A stretch of 64,000 nucleotides of DNA from Phycisphaerae bacterium. GTDB lineage: Bacteria > Planctomycetota > Phycisphaerae > Phycisphaerales > UBA1924. Within the stretch, counting starts at the first letter, position 1. The number at the start of each line of letters is the position of its first letter. The stretch covers positions 310,001 through 374,000 of the forward strand of contig JAUIES010000001.1 of assembly GCA_030429705.1 (NCBI GenBank). The letters are read 5' to 3'. The notes below the pieces were generated by a model. The model saw nothing but the letters and a program-made list of their open reading frames with translations. It made no database searches and was not told where the DNA came from. Below, piece after piece: positions 1 to 64,000 of the stretch. The translations under genes and the position numbers were made by a program.

Positions 1-1
1 G

Positions 2-670
2 CCCGATGCCAACTTGGACGGCGTGGTGGACGGCAAAGACTTCATCCTCTGGAATGCGCACAAGTTCACCAACAGGCCGAATCGACATGTCTCAAAAGGC
101 GACTTCAATCGCGATGGATTTGGTGACGGTGTCGACTTTGTCGTTTGGAACAGCCAGAAATTTACTGAGCAAGGTGTGACCACGGTTGACAGCCGAACTT
201 CGATCCACGATCTCGCGACTGTAACTTCCGCGGTCGGCGGTGTTGCAGGCGATGGTGTGCCTGACCTCGTCTATGACAACAATACCGGCATCATGTCCAT
301 CGACCTGGATGGCGCCACCACCACCGTCGCGGTTGTCGTCGAAGGGCAGGACGGCAGCAACGCCGGGATGGACTGGGTTGATGGTGCGGCTGTTGGGTCA
401 ACAAACTTCCCCGGCTTCCTCCAATTGACGCAGGGATACGCTGGGGGGGCCGAACATTATGTCGTGACTTCCACACTCACCGGCATTGAGTTTGCCAACA
501 GCCTGTTCACGATGAGTGACTATGGCACCGGCCTGACCATGAACGATTTCGGCGAGGTCTTCATCGCGCTCGATGACGGCACAATCTATTCGACCAATGT
601 CATCCCCGCGCCCGGAGCCGTGACCTTGATTGCCTTGGGAGGTCTGATCGCAACCCGTCGCCGACGGTAA
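2..670 (+). CDS. Secreted dockerin-repeat protein with PEP-CTERM-like tail (5' truncated)
   Basis: The reading frame is open from the window edge, so the N-terminus lies outside. The first ~60 visible residues hold two dockerin-type calcium-binding repeats: 'DANLDGVVDGKDFILWN', then 'GDFNRDGFGDGVDFVVWN'. A beta-rich region with no recognised domain follows. The C-terminus reads 'IPAPGAVTLIALGGLIATRR' and then two more Arg, which is a P-x-P-G / hydrophobic helix / poly-Arg sorting signal of PEP-CTERM type. Such proteins are exported and usually processed by an exosortase-like enzyme; none is in the window. A dockerin pair upstream of a CTERM tail suggests a cell-surface or matrix protein. The function of the missing N-terminal part is unknown. 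Confidence 0.8.
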   Translation, partial: PDANLDGVVDGKDFILWNAHKFTNRPNRHVSKGDFNRDGFGDGVDFVVWNSQKFTEQGVTTVDSRTSIHDLATVTSAVGGVAGDGVPDLVYDNNTGIMSIDLDGATTTVAVVVEGQDGSNAGMDWVDGAAVGSTNFPGFLQLTQGYAGGAEHYVVTSTLTGIEFANSLFTMSDYGTGLTMNDFGEVFIALDDGTIYSTNVIPAPGAVTLIALGGLIATRRRR

Positions 671-759
671 TCCACGAGCCGACTCGGCCCAAATCGCACA
701 ATCTAGATTCGTACTTTTGCTGAATTTTTCGCAAAAGAAATCTAAAAGGAGAGAGAGCC

Positions 760-1560
760 ATGAAGTTTCAAACCGCATTAAATTTCGTTTCTTCCATCGT
801 ACTGGTCACCATCACCGGTACTGCGTCTGCCGGCGTTTCAACGATCACGCTCGACGGCGTGCTCAATGGAAACGACAACTATTCAACCGAAGAGTCTGTC
901 AGTTGGTACCAAGGCCATCAAAGCAACAACAGCATCTATGGCGACTTCAACAACCAACTCGGCACTACGAAAATCCGATACGGCACTGGCACGCTCGCTG
1001 GCGAGACTGGCGTGCAGTATTTCTTCCTGCATGTTCATGCTCCATTGGCAGCGAAAAACATGATCTGGGAGAACCGCGATTGGAGCGGTGGCCCCATCGC
1101 CAACACCGATCCCAATGCTGGACTCACCGAAGACGATGTGTCGTCTTATCGCACGCATCATGAAACGCACCATAACCCCTTCACAATGAACCTTGATTTT
1201 AACGGCGCAACCGGCAGCGAAAAGTTGATCTTTGTTGATGACGACGGTGATGAAGTCTTTGAGGCAGACCTCGCTGGCAACGCCGACAATATGTTCGGCC
1301 TGCTCGGCTTCAAGGATTCGGTCGACTTCCTGTTCGACAACAACCTTGCCACGGAGAACCTGAGCCTGGCGCGCCATCGCACCATGTCATTCGAGTTCAT
1401 GTTCGAACTCGACGCGACCAAGAACGACGCCCTGCTCGACCTCGTCCGCAACGGCATCGAGTTCCACCTATCGCCTGAGCGCGGCATCCCGGTCCCGACC
1501 CCAGGGTCGGCCATGCTCCTCGGCCTCGGCGGCATCGCAGCCATGCGTCGTCGACGCTAA
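760..1560 (+). CDS. Secreted PEP-CTERM-like protein, unknown function
   Basis: A 266-residue protein. The start is supported by a strong Shine-Dalgarno (AAAGGAGAG) just upstream and by a clear signal peptide (Lys-containing n-region, hydrophobic VSSIVLVTITGTASA, cleavage after ASA). The middle is rich in Asp, Asn and Gly with no family I recognise. The end reads 'VPTPGSAMLLGLGGIAAMRR' plus two Arg, the same tail class as the protein just upstream. It is likely exported and retained or sorted at the envelope. It lies 89 bp after the upstream gene and is followed by a Rho-independent terminator. Confidence 0.85.
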   Translation: MKFQTALNFVSSIVLVTITGTASAGVSTITLDGVLNGNDNYSTEESVSWYQGHQSNNSIYGDFNNQLGTTKIRYGTGTLAGETGVQYFFLHVHAPLAAKNMIWENRDWSGGPIANTDPNAGLTEDDVSSYRTHHETHHNPFTMNLDFNGATGSEKLIFVDDDGDEVFEADLAGNADNMFGLLGFKDSVDFLFDNNLATENLSLARHRTMSFEFMFELDATKNDALLDLVRNGIEFHLSPERGIPVPTPGSAMLLGLGGIAAMRRRR

Positions 1561-1603
1561 CGCCTGAGTCGACCTGACTGACAGACATTTGATCGTCCGC
1601 GCG

Positions 1604-1632
1604 GCCCGCTCACCCGAGCGGGCTGTTTTTTT
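1604..1632 (+). terminator. Rho-independent terminator
   Basis: A 7-bp stem, GCCCGCT (1604-1610) with AGCGGGC (1617-1623), has a 6-nt loop and is followed by TGTTTTTTT. It ends the transcript of the CTERM protein at 760-1560. Confidence 0.85.
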
Positions 1633-1739
1633 CACTGCGTAAGACTTTCTCCGCCTCGAGTGTGTTGACCTGCTCCATGAGGACGCTTCGTTCTGCTTGC
1701 TTGGTAGCATGATCGCGTGCCGATTGATAGACTCGCTGC

Positions 1740-4409
1740 GTGATTGAGCAGATTGGACCATTCAAAACGGTGCGAGAGGTCGGCCGGGGCGGCATGGGAG
1801 TGGTGTATCTCGCCCGTGATACACGACTTGACCGAGATGTGGCGATTAAGGCTTTGCCCGCTACGCTCGCATCCGAGCCCGCTCGCCTCGAACGCTTTGA
1901 GCGCGAAGCGAAAACACTGGCCCAGCTCAACCATCCCAATATCGGGCAGATTTATGGCATCGAAGAACAGGATGGATGCAAGTATCTGATCCTCGAATAT
2001 GTCGAGGGTGAAACGCTGGCCGATCGACTCGATCGCGGCCCGATGCCGGTCGATGAAGCGATCGAAACTGCGTGCGCGATTGCGCTCGGGCTCGAAGCGG
2101 CCCACGACGCGAGCGTGATCCACCGCGATCTCAAGCCTGCCAACATCAAGATCACGCCTGATGGCAAGGTCAAGGTACTCGACTTCGGCCTCGCTAAGGC
2201 CGACGAGGGGACGAACACCATCTCCAGTATGACGGGGGTGCCAGGTTCACCGAGCCAGTCGCCAACACTGACAAGCCCACAGCCTGTGCACTCGCCGACC
2301 AGCCCCGGTGCAATCCTGGGAACGGCTCCGTACATGAGCCCTGAGCAAGCCAGAGGCCGGTCTGTCGACAAACGCACAGATGTCTGGTCGTTTGGCGTGA
2401 TGCTGTACGAGATGCTGACCGGCATCGGCCCGTTCCATGGCGAGACCGCGAGCGATTCGATCGGCGCGGTGCTGCACAAGGACATTGATCTGGATAAATT
2501 GCCGTCGAGTGTTTCGCCGAGTGTTCATCGTGTGCTTCGTCATTGCCTCGAACGCGACAAAACCCAACGCTATCGGGATATCGGAGATGTGCGGATCGAG
2601 TTGCTCCAGAGTGACGAACCGCTCGATGTCGCTCGCAAACAACCGGCGATGTCTCGTGGAACTCTGATGATGACTGTGCTTGTAACGGCTGTGGTTGCAG
2701 CCGCCATCGCAGGTTCTGCAGGGTGGATGGCATCTCAGCGATCGATCCCCGAGCCCGAACGCGTTGTTCGCAAATTTGTTGTGTATACCGTTGATACCGA
2801 ATCTCAATTTGATGCCATCTCGCCACGGATTTCTCCCGATGGCATGAAAATTGCGTTTATTGAGAACGATGCGATTTGCGTGCGTGACCTTGCCACATTC
2901 GAGATCCAGACCATCGTCGAAGCGAAAGGGCTGCGACGGGTGACATGGTCACCTGACGGTCGATCACTCGCTTACACCACTGGTTCGTCGATGTTCCGCG
3001 TACCGGCGACGGGTGGAGGATCGACGAAAATCGGGGACCTGGATACCGCATTCGACTTTGCGTGGGACGATGCAGACCGCCTGTTGTTTGGTGATGAGGA
3101 CAGTGCATTTAATGAGCCAAGCATCGCCGCGATTCCAGCCCGAGGCGGAACAACTGAACGACTCATCACGGCGAGCGAAGAAGAAGTCATCGACTTTCAC
3201 GCAGTTGCGGCAATACCGGGTACCGATGTCATTGTCTATGTTCGCCACCTTTCCGATCAAAGGACACCGATCGAGGCTTGGGACGGCGAACGAACAGTTG
3301 TGATTGGCGATTTCGAGGACACGATGGCAGCGGTCCCGGTGTGGTCGCCGAGCGGACACATCCTGTTCTCACGGGGTTTCGGCGAACGCTCTATCTGGGC
3401 GGTGCCCTTTTCACCCGTGCGTATGGAAGTCACCGGCGATCCGTTCCTCGTGCAAGCAGACGCATCATCGCCGTCAGTTTCGGCGAGTGGCACGCTCGCG
3501 TTTGCGCGCGGATCGCCTGGGATGAGCGGCGAACTGATTTGGATCTTGTCCGATGGATCGATCGAGACCATTGGCAATGGCGGCGAATTCGTCACAGCCC
3601 CCGTCGTCTCACCGGACGGAACGCGCATCGCGTTCGCAGCCGGATCGACACCAGCCGACCTCGAGATCTGGGTGCGCGATCTTGAACGCGGCATCAACAC
3701 ACGCATCTCGTCAAGCGACGGATTCGTGTTTCCTTCAGCTTGGTCACCCGATGGCACCGAAATCGCCGTCATGAGTTTTGACCCATCGAACCGCGAGACC
3801 GGCCAGCAGACCATGTTCCTGGCCTCGGACGGCTCGGGACCGACGCACGAAGTGTATCCGGGCTTGCTCGCTGCGTTCGATCAGGATTGGACACACGCGG
3901 TGCAGGTGAGCGATCCTCGAGGCGGCCGCGTGAATATCGCTGTGGTTGATCTCGCCGAGCGAACGGTGATCGGCGAGATCTCCTCGACCCAAGGAAACTT
4001 TCTGTTTCTCTCGATCAGTCCGGACGGTGCGTATTTGCTCTATGAATCGAGTGAGTCGGGCGAGCAGCAGGTCTATTGCACTCGGTTCCCGAGCGGCGAG
4101 GGACGATGGCAAGTGTCGTCAGAGGGGGGCAGGCAACCGAAGTGGTCGCCCGATGGAAGCACCGTGTACTACCAAAACAATGATGCAGACCTGATGACCG
4201 TCGAGGTGACCCACGAGCCAACGCTTCGCTTCGGCATTCCTCGGCGTGCCTTTGATGTCAGTCCAAATCTTGCCGATTTCGCGTACATCAGCCCCGCCCC
4301 AGACGGCGAACGGTTCGTCTCAGTGCGCAGCCGCGATGAGGATGCCACCGGGAACGGCAGTCAAATCCTCATGATCGAGAACTGGTTCGATGAGTTTCGT
4401 AAGCGGTGA
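1740..4409 (+). CDS. Ser/Thr protein kinase (PknB-like) with TolB/PD40 beta-propeller
   Basis: An 889-residue GTG-start protein. The kinase domain spans about residues 5-290: Gly loop GRGGMG (15-20), Lys37 in VAIK, HRDLKPAN (128-135), DFG (148-150) and SPEQ (200-203). The segment between DFG and SPEQ carries an unusually long Ser/Pro/Thr-rich insert (about 155-190), a possible autophosphorylation loop. One transmembrane helix lies at about 309-330. Beyond it, repeated 'SPDG-x-x-I/L-A/Y' motifs mark PD40/WD40-like blades of a propeller filling residues ~345-889. Known relatives are membrane-anchored Hanks-type kinases with an exported sensor propeller, which are abundant in planctomycetes. The ligand and substrates cannot be read from the sequence. 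Confidence 0.93.
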   Translation: MIEQIGPFKTVREVGRGGMGVVYLARDTRLDRDVAIKALPATLASEPARLERFEREAKTLAQLNHPNIGQIYGIEEQDGCKYLILEYVEGETLADRLDRGPMPVDEAIETACAIALGLEAAHDASVIHRDLKPANIKITPDGKVKVLDFGLAKADEGTNTISSMTGVPGSPSQSPTLTSPQPVHSPTSPGAILGTAPYMSPEQARGRSVDKRTDVWSFGVMLYEMLTGIGPFHGETASDSIGAVLHKDIDLDKLPSSVSPSVHRVLRHCLERDKTQRYRDIGDVRIELLQSDEPLDVARKQPAMSRGTLMMTVLVTAVVAAAIAGSAGWMASQRSIPEPERVVRKFVVYTVDTESQFDAISPRISPDGMKIAFIENDAICVRDLATFEIQTIVEAKGLRRVTWSPDGRSLAYTTGSSMFRVPATGGGSTKIGDLDTAFDFAWDDADRLLFGDEDSAFNEPSIAAIPARGGTTERLITASEEEVIDFHAVAAIPGTDVIVYVRHLSDQRTPIEAWDGERTVVIGDFEDTMAAVPVWSPSGHILFSRGFGERSIWAVPFSPVRMEVTGDPFLVQADASSPSVSASGTLAFARGSPGMSGELIWILSDGSIETIGNGGEFVTAPVVSPDGTRIAFAAGSTPADLEIWVRDLERGINTRISSSDGFVFPSAWSPDGTEIAVMSFDPSNRETGQQTMFLASDGSGPTHEVYPGLLAAFDQDWTHAVQVSDPRGGRVNIAVVDLAERTVIGEISSTQGNFLFLSISPDGAYLLYESSESGEQQVYCTRFPSGEGRWQVSSEGGRQPKWSPDGSTVYYQNNDADLMTVEVTHEPTLRFGIPRRAFDVSPNLADFAYISPAPDGERFVSVRSRDEDATGNGSQILMIENWFDEFRKR

Positions 4410-4536
4410 GACTCGTGATGAGTGCATTTCATCAGCAGTCCAGTTCATCGAGAATCGCATCGAGCGGCTCCCTTGCTGCGGTCATGTTGTAGTAGCAATG
4501 CTGGCGGTGTGCAAACGCTCTGCACTACACTCACCC

Positions 4537-6057
4537 ATGCCGACAGACGACAAGCCGACGATCCTCCTGACCGGCGCGACCGGTTATATCGGTGGCCGCG
4601 TCGCGCCTCGGTTGCTCGATCTCGGGTACCGCGTGCGATGCGTTTCGCGATGCCGATCCAAGGTCGGGGCTCGGCCTTGGGCGGATCGTGACGGCGTCGA
4701 ACTTTTCGAAGGTGATGTTGGCGATCGCGCGGCCATGACTGAAGTGATGACCGGCTGTTCGGCCGCGTATTACTTCGTCCACTCCATGAATGTGGCCGGT
4801 TCCGCGTATCGCGAGCGGGATCTGGCGATGGCGCGTTCATTCGGTTCGGCGGCTGCTGATGCCGGTGTTTCGCGCCTGCTCTATCTGGGGGGGCTTGGTG
4901 AAACCGGGTCGGGCTTGAGCAAGCACCTTGCATCGCGGCGTGAGGTGGAAGACGCGCTCGGCGAGGGCGGGGTCCCGGTGACTGTCCTGCGGGCCGCGAT
5001 GATCATCGGCTCGGGCTCGGCATCGTTCGAGATTTTGCGTTATCTCGTCGAGCGGCTTCCGATCATGATCACGCCGCGCTGGGTCCACACCGAGTCACAG
5101 CCCATTGCGGTGCGCGATGTCCTGCACTACCTGATCACCGCGCTCGATACACCGGGGACGATCGGTCGAACGATTGATATCGGTGGTCCTGATGTGCTCG
5201 GGTATGCCGAGGTCATGAGGCAAATGGCTGAGGCCCTGGGTTTGCCGCGCCGCATCATCATCCCTGTTCCCGTGCTGACGCCGCGGTTGAGTTCTTTGTG
5301 GATTCACCTGGTCACGCCGCTGGATGCTTCGATAGCGCGGCCGCTCGCCGAGGGACTCAAGAACCGCGTCGTGTGCCGCAATGATGACGCGTTGGGATTG
5401 ATGCCGCATGCGTGCCTGACGGTACGTGCGGCGATGGATGCGGCGCTTGCGCAAGACCGTGCGGACACCGTCGAGACCGCCTGGTCGGATGCGGGCGTGA
5501 TGCCCGGCGACCCGGTCTGGGCGGGGGGAACGGTGTTTGTCGATCGACGCACGATCGAGGTCGAGGCTTCGCGCGAAGACACCTGGGCGGCTGTGTGTTC
5601 ACTGGGGGGGCGACAAGGGTATTTCTCAGCCGACTGGCTCTGGCGGCTGCGTGGGATGATGGATCGCTTGGTCGGTGGGCCGGGCCTGCGCCGCGGGCGA
5701 CGCAGCGGCAAGGATCTGCGGCTCGGTGATTCGCTTGATTTCTGGCGTGTGACGGCAATCGACCCGCAGGCCCGCCTTGAACTGACTGCCGAGATGAAAC
5801 TGCCAGGCATCGCGACGCTGACGCTGGAGGTTGAGCCTGCGGCTGACGAACCTGCCAAACCAGACGAACAAGGCGAACAAGACGAACGAGATGAACTTGG
5901 CGAACCGGGTCGCTCCAGGATTGTGATGACCGCCCGGTTCCGCCCGACCGGCCTCTTCGGCATCGCGTACTGGTACGCCGTCCTCCCCCTCCACGGCATC
6001 ACTTTTCGCGGGATGCTCAAGGGGATGGCGAAGGCGGCGTGTGCTCGTTCTGAATGA
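4537..6057 (+). CDS. NAD(P)-binding SDR (NmrA/YbjT-like) with C-terminal DUF2867
   Basis: The 506-residue protein starts at the ATG at 4537; the open frame extends upstream but the Rossmann fold begins only here. LTGATGYIGG (residues 11-20) is the G-x-x-G-x-x-G nucleotide-binding motif, followed by a conserved VRCVSR-type segment. The N-terminal ~300 residues resemble NmrA-like/YbjT atypical SDRs. The C-terminal ~170 residues match the layout of the START-like DUF2867 domain. A strongly acidic insert rich in Asp, Glu and Pro (about residues 432-462) interrupts the C-terminal domain. Substrate unknown. It is preceded by the kinase gene with a 127-bp gap. Confidence 0.88.
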   Translation: MPTDDKPTILLTGATGYIGGRVAPRLLDLGYRVRCVSRCRSKVGARPWADRDGVELFEGDVGDRAAMTEVMTGCSAAYYFVHSMNVAGSAYRERDLAMARSFGSAAADAGVSRLLYLGGLGETGSGLSKHLASRREVEDALGEGGVPVTVLRAAMIIGSGSASFEILRYLVERLPIMITPRWVHTESQPIAVRDVLHYLITALDTPGTIGRTIDIGGPDVLGYAEVMRQMAEALGLPRRIIIPVPVLTPRLSSLWIHLVTPLDASIARPLAEGLKNRVVCRNDDALGLMPHACLTVRAAMDAALAQDRADTVETAWSDAGVMPGDPVWAGGTVFVDRRTIEVEASREDTWAAVCSLGGRQGYFSADWLWRLRGMMDRLVGGPGLRRGRRSGKDLRLGDSLDFWRVTAIDPQARLELTAEMKLPGIATLTLEVEPAADEPAKPDEQGEQDERDELGEPGRSRIVMTARFRPTGLFGIAYWYAVLPLHGITFRGMLKGMAKAACARSE

Positions 6058-6090
6058 GAACGACACCTGAAGCCGTCTCACGGCGCGGCG

Positions 6091-6259
6091 GCATGCTTCT
6101 GCTGTATTCTGAGCGAACATGGACTGGTGCCGATGCCAACTGTTGATTGAGGCCATGAGGTTGGCATGGACTTGAGACGAAGCACCGAGGGCTGAATGCA
6201 AACTGCGATGGCACGGTCAGGCGTGCCTGAGAGGATGAGCGAGCATTTGTGCCACCCCC
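6091..6259 (+). repeat. Dispersed ~170-bp repeat, copy A
   Basis: This segment can be aligned over its length with 7358-7533. Shared blocks include GCATGGACT (6163-6171), GCCATGA (6152-6158), ACCGAGG (6184-6190) and the right end GTGCCACCCCC (6249-6259). The left end of this copy is more degraded. The repeat is non-coding in appearance and sits in the gap between convergent genes. Confidence 0.6.
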
Positions 6260-6459
6260 GACTTAGGTAACTGGTTAAGAATATGTGCTATGGCCAGCGA
6301 GTATTCCAGTCGGCCATGCGAGAGGCTCATGATTTCCACACACCGAACCACGCACGACTCGAAGTCTCGCTGTGCGAGCCACACATGGGCATCAACACCG
6401 ACCAACCGCCCCATCATGACTATCCGAACCATGGCGTTCCGTTGATGTCTGCGTCAAAT
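6260..6459. other. Intergenic remainder, no supported gene
   Basis: Rest of the 457-bp gap between convergent genes. Short open frames exist on both strands (6217-6432 minus, 6283-6477 plus), but neither has a convincing ribosome binding site or recognisable protein features, and the minus one runs into the repeat. Confidence 0.4.
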
Positions 6460-6487
6460 GAAAAGCCGCGGCCCTGAGACCGCGGCT
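6460..6487 (-). terminator. Rho-independent terminator of the minus-strand CTERM gene
   Basis: A perfect 8-bp stem AGCCGCGG (6464-6471) / CCGCGGCT (6480-6487) is followed, on the minus strand, by TTTTCATTT. It lies 28 bp beyond the stop of the gene at 6515-7099. Confidence 0.85.
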
Positions 6488-6514
6488 GCGTGATTCGTTC
6501 TTGAATTCTTGGAA

Positions 6515-7099
6515 TCAGCGTCGCCGCCGGCGCGAGACTAGCCCTGCCACTCCGAGCAGTGCGAGTGTACCCGGTGCGGGAACAACTTCGAAGGTAAAAT
6601 GGTCGATCAGGTATGTGGCACCACCAGCTCCGAATTGAGAGAACATAACGCTTTTGATGCCTGCTGCATCGACGCTGATGAACGATTCGGTGACTGTGCT
6701 GGCCGAGCCGAGTGATGAGCCGGTTCCGCCGGCACCGTCGAACGCCTCAATCATGATGCCGCTGCCGATATTGCCAAAATCGATGAACGCGCCCGCAGTC
6801 GTCGCAGTACCGATGAAGTCGACGATGAGAGGGTTGGTGAATCCTTCCCCGTCAAACAGGCCCTGAGGATCGCTCGGGAAGATCGGTCCCGATGCGGTGA
6901 CCAGTGTCGGACCCGGGCCGCTCAGGGTTGAGAAAACCACACCGAGTCCCGCGTATTGGTCGGTCACAATGGTGCCAGAGAGTGCACCGAGATCATCAAA
7001 TGTGATGACCTCACCCACGGCTGTCGTGGCGGTGATGACGCATGTCGCTGTAAATGCACTGGTAACAACACCAAGCCGGGCAAATCTTCTTTCAATCAC
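6515..7099 (-). CDS. Secreted PEP-CTERM-like protein
   Basis: A 194-residue protein with an N-terminal signal peptide (Arg-rich n-region, hydrophobic VVTSAFTATCVITATTAVG). The beta-rich body begins VITFDDLGALSGTIV, typical of CTERM proteins with a jelly-roll-like fold. The tail is 'VVPAPGTLALLGVAGLVSRR' plus three Arg. AGAGGAG lies upstream of the ATG. It belongs to the same sorted-protein class as those at 2-670, 760-1560 and 42603-43301. Function unknown. Confidence 0.88.
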   Translation of the reverse strand: MIERRFARLGVVTSAFTATCVITATTAVGEVITFDDLGALSGTIVTDQYAGLGVVFSTLSGPGPTLVTASGPIFPSDPQGLFDGEGFTNPLIVDFIGTATTAGAFIDFGNIGSGIMIEAFDGAGGTGSSLGSASTVTESFISVDAAGIKSVMFSQFGAGGATYLIDHFTFEVVPAPGTLALLGVAGLVSRRRRR

Positions 7100-7170
7100 A
7101 ACGCTCTCCTCTGTACGAGTTAGTGCTTTGTGTCCTCAAACGCAATAGACACTCTTCAGTTCTCTAAAAC

Positions 7171-7344
7171 CTACTTCCTCATTGCGACTTCGGCCAGCAA
7201 TATCCCCTTGAATCTCAGAATTATTGCGCAGCACCTCATAATTGTATTCGCAACTTGTTCTGGGCCGAGTTCTTTGGCTTGATCGAAGAGATTGACGATG
7301 ACGATCCCGAAGAATGCACCGATGGGGATTGCTGATTCGATCAT
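7171..7344 (-). CDS. Possible small hydrophobic protein (57 aa)
   Basis: A minus-strand frame from ATG at 7344 to TAG at 7171. The predicted peptide begins MIESAIPIGAFFGIVIVNLF and has a second hydrophobic stretch (CCAIILRFKGILLAEVA). A weak GGA lies 7 nt upstream of the start. It could be a small membrane protein or a relic of a longer gene. I recognise no family, and the evidence is only length, composition and a marginal ribosome binding site. Confidence 0.25.
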   Translation of the reverse strand: MIESAIPIGAFFGIVIVNLFDQAKELGPEQVANTIMRCCAIILRFKGILLAEVAMRK

Positions 7345-7357
7345 CACTGATTCCGGA

Positions 7358-7533
7358 GGGGTGCCATGCTCACGCTGTCTTCGGCGCGCGCATCGCTTCG
7401 TGCAGACGGCCAGTTATTGGTTGAAGCCATGAAGTTGACATGGACTACGGACCAAACACCGAGGTCCGAAGCCAAACTTCGGTGGCATGGGCAGGGGTGC
7501 GCGAGATGACGAGTGAGCAGTGGTGCCACCCCC
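7358..7533 (+). repeat. Dispersed ~170-bp repeat, copy B, with imperfect terminal inverted repeats
   Basis: The better-preserved copy of the element at 6091-6259. The left end GGGGTG (7358-7363) plus TGCTCAC (7367-7373) is mirrored at the right by GTGAGCA (7513-7519) plus CACCCC (7527-7532). It lies in the gap between the CTERM gene and the TPR lipoprotein gene. No transposase is encoded in or near it. Confidence 0.6.
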
Positions 7534-7736
7534 GCCGTCTGCCCTCGATAGCCAAAAGCCACCATGACCAGTTGCCCGTCGACGCTGTGTCGGTCGCGGC
7601 GGGACCGAGGGTTGTAGCGCACCCCGGTCGTTCCGGGGGGGTAGTGTCGTCGTACGACTTCGACTGCACTGCGTTGAGGTGCATGCACAACGAATCGCCA
7701 TCTGATTCTCGACCATCGAGACAATGACCTGATGTT

Positions 7737-9410
7737 CTACATCTCGGGAATGCACTTGCAACTCGTCGCGAGTTGCTCCTCGGCCCCGTTCCAGACGCGC
7801 TCGTATTCGCGGCGGACGACCATCGCTTCGTCGGTCCGGCCCTGCTCTTCGAGCGCCCGGCTGAGGCCAAAGAGCGACCATCCGTTGCCGGGCCACTTGT
7901 CGAGATCCTCGCGGAAGACGCGCTCGGCCTCGGCATAGTTGCCATTGAGGTGATACACCGCACCGAGTGTGTGCCGGGCAGGCTGCAGCCACAAGGGGGG
8001 CTCGCCATACCCGATCGTGTCTTCAACCGCGACCGCCAGTTCAAGCATGCTGGCCGCCGATTCGAGATTGCCCTGCTGGAGCGCGATCTCACCATCAATG
8101 AAGAAGTCGCTCGCCAGCAGAAACTGCGTTGAATAGCCGAACATACCAGTCACGGGCAGCGCCTTGACCTGCTCGCGAAACTTGGCCTGCTCTTCCGCGG
8201 CGCGATCAAAGTCTTTCTTCGCCGCGTACGCGATCGCCCGGTGCGAGCGCCACACCGCCGTCGTGAGCGGCAGGTAGGCCGGGGGGGTGGGCTCGGCGAG
8301 CAGTTCGTCCCAACGGCCGAACCTCTTGAGCACATCGTAACGCACGCACATCGACCAATCGACAAACGGCGCGAAGGCTTCGAGGACTTCCTCGGGGATG
8401 GCTTCCCAGACGAGATTGGCCGCTGACATCGCCTCTTCTTCCTGGCCCACCATCATCGCCGAGAACGCCAGCATGTGCGCGTTGTGGGCCATGTATCCGT
8501 GCTGAATCCCTTGGTGCGGCGAGAGCGCGCGGTACTTTGCGTCCGCCACCAGCGCCAACTGGTTCTGCTCGATCGATCGGTGCCACATCCCCACCTGCAC
8601 ATAGATATGCGACGGCATGTGCTGCATGTGCCCACTCATGGGCACGCGACCCGCTAAGTTGTCAGCGGCCGCGATGCCACGTTCCTTGTCGTTGCTCGGT
8701 TCGATCGCGTGGATATACAAGTGATTGGCGCCCGGGTGATAAGGGTTGGCCGCCATGACCGACTCAAGCACACGCACGATCTCGTTGGTGTCTTCGCGGG
8801 CCGGCGAGCCGTCCGACTTGTAAAGTTTCCACGGGTGTTTCACCATGAGCGACTCGCCGTACATAGCTCCAATGTCAGCATCAGCCGGGTACCGGGCGTG
8901 CAGCGCGGCCATGGCATCAGAAAAAGACTGCTCGAGTTGCGTCCGGTCATCGGGCGGCGGATTCTGGTATCGAGCTGATAGTGCGTCGATCAATCCGCGC
9001 TCGGCCGCAGTCTCGTCATCAAGCGCCGCCTTGGCTTTTTCCATCGCTTCCCACGCTGCTGCTGACCGCGCTGGTGTCATGTAGAAATCGTTGTAGTTCG
9101 GCCCCTGCGCATAGGACACCCCCCACCACGCCATTGCGCAGTCGGGGTCGATCTCGGCTGCTTTGGTAAACGACCGCACCGCCTCGTCATGGTTGAACGC
9201 AAACAACCAGTTCAATCCCTGATTGAAATAGGCCTGCGCTTCGGCTGAATCGGTTGTGACCGATCGCTTGTGGTCACCCTCGCCCTCAAACAGTTGGGCA
9301 GGTGCGCCCAAGCCATACGCCGGCGGCCCACCGCCCGCCTCCGGCGCTGAAGAACAACCAGCAACCGTCAGACACAGACCGACGAACAACAGAAATTGAG
9401 TTCGATGCAT
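7737..9410 (-). CDS. TPR-repeat lipoprotein
   Basis: The start is placed at the ATG at 9410 because it opens a lipoprotein signal peptide: MHRTQFLLFVGLCLTVAGC, lipobox LTVAGC with Cys19. The open frame upstream of it lacks signal-like features. The mature protein (557 residues in total) is alpha-helical with TPR-like motifs, e.g. AYFNQGLNWLFAFNHDEA, AVRSFTKAAEIDPDCAMAWW and, near the C-terminus, HLNGNYAEAERVFREDL with DKWPGNGWSLFGLSRALEEQ. The protein ends with a short Cys-x-Cys tail (CKCIPEM). It is probably a periplasmic, membrane-anchored scaffold; the partner is unknown. Similar TPR proteins are common in planctomycetes and acidobacteria. Confidence 0.88.
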   Translation of the reverse strand: MHRTQFLLFVGLCLTVAGCSSAPEAGGGPPAYGLGAPAQLFEGEGDHKRSVTTDSAEAQAYFNQGLNWLFAFNHDEAVRSFTKAAEIDPDCAMAWWGVSYAQGPNYNDFYMTPARSAAAWEAMEKAKAALDDETAAERGLIDALSARYQNPPPDDRTQLEQSFSDAMAALHARYPADADIGAMYGESLMVKHPWKLYKSDGSPAREDTNEIVRVLESVMAANPYHPGANHLYIHAIEPSNDKERGIAAADNLAGRVPMSGHMQHMPSHIYVQVGMWHRSIEQNQLALVADAKYRALSPHQGIQHGYMAHNAHMLAFSAMMVGQEEEAMSAANLVWEAIPEEVLEAFAPFVDWSMCVRYDVLKRFGRWDELLAEPTPPAYLPLTTAVWRSHRAIAYAAKKDFDRAAEEQAKFREQVKALPVTGMFGYSTQFLLASDFFIDGEIALQQGNLESAASMLELAVAVEDTIGYGEPPLWLQPARHTLGAVYHLNGNYAEAERVFREDLDKWPGNGWSLFGLSRALEEQGRTDEAMVVRREYERVWNGAEEQLATSCKCIPEM

Positions 9411-9543
9411 AAGAGCCCCCGATTGATTCAATGAGCAACAAGAACGCAGCAGGACTGACACCAGCCTTGCCGCGCATGATCCACGAGCGGTGCAGCATAA
9501 ATGACACACCCTCTGCCGTCAATTGGCGCTTCTGTCAGATCGA

Positions 9544-10887
9544 TCACGGCGAGGCTGTGGCTGTTGCCGCCAATCGATCCGCCTCTTGTAATGTGAAGCG
9601 GGTGCTGAGGATGTAAGGCGACTCGCCCTCGGTCCAGGTGCCGTAACTCGTGCCGACGATCGTGCCATCGGGCAGCACTTCGAGCCCCGGATAAGTCGTG
9701 TCCCACCCGCGTCGGTTGTCGCCGAGGCGCAATCGGTACTGCCCGGGTCGTTGATGCTTCAGATCGTCATAGGTGCCGACCCATGCCACCCAGTCGCCCT
9801 CAGTCGGGCTGGCGGTGGTCTTCGCGGACAGTCCCAGTTCATCGATGTTTGCGTTGCGATTGAATGAACCACCCCCCCTCGGGCGGGTGTTGTCGCGGAA
9901 AGTACACACGATGCGGCCATCTCTCGCATACCGCAGCGTGTGCCGATCGCCCGTCAATGACAACGGCAACTCAATCGGCTCGGTCCAGGTCTGTGCCTCA
10001 TCGCGCGAGAAAATAATCTGCGACCGTTTCGCCCCTGCGTTCTCGCGCAAGAGGACAGCGAGTTCCTTGCCGTCCGGCGAGCGAATTACGCCCGGTTCAC
10101 ACAGGTGCATTTCTGATCCATGCCAGATGGACTCAGGCTCAGACCAGGTCAGCCCGCCATCCGTTGATCTGGTCTGATACAGATTGAAAACGACCGGGCT
10201 CTGTCTATTGCCTTTCGATTTAAAAAACCGACCGTCGTCATGGAACATCGCCAAATAATGCCCGGGCTCGGCGAGCGCCTCGACAAACCCCATGACCACA
10301 ATCCCGCCCCACTCGCCAGCGGGTTCCAGTTCACCCCAGGTCGCGCCGTCGTCTTCACTCACCGCCAGCCGCGCCGGATAAAGCCCCGACCACATGATCA
10401 GCCGCTCAACACCCGCTGCATCCACCACCCGATGCATCGTCGGCACTTCCTTGCTCGATGCCCAACTCTCCGGCGTGGGCAATCGATCCGACCAGGTCCG
10501 CCCGCCATCGGTCGACCGCTTCATCACGATCGGCCCGCGACCGTGCCCCTTCGGATAGACCGCGATCATTGTCTCGCCGTCTTCAAGAAGCACCGTTGAA
10601 ACATGGCCGAGGTACTGCCCGGCCTCACGGTCCACCACAACCTGCCTGTCAGTATCTTTCGATAGGTCGACCACCGGAATACCCAGCGTGTTGAACGGTG
10701 CATCCGCCGGCAAGACACCGATCAACGCGTGCTGCGTCGATTGCACATACGCCGGCATGGATGGCGGCTCAACAGCCGTGGTCGGCTGCAATAGACCAGT
10801 CTCGCCCGAAGCCGAAGCCGCGTCCGTACTGGCCAATAGGGTGATGAATGACATCGAGATCGCTGCAAGCGGTGTGTATCGTCTCAT
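9544..10887 (-). CDS. Exported sialidase-like (BNR/Asp-box) protein
   Basis: A 447-residue protein from the ATG at 10887, which starts a signal peptide (MRRYTPLAAISMSFITLLAS). Asp-box (BNR) motifs are visible: STDGGRTWS, SEDDGATWG, STDGGLTWS and a degenerate SRDEAQTWT. They mark a six-bladed sialidase-type propeller. The family includes exo-alpha-sialidases and related glycosidases acting on exported glycans, but catalytic residues cannot be assigned with confidence. The gene is divergent from the DCC-family gene, with start codons only 6 bp apart. Confidence 0.85.
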   Translation of the reverse strand: MRRYTPLAAISMSFITLLASTDAASASGETGLLQPTTAVEPPSMPAYVQSTQHALIGVLPADAPFNTLGIPVVDLSKDTDRQVVVDREAGQYLGHVSTVLLEDGETMIAVYPKGHGRGPIVMKRSTDGGRTWSDRLPTPESWASSKEVPTMHRVVDAAGVERLIMWSGLYPARLAVSEDDGATWGELEPAGEWGGIVVMGFVEALAEPGHYLAMFHDDGRFFKSKGNRQSPVVFNLYQTRSTDGGLTWSEPESIWHGSEMHLCEPGVIRSPDGKELAVLLRENAGAKRSQIIFSRDEAQTWTEPIELPLSLTGDRHTLRYARDGRIVCTFRDNTRPRGGGSFNRNANIDELGLSAKTTASPTEGDWVAWVGTYDDLKHQRPGQYRLRLGDNRRGWDTTYPGLEVLPDGTIVGTSYGTWTEGESPYILSTRFTLQEADRLAATATASP

Positions 10888-10893
10888 GGCATC

Positions 10894-11379
10894 ATGGTAC
10901 ACGATCACCACACCCCTGGCCCCATCATGTTCTTTGACGATGCATGCGTGATGTGCCAGTGGAGTGTGCAGTTCGTTCTCAAACACGAACGACACGATGC
11001 CACATCGCACGAAGACATTCCACGACTCCGATTCGCGTCGCTCCAGTCGGAGACCGCGCGTCGACTGCTCGAGCCGCTCGGGCACGATCCCGCAACGCTG
11101 AGCACCCTGACCGTCCTCGACCGCAGCCGCGTGAGCATCCGAAGCGATGCCGTTCTGTCCGTCGCGGGGCACCTGAAACGCCCATGGCGGTGGGTGCGAT
11201 TGACCCACATCATCCCGCGCCCGTTGCGCGATGTGGCCTACAAGATCATCGCCTCGAACCGCTACCGTCTGTTTGGTAGGGCCGAAGCATGTCTTGTGCC
11301 CACAACAGAACAGCAAGCCCGATTCTTGACAGACGACACCAACACCCTGACGCGCAGGAGCCTCGATGAAACAACATGA
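10894..11379 (+). CDS. DCC-family (DUF393, thiol-disulfide oxidoreductase-like) protein
   Basis: A 161-residue protein. The diagnostic DCC motif appears near the N-terminus as FFDDACVMC (D-x-x-C-x-x-C), followed by ALR-like helices and a conserved C-terminal R-Y-R-L-F-G segment, as in YuxK/DUF393 proteins. The family is thought to have a thioredoxin-like fold, but its physiological role is poorly defined. An alternative ATG at 10927 would leave the motif right at the N-terminus and give more room for a promoter. The gene overlaps the following methyltransferase by 14 bp, suggesting translational coupling. Confidence 0.82.
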   Translation: MVHDHHTPGPIMFFDDACVMCQWSVQFVLKHERHDATSHEDIPRLRFASLQSETARRLLEPLGHDPATLSTLTVLDRSRVSIRSDAVLSVAGHLKRPWRWVRLTHIIPRPLRDVAYKIIASNRYRLFGRAEACLVPTTEQQARFLTDDTNTLTRRSLDETT

Positions 11380-12037
11380 AGACCACTGGAATCAAGTCGA
11401 TGACTACATCGAACAAACGCTGCAGATCGAAGACGCCTCACTCGCGAACACACGAACCGCAAGTGATGCAGGCGGCCTGCCACAGATTCAAGTCTCCGCG
11501 TGCCAGGGCAAACTGCTCGAAGTCCTCGCACGATCAATCGGTGCTCAGCAGATCCTCGAAATCGGCACCCTTGGCGGGTACAGCACCATCAACCTCGCAC
11601 GCGGGCTCGCTGCACAAGGCCAAGTGGTCACGCTCGAATACAAACCAGAACACGCAGAGGTCGCGCGGCACAATCTTGAAAACGCCGGGTTCGCCGACTG
11701 CGTTGATATCCGCATCGGTGCTGCCCTTGAGACTCTGCCGATCCTTGCAGCCGAAGCCAGAACACCGTTCGATCTGGTGTTCATCGACGCGGACAAGGTC
11801 AACATTCCGGCCTATCTCGACTGGGCGATCAAACTCGCACACCCCGGATCGCTCATCATCATTGACAATGTCGTTCGCAGCGGCGCTCTCCTCGACGAGA
11901 CTTCCGATGATCCGTCGACCCAGGGCGTACGCAATCTCCACGCCATGCTCGAAAATGACAGCCGGGTCGTGGCGACAACGATCCAAACCGTCGGCTCGAA
12001 GGGATGGGACGGCCTGACATTCGCGGTCGTGGCCTGA
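11366..12037 (+). CDS. Class I SAM-dependent O-methyltransferase
   Basis: A 223-residue protein of the caffeoyl-CoA/catechol O-methyltransferase family (COG4122-like). The SAM-binding motif I is ILEIGTLGGYSTINLA (residues ~63-78), followed by an acidic VVTLEY strand end. Metal-binding/catalytic Asp residues lie in LVFIDADK and LIIIDNV. AGGAG lies upstream of the ATG inside the end of the DCC gene. The methyl acceptor is unknown. The length is normal for the family. Confidence 0.92.
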   Translation: MKQHEDHWNQVDDYIEQTLQIEDASLANTRTASDAGGLPQIQVSACQGKLLEVLARSIGAQQILEIGTLGGYSTINLARGLAAQGQVVTLEYKPEHAEVARHNLENAGFADCVDIRIGAALETLPILAAEARTPFDLVFIDADKVNIPAYLDWAIKLAHPGSLIIIDNVVRSGALLDETSDDPSTQGVRNLHAMLENDSRVVATTIQTVGSKGWDGLTFAVVA

Positions 12038-12250
12038 CGCCCGGGAGATTGAACCCCGATTCCTTCTGTCTCACACCCCATTTTCTGCATCCGAACCACG
12101 ATTGTGCCCGAATATCGCTAGGTCTGCCCGGCATTCGTCGGGTACACTGTCTCAAGGCCCCATTCGGGGCGTGTTTTCGCTATGCTGGATCACACTCCGA
12201 CCCGTCAGACTCACTGGCGAGGTCGTCCGATATTCCGCTGGAGGGTTTCC

Positions 12251-13186
12251 ATGAAATTTCATCTGCCACGCACGCGTGGGTTCACACTGATCGAATTGCT
12301 CGTCGTCATTGCCATCATCGCGCTGTTGATTGGCATCCTTTTGCCCGCACTAGGCAAGGCCCGACTGGCTGCATGGAAGATCCGCAGCGGCGCGAACATG
12401 AAAGAAGCGATCAATATCCAGATGATCTATGGCAACGAGAACAAAGACTCTTGGGTCAACCCGTTCGAGCGTGATGGATGTAACGGCACTTCGATGGCGT
12501 GGCTCTGGGTGCCAGGTCGAATCTGTACGCAAGGTTGGAACTATCAAAACGGGAGTCAGGAGTCAGAGTCGTATGGGTGGCATTGGCTCGCGCACACGCT
12601 TTACGACTATGACCAGGTCGAATCTCGCATGGACATCATCGCTGCACCTGGTGACAAAGCCCTCCAAGCATGGCTTCGTGAAAATGATGACGCCAACGCT
12701 CAATCCAACCTGGGTTGGATCTTCCCGACTAGTTACTGGTATTCACCAGTGTTCTGGCAGGACTCTGCACGATTCCAATCACATGAATCCGAGTTTGCCG
12801 GACCCGCGTCTGATTTCTGGTTCAAGCGCAACAAGATTTACGATGTCCCCTTCTCCGCTCAAAAAGTCGTGTTGCATGAGAATAAGGATTTCGCAACGCC
12901 GGACAAACCACAGTTCAATGAAGCGGGCGCGAATCCGCAGACCGCTCTGGCTGATGGCAGCGTGCGAGCCGTCTCAATCAATGAACTTATCGCTCTGACA
13001 GATCCTGCAACCGCGTCGGGTAACCCCACACGGGCCGACGGCTTGTGGTATCCATCTGGTACCTTCGGACATGCGAACTCTTTCCGACGGCAGATGTACG
13101 ATGTCGAACAAGGGTTTGAATGGGTTCTTGATGAGCCCGCATACCTCTGGCGGACGCGCTTTGGCGTGAAGGGCCGCGACTTCTGA
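12251..13186 (+). CDS. Type II secretion/type IV pilus-like pseudopilin (unit 1)
   Basis: A 311-residue protein. The ATG at 12251 has GGAGGG upstream and gives a short leader ending Arg-Gly before [20 protein letters not shown], a classic prepilin N-terminal methylation motif with Glu at mature position 5. The large periplasmic domain contains [11 protein letters not shown], the DG motif typical of planctomycete pseudopilins, and ends [16 protein letters not shown]. This C-terminal signature recurs in the second pseudopilin at 13454-14500, showing duplication. It is likely processed by a prepilin peptidase and assembled in a pseudopilus or displayed singly. Confidence 0.9.
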
Positions 13187-13204
13187 TCGAGGAGAACTTC
13201 AACC

Positions 13205-13450
13205 ATGAACGGTCGCAAAGGACTCATGATCGGCATCGTCATCGTCTGTGTCGCCCTCGCGGGTGTCACCTATGTCGTGATGAGCCCGAAGAACAGCACC
13301 GAAGGCTCGGAGTACGAGCAGGCCAAAACCAAGTCTGAACAGATGGCCGAAGCGCAACGCCAGAACTCGAACACGCGCCGTCCCGATGACGAACCCATCG
13401 AAGAGGTCGAACGACCATCGGGGAAGGGCCCGCAGAAAGTCGGCGGGTAA
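13205..13450 (+). CDS. Small single-pass membrane protein (unit 1 partner)
   Basis: An 81-residue protein with GAGGAG upstream. One N-terminal transmembrane helix (GLMIGIVIVCVALAGVTYVV) is followed by a charged, Lys/Glu/Gln-rich, probably disordered tail. It lies 18 bp after the first pseudopilin and 3 bp before the second. The same architecture recurs at 14522-14818. No known family. Context suggests a partner of the pseudopilin. Confidence 0.75.
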   Translation: MNGRKGLMIGIVIVCVALAGVTYVVMSPKNSTEGSEYEQAKTKSEQMAEAQRQNSNTRRPDDEPIEEVERPSGKGPQKVGG

Positions 13451-13453
13451 ACC

Positions 13454-14500
13454 GTGCCCAGGCAACGAACCAGAGCGGCGAACTGTCACGCAGTTCGCCG
13501 CTGTGCATTTACACTCATCGAGTTGCTCGTCGTCATCGCGATCATCGCGCTGCTGATCAGCATCTTGCTTCCAGCGCTCGGCAACGCTCGTCGATCGGCA
13601 CAACTGCTCATCAGCCAGACCAACCTGCGATCACTTTCTCAGATCGGGTCACTCTACAACGCCGACAACAAAGGCTCGTTCATCAATCCGTTTAACGAAA
13701 ACTACGACCGCACCGGTGGCTATGGCAGCTGGGCACGCGTTCGCAAGCCCGGGTACCCCGGCGTCTGGGAGTTCAACGGCCCGGGCAAATGGTACAGCGA
13801 GATGTATGCGTTCCATTGGTACAGCCTCGTCGCCAATGAACTGCGCGAAGGTGACTGGGCGAGTGATGTTCAGTTTGCCCCGCTCGATCCTGAGCCGAAG
13901 AATCGATTCCTCGAAAATGTCGTCTACAACGACAACTACGACCATTGGCAGGTTATCTGGGACACTTCGTATGTGCTCAGCCCCACGCTGTGGTACGCGC
14001 CCGAGCGCTACCGCGATCTTGATCGACCGACGAATCAGACCACCAGCGCCGCGGCCTCACTCGTGCGGCGCAACCGGATCGACAACACCGTGTTTGCGTC
14101 CTCCAAGGTTGTGATGTGGGAGCGATTCGACAACAGCAAGAAGTCGCGCACACCGACTTGGAAGGTTCCCGGGCTCGATATCAACATTGTCTTTGACATG
14201 CAGCCCTATAGCCCGAACTGGAACAACCCGCAGGCCTCCCCCACCGTCGCGACCGCCGATGGCAGTGTGGCTCGGGTTGACATGATCGACCTGTACGAAC
14301 GAGCAGCCGACGACGACCCCGAGCGAGCCCGAGCGTGGATCCCCACCGACCAGTGGAACCCGAATTCATCGAACACACTCGCCCCTTATGCAATGGCGAA
14401 CGACCACCTCGAAAACGCGTCGCAAGAAGACCCCGGCGCCTACCCGGCATACTTCTGGGCGACGCGTGATGGCATTCAGGGCCGTGACATCCCGCGGTAA
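13454..14500 (+). CDS. Type II secretion/type IV pilus-like pseudopilin (unit 2)
   Basis: A 348-residue protein beginning at a GTG. The methylation motif is [20 protein letters not shown], but the residue before Phe is Ala (RRCA|FTLIE) rather than the usual Gly, which may affect prepilin peptidase processing. The large domain has VATADGSVARVD and ends PAYFWATRDGIQGRDIPR, matching the end of the upstream pseudopilin. The overall layout is the same, so this is a diverged tandem paralogue. It is probably co-transcribed with the preceding two genes. Confidence 0.88.
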   Translation: MPRQRTRAANCHAVRRCAFTLIELLVVIAIIALLISILLPALGNARRSAQLLISQTNLRSLSQIGSLYNADNKGSFINPFNENYDRTGGYGSWARVRKPGYPGVWEFNGPGKWYSEMYAFHWYSLVANELREGDWASDVQFAPLDPEPKNRFLENVVYNDNYDHWQVIWDTSYVLSPTLWYAPERYRDLDRPTNQTTSAAASLVRRNRIDNTVFASSKVVMWERFDNSKKSRTPTWKVPGLDINIVFDMQPYSPNWNNPQASPTVATADGSVARVDMIDLYERAADDDPERARAWIPTDQWNPNSSNTLAPYAMANDHLENASQEDPGAYPAYFWATRDGIQGRDIPR

Positions 14501-14521
14501 CGCCAGCCAAAAAGAGACGGC

Positions 14522-14818
14522 ATGCAACAATCAGCCAAATCGCGTGTGATCCTTGGGTTCGTCGTCATGTCGCTGTTGCTCGCAGGTGTGTTCATCGTCC
14601 GCTACTTTGTCGTCGATCCGACCAACAGGGGTTTGACTGACGAGCAAAGGGAAGCCTCGGGCGCGGTCAATACCGGCAGCCTTGACGACATGGGTTACCC
14701 GCCACAGGGTGACATGAGCGACGACGAATACGGTCGCCTCTTGCATCGACTGCGCGCAGAGCGTGACGCAGTCAGCGCTGAACCCGGTTCGGCGCTTCGA
14801 CCGATCGAAGAACCCTGA
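14522..14818 (+). CDS. Small single-pass membrane protein (unit 2 partner)
   Basis: A 98-residue protein preceded by AAAAAGAGACGGC. An N-terminal transmembrane helix (VILGFVVMSLLLAGVFIVRYFV) precedes a polar acidic tail that includes a helical segment (DDEYGRLLHRLRAERDAV). It is the positional counterpart of the 81-residue protein at 13205-13450. No known family. It ends 3 bp from the stop of the convergent permease gene. Confidence 0.75.
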   Translation: MQQSAKSRVILGFVVMSLLLAGVFIVRYFVVDPTNRGLTDEQREASGAVNTGSLDDMGYPPQGDMSDDEYGRLLHRLRAERDAVSAEPGSALRPIEEP

Positions 14819-14821
14819 ATA

Positions 14822-16153
14822 TCAATCGTGCCGCAGCGCGACGATGGGGTCTTGATGCGCAGCCTTCTGGGCCGGGTAGATGCCAAAGATCAACCCCGTC
14901 AAAACCGCGACGACGAACGCCACCGCGATCGACCAACCGGTAATCACCGTCGGCAGTTCTGCATCGGGTGGCATGGACGCACCCACAAACGGCAACTCGG
15001 CCAAGAGCGGAACACCGAGATCGAGTCCAACACTGAGTCCGACTCCGCACGCGACACCAATCAGTCCACCGATGCAACTGAGCACACTTGTCTCGACGAG
15101 GAACTGGCTGATGATGTGCTTGCGGGTTGCGCCCAGCGCTCGACGAATACCGATCTCGCGCGTTCGCTCGGTCACATTGGCAAGCATGATGTTCATGATG
15201 CCGATGCCGCCGACAAGCAGGGCAATCGCAGCCACCGCGCCTGACACGATCTGACCCATCATGGCCCGGCGGCGTGCACTCTCGAGCAACTCATAGGGCA
15301 CGATCATGCCGATGTCGGTCAGCCGAGGATGGCGTACATCCATCACCCGCCTGATCCGCTCTGCATCAGAAATCACGCGATCGCGGTCTGACGACTCGAT
15401 ATAGATTTCCGAGATTTCGACCGCACTCCCCTGAAATGAGCCGCTCGTGCGTCGAACGAACACATCGCCAAAACTGGTTCGAGCGGTCGAGATGGGGATG
15501 TGGATATCGAGATTGAGGTCTCGACCAACCAGTGCGGCACCGGCTCCACCGGAGAGCCCGACCGGTGCGAGGACGCCAACAACAGTCAATGCCACCTGAT
15601 CGACCCGAATCGTCTTGTTGATCGGATCTTCCAGCGAGAAGAACTCTTTGGCAACTTCGTGTCCAATCACACAGATCAGCCCGCCTGAGTCCATGTCCGC
15701 TTGCGAGATGTAGCGACCGCGAGCGACTTTGAGTCTCGCTACAGCCACGAAGTCCGGGGTTGTGCCATAGGTCTGGCTGACTTTTCGGCTTTGCCCGCGC
15801 AGGACTTCGCTCCCGACCTCTTTCAACGGGACAATGTTGTCTGCATCTTCAAAATTTGATTTCACGACTTCAAAGTCGGCGTAGGTAATGCCATAGCGAT
15901 TCACAAACGAGCGTTGCTGCCCGCTGGTCTGGTTCTGACTTTCGGGCGGCTTCTGCGAACGCACGATGATGTTGCGGGCACCCAGCGCCTCGATCTGTCG
16001 CAGGGCTTCCTGCGTCGATCCTTCGCCGATCGCGACCATGGTGATGACCGCAGCCACACCGAATATGATGCCGAGCGCCGTCAGAATGCTTCGCAACATC
16101 TGAAGACGAAGGTTGGCCAGGCCGAGTTTGATGGTCTCAAGTAAAAATGCCAC
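14822..16153 (-). CDS. MacB/FtsX-type ABC transporter permease
   Basis: A 443-residue GTG-start protein. The N-terminus (LRSILTALGIIFGVAAVITM) is the first transmembrane helix of MacB-type permeases. A MacB periplasmic core domain follows, then three C-terminal helices with the FtsX signature (VGGIGIMNIMLANVTERTRE, IGIRRALGATRKHI) and the usual end '(A)AHQDPIVALRHD'. Such permeases dimerise and work with a MacB-type ATPase and a periplasmic adaptor in tripartite or mechanotransmission systems. No ATPase is adjacent; a good candidate is encoded at 56913-57650. Confidence 0.92.
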   Translation of the reverse strand: MAFLLETIKLGLANLRLQMLRSILTALGIIFGVAAVITMVAIGEGSTQEALRQIEALGARNIIVRSQKPPESQNQTSGQQRSFVNRYGITYADFEVVKSNFEDADNIVPLKEVGSEVLRGQSRKVSQTYGTTPDFVAVARLKVARGRYISQADMDSGGLICVIGHEVAKEFFSLEDPINKTIRVDQVALTVVGVLAPVGLSGGAGAALVGRDLNLDIHIPISTARTSFGDVFVRRTSGSFQGSAVEISEIYIESSDRDRVISDAERIRRVMDVRHPRLTDIGMIVPYELLESARRRAMMGQIVSGAVAAIALLVGGIGIMNIMLANVTERTREIGIRRALGATRKHIISQFLVETSVLSCIGGLIGVACGVGLSVGLDLGVPLLAELPFVGASMPPDAELPTVITGWSIAVAFVVAVLTGLIFGIYPAQKAAHQDPIVALRHD

Positions 16154-16179
16154 AGCGGATCGTAGGATAGACTGACACC

Positions 16180-16488
16180 GTGTCGGAGACCAACAAACAT
16201 CCGTTCAAAGAGGTTCGCATCGGACCAGAATCAGAGACCGATCGCGGCTGGCGATACCGATTCACCATCGCGTGGATCGATGAGTCAACGACTGAGCACG
16301 AGGTTTCCTTGAGTCATCAGGACTATGAGTTCTGGTGCAGCGGCCTCGAACGCCCGTCACAAATCGCCGATCGTGGACTTCGACACGCCGCCTCACATTT
16401 GGGGCCGACACTGCCCTCTCGATTTGATCTCTCGCAAATGCGAAGACGGATCGATGACTATGACCAGTTGATCGCAGGCGGCGACTAG
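16180..16488 (+). CDS. Conserved-looking small hypothetical protein
   Basis: A 102-residue protein from a GTG at 16180, divergent from the permease gene (26 bp between starts). It is soluble, with no signal peptide. It contains an early beta-rich part (GWRYRFTIAWIDESTTEHEV) and a helical C-terminus (RFDLSQMRRRIDDYDQLIAG). No family recognised. Codon use matches its neighbours, which supports a real gene. Confidence 0.6.
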   Translation: MSETNKHPFKEVRIGPESETDRGWRYRFTIAWIDESTTEHEVSLSHQDYEFWCSGLERPSQIADRGLRHAASHLGPTLPSRFDLSQMRRRIDDYDQLIAGGD

Positions 16489-16519
16489 TCGAATCACGCG
16501 TCACACAAAGCGCGCGAGA

Positions 16520-16999
16520 TCAGATTGAAGGGAGATCGCACTCGCCGAACAGGCGGAAATTCTTTCGACGAAGAATCTGGCCAGCGAGTGTCGGGTCGTC
16601 GACGGCGAGCGCTATCGTCGGTCGCCCGTTTGGCTTGATCATGAGCGGGTATGCGAAGTGGATCGACAGCTCGGCACCCAACAACGCCAAACAAAGGCTC
16701 GAAAGCGTATGCCCGGCGGTCAACTCGACCACAAGCAGGTCGTGTTCACTAAACGCGAGCTTTTCGTCCCGCAAGAGTTGCCGACCCATGGAAGCGTTGT
16801 TGGTAATAAGTCGAATGACTGCATGATCACTCGCCTCATGAACCGCGACGGCACAGATACAGCACGGCGAGTTGTCAAACCCCTCGACGAGGTCCAGCAA
16901 TTTGCCAACCTTGTTCGTCAAGAACACGCTGAATTGCGTCACCGTTGGCGGCGCAAATGCATGCATCGTCTCAACAGGGAGCGAAGAACCACCTTCCAT
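16520..16999 (-). CDS. ACT-domain protein (probable tandem ACT)
   Basis: A 159-residue protein. FSVFLTNKVGKLLDLVEGF is a typical ACT-domain strand-helix opening (V-x-N-x-x-G-x-L). A second ACT-like unit follows around LSSLCLALLGAELSIHFAYP. ACT domains bind amino acids or other small ligands and usually regulate metabolism; there is no catalytic domain here. It could be a stand-alone amino-acid sensor. It is not part of a biosynthetic operon in the window. Confidence 0.75.
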   Translation of the reverse strand: MEGGSSLPVETMHAFAPPTVTQFSVFLTNKVGKLLDLVEGFDNSPCCICAVAVHEASDHAVIRLITNNASMGRQLLRDEKLAFSEHDLLVVELTAGHTLSSLCLALLGAELSIHFAYPLMIKPNGRPTIALAVDDPTLAGQILRRKNFRLFGECDLPSI

Positions 17000-17222
17000 G
17001 GAGCCCTTTCGACAGAAACCATATCGGATCGGTACCCGACGCGGGTGCTTGAAACGGCACGCTGAGGCGAACCTTCGTCACACCACGGCCTGGGTACACC
17101 CGAAACTCAACCTACCGAGCATAACGGAAAACCAGTCTGCGACCAAGCATTCATTCGAGAATGCACACAATCGTGGGTAGCAATGGATGCAATGCCCACC
17201 TGTTGTGGTGTGTCTGAACCGA

Positions 17223-17573
17223 TCAGGCTGAGAAACTCGACCCGCAACCACATGATGAAGTCGCGTTCGGATTTTCAAACACGAATCCGCGTCCCATGAC
17301 TTCGTCTTTGAAGTCGACGGTTGTGCCATTGAGATAGGTCAGACTTCGCGGATCGCAGATCACCGTCACGCCGTGCTGCTCGAAGGCTTCATCAGTATCT
17401 TTCTTATTCTCAGTCAGATCGAGCACATAGCTGAACCCGCTACACCCGCCGCCTTTGACACCAACACGCAGACAGACTTTCTGCACATCGAGTTCCTGCT
17501 GGGCGATGATCGATTCGATTTCTTTCGCAGCCCGCTCGGTGAGGATGACGGACATCGTGGCTTCAGTGGTCAT
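17223..17573 (-). CDS. erpA: A-type iron-sulfur cluster assembly/insertion protein (ErpA/IscA/HesB family)
   Basis: A 116-residue protein. The start at 17573 is preferred because GAAGAGG sits 6 nt upstream; an in-frame ATG at 17588 has no such site. The three cluster-ligand Cys are present: GGGCSGF (Cys44) and SSCGCG (Cys108, Cys110). The family carries [Fe-S] clusters to apoproteins. ErpA, IscA and SufA cannot be told apart with certainty from the sequence alone, and no isc/suf operon is nearby. Confidence 0.9.
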   Translation of the reverse strand: MTTEATMSVILTERAAKEIESIIAQQELDVQKVCLRVGVKGGGCSGFSYVLDLTENKKDTDEAFEQHGVTVICDPRSLTYLNGTTVDFKDEVMGRGFVFENPNATSSCGCGSSFSA

Positions 17574-17652
17574 TGTGAACCTCTTCATTCTGCTCGTTGT
17601 GAGCGTGATTCCCGGTAATCATCGCGTCATCAACCAGCGGTGTTCTATTTTC

Positions 17653-18078
17653 TCAGGCACCCGGCCTCTTGTACAGCATTTCCAGTCGATTGCCTCGCTC
17701 ATTGTGCTGAACTTCTGACATATAGGTGCGAATGAGCATCAAACCCCGTCCGCTCGGGAGCGATAAGTTTTCATCAAGCGTCGGATCTGGGACCGCTTCA
17801 GGCGAAAAACCCTTGCCGCGATCTTCGACTGCGATCCACACTGCGTCGTTCGAAACCTCATACTCAACGCGAATGGGCTGCGCGGGAAGATTGGCATGCC
17901 CGTGGTGAAACGCGTTCGTCACAGCCTCTTCAAACGCAAGTCGAATCGCAAACCGCGATGCTTTGGTAAAACCCTGTCCTTCGGCAGCAGAGAGAATCGA
18001 ATCGGTGGCACGCTCGATCTGCGATCGTTCGTACTCAAGGTCAACGGCCACACGATCTGAAAAACCCGCATCGGACAT
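17653..18078 (-). CDS. RsbW/SpoIIAB-like anti-sigma factor kinase (HATPase)
   Basis: A 141-residue GHKL ATPase. The N-box FEEAVTNAFHHG (49-60), G1 box DRGKGF (86-91) and G2 box GRGLMLI (110-116) are all intact. Family members phosphorylate a STAS-domain antagonist and sequester a sigma factor or another partner. The STAS gene lies 24 bp upstream on the same strand (18103-18462), so the two form a partner-switching pair. No sigma factor or PP2C phosphatase gene is adjacent. Confidence 0.9.
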   Translation of the reverse strand: MSDAGFSDRVAVDLEYERSQIERATDSILSAAEGQGFTKASRFAIRLAFEEAVTNAFHHGHANLPAQPIRVEYEVSNDAVWIAVEDRGKGFSPEAVPDPTLDENLSLPSGRGLMLIRTYMSEVQHNERGNRLEMLYKRPGA

Positions 18079-18102
18079 CAGTCTGATTCACCTATAACCG
18101 GC

Positions 18103-18462
18103 TCAGTCGAACGCGTTGAGCGCATCATCGGTTGAGTCATGAATATTGAAAAGACCAGTCAGCCGCGTAATCTCGAACACCTCGTAGATCTGCGGGTCAA
18201 TGTCGGCAAGTCTCAACTCACCTTCTTTCCCCTTGACCTTGTTGCGGATCGTAATGAGCGCCCCGAGAGCAGCAGAGGTCAAGTGATCGACATTGGCAAA
18301 GCTGATCAACATGCGCGGGCTGTCCGCCCCGTCGATAAGGCCACCGATTTCGTCACTGATCGCCTGTACATTCATCTCATCGAGAATGTTGCGATCGATA
18401 AACTCGACACAGGTCACCGTGTTGCGCTCGGTAATACGAAGTCGCGATTCGGATGAAGCCAT
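18103..18462 (-). CDS. STAS-domain anti-anti-sigma factor
   Basis: A 119-residue protein with STAS-domain layout: beta strand TCVEFIDRNIL, then LISFANVDHLTSAALGALI, where Ser63 (in LTSAALG) occupies the position phosphorylated in SpoIIAA/RsbV. It is probably the substrate of the kinase encoded immediately downstream; in the unphosphorylated state it would release the kinase's partner. A GGAGG-type site (GAGGCTGGTAG) lies before the ATG. Confidence 0.9.
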   Translation of the reverse strand: MASSESRLRITERNTVTCVEFIDRNILDEMNVQAISDEIGGLIDGADSPRMLISFANVDHLTSAALGALITIRNKVKGKEGELRLADIDPQIYEVFEITRLTGLFNIHDSTDDALNAFD

Positions 18463-18528
18463 CTACCAGCCTCCAGTGCAGATGCGGGACAGTCCCCGCG
18501 TATCAATCAAGCATAGCCCAAGTCCGTT

Positions 18529-18563
18529 CAAAAAGAACGACCGGACCCCGCAAGGTCCGGTCG
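18529..18563 (-). terminator. Rho-independent terminator of the secretin gene
   Basis: A perfect 10-bp stem CGACCGGACC (18538-18547) / GGTCCGGTCG (18554-18563) has a 6-nt loop and is followed on the minus strand by TTCTTTTT. It lies between the secretin stop and the STAS gene start, so the STAS/RsbW pair probably has its own promoter. Confidence 0.88.
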
Positions 18564-18591
18564 AAGTTCTCAAATCAACACATTCGAATCA

Positions 18592-21500
18592 TCATCCACC
18601 AAGGGCATCGAGCAAGCCCGGGAAGTTTTCTTCCTCTTGCTCGTTCTGGATCAGGATGGTGGGCTTGAGAAGGATCAAGAGCGTTTGCTCTTCTTTCGAG
18701 TCCACGCGATTCGAGAAGAATCGGCTCAGGATCGGAATCTTGCTCAGGACCGGAACACCAGTCTCGACTTCAAGTTCCGTCACCAGACGCTGGCCACCCA
18801 ACAAGATCGTCCCTTGATCGGGAATCGTGACGGTGGTTTGCACGCGGCTCACCGCGACGATCGGCAACTGGATGAATGAACCTGAAGCATTCCCTGAACT
18901 GAAGATATCACCGCCGACGACCACGCTGATTTCCTGCTGATTGAACCCGCGCACCTGTGAGATCGCTGCATCAACATTCAAAGTGACATAACGCCGGTCG
19001 GCCGAAACAACGCCGTCGATAATCAGCACAACGCCGTCGTTGACCACACCCACGGTGGGGTCAAAGGCTGCTGCCGAATCACTCGTCACCGGGGTGAGGT
19101 CAGACACGAATGATGTTTGCGTCGCCACATAGATATTGGCGGTCTGGCCGTTCGTGAAGGTCAGCCGCGGTGCGGTCAAACCAACTGATCGGCGGTCGGC
19201 CTGTGTCGCTTCAATCATGAAGTCGACCTGGATATCGTCGAGGAACTGGCCCGTGATACCAAGAGCCGGTGATGCACCGAGGATCTCACCTGCGAAACTG
19301 CTGCCCGCCGCAAGCAAGTTGGTCAGCGAGAGCGAGTTCTGAGCACCGCGGATGATGGAGAACTCATCGCCCTGTGTGCCAGGAGCAAACACGGGAACAA
19401 AGTCACCAGGAGCACCCGGTGTGCCGACCGGACCGATGGTGCCGTCGCCATCGAGGTCGAAGTTGCCTGAACCGACGCGGCGTGCAAGGTTGCCTTGCTC
19501 ATCGAAGTAATCGGATGGCAACAAGCTCGGGTCGAGCGTTCGTGCGATCGCAAACTCGCTGTTGTCCGCATTCAGGTAGACATCGAGGTCAAACCCGATC
19601 TGCTCGAAGAAGTCCTGAGCGACCAAGAGGAAGCGAACTTCAACATTGATCTGCAAAGCGCGAACTTCGCGAAGTTTACTGAGCAATGCGATGATTGAAC
19701 GGTGATTGCGAGGGGTGTTGGTGATGATGAGGTTGCCGTTGAACTCACGGATCGACCCGGTATCGCCACCATTTTCCTGCCAACCTTCAAAGTCAACATT
19801 AGACGAAATGATGTCAACGATCTCATCGATCATTTCCTGTTGATCGCGACGGTTGTCCTGATTCTGACCCTGACCCGTATTCTGGAACGGGCTCTGGCTG
19901 TTACCTCCACCGCGGCCACCACTACTCTGCAACACAGAGTTGAGGTCAAAGGTCGGCGCGTCGGTGTAGTCCGGGATATCCACGAGCAAGTCGCGAATGT
20001 CGTAGATCTCAAGCACCGTGTTGCGACGGAGCACCTCGTCAGAAGCGATCGTCAAGATGCCATCGGTCACAGCCCAACCTGCAGGGATGTCGGGGTCAGA
20101 CACCTTGTCGAGCACGCGATCAAGCACGGTTTCAAGCGACACATTTGAGAGTTTCAGCGTGACCGGCGATTCCTTGTCAACGCCGATGAGTTCGAGCGAT
20201 TCCCAGTCCACATCGATGTTGAGGCTCGAAATGTTCTCGACGAACTGAATGACATTGGCAAAGGTGTTGTCGGCGAAGTTCACCGGGATCCGCTGATCCT
20301 GCAATGAGGCGAGGACGGCGCGGTTGGCGGCACTCTCCGAAAACTGCATGGGTTCGCCGCGTTTGAAACTGATGTTCGGCCAGTCTGACGGATAACCGAT
20401 GACAGTCTCCGGCGCAACCAGAGCATGTTCGTTCTGAATCGAGTGGCGCGAGTAACTGTAATGCTTGTCGCGTTGAATGTTGTAGTAATCGCGATAGATG
20501 ATCGCGTCTTCGAGCACATCCTTGAGCAGCAAACCAGCAGGGCTGATCGGATCGGCAGTCAGGATCTGATCGACGATCTGCAGTGCTTCTTCATAACGAA
20601 GTTCGGTCTGCAACGCACGAACGCGACCGATCGCTTCACCGATCATCGCATCGCGAGCAGCCCGTTCTTCATCCGAACGCATACGCGCTGCGTTTTCGAG
20701 CTCAGTTGTGGTCGCTTCAATTTCACGGCGACTTGCTTCGTCTTCAGCTGCCTCGATGTCAATCATCGCGCGACGGGCGTTCTCCAACATGCCTTCAAAC
20801 TCGGCTTCGGGCAGAACATTGCGATTCTGATTGGCAGTCAACTGCGCTTGAGCAGCTGCCATGCGTGCACGGGTGAAGTCACCTGTGTCGAGCGCGGCTT
20901 TGGCTTCTTCGATTTGATTCGAGAACATCGCCCGGGCGCGGCTGCGCTGCTGCTCAAGCGTGTCTTGCTCGGTCTGCAGCACATTGGCATCAGGTGCCTG
21001 ATTGAGTTGCAGGCGTGCTGTGTTGCCGTTGCGTTCGACGCGGGCGAGATCATCGGCTGAAAGATACTGACGGTAGTTCTGCAGCAACAACCCGTACTGC
21101 GTTGCTGCGGCTGAGTAGCGACTTTCTGAGAATGCCCGGTCGGCTTCCGCGAGGATTGTCATCGCTTCGGCGCGGTTGGATTCCTGAATCGGATCGGTGG
21201 GCTGACTCGCGCCAGAGCCGTTCAAGAGCCACTCGACCTTGTCGTCATCCGCAGCACCGAACACACCAAGGCGAACATCACCTGTGGCATCGGCCATGTC
21301 ACGCAACTTCCCAGCGTATGTGTCCAGCATGGACTGCTGACCAGGGGACAACTCCACACCGGCCTGAAGGACGCGGCTCAGACGGTCGCGAGCGACCTGG
21401 TAGTTGCCCGCACCAAAAGCGTCAACACCTGCGAACAGGTCATCTTTGACCCGCGGCAGAATCGTTGACTGCTCAGCAATCGCGATGTCGTAGACACGCT

Positions 21501-21927
21501 TTGCGGTCGCTTTGTCTTCAGCAGATGCTGAGGGCGAAGACATGACCTGGTTGGCGTATTGCACCGCCGACCGCAGATCGCCACCCGCCAGATCGGCTTC
21601 GGCTTTCTGCACGCTGATCTGCGATGGTGTCAGTGTCCGCATCTGTCCTGCGATCTTGCCCATGAGCGAGAACGCCTGACCAGACTCCTCGTCCGTCATC
21701 GAGGCGGACCCCGATTTCATGACGATGTAGAGCAACCGCTCGGCTTGCACCAACTTGCCTTGATCCATCAACTCCTGGGTGCGAGCGAACGCCCGACTGG
21801 CAGAAGCCTCAACAATCTCGGTTGTCGGCGTCGGGACCGGCTCTGCCGATGCAACACCGAGGGGTAAAGCACACGCTGCTGCTGCAGCCAAGACTGATCG
21901 AACCGACCGAAATCCACTGTTTCGCAT
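18592..21927 (-). CDS. Secretin (GspD/PilQ-like) with very long helical N-terminal region
   Basis: A 1111-residue protein. The ATG at 21927 has GGAGA upstream and a signal peptide cleaved after GVASA. Residues ~30-500 are helical, Ala/Glu/Gln/Arg-rich and TPR-like or coiled-coil. At ~546-605 there is a secretin N0/STN-like domain (VNFADNTFANVIQFVENIS). At ~690-770 there is an N1-type domain (NLIITNTPRNHRSIIALLSK). The outer-membrane secretin core is at ~900-1095, with the diagnostic GTILLGGQ and the end VPVLSKIPILSRFF. A Gly/Asn/Gln-rich linker separates the N-domains. It should form the outer-membrane channel of a type II secretion or type IV pilus machine. No other gsp gene is adjacent. Confidence 0.93.
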   Translation of the reverse strand: MRNSGFRSVRSVLAAAAACALPLGVASAEPVPTPTTEIVEASASRAFARTQELMDQGKLVQAERLLYIVMKSGSASMTDEESGQAFSLMGKIAGQMRTLTPSQISVQKAEADLAGGDLRSAVQYANQVMSSPSASAEDKATAKRVYDIAIAEQSTILPRVKDDLFAGVDAFGAGNYQVARDRLSRVLQAGVELSPGQQSMLDTYAGKLRDMADATGDVRLGVFGAADDDKVEWLLNGSGASQPTDPIQESNRAEAMTILAEADRAFSESRYSAAATQYGLLLQNYRQYLSADDLARVERNGNTARLQLNQAPDANVLQTEQDTLEQQRSRARAMFSNQIEEAKAALDTGDFTRARMAAAQAQLTANQNRNVLPEAEFEGMLENARRAMIDIEAAEDEASRREIEATTTELENAARMRSDEERAARDAMIGEAIGRVRALQTELRYEEALQIVDQILTADPISPAGLLLKDVLEDAIIYRDYYNIQRDKHYSYSRHSIQNEHALVAPETVIGYPSDWPNISFKRGEPMQFSESAANRAVLASLQDQRIPVNFADNTFANVIQFVENISSLNIDVDWESLELIGVDKESPVTLKLSNVSLETVLDRVLDKVSDPDIPAGWAVTDGILTIASDEVLRRNTVLEIYDIRDLLVDIPDYTDAPTFDLNSVLQSSGGRGGGNSQSPFQNTGQGQNQDNRRDQQEMIDEIVDIISSNVDFEGWQENGGDTGSIREFNGNLIITNTPRNHRSIIALLSKLREVRALQINVEVRFLLVAQDFFEQIGFDLDVYLNADNSEFAIARTLDPSLLPSDYFDEQGNLARRVGSGNFDLDGDGTIGPVGTPGAPGDFVPVFAPGTQGDEFSIIRGAQNSLSLTNLLAAGSSFAGEILGASPALGITGQFLDDIQVDFMIEATQADRRSVGLTAPRLTFTNGQTANIYVATQTSFVSDLTPVTSDSAAAFDPTVGVVNDGVVLIIDGVVSADRRYVTLNVDAAISQVRGFNQQEISVVVGGDIFSSGNASGSFIQLPIVAVSRVQTTVTIPDQGTILLGGQRLVTELEVETGVPVLSKIPILSRFFSNRVDSKEEQTLLILLKPTILIQNEQEEENFPGLLDALGG

Positions 21928-22308
21928 TGCGTTCTCCAACTGAGAATCCCGCGAGTCTCTCGAGTGTCGTCCACTCGACTGTTTCGTCTCGAATTGATGT
22001 TTCGAACCCCGTCTGGCCCGAAACCATCCCACCCTCCGAGGAGGCCGGGAGCCGAGTGTAGCGCCATTCAACTGACAGGCGAGACCTTCACCAACACCTT
22101 GTGCTTGCTTTTGGTCATGCCGAGGTCATCCTTGCTTGCGGGCTGGCACTGTTTCCCCGCGCCGAGGAAGATACTTTGCTCAGGCCCAAACCGCAAATCG
22201 AGGGGGTCGCGGCATCCTGCCGTTGGGGACGAAAGCGGGGTCGTCCCATCAACCCTCTGCGCTGTGTCGCTTCGCTCGGTGCCCCCGAGCGGTTCCAAAC
22301 AACATCGG
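21928..22308. other. Intergenic region, no feature supported
   Basis: A 381-bp gap between two minus-strand genes. It must contain the secretin promoter near 21930-22070, but I cannot assign one with confidence. The open frame covering 22068-22331 on the minus strand has no ribosome binding site or protein-like features. Confidence 0.4.
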
Positions 22309-23316
22309 CTAATCGATCCAACGGGCAACAATCACACCCGGCTCGCGCGTTTTTGGCGCGTCCGTGACTTCGACCGCAAGTTCAGCAACAGCCGCTTCCA
22401 TGTGTTCGTCAGTCATTCGATCCATCGCCAGGATCGTCACATCGACCCAGTCTTCGCGTTCGGACTCAGGATCGACGAGAACGCCGACACCGGTCCGAGC
22501 GATGTCGTCCGCTTCGCTGAGATTTGATGCCCAAAAAAGGGCTTCTGCATAGCGTCCGGGCTGTTCCTGGTCGATTTCGCACCGCACGACCGCCCTCCAC
22601 GCCGTTACGCCGAGGTCGTTGCCCTCGTCGTCGATATTCGTTTCCGGGTCAACATTCAGGGTGAGCCGCCATTCCTGACGGAGAAAGCCGACGATCTCTT
22701 CCGCTGCCAGAGCATTCGTCTGATCTGCAGGGACGAGGAGCACCGATCGGTGTTCGTGGGCAGCCGAATCCACACCGACCGGCTCAGCCATCAGTTGAAG
22801 ATCGAACGCTTCGAGCAGCGCCTCGACGCGCTCCTTCAGGGAAGTCTCGGCCCGAATGGTGACAATTTTGTGTTCATCCACAAAGACATAAAAGAACGGC
22901 TCTTCCGACATCGCACCGAAACCGCACATTCCATCTTCATAGAAAAACCCCCTGAACTGGCGAAATCCGTCTATCAGACGATCGACACCAAGCCTGTCGT
23001 AGGAGATGTACGGGTCGATCTCGCGGAAACTGTCGTGGCCGAGGAAGTCGAGAATCGGGTACACCCGCCGAGGCATCATCGCAAACAATTGCAGAACCAA
23101 TGCCGGGAGTTTCTCGCAGGAGATGACGACATCGAACACATACCGGTCGGGCCATTCTTCGAGATCTGACCCGTCTTCAGCACCATCGGCGGACTCAAAT
23201 TCCATGGCGTAGCCAGGTTTTGGGTCAATTGTTTCCACAGGATATACACCGAGCGGAAACTGCATCGAGCCGATCTGGACGCGTTCGAGGGATGGATCAA
23301 CGGAGCAGGTGTACAT
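22309..23316 (-). CDS. Hypothetical protein, soluble, acidic
   Basis: A 335-residue protein. I take the ATG at 23316; an upstream TTG at 23337 is possible. There is no signal peptide or membrane segment. The sequence is acidic and Glu/Asp-rich, with two similar-looking alpha/beta halves: the first has VFDVVISCEKLPALVLQLFA and ILDFLGHDSFREIDPYISYD, the second has VLLVPADQTNALAAEEIVGF and the end GVIVARWID. No family recognised. It is divergent from coaX. Confidence 0.72.
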   Translation of the reverse strand: MYTCSVDPSLERVQIGSMQFPLGVYPVETIDPKPGYAMEFESADGAEDGSDLEEWPDRYVFDVVISCEKLPALVLQLFAMMPRRVYPILDFLGHDSFREIDPYISYDRLGVDRLIDGFRQFRGFFYEDGMCGFGAMSEEPFFYVFVDEHKIVTIRAETSLKERVEALLEAFDLQLMAEPVGVDSAAHEHRSVLLVPADQTNALAAEEIVGFLRQEWRLTLNVDPETNIDDEGNDLGVTAWRAVVRCEIDQEQPGRYAEALFWASNLSEADDIARTGVGVLVDPESEREDWVDVTILAMDRMTDEHMEAAVAELAVEVTDAPKTREPGVIVARWID

Positions 23317-23381
23317 GGTCTTTACTTCAATCGGCAATTGGCCACTGTAGACCCTGCAATATGGGGCTACCGTCCTGCATC

Positions 23382-24161
23382 ATGAGCGAACATATGCACC
23401 TGATCGCGCTATGCGTCGGCAACACCCGAACGAGGGTGGGTTTTTTCCAGAATGACGAAATCGTCGCTTCTGAAACCCATGACAGCAAGGCTCCCGAGGA
23501 CATCGTCGGGACGATCCAAAAACACGAGTCCGCACACGCCGGTGCGAGTGTTGTGATTTCTTCCGTCAACAACAGCGCTGCGGCTGCGATCGAGCACAAG
23601 ATCACTGCCGCCGTTGGCCGAAATATTGTCCTTCGATTGGGGCGAGACCTTCCGATCCCGCTCAAACACACGCTCGATGATGACACAACACTTGGACACG
23701 ATCGAGCGGTCAATGCCATTGCTGCCTTTGAGTTTGCGAAACAGGCGTGCATCGTTGTTGATGTCGGGACCGCGGTCACCGTTGATTTCGTCGATGGTGA
23801 AGGTGTGTTTCACGGCGGAGTGATCTTTCCTGGGTTAAACATGATGCTGCGAGCATTGCATCAGCAGACGGCGTCATTGCCTGCTGTGCGCTTTGCGCCA
23901 TCTGATCCACAACGCGGTCAACTCGGCAAAGACACGCCGCACGCCATGGTGCTTGGGGCTCTGGCTGCGGTGCGTGGCGGGGTCCGCGCGCAGGCGGAAG
24001 CGGCTGCCCTTTTTTACGGGGCTTACCCGCAGATCATCGCCACCGGAGGTGATATGGCGATTCTCGAAGAAGAAGGACTCATCGAACATTTCGTCGCAGA
24101 TCTGCAGTTGCTCGGCGTGCAGGCCTGCGTCCGCGCCGCCCGCGAAGAATCTGACGACTGA
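23382..24161 (+). CDS. coaX: Type III pantothenate kinase
   Basis: A 259-residue ASKHA-fold enzyme for the first step of CoA synthesis. The start at 23382 gives an N-terminus aligned to the family. LGHDR (104-108) corresponds to the G-x-D-R motif with the catalytic-base Asp107. [11 protein letters not shown] (127-137) and [19 protein letters not shown] are the other family signatures. Oddly, the first phosphate-binding motif, normally D-x-G-N-[ST], reads CVGNT (11-15), with Cys for Asp. The gene is 8 bp ahead of the MnmE-like gene and probably co-transcribed with it. Confidence 0.9.
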
Positions 24162-24169
24162 GCCCGGCT

Positions 24170-25126
24170 GTGATACGGAAGAATACATGCCACTACACCA
24201 TTGAAACACCGATCCACGCATCGGGTGCGATCGGAATTGTGCGACTGACATCGACGGATGCTTCGACATTTGACGCATCACTGGCACATCTCGGGCTCGC
24301 ACCTGTGCGCGTCGGCCAGGTGCGGCGGATGTCGATTCTTGATATTGATGACGGGATCGTTGCTCGCTGGGACGACTGTTGCGCTGATCTCATGGTGCAC
24401 GGCGGCCGGGGCGTGATCGAAGCGGTCACCCATGAGCTCACCAATCGCGGCGTGAAACGAGCGTGTGATTCAGGAGAATCGCTCCGCAATCGTTGGCCGG
24501 AAGCGGCAAGCGATATCGAGGCGCAGGTGCTCGAGGCGCTGGCGCACGCGGCCAGCCCGCGGGCGGTGCCGATCTTGCTGGCGCAGCCGACGCGGCACGC
24601 GGCGGACCTGTCGCGGGGGGTCGCCGATGCAAATGCATTGGGACATTTGCTCACGCCGCCGTTCGTGTTGATCCTCGGGCCTCCGAATGTGGGCAAGTCG
24701 AGTCTGCTGAACGCATTGGTCGGTCAGGAAGCGTCGATTGTCGCCGATCGACCCGGCACGACGCGTGACACCGTGGCGGCGATGGCGGTGCTGGACGGTC
24801 TGACCGTACGACTTGCGGACGCGCCGGGGATGGCGGCGGAGGAACCGGACGAGATCGTTGCGGCTGCTGCCGAAATCGCTCGCACGCTCGAAGGCGCTGC
24901 CGATCTTGTGGTCTTGTGCGGCGATTCACAGTCTCCCCCCCTGTCGACGGACCGACCATCCATCACGGTCGCCACCCGGTCAGACCTTGACAGCGCCGAT
25001 TGGCCTCACGACCACGCGGTGTCGATGAAAGACGCTGCGCGTGTGCGCACGCTGGCAATCGCAATTCGAAGGGCACTCGTGCCGGACGCGGCCCTGAACG
25101 ATGAGCGGCCTTGGTCGCTCACCTAG
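24170..25126 (+). CDS. MnmE/TrmE-like GTPase, shortened
   Basis: A 318-residue GTG-start protein. The N-terminal ~95 residues match the MnmE formyl-THF-binding domain ([11 protein letters not shown]). The G domain has G1 GPPNVGKS (170-177), G2 PGTTRD (195-200), G3 DAPG (217-220; usually DTAG) and G4 as TRSD instead of NKxD. Typical MnmE is ~450 residues and ends with C-x-G-K. Here the central helical domain is cut to about 60 residues, and the protein ends soon after the G domain with no such Cys. It may be a specialised or non-modifying GTPase. No second MnmE or MnmG is in the window. Confidence 0.85.
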
Positions 25127-25137
25127 AATGTTCAACG

Positions 25138-25626
25138 ATGCGTGACCATCGAGGGTACCGACGACCCAAACAACGATTCAGATTTCGACTCAACGAACAG
25201 GGCTCGTTGAGCGATGTCGCTCGCAGGGAAAAATGGCGATACTGGTCGATTGCAATTGCATGCATCGTCGTTGTTTCAGGACTCTCCGCTGCAGCGCGAT
25301 TTATCTTTGCTTGGGTTGTCGATCTGATTGATCAAGGATTTTCGTTTCTGGGCGCTCTCTTTCCGATTGGAGACTTGGATTCGGTCCTCATAGGCGCTTG
25401 GATTGTGGGTCTCATTCTGACACGACTTCTGACGCCTTTTGGTCTCCTTCTTGTCGCGTATTTCGTGTGTATTCGAGGTGCTTTCGCTCGTGTGATCGGC
25501 GCGTGCGGCCGATGCGCAGCCAGCGGCTACGACTTCATGGACCTCACACCCGAGGCCGACGGCTGCACCGTCTGCCCCGAATGCGGCGGAGCGTGGCGGG
25601 TTCACGGACCCGCTACCGAGTCTTGA
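25138..25626 (+). CDS. Membrane protein with C-terminal zinc-ribbon-like motif
   Basis: A 162-residue protein starting at the ATG at 25138, 11 bp after the GTPase stop. The basic N-terminus precedes a helix (YWSIAIACIVVVSGLSAAAR), one or two further hydrophobic segments, and then a cytoplasmic-type C-terminus. The last ~40 residues hold four Cys in two C-x2-C pairs (CGRC ... CPEC), a likely zinc ribbon. No named family. Similar zinc-ribbon tails recur in other genes of this window (51179-52300, 52367-52873). Confidence 0.72.
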   Translation: MRDHRGYRRPKQRFRFRLNEQGSLSDVARREKWRYWSIAIACIVVVSGLSAAARFIFAWVVDLIDQGFSFLGALFPIGDLDSVLIGAWIVGLILTRLLTPFGLLLVAYFVCIRGAFARVIGACGRCAASGYDFMDLTPEADGCTVCPECGGAWRVHGPATES

Positions 25627-25646
25627 ACACGCTGTACCATGTTCAC

Positions 25647-26684
25647 ATGATGTTCCTTCATAAGTGCTCGTACTTCGTTTTGTTCATAGGCGTTGTTCTC
25701 ACCGGATGCGGTCAGACGCAGCTGCGTGCCAGCGAGCCGGATGCGGTGCAAACGACCGAGCCCTTCGTCATGGTCCTCGGTGTCGCGCAAGATGCCGGGT
25801 ATCCACAGGCGGCGTGTCGGCGCGACTGCTGCGCGGCGGCGTGGGCTGACCCCGGTCTCAAACGGCTGGTCAGTTCAATGGCGATCGTCGACCCGCAGAG
25901 CGGCAAACGATGGCTCATCGATGCCACGCCCGACTTTCGCGAGCAGTTGCACGCGCTCGACGCGGTTACGCACCAGAGCGGGCATGCGACGAGTCGATCA
26001 ATCTCCAAGTCTGACCTCACGGGTGTGTTTTTGACACACGCCCACATCGGTCACTACACGGGGTTGACGCAACTTGGCCGCGAGGTGATCGGCGATCCCA
26101 AAACGCCGGTTTTTGCGATGCCTCGGATGGCGGATTTCTTGACGAACAATGGCCCGTGGAATCTGCTCGTCGAAGCCGGGCATATCGAAATCATGCCGAT
26201 CGCGGACGGGCAGACAATTCGGCTCAATGACGACCTGACGATCACGCCCATGCTCGTTCCACACCGCGACGAGTTTTCAGAGACGGTCGGTTATCGCATC
26301 GAAGGCCCTGATCGATCAGTCCTGTTCATCCCCGATATCGACAAGTGGTCTGCATGGGACACGCTGGGTGGGTCGATCGAGGCTGAGATCGCACGCGTCG
26401 ATGTCGCGTATCTCGATGGCACTTTTTTTGCCAGCGGCGAGATCCCCGGACGGGATATGTCTGAGATTCCACATCCGTTTATTGAAGAAAGTCTTGATCG
26501 GTTCGCGGCGCTTCGGGTCAACGATCGGGCGAAGATTCGGTTCATCCATTTCAACCATACAAACCCGGTTGTGCGCGACGATCCTGAAGCAATGCAGAAG
26601 ATACAGGCCATGGGGATGCGCACCGCCAGGCAGTTCGAGATGTTTGCATTGACGACGGACCAGGGTACGCGCGACGCTCGATAG
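25647..26684 (+). CDS. PqqB-like MBL-fold metallo-hydrolase, lipoprotein
   Basis: A 345-residue protein. The ATG at 25647 opens a lipoprotein signal (FVLFIGVVLTGC). The mature part starts MVLGVAQDAGYPQAACRRDC, the typical opening of PqqB/MBL-fold proteins, with LIDATPDFREQL. The metal motif reads LTHAHIGHYTGL, so the usual H-x-H-x-D-H has Gly in place of Asp, although the His residues are kept. Downstream metal-ligand regions are VPHRDE, IPDIDKW and a C-terminal FIHFNHTNP. No other PQQ genes are present, so a role outside PQQ synthesis is likely. Substrate unknown; the predicted location is the periplasmic face of a membrane. Confidence 0.85.
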   Translation: MMFLHKCSYFVLFIGVVLTGCGQTQLRASEPDAVQTTEPFVMVLGVAQDAGYPQAACRRDCCAAAWADPGLKRLVSSMAIVDPQSGKRWLIDATPDFREQLHALDAVTHQSGHATSRSISKSDLTGVFLTHAHIGHYTGLTQLGREVIGDPKTPVFAMPRMADFLTNNGPWNLLVEAGHIEIMPIADGQTIRLNDDLTITPMLVPHRDEFSETVGYRIEGPDRSVLFIPDIDKWSAWDTLGGSIEAEIARVDVAYLDGTFFASGEIPGRDMSEIPHPFIEESLDRFAALRVNDRAKIRFIHFNHTNPVVRDDPEAMQKIQAMGMRTARQFEMFALTTDQGTRDAR

Positions 26685-26838
26685 TCTGGTGATCATTCTG
26701 CTTGAGCGCGTCGGTCATTCATTTTGCAGCCTGGCGTGAGTTGTTGTATGCTTGCTGCGCTTTGTATTCGGCTTGTGAACACGAATAAACCTGGTTGCTA
26801 ATGAGCGTGATGATCATTCATCACTTGAGGAGACCTGC

Positions 26839-27180
26839 ATGTCTGCATTTGCTGCTTCGATTCGCACCGCTGCTCGTGTTGCCGCCATGCAAGGCGGTCA
26901 GTTTGCCGCCGGAGCTGCCCAAGGGGCGGCGGGGTATGGTCATATTCAAACCGGGCCGCCGAACCTTGCCAACGGACTCGGTGTGGTTGCGGGGCAAACC
27001 GCTCGCGACCGGTATCAACAGCAACAGGCTTTGCAACGGGCGGCGTACAACGCTCGTACGCAGCACGCGATGCGCACCGTCTCGAGTCCCGCGGCTGCGG
27101 TTGCGCGAACACAAACGGCGGGAACAAGACAGGCTGTTGCTTCTGCAAGTGCGGCTGCATCAGCAGCGGCGCGCAGTTGA
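26839..27180 (+). CDS. Small Ala/Gln/Arg-rich hypothetical protein
   Basis: A 113-residue protein with a strong GAGGAG 8 nt upstream of the ATG. The composition is dominated by Ala, Gln, Arg, Thr and Ser, and the end is low complexity (ASAAASAAARS). There is no signal peptide. The N-terminal third contains repeated AA-x-x-AA patterns. It could be a nucleic-acid-associated or structural protein, but this is a guess. No family recognised. Confidence 0.6.
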   Translation: MSAFAASIRTAARVAAMQGGQFAAGAAQGAAGYGHIQTGPPNLANGLGVVAGQTARDRYQQQQALQRAAYNARTQHAMRTVSSPAAAVARTQTAGTRQAVASASAAASAAARS

Positions 27181-27210
27181 TGAGGCGGACGGGCAAATGA
27201 GTCGATGCGT

Positions 27211-27948
27211 CTAATCGCCCCGGTCAACCATTTCCTTGAGCCCGCCTTTGTACTGCGCGATCTCATCCGGATCGCCGAACATGCGAAGGACCATTTCACG
27301 CGCCTGTGGATCGATATCCGGGGGGGCTTTGCCGGTGAGTTTGGTGTAGGTTGCCGAATCGAGACCCAGGAATGCGCGCATGGCGTGGTCATAGACTTCG
27401 CTATCGGCATCACGGGTCAGATCGAGACGAAGTTCATTGATGACCTTGGTTCCGGTTGGCAGCCACACATCGTTGAAGGTTTCATGCGCGATATTGGCTG
27501 CGATCCACTCCCCGATCGGACCTCGATAGGGCGGCCGCTCCATCTTGGTGCCCGGTTTGCCGGATTTTGAGCAGATAAAATCACCCGTCGGTGCAGCGGT
27601 TGACTCCTTGGGTGCAACTTCTGGGACGGGTTGCCCGAGTTTTTCGAGGAGTTCTCCCATGGCTTTTTGAGGCATGAAATCGCCTCGATTGGCGGCCTTG
27701 GTGTAGCCCTCGGTCAAGACGGCGGCCGCTCGCGCGGTGTCTTGAGATGCCATGAGGGCTGCCCCGGCGAGTTGGTATGCCTTGCTCATGGCATCATTGA
27801 GTTCTGTGCATTTGAGGTACGCTTCGGCGGCTTTATCAAAGTGCCCGGCCTGGTTGTAGGCCCCGCCGAGACTGAAGAATGCCATGTCGTTTTCCGGGTC
27901 TTCGGCGACGAGGGCTTCGAAGCGTGCGATCCGTTCTTCCAATTCCAT
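27211..27948 (-). CDS. TPR protein fused to a YggX-like Fe(2+)-trafficking domain
   Basis: A 245-residue protein. Residues 1-~100 form TPR-type helices (MAFFSLGGAYNQAGHFDKAA). Residues ~122-196 follow the YggX pattern: Cys126 near the domain start as in YggX, then MERPPYRGPIGEWIAANI, FNDVWLPTGTKVINELRLDL and MRAFLGL. YggX itself is ~90 residues and protects Fe-S enzymes against oxidative damage. The ~50 C-terminal residues (PPDIDPQAREMVLRMFGDPD) are extra. The fusion suggests a tethered iron-trafficking or repair factor. The identification rests on motif order, not on a search. Confidence 0.75.
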   Translation of the reverse strand: MELEERIARFEALVAEDPENDMAFFSLGGAYNQAGHFDKAAEAYLKCTELNDAMSKAYQLAGAALMASQDTARAAAVLTEGYTKAANRGDFMPQKAMGELLEKLGQPVPEVAPKESTAAPTGDFICSKSGKPGTKMERPPYRGPIGEWIAANIAHETFNDVWLPTGTKVINELRLDLTRDADSEVYDHAMRAFLGLDSATYTKLTGKAPPDIDPQAREMVLRMFGDPDEIAQYKGGLKEMVDRGD

Positions 27949-27992
27949 CGTGTACTCCTTGCTGGCGAACCATAGGTCACACGCTCTGTCGT

Positions 27993-29024
27993 ATGGTCAC
28001 GACAGATCAGGATTCGAGGTCGTGGCGGGCGGGCGTTGATCGGCGTACCTTTCCGTGCGTGCCTTCCACACCTTCACCAAGACTGAATTGCGAACTGGCG
28101 GGTTTGTCGATGACGAGCCCGGTCATACTTGCAGCCGGCACTGCGGGTGTCCTCGATGAAACCAGTGGGGTGATGGATCTGTCACGGATCGGCGCCGTGG
28201 TCACGAAATCCATCACGCCAGAGCCTCGCGAAGGGAACAGCCCGTTGCGCGTCGCGCCCGTTCGAGCCGGCATGCTCAATGCAATCGGCTTGGCCAACCC
28301 TGGGATTGAAGCGTTTGTTCAGGCGTTTGCGCCAAAAGCCGCGTCGGTGCCGTGCCGAGTGATTGGATCGGCAGCCGGTTTCTGTGTGAGCGACTATGAA
28401 CAAGTCGCAGGACGACTCGCTGCGTGCGATGGTATTGACGCAATCGAACTCAATGTTTCGTGCCCGAATGTTTGCGGGGGGCCCGAGTTCGGGGTCGACT
28501 GCGGCGCGCTCACGGAAGTCGTCGCGGCTGCGCGACAGGCGATCGGACGCCGCGAGGATGGCGGCAAGCCACTACTGGCCAAACTTCCGCCGGTCTCGAT
28601 TGGCACCCCCACCACGATTGTTGACCTTGCGCGAGCAGCGGTTGATGCGGGTGCGGATGTGCTGACGCTTTGTAACACGACACCCGGCATGGCGATTGAT
28701 GTGCAAACACGATCACCCGTGCTCGGTAATGGAACGGGCGGGCTCTCAGGGCCGGCTGTTCACCCGATCGTGTTGCGGCTGATTCATCTGGTGTATACCC
28801 AGTTTGCTCGTGAGGCTGGTGTACCGATCATTGGTCTCGGGGGGGTCATGCGATGGGACGATGCGGCGGCGTTTGTTGTGGCAGGTGCATCGGCCGTTGG
28901 TGTTGGCACAGCCATGTTCGCAGACACACGCCGACCGGGTCGACTTGTTCGCGAACTTGATCGCTGGGTCGTTTCGCAGGGTGTTGCCAGCGTTGACGAA
29001 CTCACCGGTTCGCTGCAATCGTGA
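27993..29024 (+). CDS. pyrD: Dihydroorotate dehydrogenase, class 1-like
   Basis: A 343-residue TIM-barrel flavoprotein oxidising dihydroorotate to orotate in pyrimidine synthesis. NVSCPN (154-159) has Cys157 in the catalytic-base position of class 1 enzymes (class 2 has Ser). Other signatures are VVTKSITPEPREGN, NAIGLANPG, GGLSGPAVHP and IIGLGGVM (FMN phosphate site). The N-terminal ~30 residues are not family-like, so the true start could be later. There is no adjacent pyrK, so whether it is NAD-linked (1B) or fumarate-linked is open. Confidence 0.9.
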   Translation: MVTTDQDSRSWRAGVDRRTFPCVPSTPSPRLNCELAGLSMTSPVILAAGTAGVLDETSGVMDLSRIGAVVTKSITPEPREGNSPLRVAPVRAGMLNAIGLANPGIEAFVQAFAPKAASVPCRVIGSAAGFCVSDYEQVAGRLAACDGIDAIELNVSCPNVCGGPEFGVDCGALTEVVAAARQAIGRREDGGKPLLAKLPPVSIGTPTTIVDLARAAVDAGADVLTLCNTTPGMAIDVQTRSPVLGNGTGGLSGPAVHPIVLRLIHLVYTQFAREAGVPIIGLGGVMRWDDAAAFVVAGASAVGVGTAMFADTRRPGRLVRELDRWVVSQGVASVDELTGSLQS

Positions 29025-29103
29025 CGCTGTAACGAGGTGATCATCGCGATCATCGCGAGTGGTGGCTTGCTTCGACAAGCATGCCTTGATGGAGGTGTGA
29101 AAG

Positions 29104-30246
29104 ATGGGCTTACGAACTCTTGTTCTGGTGTTGGGTGTGCTCGCCGGTTCGACGACCGGCGCGCTCGAAAAACCGCGCGATCTCAATGATCAGGTTGAGT
29201 CGCTACGAGACAGGATTGGCGTGCCGGCACTCGCAGTTGTGCTACTTGACGACAAAGGTGCTACCGCTCGCGGAATTGCCGGCACCTTCGGGGTGGATGA
29301 TGACACGCCCGTTACCTTTGACAGCCGATTTCATCTTGGATCGCTCAGTAAGGCGATGACCGCAACCGTGGCGGCCAGTCTTGTCGAAGATCAGATTATC
29401 TCGTGGGACACGACACTGGAGGAAGTCTGCCCGGAGAGGGCTGCCACGATTCCCGAAGGCTATCGAAGCGTGACGCTGCGCCAATTGTTGACGCATCGAG
29501 GGGGGCTGCCTGATGATCGCAATCGAATTCCGATCTATTTCAAACTCTGGATGCACAGCGGCAGCCCGACCGAAGCGCGTCATGACGCGGTAGAGTCGTC
29601 GTACAAGTTGGATGGTTTGATCGAGCCGAACAAGTCGATGGTCTATTCAAACTCCGGCTACATGCTCGCGGGGCATATGCTCGAAGAGGCGGCTGACGAG
29701 TCGTTTGAGACACTGATTCGGAAGCGTTTGTTTGATCCCTTGAACATGACGCACGCGGGTTTTGGCGAACCGGTCGAAACGCACGGCGAGACCGAGCCGC
29801 GTGGTCACATTCGAAACGACGACGGCGTTCGAGTGGCACCTCGCGGACCGATCGGGGCACTGCCACTTGCGATGAATCCCGCGGGCGGCGTGCATTGTTC
29901 CGTGGACGAACTGTCTGCCTTTGTCCAGGCCAACCTCGCCGGTCTTCGCGGACAAGACGGGATCATCACGGCAACGAGTTTTCAGACGCTGCACGCTGAT
30001 CCTGAATCTGATGGCTACGCGTTGGGCTGGGCGCTCGACACACGCAACCCTGACGCGATCATGTCGAACCATGCCGGGAGCAACAAGCGGTGGTTTGCAA
30101 TCATGGCTGTCGATCCCGCGAACAATCGAGCGTTCGTGGCGGTGATGAACGCGGTGCCCGATCAGGCGGCTGGCATCAACTTGTTTCGAGAGATTGGTCG
30201 CTGGGCGGAGCCAACTCAGTTGGTCGCGCCAGATTCTTCACCTTGA
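29104..30246 (+). CDS. Exported serine hydrolase, class C beta-lactamase family
   Basis: A 380-residue protein with GGAGGTG upstream and an N-terminal signal sequence ([15 protein letters not shown]). The active-site motifs of the penicillin-binding/AmpC-like fold are present: S-x-x-K as SLSK (Ser80, Lys83), Y-x-N as YSN (181-183) and a C-terminal HAG (323-325) in place of K-T-G, as in esterase/EstB-like members. A periplasmic esterase, peptidase or amidase is likely; true beta-lactamase activity is not implied. Its 3' end overlaps the smc gene by 31 bp, convergent. Confidence 0.9.
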
Positions 30247-33200
30247 CGCATTTCAGCGAGTGCCTTGCGTAGAGACGACGACGGTGTTGCGTTCGCAGAG
30301 GGGGGTGGTTGCGAGCCCGCACTTTCACGATCGCGCTTCGTTGACTCAGTCTTGATCCGCCCGTCCTCATCAACCTGGTCAAACTTGACAGCGACGCGTT
30401 TGGACACGCCTCGTTCCTGCTGCGTTACGCCGAACAGTCGATCTGCAACCTGCATTGTGCGCTTGTTGTGCGTGATAACGATGAATCGGCTCAGATCGGT
30501 GAACTGACGGACAGCCTGACAGAATCGCCCGACATTGGCCTCGTCGAGTGCTGCATCGACTTCATCGAGTACACAGAAGCAACTCGGCTTACTACGGAAG
30601 ATTGACATAAGCAACGCGACCGCGGTGAGCGTCTTTTCGCCACCTGACAACTGGCTGATTGAGCGTGGCTCTTTGCCCGGTGGTTTGGCGATGACTTCGA
30701 TGCCGCTTTCGAGCAGGTCGACTTCGTCGGTAACCACTTTCTGGCCGTCGACATCTTTGATGAGTCCCATGAGCCGCACTTCGGCTCGTCCACCGCCGAA
30801 GAGCCTGCGGAACATGCCATCTCGCCCACCAAAGTTTTCGCGAATCTTCTCGAACACTTCGCCGAACTGATCACGACTGGCGATGTTCAGTTTCTCGATC
30901 AGCGTGGCCAAACGGATCCGTGCTTCATCGATGTCGGCAACCTGTGCGATCAACTCGTCGTTCTTTTCTTCCAGACGCGACTCTTCCTCGATCGAATCGA
31001 TGTTGACATTCCCGAGGCGGCGAATCTCATCACGGAGCACATTGGCCCGGGCCCCTGCTTCACGCGTATCAATTTCTTCAACATCAGGATCGAGCATGAG
31101 CTGGCGGAAGTCCTCATACTCCATCACCAATTCAACGGAAAGGTCTTCGCGGCTTCGCTCTTCGAGCGTTTCACGCTTGACCTCAAGTTCACGGCGACGA
31201 GCATCAAGTTCGTGCCACACAGCTTCAATCTCATTCGCCGCCTTTCGAACCTCAGAGAGTGCTCGCGCAAGTTCGCCGACCCTTTGTGTCGCCTCATGCA
31301 CGCGGGATTCAAAAGATGCCGCCTGGCCGCGTAGCGTTTCGGCACGGGCTGTGGCTTCCAGACCAGTCTTGGTCGCTTCAGCGATCACGACTCGATGGTG
31401 GGCTGCTCGTTGGGTCGCTTGTTCGACATGGCGTTCGTGCTCGTCGCGTTGACGCTCGAGCGCATCGGCTTCGTTTTCGAGCCTGCCGATCTCGCGACGG
31501 CTCGACGCGAGCTGTTCGCCAAACTTGCCGACTTCGACACGGGCTGTTGCCATGCGATCAGAGGCTTCGTGGACGGCTCGCTCATGATCGTGCAGATTTT
31601 GTTCGAGCGTTTCTACCCGTTCGGCTTGCTCTTCGAGCAGCCGTTCGAGTTTGGACGATCGATCTCGCAATTCGGCTCGACTTCGATCGGCTGCTTCAAT
31701 TCGGCCATCAATTTGTCGTTCGTCGTCAACGAGGGCTGCGATCTCTCGATCGGCGCGCTCGAAGTCAACGGTGAGACGATCGGCAAGCGTCTGCCTGGCG
31801 ACGAGCGATCGTCGCGCTTCAGCAAGATCCGCTTCAAGTTGAGAACGCGCGGTTTCGATCCGAGCTACTTCAGAATCGACTCGCGCAAGTTCATCGCGTT
31901 CGTGTTCGAGGACGCTGCGACGGGCATCGAGTTCGGTCACGACAGCCGCGAGTTCGCTGCGCCGCTGTAACAACCCCACCCCTTCATCAACTGCGCCCTT
32001 CGGACCAGCAGAGACACGGCCATCCGGCTCGATCAACGCACCGTCCAGAGTTACAAATCTGGTACCGCGCATCGGCCCACTTCCGAGAAACAGCGCCGTG
32101 TCGATCGACTCGACGAGGTATGTTTTGCCCAGCAATCGATCGAGTAATCGCTCTGCGTTCTCCCTGAGTTCGCCTTCGATGCCATCGGCAATGTGTATCA
32201 CCTTGCGAAGTTCAGTGACGCGTGTGCCAGCAACAGCGAGCAGACTGCCAATAACCGGCTCGGTCTCGTTTGCAACCATCGGTTCTTCGCCGATGAGCGA
32301 TAGGAAGGTGACTCGCCCGGGTAGTGTTTCCCATTCATCCCTACAGGGAATGGAGGCGAGTGACGGCACCAGCACCGCTTGCAAGACCGGGCCGAGTGCT
32401 GTTTCAACAGCAGCCGCGTGATCCTGGTCCGTTTCAACAAGTTCCGCGAGGGGGGCGATGACATCGTCAAAACCGTCACCGGCATCGCGCGCATCGAACA
32501 CAGCCTTGACCGCGTCACCGAGACCGACGCGATCGCGGGCCATGTCTTGCAATGTTGCGCGGCGGCTGTCGAGGCGGACGACTTCCTGATCCAGCCCGGT
32601 GACACGCTCGCTGCGAGCGCGGCGATCTGACCCCAGTTCGTCGGCCTCGGTCAGGACGGATCGAATGTGATGCTCGGTCTCCTGCACCTGGCGTTCGAGT
32701 GCGTCAATCTCAGCGACGCAGGTCTCACGCTGACCCGCCAGTGCTCGCCGTTCATCATTTCGAGCCAATCGCCGCTCGTCGACTTTCGTTCGTTGCTCAG
32801 CGAGTGTGCGGAGGCGTTGGTCGTCGGTCTGAACGGCACCCGCCAGACTAACCAGATTGCGCTCCATCTCGCTTTGAATGCTTCGTTGTTCTGCGAGTTC
32901 ATTGCGTTCTTCTGCCAAGGCGGTTGAGACTTCTGCTCGCCGCTTGGTTTCGCGATCCAAAACCCGTTCAGCATCGACAAGCGCCTCACCGAGTGCAGCA
33001 AGTTCAGATCGCTTGGCTTCACGCGTCGACTCGATCGCATTCATGCGCTCGGCGGATTCTTCGAGGCGTTGTTGATCCAGTGCCGCTTGTCGGTCGGCAT
33101 CTTGCACCGAGCCTACCGCCATGACGCGGCGTTGCTCAGCGGTGGCGGCTTCATGCTCGGCAGAACGCAATTCGTCGATGGCGGCTCGTTGACCGGCGAG

Positions 33201-34364
33201 CAAGTCATGTCGTTCGAGTTCGGCGTGTTGCTTGCGCTGTTCAGCCTCGTTGAGCCGTTCGCTGGTCTCTGTGCGAGTCCGTTCACCTGCGTCAAGTTCC
33301 TCTTCAACCCCCGACAGGTCTGATCGGATCTTGTGATACTGATCGAACGCGAGCATCATGCGCAGCGCCCGATGCTCGCAGTCGAGTTCCTGAAAACGAC
33401 GCGCTTTCGAAGCCTGCCCGCGCACAAACCGCAGACGACGCTCGGTCGCTTCGAGTTGATCGCGCGTGCGAATCAGATTCGTCTCGGTTCGATCCAATTT
33501 ACGCTGGGCTTCAATTCGGCGCTGCTTGTACTTCGCTATGCCCGCAGCCTCTTCGAAAATGGTGCGTCGTTCCTGCGGGCTGGCAAGCAACATGGCATCA
33601 ACCTTGCCCTGTTCGATGATCGAATACGCATCGGCACCAACACCGGTATCGAGGAACAGATCACGGATATCGCGCAATCTCGCCAATCGGCCGTTGATCA
33701 GGTATTGACTCTTGCCATCCCGATACAAACGCCGTTCGACCGCGACCTCATCAGTATCGATCGGTAGCGGGCGGCCAACGCGGCGACGCTCGGCGATGAT
33801 CTCTCGCGCTTCGCTTGCACCTTCTTCAGCCGCTTCATCAGCGTCCTCGTCCGAGATATGAGCATCGTGCTCAATCCGCGTTGATTGGTCAGACGCATTC
33901 GTTGCATCGACGACTTCAGCCTCGTCACCAACGACCGTGACTTCTTCTGTTGGTTCAGATGCCGTCGGCTCGACAGGCTTGTGCTCGATTGTCTCTTCGG
34001 CCACGCGATCGAGCGGTAACTCCGCGATCTTCGGGTTTTCGAATGTCAGCGTGACCGCAGCCATTCCGCCTGGTTTGCGTCCGACCGATCCGGCGAAGAT
34101 GACATCGATCATCTCCTTTCCGCGCAGGCTCTTACTCGATCGTTCACCAAGCACCCATTTGACCGCGTCAACGATATTGCTCTTGCCGCATCCATTCGGA
34201 CCGACGATGCCGGTGATCGCGTCGTCGAACGAAAACTCTGTCTTGTCGGCAAATGACTTGAACCCAACCAGCGTCAGACGACGCAATCGCAAACCGGGTA
34301 TCAAACCGGGAACATCGGGCTGCAAGTTGGCTGTCAGCGGCGCGTCGGCCTTGGCGCGTTCCAT
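30216..34364 (-). CDS. smc: Chromosome segregation ATPase SMC
   Basis: A 1382-residue protein (from the ATG at 34364, preceded by GAGG; an ATG at 34397 is the alternative). Walker [10 protein letters not shown] (55-63), two long coiled coils, a central hinge around [20 protein letters not shown], the C-loop LSGGEK and Walker [15 protein letters not shown] give the full SMC layout. SMC forms the condensin ring with ScpA/ScpB for chromosome compaction. Unusually, the N-terminal head holds an acidic insert of roughly 70-80 residues (about 118-198, rich in Glu, Asp and Ala) before the conserved [13 protein letters not shown]. The normal link there is about 10 residues. Confidence 0.95.
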
Positions 34365-34454
34365 GCTCAGTCCTCGACGCATACAGGAACCGGCCATCCT
34401 GACCGGGTCGGAATGCTCGTAAACTATAGCAAAAAAAAGTACCTGCGTGTCGAT

Positions 34455-36563
34455 TCAAGGCCCTCGATCTGGTCGGCCTTCCACACGGCCTCCGTCACGA
34501 GGCGCTTCTCCTGATGACCCGCCCGGTTCGCCAGCGGGCGCGACGGGTCGCAAGGGCACCAGGAGACTGGCTGCTGAAGAGTCGTCTCGCAGCTCCGGGC
34601 GACCGGTCAAAAGGCTTGGGTCATCAAACACAACCACCTCAGCGCTTTCGCCCGGGCGTTCAGGTCGCATCTCGACAGATGACTGCATCGCCATGCTGGT
34701 CAACTCCTCGAGCAAACGGTCCCGCTCTGTAGAAAATGCTGCATTGAACCCCTTGTTCTTGTACAGCCCGTAGAGCGCCCCGACAGTCTCCGAGTAACTC
34801 AAACCAAGACCAGGTCTCGGGTCTTCCGGAGTCGGCTCGTGGGCCATGAATGCAATCAACTCGAGAAAATCAGGCGCAACCTCTGAAGTCACGACGCGAG
34901 AAGTCCCGTCGATCGGCTCGCCACTACGCATCTGGGGCAGCGTTCGGTAGTAGACACGCATGGGCTCGCCCCCGCCATCGGCGATGAACATCAGTCGGTC
35001 AGACCACATCGTCGCGGTCAGAGGTTCGGTGATCGCGATTCCCTCGCCAAACAGTACCACGCGTGGCACGCGTTGCTGCGTGATGTACACCATGGGTTCG
35101 CCCACAGGAACGCGATCGAGGAAAAACTTCCCTTCGACAAGTGTTCGGCTGACGCCCTGCAGTGTCCCGGCAGGTAAATACGCACGAGAAAGCGCGTACA
35201 GCATGTCATACGACCGTCTGGCGACAGGATTTCGCTCACGGCGTTCCTCCGCGACCAGACGCTTGAGTTGCGCCGTTTCAGCACGCGTCGCGAGCGCTTC
35301 GTACGCCGCCACTCGTACCGACAGACTTTTATCTGCAAGTAGCGATTGCAGCGTCCTTTCGATGTCAGGACCGGAATCGATTCGAGAGAGCATCCCGATC
35401 GCTGCGGTACGGTGACCTTCGATCCCCGAATTGGCCATCTCGACGAGGTATGGCACCGCTCGCGGGTCATTGAGCGCCGAACCGGCACGCAGGGCTGCCA
35501 GACGAGGCACGACTTCGTGATAACTGTACATCTCACGCAAAAACGGCTTTGCTTGTGGACCAATCGCTTGCAACGACCACGAGATCTCATCACCCAAATT
35601 TGGCTCGCGCGTCAGCGCTTCGGTCAATCGTCGGGCGGTCGCCTGTGGATAGGTTTGATCGACTGGCAGGAACTCCACCATCTTGATGAACTCGGCCTGG
35701 CGCTCGCGATACTCATAAGGAATACGCAGGTGGATCAACTCTGAGTCCTTGCCCGTTGCTGGAGGAGACCGATCGCCGCGTGTCCTGGGGAATCGGCTGT
35801 TGATCGCATCCGTCACCGCGCCCGCGAGCGAGTGCGACGGGTTGTCCAGTTGCAACACCAGATTGATTGACTCGGTGATTACACCACCATCAAGGATTCG
35901 GCCGGCGGTTCGTGTGACACCATCGGTTTCCTGACCCGGCTCTGCGAATGGATTGATAAAGATCGGGCCGCGTGCCTCTGCGACAATTCGGGCCTGGATC
36001 GAACCAAACTGACTCGGCGGTCCGACGCGCAGTTGGGTTGTCCAGAGTTGGCCGCCCTCGAGACTGGTCGCGTTGAGCGCGCGCACGAACACATCCATCG
36101 AAGTGCCTTCCGGGGCACCGGGGTGGAGCGCTGCTTGCACGATCACGACGGCTGTGTTTGGGTCGCGCAGCATTTCACTGGGCGATTGTCCGTCGATTGG
36201 GGAACCGGTTTCGTTGTTGGCCGGGCCGATGCCATTGAGACGCATCTCGCGTTCCATGTGGGCAGCCACGGTCGAAGGGACCGGCAGTCCGCCCGTGCCG
36301 TTGAGTCCGACGACAAATCCCAATGCCGAAATCAACACGGGTTGCACGCCATCGAGGCGAGCGACGGACCCAACCGTTCCGCGCAGGGGCTCGGGCACAT
36401 CGCGAATGACCAGTGGCATGGTGCGGGTCGCGGATGGTGGCCTCTCGTTCTTCTTCCCAGCACACCCAGGGGCCGCGAGCAGACCAATCAACGCCAAAGC
36501 GATGCCTGTTTTGATGATGGTGGACGACGCGCGCGTTGCGGCACGAAAGCCTGTGCGATGCAT
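34455..36563 (-). CDS. FlgI-like lipoprotein with HEAT-like repeats
   Basis: A 702-residue protein. The ATG at 36563 has GGAGAG upstream and begins a lipoprotein signal (IALALIGLLAAPGC, Cys34). Residues ~63-300 resemble the flagellar P-ring protein FlgI (VGSVARLDGVQPVLISALGF, then VVGLNGTGG). Residues ~340-445 show HEAT-like helical repeats (AVPYLVEMANSGIEGHRTAA, SVRVAAYEALATRAE). The C-terminus is Pro/Gly/Glu-rich and disordered. FlgI is normally ~360 residues and not a lipoprotein, and no flagellar gene is nearby. It may be a repurposed ring or envelope protein rather than a flagellar part. Confidence 0.8.
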   Translation of the reverse strand: MHRTGFRAATRASSTIIKTGIALALIGLLAAPGCAGKKNERPPSATRTMPLVIRDVPEPLRGTVGSVARLDGVQPVLISALGFVVGLNGTGGLPVPSTVAAHMEREMRLNGIGPANNETGSPIDGQSPSEMLRDPNTAVVIVQAALHPGAPEGTSMDVFVRALNATSLEGGQLWTTQLRVGPPSQFGSIQARIVAEARGPIFINPFAEPGQETDGVTRTAGRILDGGVITESINLVLQLDNPSHSLAGAVTDAINSRFPRTRGDRSPPATGKDSELIHLRIPYEYRERQAEFIKMVEFLPVDQTYPQATARRLTEALTREPNLGDEISWSLQAIGPQAKPFLREMYSYHEVVPRLAALRAGSALNDPRAVPYLVEMANSGIEGHRTAAIGMLSRIDSGPDIERTLQSLLADKSLSVRVAAYEALATRAETAQLKRLVAEERRERNPVARRSYDMLYALSRAYLPAGTLQGVSRTLVEGKFFLDRVPVGEPMVYITQQRVPRVVLFGEGIAITEPLTATMWSDRLMFIADGGGEPMRVYYRTLPQMRSGEPIDGTSRVVTSEVAPDFLELIAFMAHEPTPEDPRPGLGLSYSETVGALYGLYKNKGFNAAFSTERDRLLEELTSMAMQSSVEMRPERPGESAEVVVFDDPSLLTGRPELRDDSSAASLLVPLRPVAPAGEPGGSSGEAPRDGGRVEGRPDRGP

Positions 36564-36992
36564 ACGAACTCTCCGGGGGGTCTCTTTCCGCCGCGTGCCG
36601 CTTGGCACACCACCGGTTCGGCCGACCCAAGCCACTATACGCCGCGTGGGCGCTGACATGCCGTTCGGTTGCCGAAGCACTCCCGTTCCATCGAAGTTGG
36701 ATGATTGTCTGTGGAAGGGTTGGCGCATGGTTCCAAAACGCAGGTTTTTTTTGTACATAGTACTTACATACACAGAACTTTTTGAACGAAGGATATCCAC
36801 AATCACACTGCGCGGCAAAGACCCCAATATGTGGGGCATCAGGGCACTTTTTTGAATTTTTTCTACCATATCTGGCCATGGTTTGCCCTCCGAATCGGCC
36901 TTCAATCGTGCTTAACCACCTATCGCGCCAACACTTGACAGGAATCGTCAGGTTGTACACGCACACACCACCGTATTTTGTGCTTGAGCCAC
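36564..36992. other. Intergenic region, AT-richer than neighbours, no gene seen
   Basis: This part lies between the divergent FlgI-like and dcd genes. It holds T- and A-rich tracts and a short hairpin CCCCA (36822-36826) / TGGGG (36832-36836) followed by T-rich DNA, possibly a weak plus-strand terminator. Open frames here lack ribosome binding sites. Confidence 0.4.
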
Positions 36993-37020
36993 TTGCCTGT
37001 ACGATAGGTTGTGGTAGTAT
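36993..37020 (+). promoter_or_regulatory. Candidate sigma-70-type promoter for dcd
   Basis: TTGCCT (36993-36998) and TAGTAT (37015-37020) are separated by 16 bp. Transcription would begin about 37027, giving a leader of ~175 nt before dcd. Confidence 0.4.
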
Positions 37021-37201
37021 CTCTGCCTGACCCACAAGCCGGAGGCGATCTGGGGCAGGACAATGACATCGAAAATAGGCCCCACCTGTTCGGGTGAGGC
37101 AGCACTTGAAACACGCCATGCCAACTTTGTGGCAAAGGGCGCGTGGGGTGCGTTCGTGGACACATGCGCCGGGAGGGCGCAGCAATCGGGAGGTGAGGAC
37201 T
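37021..37201 (+). promoter_or_regulatory. Structured 5' leader of dcd with alternative hairpins
   Basis: Three hairpins can be drawn: 37079-37100 (GCCCCACC with GGTGAGGC, loop TGTTCG), GCCA/TGGC at 37120-37133, and GGCGCGTG (37138-37145) with CAC..GCGCC (37161-37170). The last excludes a fourth, TGCGCC (37165-37170) / GGCGCA (37176-37181), which lies just ahead of the ribosome binding site GGGAGGTGAGG (37188-37198). The arrangement looks like a regulatory leader. No known riboswitch class recognised. Confidence 0.35.
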
Positions 37202-37792
37202 ATGGGCGTCCTCTGTGATACACAGATTCGTGATCTTGTCGAGATCAAGCCGTATGCCGAAGCGCAGAAGCGCGATGGAACGATTTCGTATGGCGTCTCC
37301 AGTTATGGGTATGACGTCCGCGTCGGCACACGGTTCAAGATTTTTACGCCAACGCCCCGAGGAGGGGGCTTAGCCGTCGTCGATCCCAAGCGGTTTGACG
37401 ATCGGTTCATGGTCGAGGTGGACACGCAAGACGCTGACGGCCAGGACGGCCGTCCCACCGATCATGTCATCATCCCGCCCAACTCGTTTGCGTTGTGCGA
37501 AACCGTCGAGACCTTCACCATCCCCCGCGATGTGCTGGTGATCTGTCTCGGCAAAAGCACCTATGCCCGCTGCGGCCTCATCGTGAATGTCACGCCCCTC
37601 GAACCCGAGTGGCGTGGCAAGGTCACGCTCGAAATCAGCAACACCACGCCGCTGCCGGCCAAGGTGTATGCCAACGAGGGCATCGCACAACTGATCTTCC
37701 TGAAGGCGGACAAGGTGTGCGAGGTGAGTTATGCAGATAAAGCCGGGAAGTATCAGGACCAGGTGGGGTTGACGCTGCCGATGGTGGATTGA
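37202..37792 (+). CDS. dcd: dCTP deaminase
   Basis: A 196-residue enzyme converting dCTP to dUTP for dTTP synthesis; bifunctional forms go to dUMP. The start is fixed by a strong GGAGGTGAGG site; the open frame upstream is not protein-like. Family signatures are visible: [46 protein letters not shown] and the catalytic-Glu strand VTLEISN, then [10 protein letters not shown]. It stands alone behind a long leader. A ribonucleotide reductase follows 1 kb downstream, so DNA precursor genes are close together. Confidence 0.95.
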
Positions 37793-37794
37793 AG

Positions 37795-37870
37795 AGACGG
37801 CAGACGGCAGACGGCAGACGGCAGACGGCAGACGGCAGACGGCAGACGGCAGACGGCAGACGGCAGACGG
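37795..37870 (+). repeat. Perfect heptanucleotide tandem repeat (CAGACGG, ~11 copies)
   Basis: Ten exact CAGACGG units (37801-37870) are preceded by a partial AGACGG. It starts right after the dcd stop and ends 15 bp before the four-helix-bundle gene start. It resembles the short tandemly repeated heptamers (STRR) known from cyanobacteria. Confidence 0.97.
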
Positions 37871-37885
37871 CCATGATTATAGGGA

Positions 37886-38290
37886 ATGCACGGTTATCTG
37901 GAGCAAGTTTTGACGGGCGATAAGATTGAATCTTACCGTGATTTACGAGTTTATCGTACCGCGTACGAGTTAGGTCTTCGAACTTATAAACACACAGCGG
38001 GTTTTCCGGAGCATGAAAAGTTTGGATTGTCAAGCCAGATGCGACGATCTGCCATTTCAATTCCAAGCAACATTGCTGAAGGGCATGGGCGAGGAAGTGT
38101 GCGGGACTATTCGAGATTTTTAAAAATCGCTCGCGGATCATTAGCTGAGCTTGATACCTAAGCATCGTTTGCAGTTGACTTAGGATATCTCGGGCAGTCT
38201 GCTTATTCAGAACTTGACAATAAAATGCGTGATTGCAGCAGAATGCTGAATGGTCTTGTTGTTTCAATCGAACGAAAAATTGAACGGTAG
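37886..38290 (+). pseudogene. Four-helix-bundle (23S rRNA IVS-type) protein gene with in-frame stop
   Basis: The first 91 codons encode a typical IVS-protein start (ESYRDLRVYRTAYELG, FPEHEKFGLSSQMRRSAISI, PSNIAEGHGRGS, DYSRFLKIARGSLAELDT). A TAA at 38159-38161 then interrupts the frame. Reading through it, the same frame continues for 42 codons with family-like C-terminal helices (ASFAVDLGYLGQSAYSELD, MLNGLVVSIERK) to TAG at 38288-38290. A CAA-to-TAA change (Gln in ELDTQ) would explain it. The product is either truncated or dead. Base use is AT-richer than in neighbouring genes, consistent with horizontal transfer. Family function is unknown. Confidence 0.8.
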
Positions 38291-38357
38291 GGCTCGAATA
38301 CTTTGCCGATTGCCTTGTGCCGATTGTCTGACAGAGAATTCGAAACAGAGTGCATCA

Positions 38358-38732
38358 ATGACTACTCACGAAAAACTCAACTATATCGAGTTCCCCGCCG
38401 GCAACATCGAGGCGACCAAGTCGTTTTTTTCGAAGGCTTTTTCGTGGGAATTCACCGACTATGGCCCTGAATACACATGCTTCCAGAACGAAGGGCTCGA
38501 CGGCGGGTTTTATAAGTCAGAGTTATCCTCAACGGTTGCAAACGGCGGCGCACTTGTTATCTTCTTCAGCCGTGACCTTGAAGCCACACAGTCGAAAGTT
38601 GAAGAGGCTGGTGGCACTGTCATCAAACCCATATTTTCGTTTCCTGGCGGGCGTCGATTTCATTTCACAGAGCCAAGCGGTAATGAGTTCGCCGTGTGGT
38701 CTGACACCGAGAGCGATGGCTCATCGATCTGA
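38358..38732 (+). CDS. VOC-family (glyoxalase/bleomycin-resistance fold) protein
   Basis: A 124-residue protein. The fold is shown by the opening KLNYIEFPAGNIEATKSFFS, aromatic AFSWEFTDYGPEY, and the closing FHFTEPSGNEFAVW. Proteins of this type are single-domain metal-dependent enzymes or binding proteins that act as dimers; the substrate is not predictable. Start at the ATG at 38358; the open frame upstream overlaps the pseudogene. Confidence 0.9.
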   Translation: MTTHEKLNYIEFPAGNIEATKSFFSKAFSWEFTDYGPEYTCFQNEGLDGGFYKSELSSTVANGGALVIFFSRDLEATQSKVEEAGGTVIKPIFSFPGGRRFHFTEPSGNEFAVWSDTESDGSSI

Positions 38733-38818
38733 CGCATGCTGATTTGCCCTGATTCGTTTGTTTCAATGTCATTCATATTTCCCCTCATCACAGATTCATT
38801 CACGCAGGTAAGGACTCC

Positions 38819-41800
38819 ATGAAGATCACACGCCGTTTCACCAAGGAAGGTCAGGACCCATTCGCAACCGTCGAGTGGACCAAGCGCGCAAGCCGCATCT
38901 CGAACCCGGATGGATCCGTCGTTTTTGAGATGCCCGATGCCGAGGTGCCGAGCACCTGGAGCCAACTCGCGACGGACATCATGGTGAGCAAGTACTTCCG
39001 CAAGGCGGGGGTGCCGCAGGATGGCGGCCCGAACGGGATTGCGTCACACGATCACGATGCAGTCACGACCGTTGCCGAAACTGGTCCTGAAAAGTCGGCT
39101 CGGCAGGTCATTCACCGGCTTGCTGGCTGCTGGCGCTACTGGGGCGAGACGCACGGGTACTTTGACTCGGCGGATGACGCACAGGCGTTCTATGACGAGA
39201 TCGTGTACATGATGGTGCACCAGATGTGCGCACCGAACAGCCCGCAGTGGTTCAATACCGGTCTTAACTGGGCGTACGGCATCAGTGGCCCGGCCCAGGG
39301 GCACCACTTCTGCGACCCGAATACCGGCGAGTTGAAACTGTCTGACGATGCGTACTCGCATCCGCAGCCACATGCGTGCTTTATCCAGTCCATCGACGAC
39401 GAACTGGTCGGCGAAGGCGGGATCATGGACTTGTGGACACGCGAGGCACGGCTATTCAAATATGGCAGCGGCACCGGCACGAACTTTTCCAAGTTGCGGG
39501 CGGAGGGCGAGCAACTCAGTGGCGGCGGCAAGAGCAGCGGGCTGATGAGTTGGCTCAAGATCGGCGACCGTGCGGCTGCTGCCATCAAGAGCGGCGGCAC
39601 AACACGCCGAGCAGCCAAGATGGTGTGCCTCGACCTCGATCACCCGGACATTCTCGAGTTCATCAACTGGAAGGTGCGTGAAGAGATCAAAGTCGCAGCC
39701 ATGGTCGAAGGGTTCAAGGCGATCGCCGGGCAACCCGCGAGTGCGACCGATCCCGAAACCATCGGCGAAACCGCGGCACGGCTCGGCCTCAACCTTGATT
39801 ACGACTTCAACGGCGAGGCCTACCTCACCGTGAGCGGGCAAAACTCGAACAACTCGATTCGTATTCCGGATTCGTTTTTCGAGGCGGTCGATGCGGGGAA
39901 CGAGTGGCAAACGACCAATCGCACCAACGGCGAAGTCGCCACGACCCATGATGCCCGCGAACTGTGGGGCCACATCGGATACTCGGCGTGGCGATGTGCT
40001 GACCCCGGCGTGCAGTTTGACAGCACGATCAACGCGTGGCACACCTGCCCGAGCGCGGGCCGAATCAACGCAAGCAACCCGTGCAGCGAATACATGTTCC
40101 TCGACAACACGGCGTGTAACCTCGCGTCGTTCAATGTGCTCAAGTTCTATGAGCCGGAGATGCGCGTCTTTGATGTTGCTGCCTATGAACACGCGATTGA
40201 CCTCTGGACGATGGTGCTCGAAATCAGCGTGCTGATGGCTGCATTCCCGAGCAAAGAGATTGCGGAGTTGAGTTACAAGTATCGCACACTCGGGCTTGGG
40301 TACGCCAACCTCGGTGCGATGTTGATGCAGGCGGGCATTCCGTATGACTCTGACGAAGGGCGTGCGGTGTGCGGCTGTTTGACGGCGATTCTGACGGGCC
40401 GCAGTTACCGCATGAGCGCTGCGATGGCGGGCGAGCACGGGCCGTTCCCCGGGTTTGATGATGACCGCGCGAACATGCTTCGCGTGATGCGAAATCACCG
40501 TGCTGCGGCTCGCGGGGCTGCCCGCTCGTCTGAAGCGTACGAAGACCTCAAGATTCGCCCGGTGCCGATCGATCACAGCCTGATTCGGAGTGGTCGCGTT
40601 CGACTCAGCAATATCGAGAACATTCTGACGCGGGCCACGACAGCGTGGGACGAGGCGCTCGCGCTTGGTGAACAAAATGGTTATCGAAATGCACAAACGA
40701 CGGTGATCGCGCCAACCGGCACGATCGGACTCTTGATGGATTGCGACACCACCGGCGTTGAGCCCGACTTTTCGTTGGTCAAGTTCAAGAAACTCGCCGG
40801 GGGCGGGTACTTCAAGATCGCCAATGCTTCGCTGCGGCCGGCGCTGCGTTCGCTCGGGTACACGGGCGAACAGGTTCGCGAGATTATGACGAACATTCTG
40901 GGCACGCTGGACCTGTCGGTCCCGATGCCGACGAGTGTCGTGGGAGTACAAGAAGGACAGACTTTCGCACAGTGGCTGATCGGCAAGGGGTTTGACCCGG
41001 AGGATCTTGAAGCGATTCAGAGTCAGTTGCCCGGTGTGTTCGAGTTGTCCTTTGCATTCGCACCTTGGTCACTCTCTGATGAAGCGATCGAACGCGTTGG
41101 TCTTATTCCTGAAGAGGCACGCGCCACCCCTGGATTCAGCGTGCTCGGTGAACTCGGCCTCAGCCAGGCGGCAATCGCAGAACTGAACACGCTTGTGTGT
41201 GGCACGCAGACCATCGAAGGGGCACCGCATGTTCGTGATGAACATCTGCCGATCTTTGATTGTGCGAACAAGTGCGGCCAGACAGGTCAGCGATTCATTC
41301 ACGCCGAGGGGCACATTCGGATGATGGCGGCGGCCCAGCCGTTTATCTCGGGCGCGATCAGCAAGACGATCAATCTGCCAAATGAAGCCACGATAGACGA
41401 CATCAAGGCGGCGTATCGATTGAGTTGGGAACTCGGTCTCAAAGCCAACGCGTTGTACCGTGATGGCTGCAAACTGAGTCAACCGCTCAATAGCAAGACC
41501 GACGCGACGATTGACGATGACGACGCTGAAGCCTCGGGCGAAGCTGATGCACTGATTGAAGTCGCTGACGATGTTGAGACGCTGGTCGCTGCGGTTGAAA
41601 GCAAGGATGCCGAACAGGCGATCAAGGTGGTCGAAAAGATCATTCACCGCCCGATGCGTCGGCGGTTGTCCGACACGCGGCGTTCGCTGACGCACAAGTT
41701 CAACATCGCCGGTCACGAGGGGTATGTCACAGTTGGTCTGTATGACGACGGGATGCCGGGCGAGTTGTTTATCACGATGGCTAAAGAAGGCTCGACGATT

Positions 41801-42382
41801 GGCGGGTTGATGGATTCGCTCGGAACGGCGACGAGTGTCGCGCTGCAGTACGGCGTCCCGCTCGAGAGTCTTGTCCGGAAGTTCACGCACCAGCGCTTTG
41901 AACCTGCGGGCATGACGACGAATCGGGATATCCCGTTCGCCCGGAGCCTCGTCGATTACATTTTCCGTTGGCTCGGGATTGAGTTCCTGCCTGGTTTCCG
42001 CGAAGCGAACACGCCGCAGAGACCCGGCGAAAAGCGTGGCACAGAGTCACAACATCGCATCGAACAACAAGCCCACCGCACGAAGCACAAGGGAGAACCG
42101 CGTTGGAGTACGCACGAAGACCCGTCCGCCCCGGAGACGACACACGATCGCATGCCGACACAGACTCATACGGGCAAGAAAGTCCGTATCGAAACGGAGA
42201 GGACCGAAGTGAAGGCCGATGTATCTGGCGTGAAGGTGTCTGCGTCCGCGCTTTCGATCGCGATGGAAGCAATGGAAGCCTCAGGCGACGCCCCCCCGTG
42301 CGATGTGTGCGGCGAGATCACGGTCCGATCGGGCACCTGCTATAAGTGCATGAACTGCGGCAACAGCATGGGCTGCAGTTAG
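38819..42382 (+). CDS. nrdJ: Adenosylcobalamin-dependent ribonucleotide reductase (class II)
   Basis: A 1187-residue enzyme. AGGTAAGGA precedes the ATG. Signatures: GSGTGTNFSKLR, the active-site loop NPCSE (420-424; Cys422 thiyl radical site, Glu424), QTTVIAPTGTIGLLMDCDTT, and a C-terminal Cys-rich tail (CDVCGE, CYKCMNCG, MGCS) expected to shuttle reducing equivalents and bind zinc. It makes dNTP precursors without oxygen or an R2 subunit but needs B12. No cobalamin riboswitch fits in the 86-bp upstream gap. An acidic linker at ~895-930 precedes the C-terminal domain. Confidence 0.95.
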   Translation: MKITRRFTKEGQDPFATVEWTKRASRISNPDGSVVFEMPDAEVPSTWSQLATDIMVSKYFRKAGVPQDGGPNGIASHDHDAVTTVAETGPEKSARQVIHRLAGCWRYWGETHGYFDSADDAQAFYDEIVYMMVHQMCAPNSPQWFNTGLNWAYGISGPAQGHHFCDPNTGELKLSDDAYSHPQPHACFIQSIDDELVGEGGIMDLWTREARLFKYGSGTGTNFSKLRAEGEQLSGGGKSSGLMSWLKIGDRAAAAIKSGGTTRRAAKMVCLDLDHPDILEFINWKVREEIKVAAMVEGFKAIAGQPASATDPETIGETAARLGLNLDYDFNGEAYLTVSGQNSNNSIRIPDSFFEAVDAGNEWQTTNRTNGEVATTHDARELWGHIGYSAWRCADPGVQFDSTINAWHTCPSAGRINASNPCSEYMFLDNTACNLASFNVLKFYEPEMRVFDVAAYEHAIDLWTMVLEISVLMAAFPSKEIAELSYKYRTLGLGYANLGAMLMQAGIPYDSDEGRAVCGCLTAILTGRSYRMSAAMAGEHGPFPGFDDDRANMLRVMRNHRAAARGAARSSEAYEDLKIRPVPIDHSLIRSGRVRLSNIENILTRATTAWDEALALGEQNGYRNAQTTVIAPTGTIGLLMDCDTTGVEPDFSLVKFKKLAGGGYFKIANASLRPALRSLGYTGEQVREIMTNILGTLDLSVPMPTSVVGVQEGQTFAQWLIGKGFDPEDLEAIQSQLPGVFELSFAFAPWSLSDEAIERVGLIPEEARATPGFSVLGELGLSQAAIAELNTLVCGTQTIEGAPHVRDEHLPIFDCANKCGQTGQRFIHAEGHIRMMAAAQPFISGAISKTINLPNEATIDDIKAAYRLSWELGLKANALYRDGCKLSQPLNSKTDATIDDDDAEASGEADALIEVADDVETLVAAVESKDAEQAIKVVEKIIHRPMRRRLSDTRRSLTHKFNIAGHEGYVTVGLYDDGMPGELFITMAKEGSTIGGLMDSLGTATSVALQYGVPLESLVRKFTHQRFEPAGMTTNRDIPFARSLVDYIFRWLGIEFLPGFREANTPQRPGEKRGTESQHRIEQQAHRTKHKGEPRWSTHEDPSAPETTHDRMPTQTHTGKKVRIETERTEVKADVSGVKVSASALSIAMEAMEASGDAPPCDVCGEITVRSGTCYKCMNCGNSMGCS

Positions 42383-42478
42383 ACAAATCTCATTCTGTGG
42401 ACTTTGACGAGTCCCATGTCGGTGTCGGGAGCCACCCACCTGCGCCTCCCAACGCACGCTCCTGACACCACACCTCCC

Positions 42479-42517
42479 ACCCCCGGGCGCCTCCCACCAC
42501 AGCCCGGGGGTCTTTTT
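42479..42517 (+). terminator. Rho-independent terminator after nrdJ
   Basis: A perfect 10-bp stem ACCCCCGGGC (42479-42488) / GCCCGGGGGT (42502-42511) is followed by CTTTTTCT. Confidence 0.85.
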
Positions 42518-42544
42518 CTGCGTCTATGACCTTGGGTCCGCGCC

Positions 42545-42575
42545 AAAAATACCCGCAGACCGTCGGGCCTGCGGG
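42545..42575 (-). terminator. Rho-independent terminator of the minus-strand CTERM gene
   Basis: A 7-bp stem CCCGCAG (42552-42558) / CTGCGGG (42569-42575) is followed on the minus strand by TATTTTTGG, 27 bp past the stop at 42603. Confidence 0.8.
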
Positions 42576-42602
42576 CGTCAGGTAGAAAGACGCAGACCGG
42601 TA

Positions 42603-43301
42603 TCATCGGCGTCGGCGTGGTGCCAATCCGAACGCGCCCATCATCAATGCGAGAGCGCCCGGCGCGGGCACATAGTTGATGGTGAGGTCATCGACAAGTA
42701 TGCGAGGTCCGCTGTATTCAGAACCCAGTGTTGCGTACAACTGCATGGAATCAAAATTCGCTCCATCTACAGCAAGCGTGGCTATCGCGATGTTATCGCG
42801 TCCACCAAGATCGGAGATTGTGAATGAGTCCGACGCGACCAGCGACCCAGCCATGAACGCATCGAGGTGATAGACGATCCCTCCCCATGGACCATTCTCG
42901 TAGTAGGCCATTTCGAGCGACGCCGATGTAGCCACTTCATCGAGTTGCATGGTGACCGTTGAAATTGCTCCGAGCGAGACATTGTCGCCGGGTATAAACG
43001 AGCTGCCGAAGGTTAAAGCGTTATTGCCACTTCCAAACTCTGGAAAATCGGCGTAAAGCAAGCCAGCGTTCTCGACCATGATCTCATTGCCGAGCCCTTC
43101 AACGCCACCACCCGGCTCGAAAGTATTCCCGTCAGGAAACACGCCGGATACATTGTTGACATCGGTGTAAGTAACACCGTTATGGTACAAACTCTGTCCA
43201 TAAAACCCCTCCGCAAGGTCTTCGTAGTCAGTCACATCAGCTTGAGCAACGCTACAAACGCCAATCGCAAGGGCACCAACCCACTTCTTCGTATCAAACA
43301 T
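42603..43301 (-). CDS. Secreted PEP-CTERM-like protein
   Basis: A 232-residue protein. The ATG at 43301 has GGAGAT upstream and a signal peptide (WVGALAIGVCSVAQA). The body is a beta-rich CTERM-type domain (VTDYEDLAEGFYGQSLYHNG at its start). The tail is 'YVPAPGALALMMGAFGLAPR' plus three Arg. Function unknown; it is exported and probably sorted like the other CTERM proteins here. Confidence 0.88.
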   Translation of the reverse strand: MFDTKKWVGALAIGVCSVAQADVTDYEDLAEGFYGQSLYHNGVTYTDVNNVSGVFPDGNTFEPGGGVEGLGNEIMVENAGLLYADFPEFGSGNNALTFGSSFIPGDNVSLGAISTVTMQLDEVATSASLEMAYYENGPWGGIVYHLDAFMAGSLVASDSFTISDLGGRDNIAIATLAVDGANFDSMQLYATLGSEYSGPRILVDDLTINYVPAPGALALMMGAFGLAPRRRR

Positions 43302-43363
43302 CCTGATCTCCTTTCTATACTCCAACGAATCCTCACTCGATCACACAATTTTTGATTCACGGC

Positions 43364-44623
43364 CTACTGACCGGGATCTCCGCTCAAAAGTTCAGCGGGT
43401 ACAAGTTCATGTTTCACCATGACAGTCGTCGGCATCGGCGGATAAGCCATACGAATTCGATAGAGTTCATAGTCTGAAGGCGATATCCGCAGACGGCTGA
43501 ACACCGTCGAAGCTAGATCGGCATACCCAGGTATATCAGGAGTCTGAGCGAGCGACACGCCCAAACCCATCTTCACCACATGACCACTCACTGACAGTGC
43601 ATCCTGCTCTTCGAATGACACCGGTGATGCCAAATCAGAAAAGACACACAATTCTCGCTGAACATCACCAAACAGACCTGACCGAACGAACAAATCAAAA
43701 TGAAGCAATTGTGCAGGCGTTCTCACAGCTGTCCCGAAGTGCGCGACGCGGTCTTCTGGCGTCGCGTGAACCGGTGCGATGTTGCGAAGTATTTCACCCG
43801 TCACCAATGACCGTTCCCCTTGCATTCCCACGCATGACGGCAGAAATTCGTCCTGCATCATTCCACCCTGACCATGCTTCCGAGTCAGTGCAGGCATTGG
43901 GCTCGTACAGAACTCTGGCAATACAGGCACACCGTTGTTCGCGCGGGCCGCCTCCGGATCAATCGCAACACGCTGCATGCCAGACTCAGATTGAGACGAA
44001 TCATCCAATGCCACAGATTGATTGACGACCCACCGAATGCCCGCTCGCGTTTGGCGAAATCCCATGATGCCTCGAATCTGGGCAGCATGAAAATACGAGT
44101 GTTTATCGTCCGATGGCATGAGAATACACAATGCCATCAGTACTTTGCAATGACCACCAAGAGTAAAACTGTTGCCCTCGAACGCGGATTGCCGCCAACG
44201 CTCTTCCACATGTACATCGCCAGTCGCGCCAATCGAATCGACGATCATGTCAAACTCTGTTCGATTCGACGCATGGCGCGCCACTGCGGCTTCAAACTCA
44301 TCACATGCATCCAATGTTGACTGAATCAAGTCTTTTGAATGACTCTCCTTGTGTAGAGAGGTAAGCCAGGATTGATGACTTTTGGCAACGGGCATGTGCT
44401 TGGCTGCCACAAATGGGTCAGTGGCGTATGCCACCTTCATGATTTGCCACGCCAGTTTTCGGTGAATGCCCAACGCTTGGCTGATTTCGCTTACTGAGTT
44501 GGCACCCGGGCAGCAAGTCTCGATGATGTGGGCATACACCTCGCGCATCTTCGCGACGGCTGCAGTCATTTCACTCTCAAACTGCCCGAGGTCTGCAGGG
44601 TTTGGTGAACCAGTCGATTTCAC
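43364..44623 (-). CDS. Helix-turn-helix protein with unknown C-terminal domain
   Basis: A 419-residue GTG-start protein. Residues ~40-70 (SVSEISQALGIHRKLAWQIM) form a helix-turn-helix, suggesting DNA binding. The remaining ~340 residues have no signal peptide or membrane helix and match nothing I recognise; the C-terminal half looks like an alpha/beta ligand or effector domain. Base composition is less GC-rich than in the surrounding genes, and the 160-bp upstream region is AT-rich, hinting at transfer. It could be a transcriptional regulator of the adjacent secreted-protein gene. Confidence 0.68.
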   Translation of the reverse strand: MKSTGSPNPADLGQFESEMTAAVAKMREVYAHIIETCCPGANSVSEISQALGIHRKLAWQIMKVAYATDPFVAAKHMPVAKSHQSWLTSLHKESHSKDLIQSTLDACDEFEAAVARHASNRTEFDMIVDSIGATGDVHVEERWRQSAFEGNSFTLGGHCKVLMALCILMPSDDKHSYFHAAQIRGIMGFRQTRAGIRWVVNQSVALDDSSQSESGMQRVAIDPEAARANNGVPVLPEFCTSPMPALTRKHGQGGMMQDEFLPSCVGMQGERSLVTGEILRNIAPVHATPEDRVAHFGTAVRTPAQLLHFDLFVRSGLFGDVQRELCVFSDLASPVSFEEQDALSVSGHVVKMGLGVSLAQTPDIPGYADLASTVFSRLRISPSDYELYRIRMAYPPMPTTVMVKHELVPAELLSGDPGQ

Positions 44624-44783
44624 AACCGCAAGGTATCACAGATCCACAATGTTACCAGCATTGTTTCTGAAACAATATCAAATACGATCGCGCAGTCGAG
44701 AAGTTCGACCGGAGATGTCATCTATCAGAAGGCTAACAAAAATAGAAACTTGGATTATCAGACCTTCAATTTATCAACTAGAA

Positions 44784-45446
44784 TCAACAGCGTCCGCGCC
44801 TTCGCCAACTAACGACACCTCCTATGAGAGCTCCCACCATGTTGCTGACGAGATCCCAACCGGTGTTCACATAGCCGCCCACGCCGGTCTCTTCGAGCGT
44901 GCGATCCATCGCGAACTCGACGACTTCATTGAACGCACCGAGGCCCATGCCCATGAGCGTCGCTCCTGCAGCGAGTCCGAACGAGAGGCCGCGACATGAC
45001 GCATCACTCTCTTGGTCGTCAGCATCGTGACCAAGATCTGAGATCGCACGGCGAAGTGCTTCGCTGCACACGAGGGTTGCTGTGAAGAACCCGAAAGTGT
45101 GAATCAGTTGGTCGTAGCGAGGAAGCCAGTCAACGGGGCGCATCGCGTAGAGCACTGCTTTGGGTCCATCTTGCACAGACTCGGGGATCGGAACAGTCCC
45201 GCCGGCCATATGAAGCAACCCCCAGGCTGCGAGACACCAGAGGACCAGTTTGCTCAGCCGCACACGAACATCCAGTGCCACAATGACGACGATGTAGACG
45301 ACCATCGCACCGGTGTACAGCACAAACTCGATGTTGCCCGCCCGCAGGGCAAGTGCGCCGAACACGATGGTGTATAAGCCGACAAACAAAGTGAGCCATC
45401 GATGGTCGATCATCCAATTGCGAAAGTTCATACGCACCTCACTCAT
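44784..45446 (-). CDS. DUF2238/YjdF-like integral membrane protein
   Basis: A 220-residue protein with about six membrane helices. Family-type residues are visible: LLHMAGG, the RYDQLIHTFGFF segment, GAFNEVVEFAMD (conserved Glu pair) and a final NTGWDLVSNMVGALIGG. The function of the family is unknown. An in-frame ATG at 45431 has GAGGTG upstream and may be the real start. It is followed upstream on the same strand by the FG-GAP gene, 36 bp beyond. Confidence 0.85.
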   Translation of the reverse strand: MSEVRMNFRNWMIDHRWLTLFVGLYTIVFGALALRAGNIEFVLYTGAMVVYIVVIVALDVRVRLSKLVLWCLAAWGLLHMAGGTVPIPESVQDGPKAVLYAMRPVDWLPRYDQLIHTFGFFTATLVCSEALRRAISDLGHDADDQESDASCRGLSFGLAAGATLMGMGLGAFNEVVEFAMDRTLEETGVGGYVNTGWDLVSNMVGALIGGVVSWRRRGRC

Positions 45447-45482
45447 CGTTCACTTGTTTGACCAACTTGATACTGCGGATCG

Positions 45483-47225
45483 TCATTCTTGCTGTCGAAT
45501 ATGGTGCCGCCCTGATTCGAGACGGTCAATAACGGTGGGCTCGCGAGCGCCGGGCCACCAGATTGTCACGCTGCCGGTCTGGGCGCCCCCCCCGAGTCCG
45601 AATGAAACCTCGAACGCGTGCTGCTTGCCTGCGTGCCCGCCGATGCCGATCAGTTGCCTGAGCATGGTGACGGAACCACCTGGCGCATCGCCGTCGAGGT
45701 CTGCTTCGACCTGCACGATCGCGCCGAGCGCATCGCGGCTGACACCCTTGCTCGGCTCACCCTCAAGGATCAGTGTGAGCGCGTTGCCGGTTGATCGTTC
45801 GATCGCTTGATTCAGATAGACCTTCAGCGTCGGCGTGCGCCCGGCTCGCTTGGGTTTGGGCATGCGATTGAAAGTCTGACCCACGAGGATGTCTATGTCG
45901 CCATCGAGGTCGACATCGCCGAGGGTGATCTGTTGGCTGCCGTCGTTGTCGAACCCGCTCCAGTTGGTGACATCGACGAACGACCCATCTTCGAGGTGCC
46001 GCCAGACACGCAGCCGCTGATCGTCGGGATAGTCACCAGAAGAAAGCAGGACATCGAGTCGTCCATCGAGATCGAAGTCGGCCAGTTCGCAGAAGAGATC
46101 ACCTTGATTCCAACTGTGTATGGAAGGGTCCGAGGGAATGCGGTCAAGGTTGAGAGCGATCAACTGAGAAAATGGTGCCACGCGACCAGGATCGGGCATC
46201 ACATTTTGAACCATCAAACGCGATCGATCCGAACTCTCGCCTGCCCAGCCATGTGCGATCGTAGAAAGCAGCACATCGAATCGGCCGTCTCCATCAACAT
46301 CGCCGATCGCTGCATCAAATGTATTGCCATTCGCTCGAAACGGCAGTTCATCCGCTCGATCAAAACGAGCATCGGTCTTGGCCCGTTCTTTGAGCCAGTC
46401 CGGGTATCGTCCATGCCGAATGTCGTCGCCCCCGAGGTTCGCCATACCCGCGACATCCTGCATGGGTTGTTCCAGCCCGCGATCCGCCCACCACAGTCGA
46501 TTCGCCCGTCGCCCGTACGACAACTCCAGAATCTGAGCAAAATGGTGAGGATCGTGATGTACTGAATCGACCAATCTGACAATCATGGCTCCGTAGGTCG
46601 GTCGTCCCCCCCGGTCGTGTTCTGCACTGAACTCGTACTGGTCCTCCTGCGTTGCCCAGCGTGTGAATGAGCCGTCTGTTTGCTGTAACAAAAGGTCATT
46701 GTAAAATGCCTCAAGACCTGCGCCATACTTCGTATACCAATTCCCGAGGTACAGATCGAGCAGGCCGTCGCCATCGACATCGCCCACCGCAACACATGCG
46801 GTCGTTTTGGGCGCTGCCTCCACGATGATGTGTTCCTGACCGAATGTGCCATCGCCAAGACCCGCGTACCACGCTGTCGGCAGGACCGGGTCGGTTTTGT
46901 CGGTCACATTGCGCGTGACGATCGCATCGCGAAGGCCATCATTGTCAAGGTCGGCAAACACGACGCAGTCGCCGGCATTGACTTCTGGCAATCCTGTCTC
47001 GTCAACCTCAACGAACTGAACACCCGATCCGTCCTCATTTGTTCGGTTGAGAAAGACGCGGGTACGATTGACAACCGCATCAGGTCGTGTGTCGCCATCG
47101 AGATCGACAAGGACCACACGCGCGGCCGACAGTTCGGCAAGGCCCAATTGTTCCGTGGCATCGACGAATTGGATTTGACCATGAGCGACCGTCGCAATCG
47201 CAGCAACAACGAGAATTTGTTTCAT
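45483..47225 (-). CDS. Exported FG-GAP/VCBS repeat protein with UnbV (ASPIC) domain
   Basis: A 580-residue protein starting at the ATG at 47225, which opens a signal peptide (MKQILVVAAIATVAHG). Many Ca-binding FG-GAP/VCBS motifs are visible (DLDGDTRPDAVV, DLDNDGLRDAIV, DVDGDGLLDLYLG, DVDGDGRFDVLLS, DFDLDGRLDVLLS, DVDLDGDIDILVG), a seven-bladed propeller type. The last ~80 residues match ASPIC/UnbV (RQLIGIGGHAGKQHAFEVSF, then a WWPGAREP segment). Such proteins are secreted and surface-associated; the role is unknown. Well represented in planctomycetes. Confidence 0.9.
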   Translation of the reverse strand: MKQILVVAAIATVAHGQIQFVDATEQLGLAELSAARVVLVDLDGDTRPDAVVNRTRVFLNRTNEDGSGVQFVEVDETGLPEVNAGDCVVFADLDNDGLRDAIVTRNVTDKTDPVLPTAWYAGLGDGTFGQEHIIVEAAPKTTACVAVGDVDGDGLLDLYLGNWYTKYGAGLEAFYNDLLLQQTDGSFTRWATQEDQYEFSAEHDRGGRPTYGAMIVRLVDSVHHDPHHFAQILELSYGRRANRLWWADRGLEQPMQDVAGMANLGGDDIRHGRYPDWLKERAKTDARFDRADELPFRANGNTFDAAIGDVDGDGRFDVLLSTIAHGWAGESSDRSRLMVQNVMPDPGRVAPFSQLIALNLDRIPSDPSIHSWNQGDLFCELADFDLDGRLDVLLSSGDYPDDQRLRVWRHLEDGSFVDVTNWSGFDNDGSQQITLGDVDLDGDIDILVGQTFNRMPKPKRAGRTPTLKVYLNQAIERSTGNALTLILEGEPSKGVSRDALGAIVQVEADLDGDAPGGSVTMLRQLIGIGGHAGKQHAFEVSFGLGGGAQTGSVTIWWPGAREPTVIDRLESGRHHIRQQE

Positions 47226-47322
47226 GCACAAATCGTACCGTCCGGCAAATCTTCGTGCACGGTTGAATCTTGCCACGGCCTGCAATGGCGAATGTGTGGC
47301 TCTCTTTCGGCGAGAGTCGATG

Positions 47323-48447
47323 TTACTTCTGGCGTATACGCCCGACGAGCGTCGAAGCCTGCACCTGCACACCACGAACCATGCTCTTGAGCGCTTCGCG
47401 GTTCGGTGCGTAATCGAGAGCCGTCTGCAGATCGATCCACTCGTCATTTACAAGTTTGCCGAGTGATTGCGTAAAACTGTGCATGCCCTCGCCGGTGCTT
47501 TGGTTGATGACCGCTGGCAGGTCGTCATCTTGCCCTTCTCGAATGCGTTCACGAACTGTAGAGTTGTTGATAAGTACCTCGGTCGCCGGGACAACGCCAA
47601 CCTCAAAGCCGTCAACCGCAGGCATGAGCCTTTGAGCGCAAATAGCGCGCAAACTTGCGGATAGTGAGCCTCGAATGAAATCGCGTTCTGATTCGGGGAA
47701 GAACTCAAGCATACGGCCGAACGACTGCGCGACATCGGCGGTGTGCAGCGTGGCGAACACGAGGTGACCTGTCTCGGCTGCCTGAATCGCAGCCAGCACC
47801 GTTTCCTGATCGCGCATCTCGCCAACGAAGATCACATCCGGATCTTGCCGCACCACAGCGCGAAGGGCGAGCGCAAAGTCCGGCACATCGATCCCGATCT
47901 CGCGTTGCGACACGATCGCCTTGGCGGAGTTGAACCGATATTCGACCGGGTCTTCGATCGTAATGATGTTGACGCCGCGCGTCTTGTTGATCTGGTCGAC
48001 CATGGCTGCGAGGGTCGATGACTTGCCAGACCCGGTTGTGCCGACGATCAGCACGAGACCTTCATGCGATTCGGTGACCAACTTCTCATATACCGGCGGC
48101 AGGTGCAACTCGGCATAACTGGGGATCTCGGCCCGCACGCGTCGAATCGCTGCGTGTGTGTGATTACCCGAGCGAAACATGTTGACTCGGAATCGATCGC
48201 CATCGGGCAAGTGCCACGCGAAGTCAAGGTTGCCGACCTCCCGAAACTTCGCTGCCTGAGCCTCATCAATGATGGGATCGAGCAGATGGTCGGCTTCTTC
48301 TTCTGTCACGGGATCGTGGTGAATGGGTTTGAGCCGCCCGGCGATTCGGTAGGTCGGCGGGATTCCGACTTTGATGTGCAGGTCGGATGCTTCGAGTTGC
48401 CTCATCGCACCGAGTAATTTCTGAATGCTGATGCTTCCCGAGATCAT
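47323..48447 (-). CDS. pilT: PilT twitching-motility retraction ATPase
   Basis: A 374-residue protein with AGGGG upstream of the ATG at 48447. It follows the PilT layout: N-terminal domain ASDLHIKVGIPPTYRIAGRL, Walker A GTTGSGKS (136-143), Asp box IITIEDPVEY, Walker B region RQDPDVIFVGEMRDQET, and the His box ATLHTADVAQS. It drives type IV pilus retraction as a hexamer at the inner membrane. Pilus assembly genes (pilB, pilC, pilM) are not adjacent. The secretin and pseudopilins elsewhere in the window could belong to the same machine, but this is inference. Confidence 0.93.
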   Translation of the reverse strand: MISGSISIQKLLGAMRQLEASDLHIKVGIPPTYRIAGRLKPIHHDPVTEEEADHLLDPIIDEAQAAKFREVGNLDFAWHLPDGDRFRVNMFRSGNHTHAAIRRVRAEIPSYAELHLPPVYEKLVTESHEGLVLIVGTTGSGKSSTLAAMVDQINKTRGVNIITIEDPVEYRFNSAKAIVSQREIGIDVPDFALALRAVVRQDPDVIFVGEMRDQETVLAAIQAAETGHLVFATLHTADVAQSFGRMLEFFPESERDFIRGSLSASLRAICAQRLMPAVDGFEVGVVPATEVLINNSTVRERIREGQDDDLPAVINQSTGEGMHSFTQSLGKLVNDEWIDLQTALDYAPNREALKSMVRGVQVQASTLVGRIRQK

Positions 48448-48570
48448 GGAAACCCCTTTCGTCGCAGAACGCAACAGAGAACAGGTCAGATCCATCCGTA
48501 TTCTACAGCATTTGACGATGCCTGCTCGTGGGCGAGCGAAATCGGTCAAATAGGCGTTGATTGGGCTTCG

Positions 48571-49575
48571 ATGACCGAGGACCGTGCACCTACCATGCAT
48601 CACATGAGCAAGCTCCGCACCGAACTCCCGGATTCTCGACGCTCGCCGCGATTTGCCGGTGTCTCGACTTTCTGCCGATATCCAAGGCTTGAAGATGTCA
48701 AACCCGAGTTCGCACCAGTCGATTGGGCAATCTATGGCGTGCCTTACGACACAGGTGTGACCTATCGCCCGGGTGCTCGATTTGGACCGCGCGCCATCCG
48801 CGATGCGTCGCAGTATGTCAAACGCTATTCCGTGCCGCACGAACTTGATCTGTGCGAAGTTTTGAGCCTGGCCGACGCTGGTGACGCGCCGGTTCAGCCC
48901 TATCACCCGGCTGAGAATCTGGAAACCGTCGCCAACTGGGCTGCCGACCTCGGTGACCCGTCGCATACGAAACTGCTCGCCATCGGTGGCGACCACTCCA
49001 TCGCCTACGCGAATGTCGAAGCCACCTGGCGCAGACAAGGCTCACCCAAGGGCGGGCTCGCGCTCATCCATTTCGACAGCCACCTCGACACGGTCGATGC
49101 CGTCTGGGGCGAACGATGGGGACACGCCTCGCCATTCATCCGCGCCATCGAACGCGGCATCATCGACCCCAAACGCATGATCTCGATTGGCATCAAGGGT
49201 CCGCTCAACACCGCAACCGATCTCGACTTCGCCAAAGAGCACGGCGTGACCATCATCACCCGCGAAGACTGGCTGAGCACAGGGCCTGCAACACTCAAGG
49301 CATTTCTCAAAACGATCGCCGACGACCCGGCGTACATCACTTTCGATATCGATGCCATTGACCCAGCGTTTGCGCCGGGCACCGGCACACCGAGCATCGG
49401 CGGGTTCAGTTCCACCGAAGCGCTCGCCATGCTCAGGTCGTTGTCAGGACTCCAGGTCTGTGGCGGTGATGTTGTTGAAGTGTTGCCTGACCGTGATGTC
49501 GCGGGCAACACGGCGTTGCTGGCTGCCCATATTGCGTTTGAGATCCTGTGCCTCAGTGCCGTGGTTAGCCGATAA
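48571..49575 (+). CDS. Agmatinase/ureohydrolase (arginase family)
   Basis: A 334-residue Mn-dependent hydrolase. Metal-ligand motifs are GGDHS (139-143), DSHLD (169-173; D-A-H-x-D in most) and TFDIDAIDPAFAPGTGTP. GVPYDTGVTYRPGARFGPR is characteristic of SpeB-type agmatinases, which form putrescine from agmatine. Formiminoglutamase or guanidino-acid hydrolase cannot be excluded. The start could also be an ATG at 48595 or 48604. No arginine decarboxylase gene is in the window. Confidence 0.9.
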   Translation: MTEDRAPTMHHMSKLRTELPDSRRSPRFAGVSTFCRYPRLEDVKPEFAPVDWAIYGVPYDTGVTYRPGARFGPRAIRDASQYVKRYSVPHELDLCEVLSLADAGDAPVQPYHPAENLETVANWAADLGDPSHTKLLAIGGDHSIAYANVEATWRRQGSPKGGLALIHFDSHLDTVDAVWGERWGHASPFIRAIERGIIDPKRMISIGIKGPLNTATDLDFAKEHGVTIITREDWLSTGPATLKAFLKTIADDPAYITFDIDAIDPAFAPGTGTPSIGGFSSTEALAMLRSLSGLQVCGGDVVEVLPDRDVAGNTALLAAHIAFEILCLSAVVSR

Positions 49576-49628
49576 CGCGTACACAGAACCGCCTGACCGA
49601 TTTCTTCCCTTTCAGTGTAAAGACCCGC

Positions 49629-51182
49629 GTGTACCAATCTCTCCTCAATCGCCGATACCTCACGAGCAAGATCATGCCGCTGCTGTCGCTGGTGGCTGTG
49701 CTGCTCTCGACCGCGACGATCCTCGTCACCTGGTCGGTCATGGGCGGTTTCCTGCAAACGCTCAAAGACTCAGGTCGAACGCTGATCGGCGATGTCGCAA
49801 TCACCTGGCCGAACATCGGTTTCGCACACTATGACGATTTGATCGCTCGGCTCGAAGCCCAACCTGAGGTCGCAGCCGCCGCACCGGTCATCGAGACCTT
49901 CGGCATGATCCGCCTCCCCGATGATCGACTGCAAGCGGTGTCGATCAAGGGGATCGATGGTCCGTCATTCGATCGGGTGACGAACTACGCAAGTACGCTG
50001 TTCTGGCGATCGCTCGATGAACCGACACCAAAGGACAAATCGCGCCAAGACCTTCGATTGCCGGAAAATACTGAGCGTGCGTTTCTCGACAGTGTCTACG
50101 ACAACGGCATGCAACTGACGCGCGTCGAACCGGGAGGCACCATCGAGCCCGCTGTCGTCCCCGGCATCGAGGTCACCGGACTCAACAATCGGCAACAATG
50201 GGGCGGGTACATTCCCATGGCCACGGTCCGCCCACTCGCTGATGGTGCTGTGGCTGCTGAAAATGTGTTCATGCCGCGCAATGGGCACCTGGCGATTACG
50301 CTGCTCGCGCTCGACTCGAATGGTCGATTCGCCGACGCAATCACACGGCAATTCCCGGTCGCCAACGAGTTTCAGAGCGGTATCTTCGAGGCCGACAGCC
50401 AGATCGTCCTCGCCCGGCTCGATGCGCTGCAGTCGATGCTGAATCTTGACGAAGCCCAGCGCGTCAAACCAGCCGGTCCATTCGACACCGTCATTGACCC
50501 CGAGACCGGGCAGGAAGTCCCCGCCCCCCCGACGATCATCGGCGTCGACCCTGCTCGAGTGACCAGTGTGCTCGTGCGGGCGGCCGATGGGTATGACTCC
50601 AACGCCGTCGCCAAGGTCTGCGACCGGGTCTACGGCGAGTTCGCTCGAGCCCACGCAGGAGAAGTGCCGGATGCATTCAACATCCTCATCAAAACCTGGC
50701 AGGAGAAAAACGCGACGCTGATCTCAGCCGTCGAAAAAGAAACCGGTCTGGTGCTGTTCATCTTCGGCATCGTCTGTTTCACCAATGTCTTTCTTGTCCT
50801 CTCGATTTTCTGGTCGATGGTTTCTGAGAAAACCAAGGACATCGGCATCCTGCGGGCCATTGGGGCAAGCACCGGCGGCATCGCGTGGCTCTGGATCCGC
50901 TACGGCCTCGTCATCGGCACGGTCGGCGCATCGGCCGGCGTGCTGGCTGCCTGGATCATCGTCCGCAACATCAACCCCATTCATGATTGGATTGGCCGTG
51001 TGACCGGCATCGTCATCTGGGACCCAACCGTGTACTACTTCATCGAAGTGCCGAATAAAGTGGACTGGGTTCACGCCGTCTTTGTGTTTCTCGCGGGTCT
51101 CGCGACTTGCTTGTTCGGAGCGGCGATTCCGGCGATTCGGGCGGCCACCATGGACCCGGTGAAAGCGTTGAGGTTTGAGTGA
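49629..51182 (+). CDS. LolC/E-like ABC transporter permease
   Basis: A 517-residue GTG-start protein. N-terminal RRYLTSKIMPLLSLVAVLLS is the LolC/E-type first helix. A large periplasmic domain (~60-350) follows, with C-terminal FtsX helices including SEKTKDIGILRAIGASTGGI, and the usual end AATMDPVKALRFE. It probably extracts or exports lipoproteins or lipids with the ATPase encoded by the next gene, whose GTG start overlaps this stop by 4 bp. Confidence 0.9.
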   Translation: MYQSLLNRRYLTSKIMPLLSLVAVLLSTATILVTWSVMGGFLQTLKDSGRTLIGDVAITWPNIGFAHYDDLIARLEAQPEVAAAAPVIETFGMIRLPDDRLQAVSIKGIDGPSFDRVTNYASTLFWRSLDEPTPKDKSRQDLRLPENTERAFLDSVYDNGMQLTRVEPGGTIEPAVVPGIEVTGLNNRQQWGGYIPMATVRPLADGAVAAENVFMPRNGHLAITLLALDSNGRFADAITRQFPVANEFQSGIFEADSQIVLARLDALQSMLNLDEAQRVKPAGPFDTVIDPETGQEVPAPPTIIGVDPARVTSVLVRAADGYDSNAVAKVCDRVYGEFARAHAGEVPDAFNILIKTWQEKNATLISAVEKETGLVLFIFGIVCFTNVFLVLSIFWSMVSEKTKDIGILRAIGASTGGIAWLWIRYGLVIGTVGASAGVLAAWIIVRNINPIHDWIGRVTGIVIWDPTVYYFIEVPNKVDWVHAVFVFLAGLATCLFGAAIPAIRAATMDPVKALRFE

Positions 51183-52300
51183 ACAAGCAGCCTTCAGCCA
51201 TTTCCCAAATACGTTGGATACTGCTCTTGGCAGGGCTCGTACTCCTAGCCGGAGGAGCTTGGCTCGCATTGGGTTTTACTCCCCCAACTGGCATGTCCCA
51301 GTTCTGGAGCAAGGTACTGAAACGATGGATACTTGTCCTTTGTGTTCCAGGGTTCGTAGTTGTTTTCGTTTCAATCGTTCCAGCATGGCGTGCGTTGCGT
51401 GGCATTACGGATGATCAGGATGAAACCCACGATGTTGGGTTTACCAGCCGAGTTCCTCACTCAAACGCACCGGTCCCAACCGGCCCCATCCTCTCCGCTC
51501 GCAGCATCCACAAGACCTATCGCCTCGGCCGCGTGGGTGTCCCGGTCCTCCGCGGCGTCGACCTCGAAGTCGAACGCGGCTCATGGATCGCCGTCCTCGG
51601 TGCATCGGGCTCGGGCAAATCCACACTCCTCCACCTGCTCGGCGGGCTCGACCGCCCGGACACACCTGCCAAGTCTGCACGACATTGTCGCCGCTGCGGC
51701 TACAGCCGGGCCGGACTTTCGAACGACACACGATGCCCGGAGTGCGACGAACCGCAACGCACGCTTGCCCCCCCGCACATCGTCTATGAAGGCCGCGAAC
51801 TGTCCGGCATGTCCACCGCCGAACTGGACCGCTATCGCAGCGGAACCGTGGGCTTCGTCTTCCAGTTCTATCACCTGCTGCCGGAACTGTCGGTCCTTGA
51901 AAATGTCACCATCGGTGCGATGGTGCTGCACGGGCGGTTTGGGTACATGAAGGCGCGCAGCGAAGCCCGCGACCGGGCCCGCGAACTGCTCGATACCTTC
52001 GGCCTCGGCCATCGCCTGCGCCACAGACCGCGTGAACTCTCGGGCGGCGAACGCCAGCGCGTCGCCATCGCCCGAGCCCTGATCAACCGCCCAAAGATCC
52101 TGCTGGCCGACGAACCGACCGGCAACCTCGACCGAACGACGGGGGGGAGTATCCTCGACGCAATCGAGAGCATCCAGCAGGCCGAGGGGCTGACCATGGT
52201 GATGGTGACCCATGACCCGACCATCGCCGAGCGAGCCGCACGGACTGTGAATCTGGTTGACGGTGTCGTCGTTGACAAACCGGTCTTCGAGGAGTCATAA
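51179..52300 (+). CDS. LolD-like ABC ATPase with N-terminal membrane helices and inserted zinc ribbon
   Basis: A 373-residue protein. Residues 12-33 and 50-69 are transmembrane helices, which are absent from ordinary LolD. The ATPase domain begins about residue 105: Walker A GASGSGKS (141-148), Q-loop Gln229, signature LSGGE (287-291), Walker B ILLADEP (307-313). Between Walker A and the Q-loop is a four-Cys zinc-ribbon-like insert, C-x2-C (170, 173) and C-x2-C (186, 189). The partner permease is the preceding gene. Typical LolD is ~230 residues. Confidence 0.9.
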   Translation: MNKQPSAISQIRWILLLAGLVLLAGGAWLALGFTPPTGMSQFWSKVLKRWILVLCVPGFVVVFVSIVPAWRALRGITDDQDETHDVGFTSRVPHSNAPVPTGPILSARSIHKTYRLGRVGVPVLRGVDLEVERGSWIAVLGASGSGKSTLLHLLGGLDRPDTPAKSARHCRRCGYSRAGLSNDTRCPECDEPQRTLAPPHIVYEGRELSGMSTAELDRYRSGTVGFVFQFYHLLPELSVLENVTIGAMVLHGRFGYMKARSEARDRARELLDTFGLGHRLRHRPRELSGGERQRVAIARALINRPKILLADEPTGNLDRTTGGSILDAIESIQQAEGLTMVMVTHDPTIAERAARTVNLVDGVVVDKPVFEES

Positions 52301-52366
52301 CCCCTTCAGCGTGCGCGGATATGGTTCTGTTGAACAGGCCTTTTGTACAAGCGGTATGATTTCGCG

Positions 52367-52873
52367 ATGCACGAGGTCACACTTCCTCAGTCTGTCGAAC
52401 CCGTTGTTCCCGGCGTATGTGTTGGATGCGGTGAAGCTCCCGATTCTGTGCGTTTCGTTCGCGTTGCCCCCCTTGCATTTATTGCATTCCTTGCCCCTTT
52501 TCCATTACCCGGCTCGCGCTTGGTGCACGCCCCCATTTGCCGTTCGTGCCGCGCACGCGACCGCCGCCAACTCATGCGCGACAATCTCTTGGGCTTCCCT
52601 ATTTTCTTCGCCTTTTTGCTTGGGTCGATCTGGTTGTTCAGATCGCTCCTCCCGTACCCGTGGTGGTTCGTGCCGGCGATCATCGTCTTGTTTATCGTGA
52701 TCTGCATTCTTGCAGTCGCCTTCGGAGACCCCTCGATGGTCGCTCGGCGCGTCGACTCCAACATTGTGTACGGCTTCCGGAGTCCATACGGAGCGACCCG
52801 TTTTGCCCGCCTAAACGGAACGCGGATCACCCGTCACGAAGCCCCTACCTTCAACTGGCGAGAGCAATTCTGA
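52367..52873 (+). CDS. Two-helix membrane protein with Cys motifs
   Basis: A 168-residue protein from the ATG at 52367. A C-x2-C (CVGC) near the N-terminus and a second pair (CRSC) around residue 54 could bind zinc. They flank a short hydrophobic stretch (LAFIAFLAPFPL). Two membrane helices follow (LGFPIFFAFLLGSIWLF and WFVPAIIVLFIVICILAVAF). The layout suggests a zinc-ribbon membrane protein. No family recognised. Confidence 0.65.
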   Translation: MHEVTLPQSVEPVVPGVCVGCGEAPDSVRFVRVAPLAFIAFLAPFPLPGSRLVHAPICRSCRARDRRQLMRDNLLGFPIFFAFLLGSIWLFRSLLPYPWWFVPAIIVLFIVICILAVAFGDPSMVARRVDSNIVYGFRSPYGATRFARLNGTRITRHEAPTFNWREQF

Positions 52874-52946
52874 CTGACTCGTTCGGTTGCTGATTCAACG
52901 AATTTGCGATTCGCCGTTCGTCGCTCTTTCCACCTACCATCGCCTC

Positions 52947-53858
52947 TTGTCCACGCCCCACACCGAGCACGAACTTCGCACCGGCCGCGCCGGGTTTGCC
53001 TTTGGCGTGGCTGCCTTCATGTGGTGGGGTGTGGTGATGACGCTCTACCTCGCCGCCGTCAAAGCCGAACCGGTCGAACAGTTGATCCAAAGGATCTGCT
53101 TCGGCGTGCCCAGCGTCCTGCTGCTCGTTGCCTTGATGCGCCAGTTTCCGCAGCTCGCCAAAGCCCTGCGCAACAAGCGCGTCATGTTGCTCCTGCTCGC
53201 GTCAACGGTCCTGATCGTCCTCAACTGGTCGGCGTTTATCTATTCTGTGTCCGCCGATCGCCTGATGGACGCAAGTCTCGGGTATTACGCCACGCCGCTC
53301 GTTTCGATCGCGCTGGGCGTGATCTTTCTCGGCGAACGCCTCGGCAAGTTGGAGTGGATCGGTGTGGCGCTTGCGGTCGCGTCCGTGGCGCTTGCCACAT
53401 GGGAGCGTGGCGCCCTGCCCTGGATCTCGATCACTCTCATGTTCGCATTTGCGGGCTACGGACTGATCCGCAAACGCGTTGACGCGGGTCCATTGGTTGG
53501 GCTCACGATCGAGATGATGATCGCACTGCCGTTCGCGGCCGCTGCATACTTCTGGCTCGCTGCACAAGACCGGGCTGCCATTGTCTCTGCCCCCCCATCG
53601 CAACTCGCCCTGATGGCGATCGCCGGGTTCATGGTGATCGCACCCCTCGTTTGGTTTTCCGCGGCTGCCCGTCGACTTCGCCTGGCGACGCTGGGCATCC
53701 TCCAATACATCTCGCCGACTGCGCAGATGATCATCGGGCTTATCAAAGGTGAAGAGATCTCGCCCGTTCGCATGGCGGCGTTCGTCCTGATCTGGATTGC
53801 CCTGTTTTGCTATTCGTACAACTCGATTCAGCGCAGCCGCCGCTCGCGCAAAACCTGA
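52947..53858 (+). CDS. RarD-like EamA-family permease
   Basis: A ~303-residue polytopic protein with about ten helices. RarD-type signatures are FGVAAFMWWGVVMTLYLAAV, RICFGVPSVLLLV, LNWSAFIYSV and LGYYATPLVSIALGVIFLGE. The family is drug/metabolite exporter-like. No ATG fits ahead of the first helix; I chose the TTG at 52947, but the start could be the TTG at 52887. Confidence 0.85.
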   Translation: MSTPHTEHELRTGRAGFAFGVAAFMWWGVVMTLYLAAVKAEPVEQLIQRICFGVPSVLLLVALMRQFPQLAKALRNKRVMLLLLASTVLIVLNWSAFIYSVSADRLMDASLGYYATPLVSIALGVIFLGERLGKLEWIGVALAVASVALATWERGALPWISITLMFAFAGYGLIRKRVDAGPLVGLTIEMMIALPFAAAAYFWLAAQDRAAIVSAPPSQLALMAIAGFMVIAPLVWFSAAARRLRLATLGILQYISPTAQMIIGLIKGEEISPVRMAAFVLIWIALFCYSYNSIQRSRRSRKT

Positions 53859-53864
53859 ACAAAA

Positions 53865-53894
53865 CGAAAGGGGACGACCGAAGCCGTCCCCTTC
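53865..53894 (-). terminator. Rho-independent terminator between convergent genes
   Basis: A stem AAGGGGACG (53869-53877) / CGTCCCCTT (53886-53894) is followed on the minus strand by TCGTTTT. It can serve the minus-strand giant protein gene and, in reverse, the RarD-like gene. Confidence 0.75.
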
Positions 53895-53918
53895 CTCTCC
53901 TCCACGACTCATCTGTAT

Positions 53919-56807
53919 TTACGGACAGCCGGCCGTGAAATCACTCAGGAACTCGAGCACATCAAAGAAGTCGATCATGCCGTCGCAGGTGAAGTCTGCA
54001 CGCAGTTCGCCATCGGTGAATGCACCGAGATACGCCAGCACATCGAAGAAATCGAGGTTGCCATCGGGGTTGAAGTCGGCCCGGCAGCCGCCGATGCAGA
54101 GCTGACCGCCTGCATACGCGATGCACTGCTGCCCGCCACCGAACAGACTGTTCAGGTGAACCCACGCCGATCCATCCCATGCATAGGTTTCGATGTCGTT
54201 GAGCACAAGCGTTGCGTTGGCTGCGATCTCGAGCCCGGCTGCGCCGTCAATGCCGGTGATGTATAGGGCTTCGGGCACGCCGCCGGTGCGGTTGTTATTG
54301 TTGTAGCAGTCACGCAGTTCAACCACGGTTTGGAAGCCGCCCGCGTCACCGATCGTGAGGTGCCCGATCCTGAAATCATTGAGTTCGGATCCATCGACCG
54401 GCATGCCAACATCTTCTGAAGCAACTTCGAGCAATTTGATCCCGGCGCCATTCATGACGAGTGTACTGTCGGTGAAGCCGTACCCGTTTGACGCGCCCGT
54501 CGCTGTGCTGAGCATATCACCGCCACAGACGATTGTACTTCCGTTGGCAGCGGAGAGGGCGTGTCCCCGCGCAATGCAATCGGCACCGAACAGAACTGTC
54601 CCCCCCTGAGCAGCGATAATCGAGATATTAACATCGCACGCCTGCAGACCGGACAGGTCAATCGTCCCGTCAAATGCATAGAAATACGCACGGCGACCAT
54701 TTTCAAAGGTCCCCATGATGTGCGAAACATTGCTCATGTCGAGCGTTGCTCCGTCATACCATGCATGAAAATCAACATTCAACCCAGTGCCGACGCTGAT
54801 GGTATCGAGCGATGTCATGTCCAACAGCGTTCCGGCGTTGTACGCGCCAAACGCGGTCGAGTGCAAGGTCGGCGTGTCATAGTTCGTGATCGCACCCGGC
54901 ATGGTGAAATTGGCGCCGTTGCGAGCATAAATGCGTGCTCCGTTGGCCGATTTCAAACCGCCATGGTTGAAGGTATACGCAGCGGACAACTCGACCACCA
55001 TGTCGTCGATATCCGTCAAGCCGGGGACATTGAGCGTGCCGCCGTTATAGATCTCAAGATACTCAAGATTGGCAAACTCAGCCGTTGGGGAAACGGTGAT
55101 CGTGCCGTTGCTATCCACATCAAGGCGAGCCCGTGTCGCAACATTTTGCAATCCCGTGAGATCAATCGCACCGTCAAAGGCATACACATAGAACTGACCG
55201 GAACCCCCGGTCACGGTCTGTAGCCCGGACAGATCGAGCGTCGCGCCCGAATACCAAGCGTACATATTGACATTGCCGCTCACATCGAGTTCAAGAGACT
55301 GCAGCGCACTCGCATCGATATGAGTCCCTGCGTTCACCGCATGGAACGGTGTCCGCGTGTTGTATCCCACAGCCGAGTAGATCGAGTTCGGATAAACGAA
55401 CTCATGTGCGCCCGCAGCATAGAACTGCGCTCCATTCAAAGTACCACCGCCCGCGAGGTTCACCGCCGAAGTCGGTCCGCTCAGATTGAAGTAGGTCCCA
55501 TTCGCATCGACGACACCCGGCAGATTGACCACGCCGCCGTTCAGTGCATCAATGCGTTCAAGACGGTCCATGACTGCTGTGGAACTGACATTAATCGTCC
55601 CGTTCAGGTCTGTATGGAGCCGAAGACGGGGTACAACGAGGTCGAGATCGGTCAAATCGATCGTGCCGTCATATGCGTAGACATACAGAAAACTGTTGTC
55701 GCCTGTAACGGTGTCAAGGCCGGACAGGTCGAGTTGCGCCCCGCCGTACCAGGCGTACAAGTTCATCTGGGCGTTGTCTTGAACCTGGAGCGTTTGAATG
55801 CTGGAGGCATCAATCAGCGTACCCGGATTCTGCGCGTGAAATGATGTATACCCGCCAAAGCCATCACCTGAGTACGCACTATGCGTGGTGGTCAATGTGG
55901 CGCCACTTCGGATATCGAATCGCGCGCCGTCAATATCGGGCAAGGCACCCAGATTGATTTGTGAAGTCCCCCCTCGAATGTAGAGCACGCCGCCCAGATC
56001 TGTCACACTCTGCGCATTAATTGTGCTGTTGCCATATGCTTCGATTCTTGTCAGTCCCGGCAGCGGGGCATTCGGCAGATTGATCAAGCCATCAAGATCT
56101 GCGTGCACCCGAATCGGGCCATCTGTATTCGTTAGACTTGCGAGGTCGATGTTGCCGTCATATGCGTACAAGTACAACTGTCCTGTTCCACCCCAGGTGA
56201 TGTCGGTGGTGTTGGACAGGTCAAGCGTTCCTCCGCCGTACCACGAGTAGAAATTGGCACCATAGTTTGGCGCCAGCATGATCGTCTGTACTGACGAAGC
56301 GTCGATCGTCGATGACGCATTGCGGACATCGAGACTGAACGGACCAGTAAAGGGGGACGCATCAAACGAAGTTGAGTTCACGGTCACTGACCCGCCCGTG
56401 GTCGCATGCAACTGTCGAACATTCAACGCGTCAAACCCACCCGGGTTGGTGAACTCGATGTTTCCGCCAAAACAGCGAATATACGCACCATCGACCATGG
56501 CGTTGCCCAGAACCGTCATGTTAACGCCGGTGTACAGGTCATGATACGAGGCATCACCAATCGTCAGGTCATTGATCTCGTGATCGCCCGTGTAAAGCTG
56601 CCAGCGTGTGTTGATCGATGCCGGAAAGAACAGGTTGTACGTGTCCCCGCCGCCATTAACAGGGACGACACCGATATCCCAGTTGGCTGGGTCACCGTTC
56701 AATCCCCCGCTCGGGCCGATGTAGGTCGCGTCGATTTGTCCCGCCGCTGTTCCTGCAAGAAAAGCTAAAAGAACAGCCGCACTGCTCGTTCGATAGTGAA
56801 CTTTCAT
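53919..56807 (-). CDS. Large secreted four-repeat protein with C-terminal dockerin
   Basis: A 962-residue protein with AAGGAGCGG before the ATG at 56807 and a signal peptide (AVLLAFLAGTAAG). It contains four repeats of ~165 residues starting about 169, 331, 497 and 664, each with D-x-S-[SA]-x-Q/D-[ST], '[SA]WY-x-G-[AG]-x-LD[LM]S' and '[LF]Y-x-YA[FY]DG-x-IDL'. The predicted fold is beta-helix-like. The end is a dockerin-type pair (RADFNPDGNLDFFDVLAYL, then DGMIDFFDVLEFLSDF) finishing 'GCP'. A cell-surface structural or adhesin-like role is likely. It lacks the poly-Arg CTERM tail. Confidence 0.88.
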   Translation of the reverse strand: MKVHYRTSSAAVLLAFLAGTAAGQIDATYIGPSGGLNGDPANWDIGVVPVNGGGDTYNLFFPASINTRWQLYTGDHEINDLTIGDASYHDLYTGVNMTVLGNAMVDGAYIRCFGGNIEFTNPGGFDALNVRQLHATTGGSVTVNSTSFDASPFTGPFSLDVRNASSTIDASSVQTIMLAPNYGANFYSWYGGGTLDLSNTTDITWGGTGQLYLYAYDGNIDLASLTNTDGPIRVHADLDGLINLPNAPLPGLTRIEAYGNSTINAQSVTDLGGVLYIRGGTSQINLGALPDIDGARFDIRSGATLTTTHSAYSGDGFGGYTSFHAQNPGTLIDASSIQTLQVQDNAQMNLYAWYGGAQLDLSGLDTVTGDNSFLYVYAYDGTIDLTDLDLVVPRLRLHTDLNGTINVSSTAVMDRLERIDALNGGVVNLPGVVDANGTYFNLSGPTSAVNLAGGGTLNGAQFYAAGAHEFVYPNSIYSAVGYNTRTPFHAVNAGTHIDASALQSLELDVSGNVNMYAWYSGATLDLSGLQTVTGGSGQFYVYAFDGAIDLTGLQNVATRARLDVDSNGTITVSPTAEFANLEYLEIYNGGTLNVPGLTDIDDMVVELSAAYTFNHGGLKSANGARIYARNGANFTMPGAITNYDTPTLHSTAFGAYNAGTLLDMTSLDTISVGTGLNVDFHAWYDGATLDMSNVSHIMGTFENGRRAYFYAFDGTIDLSGLQACDVNISIIAAQGGTVLFGADCIARGHALSAANGSTIVCGGDMLSTATGASNGYGFTDSTLVMNGAGIKLLEVASEDVGMPVDGSELNDFRIGHLTIGDAGGFQTVVELRDCYNNNNRTGGVPEALYITGIDGAAGLEIAANATLVLNDIETYAWDGSAWVHLNSLFGGGQQCIAYAGGQLCIGGCRADFNPDGNLDFFDVLAYLGAFTDGELRADFTCDGMIDFFDVLEFLSDFTAGCP

Positions 56808-56912
56808 TTTCCGCTCCTTGAGATCTGATTTTCTCCCACGAGACTTCATGGTACCGAGGCGTTCACTCCACTCAAGCGCTTTTTTGTCCATTCAATCACC
56901 CTACAATCCAAC

Positions 56913-57650
56913 ATGCCCGAAGCGACCCTCGAACCATCCACCCCGACAAGTCCCATATCCAAACCCGTGGCGGACCTGCGTGGAATCAAGAAGATCTACT
57001 ACAAGCCGGACGGTTCAATCATGGTCGAAGCCCTCCGCGGGGTCGATATCACCATCCACGCAGGCGAGTATGTCGCCATCATGGGGGCTTCAGGGTCCGG
57101 TAAAAGTACACTGATGAACATTCTGGGCTGCCTCGACCGTCCGACGGAGGGCGAGTACCTGCTCGACGGCGTACCAAGCCAGGACCTCTCGGACGAAGCA
57201 CTCTCGAAGTTCCGTGGGGAGAAGATCGGATTCGTCTTCCAAGCGTTCAATCTCATCCCGCAACTCACCGTTGAGGAGAATGTTTCGGTGCCCCTGTTCT
57301 ACCAAAGCGTTCCCCGCGCCACGCGGATCGAACGAGCCAACCGGTGCCTCGGGCTCGTCGGGCTCGAAGACCGCACCGGTCACCGGCCACGCGAACTCTC
57401 GGGTGGTCAACAGCAGCGTGTGGCGATCGCGCGGGCCCTCGTCACAGAACCCGTCGTGCTGATGGCGGACGAACCGACCGGCAACCTCGACTCGACCACC
57501 GGCGAGGCGATCTTGACGCTGTTCGAGAAACTGCACGCAGAAGGCATGACCATCATCATGGTCACACACGACGACAACATCGCCGAACGCTGCCACCGCA
57601 TCATCCGCCTTAAAGACGGCCTGCTCGAATCCGACCGCCGACTGCGCTGA
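56913..57650 (+). CDS. MacB-type ABC transporter ATP-binding protein
   Basis: A 245-residue ATPase: Walker A GASGSGKS (58-65), Q-loop Gln110, signature LSGGQ (162-166), Walker B VVLMADEP (181-188) and the switch MVTHD. The family partners FtsX/MacB-type permeases for export or mechanotransmission. No permease is adjacent; the lone permease at 14822-16153 could be its partner. Confidence 0.93.
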   Translation: MPEATLEPSTPTSPISKPVADLRGIKKIYYKPDGSIMVEALRGVDITIHAGEYVAIMGASGSGKSTLMNILGCLDRPTEGEYLLDGVPSQDLSDEALSKFRGEKIGFVFQAFNLIPQLTVEENVSVPLFYQSVPRATRIERANRCLGLVGLEDRTGHRPRELSGGQQQRVAIARALVTEPVVLMADEPTGNLDSTTGEAILTLFEKLHAEGMTIIMVTHDDNIAERCHRIIRLKDGLLESDRRLR

Positions 57651-57801
57651 ACTTTCCGAGATCGGGTTTTTCGATCCTCCGGGACGATCACCGCTCGAGT
57701 ACTCGACTTAACGCCAACCCGAAATCGAACATGGCCCAACACGGATCGTGTCATCTCACCGACGCATCTACCATCCATCGCACATTTGCGAGAATGCCCA
57801 C

Positions 57802-59616
57802 ATGACCACACCCACAACAGACAAACCCACCGCTGACGACCGACCCAGCCTCACACGCAACTTCATCACCGAGATCATCGATGCCGATATCGCCAGCGGC
57901 AAATGGGGGAGCCCTGGCGACCGCACCGTCGTCACCACCCGCTTCCCCCCCGAGCCCAATGGCTTCCTGCATATCGGGCACGCCAAGTCGATCGCTGTGA
58001 ACTTCTCGCTCGCCGAGGCTTATGGTGGGCACTGTAATCTCAGGTTCGATGACACCAATCCGGCAGCCGAGGAAGATGCGTTCGTCAAGGCCATCATCGA
58101 AGATGTCCGCTGGCTGGGTTTCACCTGGAACAACGCATCTAGTCACGACGCGAGTCAGGACGGCGTGCTGTACGCCAGCGACTACTTCCAGCAACTCCAC
58201 GACTGGGCAGTCGAACTCATCGACAAGGGGCTCGCGTATGTCGATGAACAAAGCCCCGAAGACATCCGCGCCCAGCGCGGCGATCTCAAAAACCCCGGCA
58301 CCGCGGGCCCGTTCCGAGATCGACCTGCAGCTGAAAGCAAGGCTCGCTTCGCCGAGATGGTCCGCGGCGACCATCCCAACGGCTCGATGGTCTTGCGCGC
58401 CAAGATCGACCTGGCCAGCCCGAACATGAATCTCCGCGACCCCGTGATGTACCGCATCCTCAACACCCCCCACCACCGCACGGGCACCACCTGGCATGTC
58501 TACCCGATGTACGACTGGGCCCATGGGCTCGAAGACTCGATCGAGGGTATCACCCACTCCATCTGCACGCTCGAGTTCGAAATTCACCGCCCCCTGTACG
58601 ACTGGTTCATCGACGCGATCAACAAGGACCGGGCCGAGAAAATTCACCATCCCCAGCAGATCGAGTTCGCCCGCCTCAATCCCTCTTTCATCATCACGAG
58701 CAAGCGCAAACTCCGCCAACTCGTTGAAGACGGCCATGTCACCGGCTGGGACGACCCGCGTATGCCAACCATCCGAGGCCTGCGCCGTCTCGGGTACACA
58801 CCCGAATCACTCCGCGCTTTCGCAGAAGCCACCGGACTCACCAAGTTCAACGCTGTCCACGACATCGGGCTCCTCGAACGAGCGGTCCGCGACCATCTCA
58901 ACAAGGTCGCTCCGCGTCGCATGGCGGTCCTCAACCCGCTCAAGGTCACCATTACCAACTGGGCAGATGGAGGCGACCCGGATCGCCTCGAAACAATGCA
59001 GGTCATCAACAACCCCGAAGACGAATCGGCAGGCGCACGACCCGTGACCTTCGGCCCGACCCTCTGGATCGAGCACGACGACTTCATGATGGACCCGCCC
59101 AAGAAATTCTTCAGGCTCGGACCCGGGCGTGAAGTCCGCCTCCGCTGCGGCTACTGGATCACCTGCAACGAAGTCATCACCGACGACGAGGGTAACCCCG
59201 TCGAATTGAAATGCACCTATGACCCGAATACACGAGGCGGCAACAACCCCCCACCCGACGCTAACGGCAAGGTCCGCAAGGTGAAGGGCACGCTGCACTG
59301 GGTCGCTGATGCCGACTGCGTTTCCGCCGAGGTGCGGCTATTCGACCGCCTCTACAGCGTCGAGAAACCGGGCAAGAAAACCGACAACCATATCGACGAC
59401 CTCAACCCCGACTCGTTGACTGTCTTGACTGAGTGCCGTGTTGAGCAAGGACTGACCAAGCATCTGCCCGATGAGCCCGCGTGGCCCGACGGCCTCCGGC
59501 GATTCCAGTTCGAGCGTCTCGGTTACTTCTGCCTTGATGCCGACAGCGCCGACAACAAACTCGTATTCAACCGCACTGTCACACTCAAAGACTCATGGGC
59601 AAAGCAGAATCGGTAA
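57802..59616 (+). CDS. glnS: Glutaminyl-tRNA synthetase
   Basis: A 604-residue class I synthetase. HIGH motif at 57-60 in PEPNGFLHIGHAKS; the KMSKS-type loop appears as IITSKRK (297-303); GlnRS-specific DDPRMPTIRGLRRLGY follows, with a C-terminal anticodon-binding beta-barrel. The start is at the ATG at 57802, with an unstructured Thr/Pro/Asp N-terminal tail. It charges tRNA-Gln directly, so this organism need not rely on the GatCAB route for Gln. Confidence 0.95.
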   Translation: MTTPTTDKPTADDRPSLTRNFITEIIDADIASGKWGSPGDRTVVTTRFPPEPNGFLHIGHAKSIAVNFSLAEAYGGHCNLRFDDTNPAAEEDAFVKAIIEDVRWLGFTWNNASSHDASQDGVLYASDYFQQLHDWAVELIDKGLAYVDEQSPEDIRAQRGDLKNPGTAGPFRDRPAAESKARFAEMVRGDHPNGSMVLRAKIDLASPNMNLRDPVMYRILNTPHHRTGTTWHVYPMYDWAHGLEDSIEGITHSICTLEFEIHRPLYDWFIDAINKDRAEKIHHPQQIEFARLNPSFIITSKRKLRQLVEDGHVTGWDDPRMPTIRGLRRLGYTPESLRAFAEATGLTKFNAVHDIGLLERAVRDHLNKVAPRRMAVLNPLKVTITNWADGGDPDRLETMQVINNPEDESAGARPVTFGPTLWIEHDDFMMDPPKKFFRLGPGREVRLRCGYWITCNEVITDDEGNPVELKCTYDPNTRGGNNPPPDANGKVRKVKGTLHWVADADCVSAEVRLFDRLYSVEKPGKKTDNHIDDLNPDSLTVLTECRVEQGLTKHLPDEPAWPDGLRRFQFERLGYFCLDADSADNKLVFNRTVTLKDSWAKQNR

Positions 59617-59656
59617 CGGTCGCCTAGGGAATGTTTCATCCATCGTGAGCCAGGGA

Positions 59657-60622
59657 TTACTCGAGCCCACCCGCCAGTTCTCTGACGAACGCACCAGCCG
59701 CAGCCGAAGCGTCTCTCCCCGATGCCGCTGCTTCGTTGACGCGCCGTACGAGCGCACTGCCCACGATCGCGGCATCGGCGTATTCCACCACCGCCCGCAC
59801 ATGATCAGCCGTCGAAATCCCAAACCCGCATGCAATAGGCAAGTCCGTCCATTCGCGCAGTTTCGTGACGCGAGCGCCAATGTCCGGTGCATCCGCCTGC
59901 TCGCCCGTGATACCGGCCCGCGTCACGAGATACACAAACCCTGTACACGCTTTGGCGATTCGCTCGGCCCGCTCGGCGGATGTCGTCGTCGAGATCAACA
60001 GCGTCGAAGTCAGTCCGGCATCCGCTGCACGCCTGGAAAGATCCGAAGCCTCATCGAGCGGACAATCAGGAAAGATGAACCCATCAAACCCAGCCGACGC
60101 GGCTCGCCGGATGAAGGTCTCTTCGCCGATGCGCTGCACGATTGAAACACTCACCATCGCGACCAGCCCGGCCTGCACGCGATCACGCACGGACCGAACC
60201 GACTCAAACACACTCTCCGGGGTTGATCCCGCAACGAGTGCCTCGTGCATCGCAGCAGCAATTACCGGCCCGTCCGCGATCGGATCTGAAAACGGAATCC
60301 CAATCTCGATGACACTCGCCCCGGCTGCATCCACAGCCTCGATGACCGATACGGTTGAAGCCGGCGACGGATGATCCGCACAAACGAACGGCATCAAAGC
60401 CCTCTTGCCCTCTGCACGCAGTCCTGCAAAAACGCGGTCGATCCGATTCTCGCTCACGACGGGTGGTTCCGTCGCGCACGGCGCCGCAGCCTCCGGTTCT
60501 GCAGCCTCTGGGGGGGCAACGACCGACGGTTCATGTTCGCGATCGATCGCGTCAGTCGTGACTTCGACCGGTGCGTCGGTGCTCTCGTTCATCATGTCAC
60601 TTGCTTCATCGTTCGATGACAT
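59657..60622 (-). CDS. trpA: Tryptophan synthase alpha subunit with acidic N-terminal extension
   Basis: A 321-residue protein; the typical length is ~265. The TIM-barrel core starts at about residue 58 (RIDRVFAGLRAEGKRALMPF). IEIGIPFSDPIADGP (105-119) supplies the catalytic Glu106 and Asp117 equivalents; VYLVTRAGITGEQ and GFGIST are other signatures. The first ~57 residues are acidic, Ala/Glu/Pro-rich and probably disordered. It cleaves indole-glycerol phosphate to indole for TrpB; trpB is not in the window. It overlaps the end of map by 17 bp, so the two are translationally coupled. Confidence 0.93.
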   Translation of the reverse strand: MSSNDEASDMMNESTDAPVEVTTDAIDREHEPSVVAPPEAAEPEAAAPCATEPPVVSENRIDRVFAGLRAEGKRALMPFVCADHPSPASTVSVIEAVDAAGASVIEIGIPFSDPIADGPVIAAAMHEALVAGSTPESVFESVRSVRDRVQAGLVAMVSVSIVQRIGEETFIRRAASAGFDGFIFPDCPLDEASDLSRRAADAGLTSTLLISTTTSAERAERIAKACTGFVYLVTRAGITGEQADAPDIGARVTKLREWTDLPIACGFGISTADHVRAVVEYADAAIVGSALVRRVNEAAASGRDASAAAGAFVRELAGGLE

Positions 60623-61424
60623 CGTTGATTTGCTCCAAACCGGCGGTCAGCACGCGCGGTCCCTCGTCCGTAATCAGGACATCATGTTCATAGTGCACCG
60701 CCATGGATCCATCCGCAGCAAATATCGGCCACGAACCCCGCTCCTGTGCGGTTTCGCCTGTACCAATCGCGATCATCGGCTCGACCGCGACAAGCGTGCC
60801 GGGCTTGCATGGCGTGTTTGCATCGGCCCATTCACCCCGAAACGACGGAACCACATTCGATATATAGGGCGGTGCGTGCAACTTGCGACCATACCCATGT
60901 CCGCCCAAACCGCGAATCAAGTGAAATCCACATTCATCCTCGACATGCTGCTGCACAGTCTCAGCCCACGCCAGGTAGGTATTCCCCGGCTTGAGTTCGG
61001 CCGCGCCGAGTTTGAGTGATCGCTTTCCAGCGTTCGTGAGCCGACGAATCTCATCTGTCGGTTGACCGAACATGTAGGTCCATGCTGCATCCCCAATCCA
61101 CCCGCGAAACGACACGCCGATATCGATCTTCAAAAGATCCCCTGCTTCGAGCGGCTTCTGGTAATACCCGGCCGTCCCATGCACAACACACGCATTTACA
61201 CTCAGGCACGCATGACTGGGGAATGGGGGCAGCCTCGGCACTCGATACCCTCGAAAACACGACTTACACGACAAACTCTCGAGCGTCCGTGCGACGAAAC
61301 TGTCTATATGAGCCAAAGTCTGCCCGTGGGCGAGGAAATCCGAGAGCCGCTGGTGCGTTTCAACCACCTTCGCTGCCGCCTCGATCGCACCTTGCGCGTC
61401 TTTTTCGGTGAGTGTCTTGCTCAT
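60606..61424 (-). CDS. map: Methionine aminopeptidase, type I
   Basis: A 272-residue metalloprotease that removes the initiator Met. The metal and substrate residues are present: His82 (VVHG), Asp101 and Asp112 (LLKIDIGVSFRGWIGDAA), His176 (GGHGYGRKLH), Glu215 (VAVEPMI) and Glu247 (VHYEHDVL). Start at the ATG at 61424. Upstream of trpA in the same direction. Divergent from the lipid-kinase-like gene. Confidence 0.94.
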   Translation of the reverse strand: MSKTLTEKDAQGAIEAAAKVVETHQRLSDFLAHGQTLAHIDSFVARTLESLSCKSCFRGYRVPRLPPFPSHACLSVNACVVHGTAGYYQKPLEAGDLLKIDIGVSFRGWIGDAAWTYMFGQPTDEIRRLTNAGKRSLKLGAAELKPGNTYLAWAETVQQHVEDECGFHLIRGLGGHGYGRKLHAPPYISNVVPSFRGEWADANTPCKPGTLVAVEPMIAIGTGETAQERGSWPIFAADGSMAVHYEHDVLITDEGPRVLTAGLEQINDVIER

Positions 61425-61477
61425 TCGAGCAGATCGTAGCGGCAGCACGGCGTTCGCGCCGCGTATCGTCCAGATCA

Positions 61478-62395
61478 GTGACCGTCGTCATTCAGCACAA
61501 TCCGAAGTCAGGCACCGGCATGGCTCGCGTCGTCGCGCTCGAAGCCGCCAATGCCCTCGATCACGCGGGCATCCCGTGTGCCGTTCATGACATCAGTATC
61601 GATGATCCACTCCTCCCAACCGATCTCGCCGACTGTCGTGCTTTCATCGTGGCGGGTGGCGATGGCACGGTGCTGCACGCGTCTCGCCTGGCGATCGACG
61701 CACAATGCCCGATCTATCACCTCCCCACCGGCAACGAAAACTTGTTCGCTCGCGCTTTCGGCATGACCACCGATCCCTCCCAACTGGTCGAAGCCATTCG
61801 AAAACAAGTCGTGCAAAACGCGTCGGTCGGACGACTGAGAACCGAAACCGCCGAACTCCCCTTCCTGCTCATGTGCTCGATCGGTCCAGATGCAGGGGTG
61901 ATCCGTCGCCTCTCGCAAACTCGAACGCGGGCAACGGGTCATCGTGCCTATTTCAAACCAGTCCTCGCCGAGGTGTTCACACCGCTCTTGCCTCGGCTCA
62001 CCATCGAAGTGGATGGCAAAACCTTGGTCGAGGAGCGACCCGGGTGGGTGATCGTTGCCAACACACGCGAGTATGCACTGCACCTCGACCCGGTGCCCAC
62101 AGCGAGCATGGTCGAACAGCAACTCAATGTCGTCTTCATGCCTGCCCAGACTTCACTTGGCGCATTCGTGCAACTGCTCAGTGCCCGCCATGGACCCAGT
62201 CATCATCTGCACACTGCCGGACAAGAGATCAAGATCACAACCACGCCGTCAAATCGCGCTCCGATCTGCTGCCAGATCGATGGTGAAGCAGGGCCCGCGA
62301 TGACGGGCACCATCACCACAGCATGCGCTCGCGAACAATTGCGTGTACTCGTTCCGAGCAGCCGTGAGCCAGTTAATCCGAACTCACGGGACTGA
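61478..62395 (+). CDS. Diacylglycerol/lipid kinase-family protein
   Basis: A ~305-residue protein. NPKSGTGMA (8-16) and AGGDGTVLHA (59-68) are the nucleotide-binding motifs of the DAGK_cat fold; HLPTGNENLFARAFG (normally 'PxGTGNDFAR') is the third. Here Gly-Thr is replaced by Thr-Gly-Asn-Glu-Asn, so substrate choice may differ. Family members phosphorylate diacylglycerol or other lipids at the membrane. Start at the GTG at 61478; an earlier GTG at 61412 would overlap map. The 3' end overlaps the convergent gene by 23 bp. Confidence 0.85.
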   Translation: MTVVIQHNPKSGTGMARVVALEAANALDHAGIPCAVHDISIDDPLLPTDLADCRAFIVAGGDGTVLHASRLAIDAQCPIYHLPTGNENLFARAFGMTTDPSQLVEAIRKQVVQNASVGRLRTETAELPFLLMCSIGPDAGVIRRLSQTRTRATGHRAYFKPVLAEVFTPLLPRLTIEVDGKTLVEERPGWVIVANTREYALHLDPVPTASMVEQQLNVVFMPAQTSLGAFVQLLSARHGPSHHLHTAGQEIKITTTPSNRAPICCQIDGEAGPAMTGTITTACAREQLRVLVPSSREPVNPNSRD

Positions 62396-63086
62396 AACGG
62401 ACGACGACCGGCGTACCAAAGACCGGCACCTCTGCAGCGTTGGCCATAAACGCAGGCACTTCAAACTCGCTTTCCGGATGGTGCATGGATCGCGCCGCGA
62501 TCATCTCAGTACCAAAAGTGGTCAAGCCGACAATCGTGCCTTCGATGCCGGCGAGGTAGACCTCGCGCCCGTTGAACGACCGGAATCCGCTGCCAGCGAA
62601 CACCCACGACAAATCCTGAATCGGGGTCCGGTCATCACCGAGACCAATCCATGTCGCTGGGCGGATCACTCGACCATCGACGATAAAATGAACCGCAACC
62701 GGTGTACCCGTTGGTTCCACACCAACGATTGAACCCGAACGCTGTTCCCAACGCCCGGGTGACCCCGGCAGATACCCAGCCAGCAGCATCGCCGCATGCA
62801 CATGCTCCGCCGCTGCGTCGATGACAACCAACGCTTCGTACGCGCGTGTGTCAGGAACGCTGACGACGACTTCGAGGTACACATCCGGCGTATCAGGATG
62901 ATGAACATCCGTCCCGACGCGGGCATCGACCTCGACGATCTGCTGCTCCCGATCGATCCTGACCCCTGGAAAAACCTCAACCATGGCATGCGCATCACGA
63001 TCTGATTGTGGTGCTGGTCTGGCGCATCCCGCGACCCATCCGAATGCCACGATGAACAGCAGCGTTACCACGCATCGCATCCGCAT
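62373..63086 (-). CDS. YdjY-domain-like lipoprotein
   Basis: A 237-residue protein with a lipoprotein signal (LLFIVAFGWVAGC, Cys21). The mature part has PGVRIDREQQIVEVDARV, LEVVVSVPDTRAYEALVV and AEHVHAAMLLAGYLPGSPGR, the arrangement of YdjY-type domains seen in many planctomycete lipoproteins. Function unknown. Its start overlaps the end of murD by 22 bp, so it is probably translationally coupled to it. Confidence 0.78.
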   Translation of the reverse strand: MRMRCVVTLLFIVAFGWVAGCARPAPQSDRDAHAMVEVFPGVRIDREQQIVEVDARVGTDVHHPDTPDVYLEVVVSVPDTRAYEALVVIDAAAEHVHAAMLLAGYLPGSPGRWEQRSGSIVGVEPTGTPVAVHFIVDGRVIRPATWIGLGDDRTPIQDLSWVFAGSGFRSFNGREVYLAGIEGTIVGLTTFGTEMIAARSMHHPESEFEVPAFMANAAEVPVFGTPVVVRFSPVSSD

Positions 63087-64000
63087 ACCTCCGATGCCAG
63101 TTGGGCGAAACGCTGTCCGCGTTCTTCAAAATTGGCGAACTGATCCCACGACGCGCACGCCGGGCTCAAAAGGACCGCATCGGTCACGGTTCCTTTCGGC
63201 CCAGCACTTGTGCCGCGCATCTGTTGTATCCGTTCGCGGATGACGGACACCGCCCGTTCCAATGTCCCGCACGAGATACCGCCTTCAGCCGCCAACAACT
63301 CTCCGGTTGAACCGATGGTCGCCAGGGTTGCAATCTCCCGCCCCAACTGCGCGATCGATCGCAGGTCAATCCCTTTGTCATACCCGCCTGCGATCAGGTG
63401 GATGCGTTGTACGCTCGTCTCACGCAGTGCCCGAATCGCCAGCAGCGTCGACTCCGGCGTCGTTGATTTAGAATCGTCATACCAGACAACTCCCCCGGCC
63501 TCAAACAACCGACAAAGCCGATGCGCGAGCCCCTTGAACTGACCGATGCCCGAACTCACCAAATCTCGATCTGCGCCCAAAGCGGCGCACGCCTCGACAG
63601 CCATCGCAGCATTCAGTCGATTGTGCACACCGGGCACCGCCAATACATCCTTCTCGAACTGATCAGATCGCGCCACGACCCGATTCACATGCCTGGGAAC
63701 GGCCCAGTCGGCCACACCCTCACCGAGCACCGCCGTTTCTTGAGCCGCTGTCATAAGCCCCTCTTTGCTTTGGCGATAATGCTCGATCGAACCGTGCCAA
63801 TCGATGTGATTTTTGCTATAGGTCGTCAGAACACAGACCTTTGGCCGAAACACCTCGCACCGTTCAAGCCACCACAACATCGCGCTCGACAGTTCCAAAA
63901 CAACCGCAGCATCACGCGGCATCGACGCAATCTCGCCGAGCAAACTGCCACCGATATTGCCGCCGACGACAACGCTTCGCCCGGCCGCCATCAAACCGGC
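63065..64000 (-). CDS. murD: UDP-N-acetylmuramoyl-L-alanine:D-glutamate ligase (5' end outside window)
   Basis: The C-terminal ~312 residues are present; the frame stays open to the window end, so the N-terminal UDP-binding part is missing. Mur ligase signatures: GGNIGGSLL, VLELSSAML, the central 'NHIDWHGSIEHYRQSK', the Lys/ATP loop WYDDSKSTTPEST, IAGGYDKGID, and LLSPACASWDQFANFEERG. It adds D-Glu to the peptidoglycan precursor in the cytoplasm. It precedes the YdjY-like gene. Confidence 0.93.
   Translation of the reverse strand, partial: AGLMAAGRSVVVGGNIGGSLLGEIASMPRDAAVVLELSSAMLWWLERCEVFRPKVCVLTTYSKNHIDWHGSIEHYRQSKEGLMTAAQETAVLGEGVADWAVPRHVNRVVARSDQFEKDVLAVPGVHNRLNAAMAVEACAALGADRDLVSSGIGQFKGLAHRLCRLFEAGGVVWYDDSKSTTPESTLLAIRALRETSVQRIHLIAGGYDKGIDLRSIAQLGREIATLATIGSTGELLAAEGGISCGTLERAVSVIRERIQQMRGTSAGPKGTVTDAVLLSPACASWDQFANFEERGQRFAQLASEVCGCDAW

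Follow-up and report, generated by a model that had tools for sequence, protein, structure and literature searches.

A putative zinc ribbon inserted at the end of the Walker A helix of a LolD-type ABC ATPase

In the ABC ATPase Rad50, zinc-binding cysteines at the apex of a long coiled coil form a hook, through which two molecules dimerise. UvrA and Ecm16 are ABC-type ATPases with Cys4 zinc modules. In Ecm16, module 3 is made of two C-x2-C pairs (C589/C592 and C612/C615), whereas the pairs of the split module 2 (C176/C179 and C296/C299) lie far apart in sequence (PMC10192343). Closest to the protein studied here is LolD, the ATPase of the LolCDE and LolFD systems of E. coli and other bacteria. 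The LolF-LolD operon is the commonest Lol arrangement, as stated in a text in which a word search turned up no Planctomycetes (PMC11784454).

We analysed a window of 64,000 nucleotides from a Phycisphaerae bacterium, which encodes an ATPase sharing with LolD the ABC core with all its motifs and the permease-ATPase gene pair. In contrast to LolD, it carries a 38-residue Cys4 insert at a place corresponding to LolD positions ~60-65, as well as N-terminal membrane helices, and it resides in a genome without detected LolA. The putative module resembles the Cys4 modules of UvrA and Ecm16; these proteins, however, belong to another family, bind DNA and carry their zinc modules as regular family features, and we found no evidence of common descent with the ribbon described here. 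It also differs from the Rad50 hook, being a short loop and not the tip of a long coiled coil. In the open-licence literature we found no zinc ribbon in a Planctomycetes ABC transporter, no zinc-ribbon insertion after the Walker A of an ABC ATPase and no GYDLRGL motif (four spellings). Among the matches listed for zinc ribbons and Planctomycetes, no such ATPase appeared in titles or abstract openings.

The ATPase gene, its permease partner and the insert

The ATPase (373 aa; 51179-52300, forward strand) starts with a GTG codon, the last two bases of which open the stop codon of the gene upstream, and is preceded by a GAGG ending five bases before the start. The upstream gene (49629-51182, forward strand), which at its stop shares 4 bases with the start of the ATPase gene, encodes a FtsX permease of the LolC/E (LolF) type (FtsX, 6.5e-15), the partner of the ATPase. 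Its best NCBIfam family is lolCE TIGR02212 (E 8e-46), at 156.8 bits and below the cut-off of 362.45. A LolC/E-type permease thus lies directly upstream of the ATPase, as in a LolF/LolD operon. This pairing also occurs in 13 of the 14 other genomes with the ribbon, G350 being the exception (locus L095, 12.8 kb, without a permease).

For the ATPase itself the best NCBIfam family is LolD TIGR02211 (1.8e-68; 230.4 bits). Because the curated cut-off of 307.75 is not reached, even though this is the best-scoring family, we call the protein LolD-type and not LolD. Orthologues without the ribbon (L085, L090 and L109) fall short of the same cut-off, at 243-256 bits; lineage divergence, rather than the insert, is therefore the main cause of the shortfall. 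Solved LolD chains also come first by sequence (1.2e-52; YbbA, 1.4e-48). By fold, the top match is LolD chain 9rlj_D (Z 31.9, 228/228 residues, rmsd 1.7, 43% identity), tied within 1 Z with MacB 5lj9 (Z 31.1). No LolA was detected at E 0.01 in the genome (96% complete) using the single profile PF03548, which in a control matched 6 of 14 genomes, E. coli included. The substrate, and with it a lipoprotein function, is thus uncertain.

Apart from the insert the ATPase is intact, as the original prediction had it. The translation contains the Walker A GASGSGKST (residues 141-149; 51599-51625), the Q-loop region VGFVFQFYHLLPEL (residues 224-237; 51848-51889), the ABC signature LSGGERQR (residues 287-294; 52037-52060) and the Walker B with its catalytic Glu, ILLADEP (residues 307-313; 52097-52117), all on the forward strand. 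The Pfam ABC_tran match (1.7e-29) is split into two stretches.

The insert covers residues 162-199 (38 aa; 51662-51775, forward strand), between LDRPD at the end of the Walker A helix and IVYEGREL, the strand before the Q-loop. Its core, C170-x2-C173-GYSRAGLSNDTR-C186-x2-C189 (51686-51745, forward strand), holds two C-x2-C pairs at exactly the residues claimed, and the only further Cys of the protein is Cys55. The insert had been described as about 35 residues long and as lying right after Walker A. The position needs correction, as 12 residues intervene and the insert sits where the Walker A helix ends.

The two N-terminal membrane helices claimed earlier are also predicted in frame (residues 5-27 and 45-73; 51191-51397, forward strand), yet they are a separate matter from the ribbon. 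In a structure model of the protein they appear as helices 7-30 and 37-54, with pLDDT of 37-45 at residues 51-90. GC3 is 0.48 over residues 1-100 (51179-51478) but 0.83 over residues 101-160. A search of 163 genomes of the family gave no clear homologue of the first 100 residues; four other genomes match at E <=0.01, the best at 2.3e-4 in a 661-aa frame. Only two of 146 orthologues have the helix pair, the present one and that of G017 (L010). By these predictions the helices occur in hardly any other genome, and the first 100 codons are perhaps a private fusion. A link between ribbon and helices was considered and rejected, G017 having no ribbon. Owing to their odd composition and to the single other orthologue with the pair, the helices should not serve to interpret the ribbon.

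Two neighbouring genes were noted. The next gene downstream (52367-52873, forward strand) encodes a small protein with hydrophobic segments and two C-x2-C pairs (CVGC and CRSC), which matches nothing in Pfam (E 0.01) or in NCBIfam (E 1e-5). Further on, a 990-aa repetitive protein (53919-56891, reverse strand) ends in two Asp-rich C-terminal motifs, DFNPDGNLDFFDVL and DFTCDGMIDFFDVL, dockerin-like by eye.

Conservation and patchy distribution of the cysteine pairs

We estimated how often such a motif would arise by chance. With Cys as frequent as in the LolD core (0.2%), two such C-x2-C pairs are expected 3e-9 times per 38 aa, or ~2e-6 times when scaled by hand to 1% Cys; the ribbon-free loops of relatives contain no Cys in 944 residues. 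An order-wide search with a query spanning the insert (E 1e-12) matched 26 of 400 genomes, 17 of them over the whole query. Two C-x2-C pairs are present in 15 of these 17, the other two being G009 and G059. This count, at least 15 of 400, is a lower bound, as ribbons unlike the query could escape outside the family census described below. Since the two C-x2-C pairs recur at one and the same site in these genomes, the insert is, judged from the sequences, more than a chance occurrence. Five of 80 named loci, including those of Phycisphaeraceae bacterium ACE_PLA10 and Phycisphaerales bacterium bin.134_sub, also have the ribbon; they were rejected as extra cases, their insert sequences being identical to those of five of the 15 genomes. 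In a phylum sample of 392 genomes, a match over the insert at E 1e-12 was obtained only in the genome of the window, a threshold that distant ribbons may escape.

When the 15 orthologues with the insert are aligned, no column of the insert is invariant except those of the four Cys: pairwise identity is 100% at the Cys, 63% in the core and 24% in the other insert columns. Two conserved C-x2-C knuckles, the hallmark of a zinc ribbon, are found in all 15. The C-x2-C spacing is fixed, and 11-18 residues separate the two pairs in the family of the window genome, or 9 in the three genomes of a second family (f2). Pfam zinc-ribbon models gave no score above cut-off on this ATPase or on four ribbon proteins of the same genome; on the ATPase, DUF7129 scored 15.5 (cut-off 30) and Zn_ribbon_3 13.7 (cut-off 27). 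The insert could in principle be a disordered linker with chance Cys and no metal, for which its moderate pLDDT in the two models described below would speak. The very low expected motif count, the absence of Cys from ribbon-free loops and the fact that all 15 aligned orthologues keep the four Cys make this highly improbable.

We then took a census of the family of the window genome. An orthologue was found at E 1e-42 in 147 of 163 genomes, one in each, and all 147 loci were inspected (40 earlier loci and 107 fetched), 146 of them readable. The ribbon is present in 12 of the 146 and absent from 134. Loops of 32-46 residues carry it in every case (12/12) and loops of 29 residues or less (median 7) never do (0/134). 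The association of loop length with ribbon is strong at a cut of 32 residues (Fisher p 8e-18), a cut picked after the data had been seen, and the gap between the ribbon-free and ribbon classes is small (29 against 32 residues). Insertions without Cys exist at the same site, of 29 residues in G059 and 21 in G009. Orthologues lacking the Cys pairs, or a spacing that is not conserved, had been named in advance as evidence against the ribbon. The outcome is mixed: most orthologues (134/146) lack the whole insert, but whenever the loop reaches 32 residues the pairs are present with their C-x2-C spacing fixed. With 134 of 146 orthologues devoid of it, the ribbon is dispensable for the transporter in general.

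With the three f2 genomes, the ribbon occupies the same site in two families of the order. Its history was followed on an ATPase tree from which the loop had been left out and which held 150 sequences, 146 from the family and 4 others. The trait requires at least 8 changes, against a mean of 14.6 when the ribbon label is shuffled; five are forced by starred (strong) branches, which are less trustworthy in a tree made by a quick method with SH-aLRT support only. The tree does not separate gain from loss, and each change may be either. On this sequence comparison the ribbon is gained or lost several times at the same spot in related bacteria, always with four Cys.

Such patchiness, seen even inside genera (ribbon in 1/2 readable members of g47, 1/2 of g38, 1/4 of g13, 1/4 of g73 and 1/3 of g50), would be expected of a tolerated cargo, a module that landed by chance in a permissive loop, kept its Cys only to fold harmlessly and has no function of its own. 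Ribbon-free loops are length-variable too, up to 29 residues, in keeping with this idea. It is the strongest rival of the reading that we prefer, because the need to fold would by itself also keep the Cys. On the other hand, the ribbon is present in all sampled members of two genera (3/3 in both g33 and g74), no ribbon-free loop among the 146 reaches 32 residues although unstructured linkers should be tolerated as well, and CstA has a module of this kind in one of its loops. We consider a mere cargo unlikely.

Structure models and the coupling interface

The model of the window ATPase has a mean pLDDT of 83, with values >90 in nearly the whole core and 63-80 in the insert; that of a second ribbon orthologue (L095) has a mean of 91, with 59-75 in the insert. 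Isolated bridge residues occur at 169/176/185/192 in the former and at 70/77/85/92 in the latter. The two sets fit one predicted ribbon hairpin shape, shifted by the one-residue difference in spacer. Together with the four Cys, invariant in 15 of 15 orthologues, these matching isolated beta bridges in two models give good support to a zinc-ribbon-like insert in a LolD-type ATPase.

When aligned to solved LolD, residue 161 of the window ATPase corresponds to LolD 60 and residue 202 to LolD 65. The original prediction had placed the insert near the nucleotide and near the coupling interface. The first placement finds no support in its position, at the far end of the Walker A helix. As to the second, Leu-443 and Tyr-444 of P-gp would stand just before the loop equivalent to that of the insert. 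In the report on P-gp, these two residues meet the coupling helix, and a L443C/S909C cross-link stopped activity until it was reduced (PMC4505440). Since the P-gp residues near the equivalent loop meet the coupling helix, the ribbon may, by analogy, lie beside the transmission interface. This makes the second placement plausible, but the coupling contacts that another study lists for LolD (S78, R85 and Y93) lie outside this loop (PMC11671585).

These data bear on the proposal that the insert makes transport zinc- or redox-responsive, loss of zinc or oxidation of the thiolates reshaping the loop and altering the coupling of ATP hydrolysis to the permease. The four thiolates are strictly kept, the loop comes next after the Walker A helix, a position for which the reversible block of P-gp by cross-linking offers a possible parallel, and the downstream neighbour likewise has two C-x2-C pairs. 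Against such a switch stand the many orthologues without the ribbon, the location of the listed LolD contacts elsewhere and a loop length varying over 32-46 residues, more in line with a tethered module than with a finely set switch. We regard a switch as quite improbable.

The reading that we favour, to which we give a probability of about 0.6, is that of a Zn(Cys)4 ribbon, structural and lineage-specific, that has undergone recurrent gain or loss in a loop tolerant of insertions. The LolD-type ATPase around it would remain intact, and the ribbon would have an accessory docking or stabilising role and neither a catalytic nor a switch function. A tethered, self-folding Zn(Cys)4 module is preferred to a part of the ATPase cycle because the catalytic motifs are undamaged, the insert is missing from most orthologues, and the Cys stay the same amid variable linkers and a variable spacer. 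The small length gap between the ribbon-free and ribbon loops led us to give slightly more weight to a tolerated cargo and less to this reading. According to the latter, a LolD-type ATPase paired with a LolF-like permease would have taken up a member of a ribbon family with the pattern C-x2-C-G-Y-x3-G-L ... C-P-x-C, seated in the surface loop that comes after the Walker A helix and naturally varies in length. The ribbon would bind one Zn2+ and fold as an independent hairpin, probably leaving ATP hydrolysis intact, and could act as an accessory contact or stabiliser on the cytoplasmic face, toward the permease, the membrane surface or a partner.

Related ribbons in the same genome and in CstA

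The 26-aa ribbon core, used as query against its own genome, matched 27 further places (E 1e-5 to 1.1), up to 64% identical; most of the weak matches among them keep a CGY...CPEC-like pattern. These C-x2-CGYxLxGL ... CPEC ribbons share the Cys pattern and the GY/GL signature of the window ribbon. For 24 of the 27, one or more membrane helices are predicted in the frame that holds the ribbon; two of these share one frame. The other ribbons of the genome are mostly found in membrane proteins, often near an end, whereas in the window ATPase and in CstA they are inside a conserved domain.

A recent DNA duplication of the window ribbon was looked for and not seen: none of the 27 places is a near-copy in DNA, and the best match by length (L032) is 71% identical over 63 bases (E 0.038). 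Some of the other copies are near-identical to each other at the DNA level, for example L042 and L047 (91% over 128 bases). We also observed a cluster of related genes with ribbon and membrane helices on contig C4 of the same genome (L045/L049, G000:C4:202268-202498; L050, L051 and L057 at C4:207-209 kb). Its members are similar in DNA and one gene has two tandem ribbons.

The CstA of this genome (PF02554, 2.8e-132) has its ribbon (L277, G000:C7:513622-513918) between RYIIAELAG and the next membrane segment. With this stretch as query, 61 of 163 family genomes matched; 30 loci were fetched and 27 were readable as CstA. The loop ribbon was recognised by pattern in 23 of the 27 and by eye in 2 more with a longer spacer, and is lacking in 2. 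As the loci were ranked by a query that itself holds the ribbon, these counts establish recurrence and not frequency. A wider, tentative extension, which we hold to be possible if on the unlikely side, is that the GY-x-L-x-GL ribbon is a lineage-specific module repeatedly inserted in transporter loops (at least those of LolD and CstA) of Phycisphaerales-like bacteria, where one shared partner might read it as a common tag for docking or as an input on metal status.

LolD-type ATPases are compact and conserved, and one of their loops is here a repeated landing site for a putative metal-binding module. The end of the Walker A helix is thus a place where an ABC ATPase takes up a new folded part while its motifs are kept. 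Orthologue pairs within a genus (G089 with the ribbon, G046 without) make the role of the ribbon directly testable. If the ribbon acts, tethering or tuning of an envelope transporter by such a module would be new.
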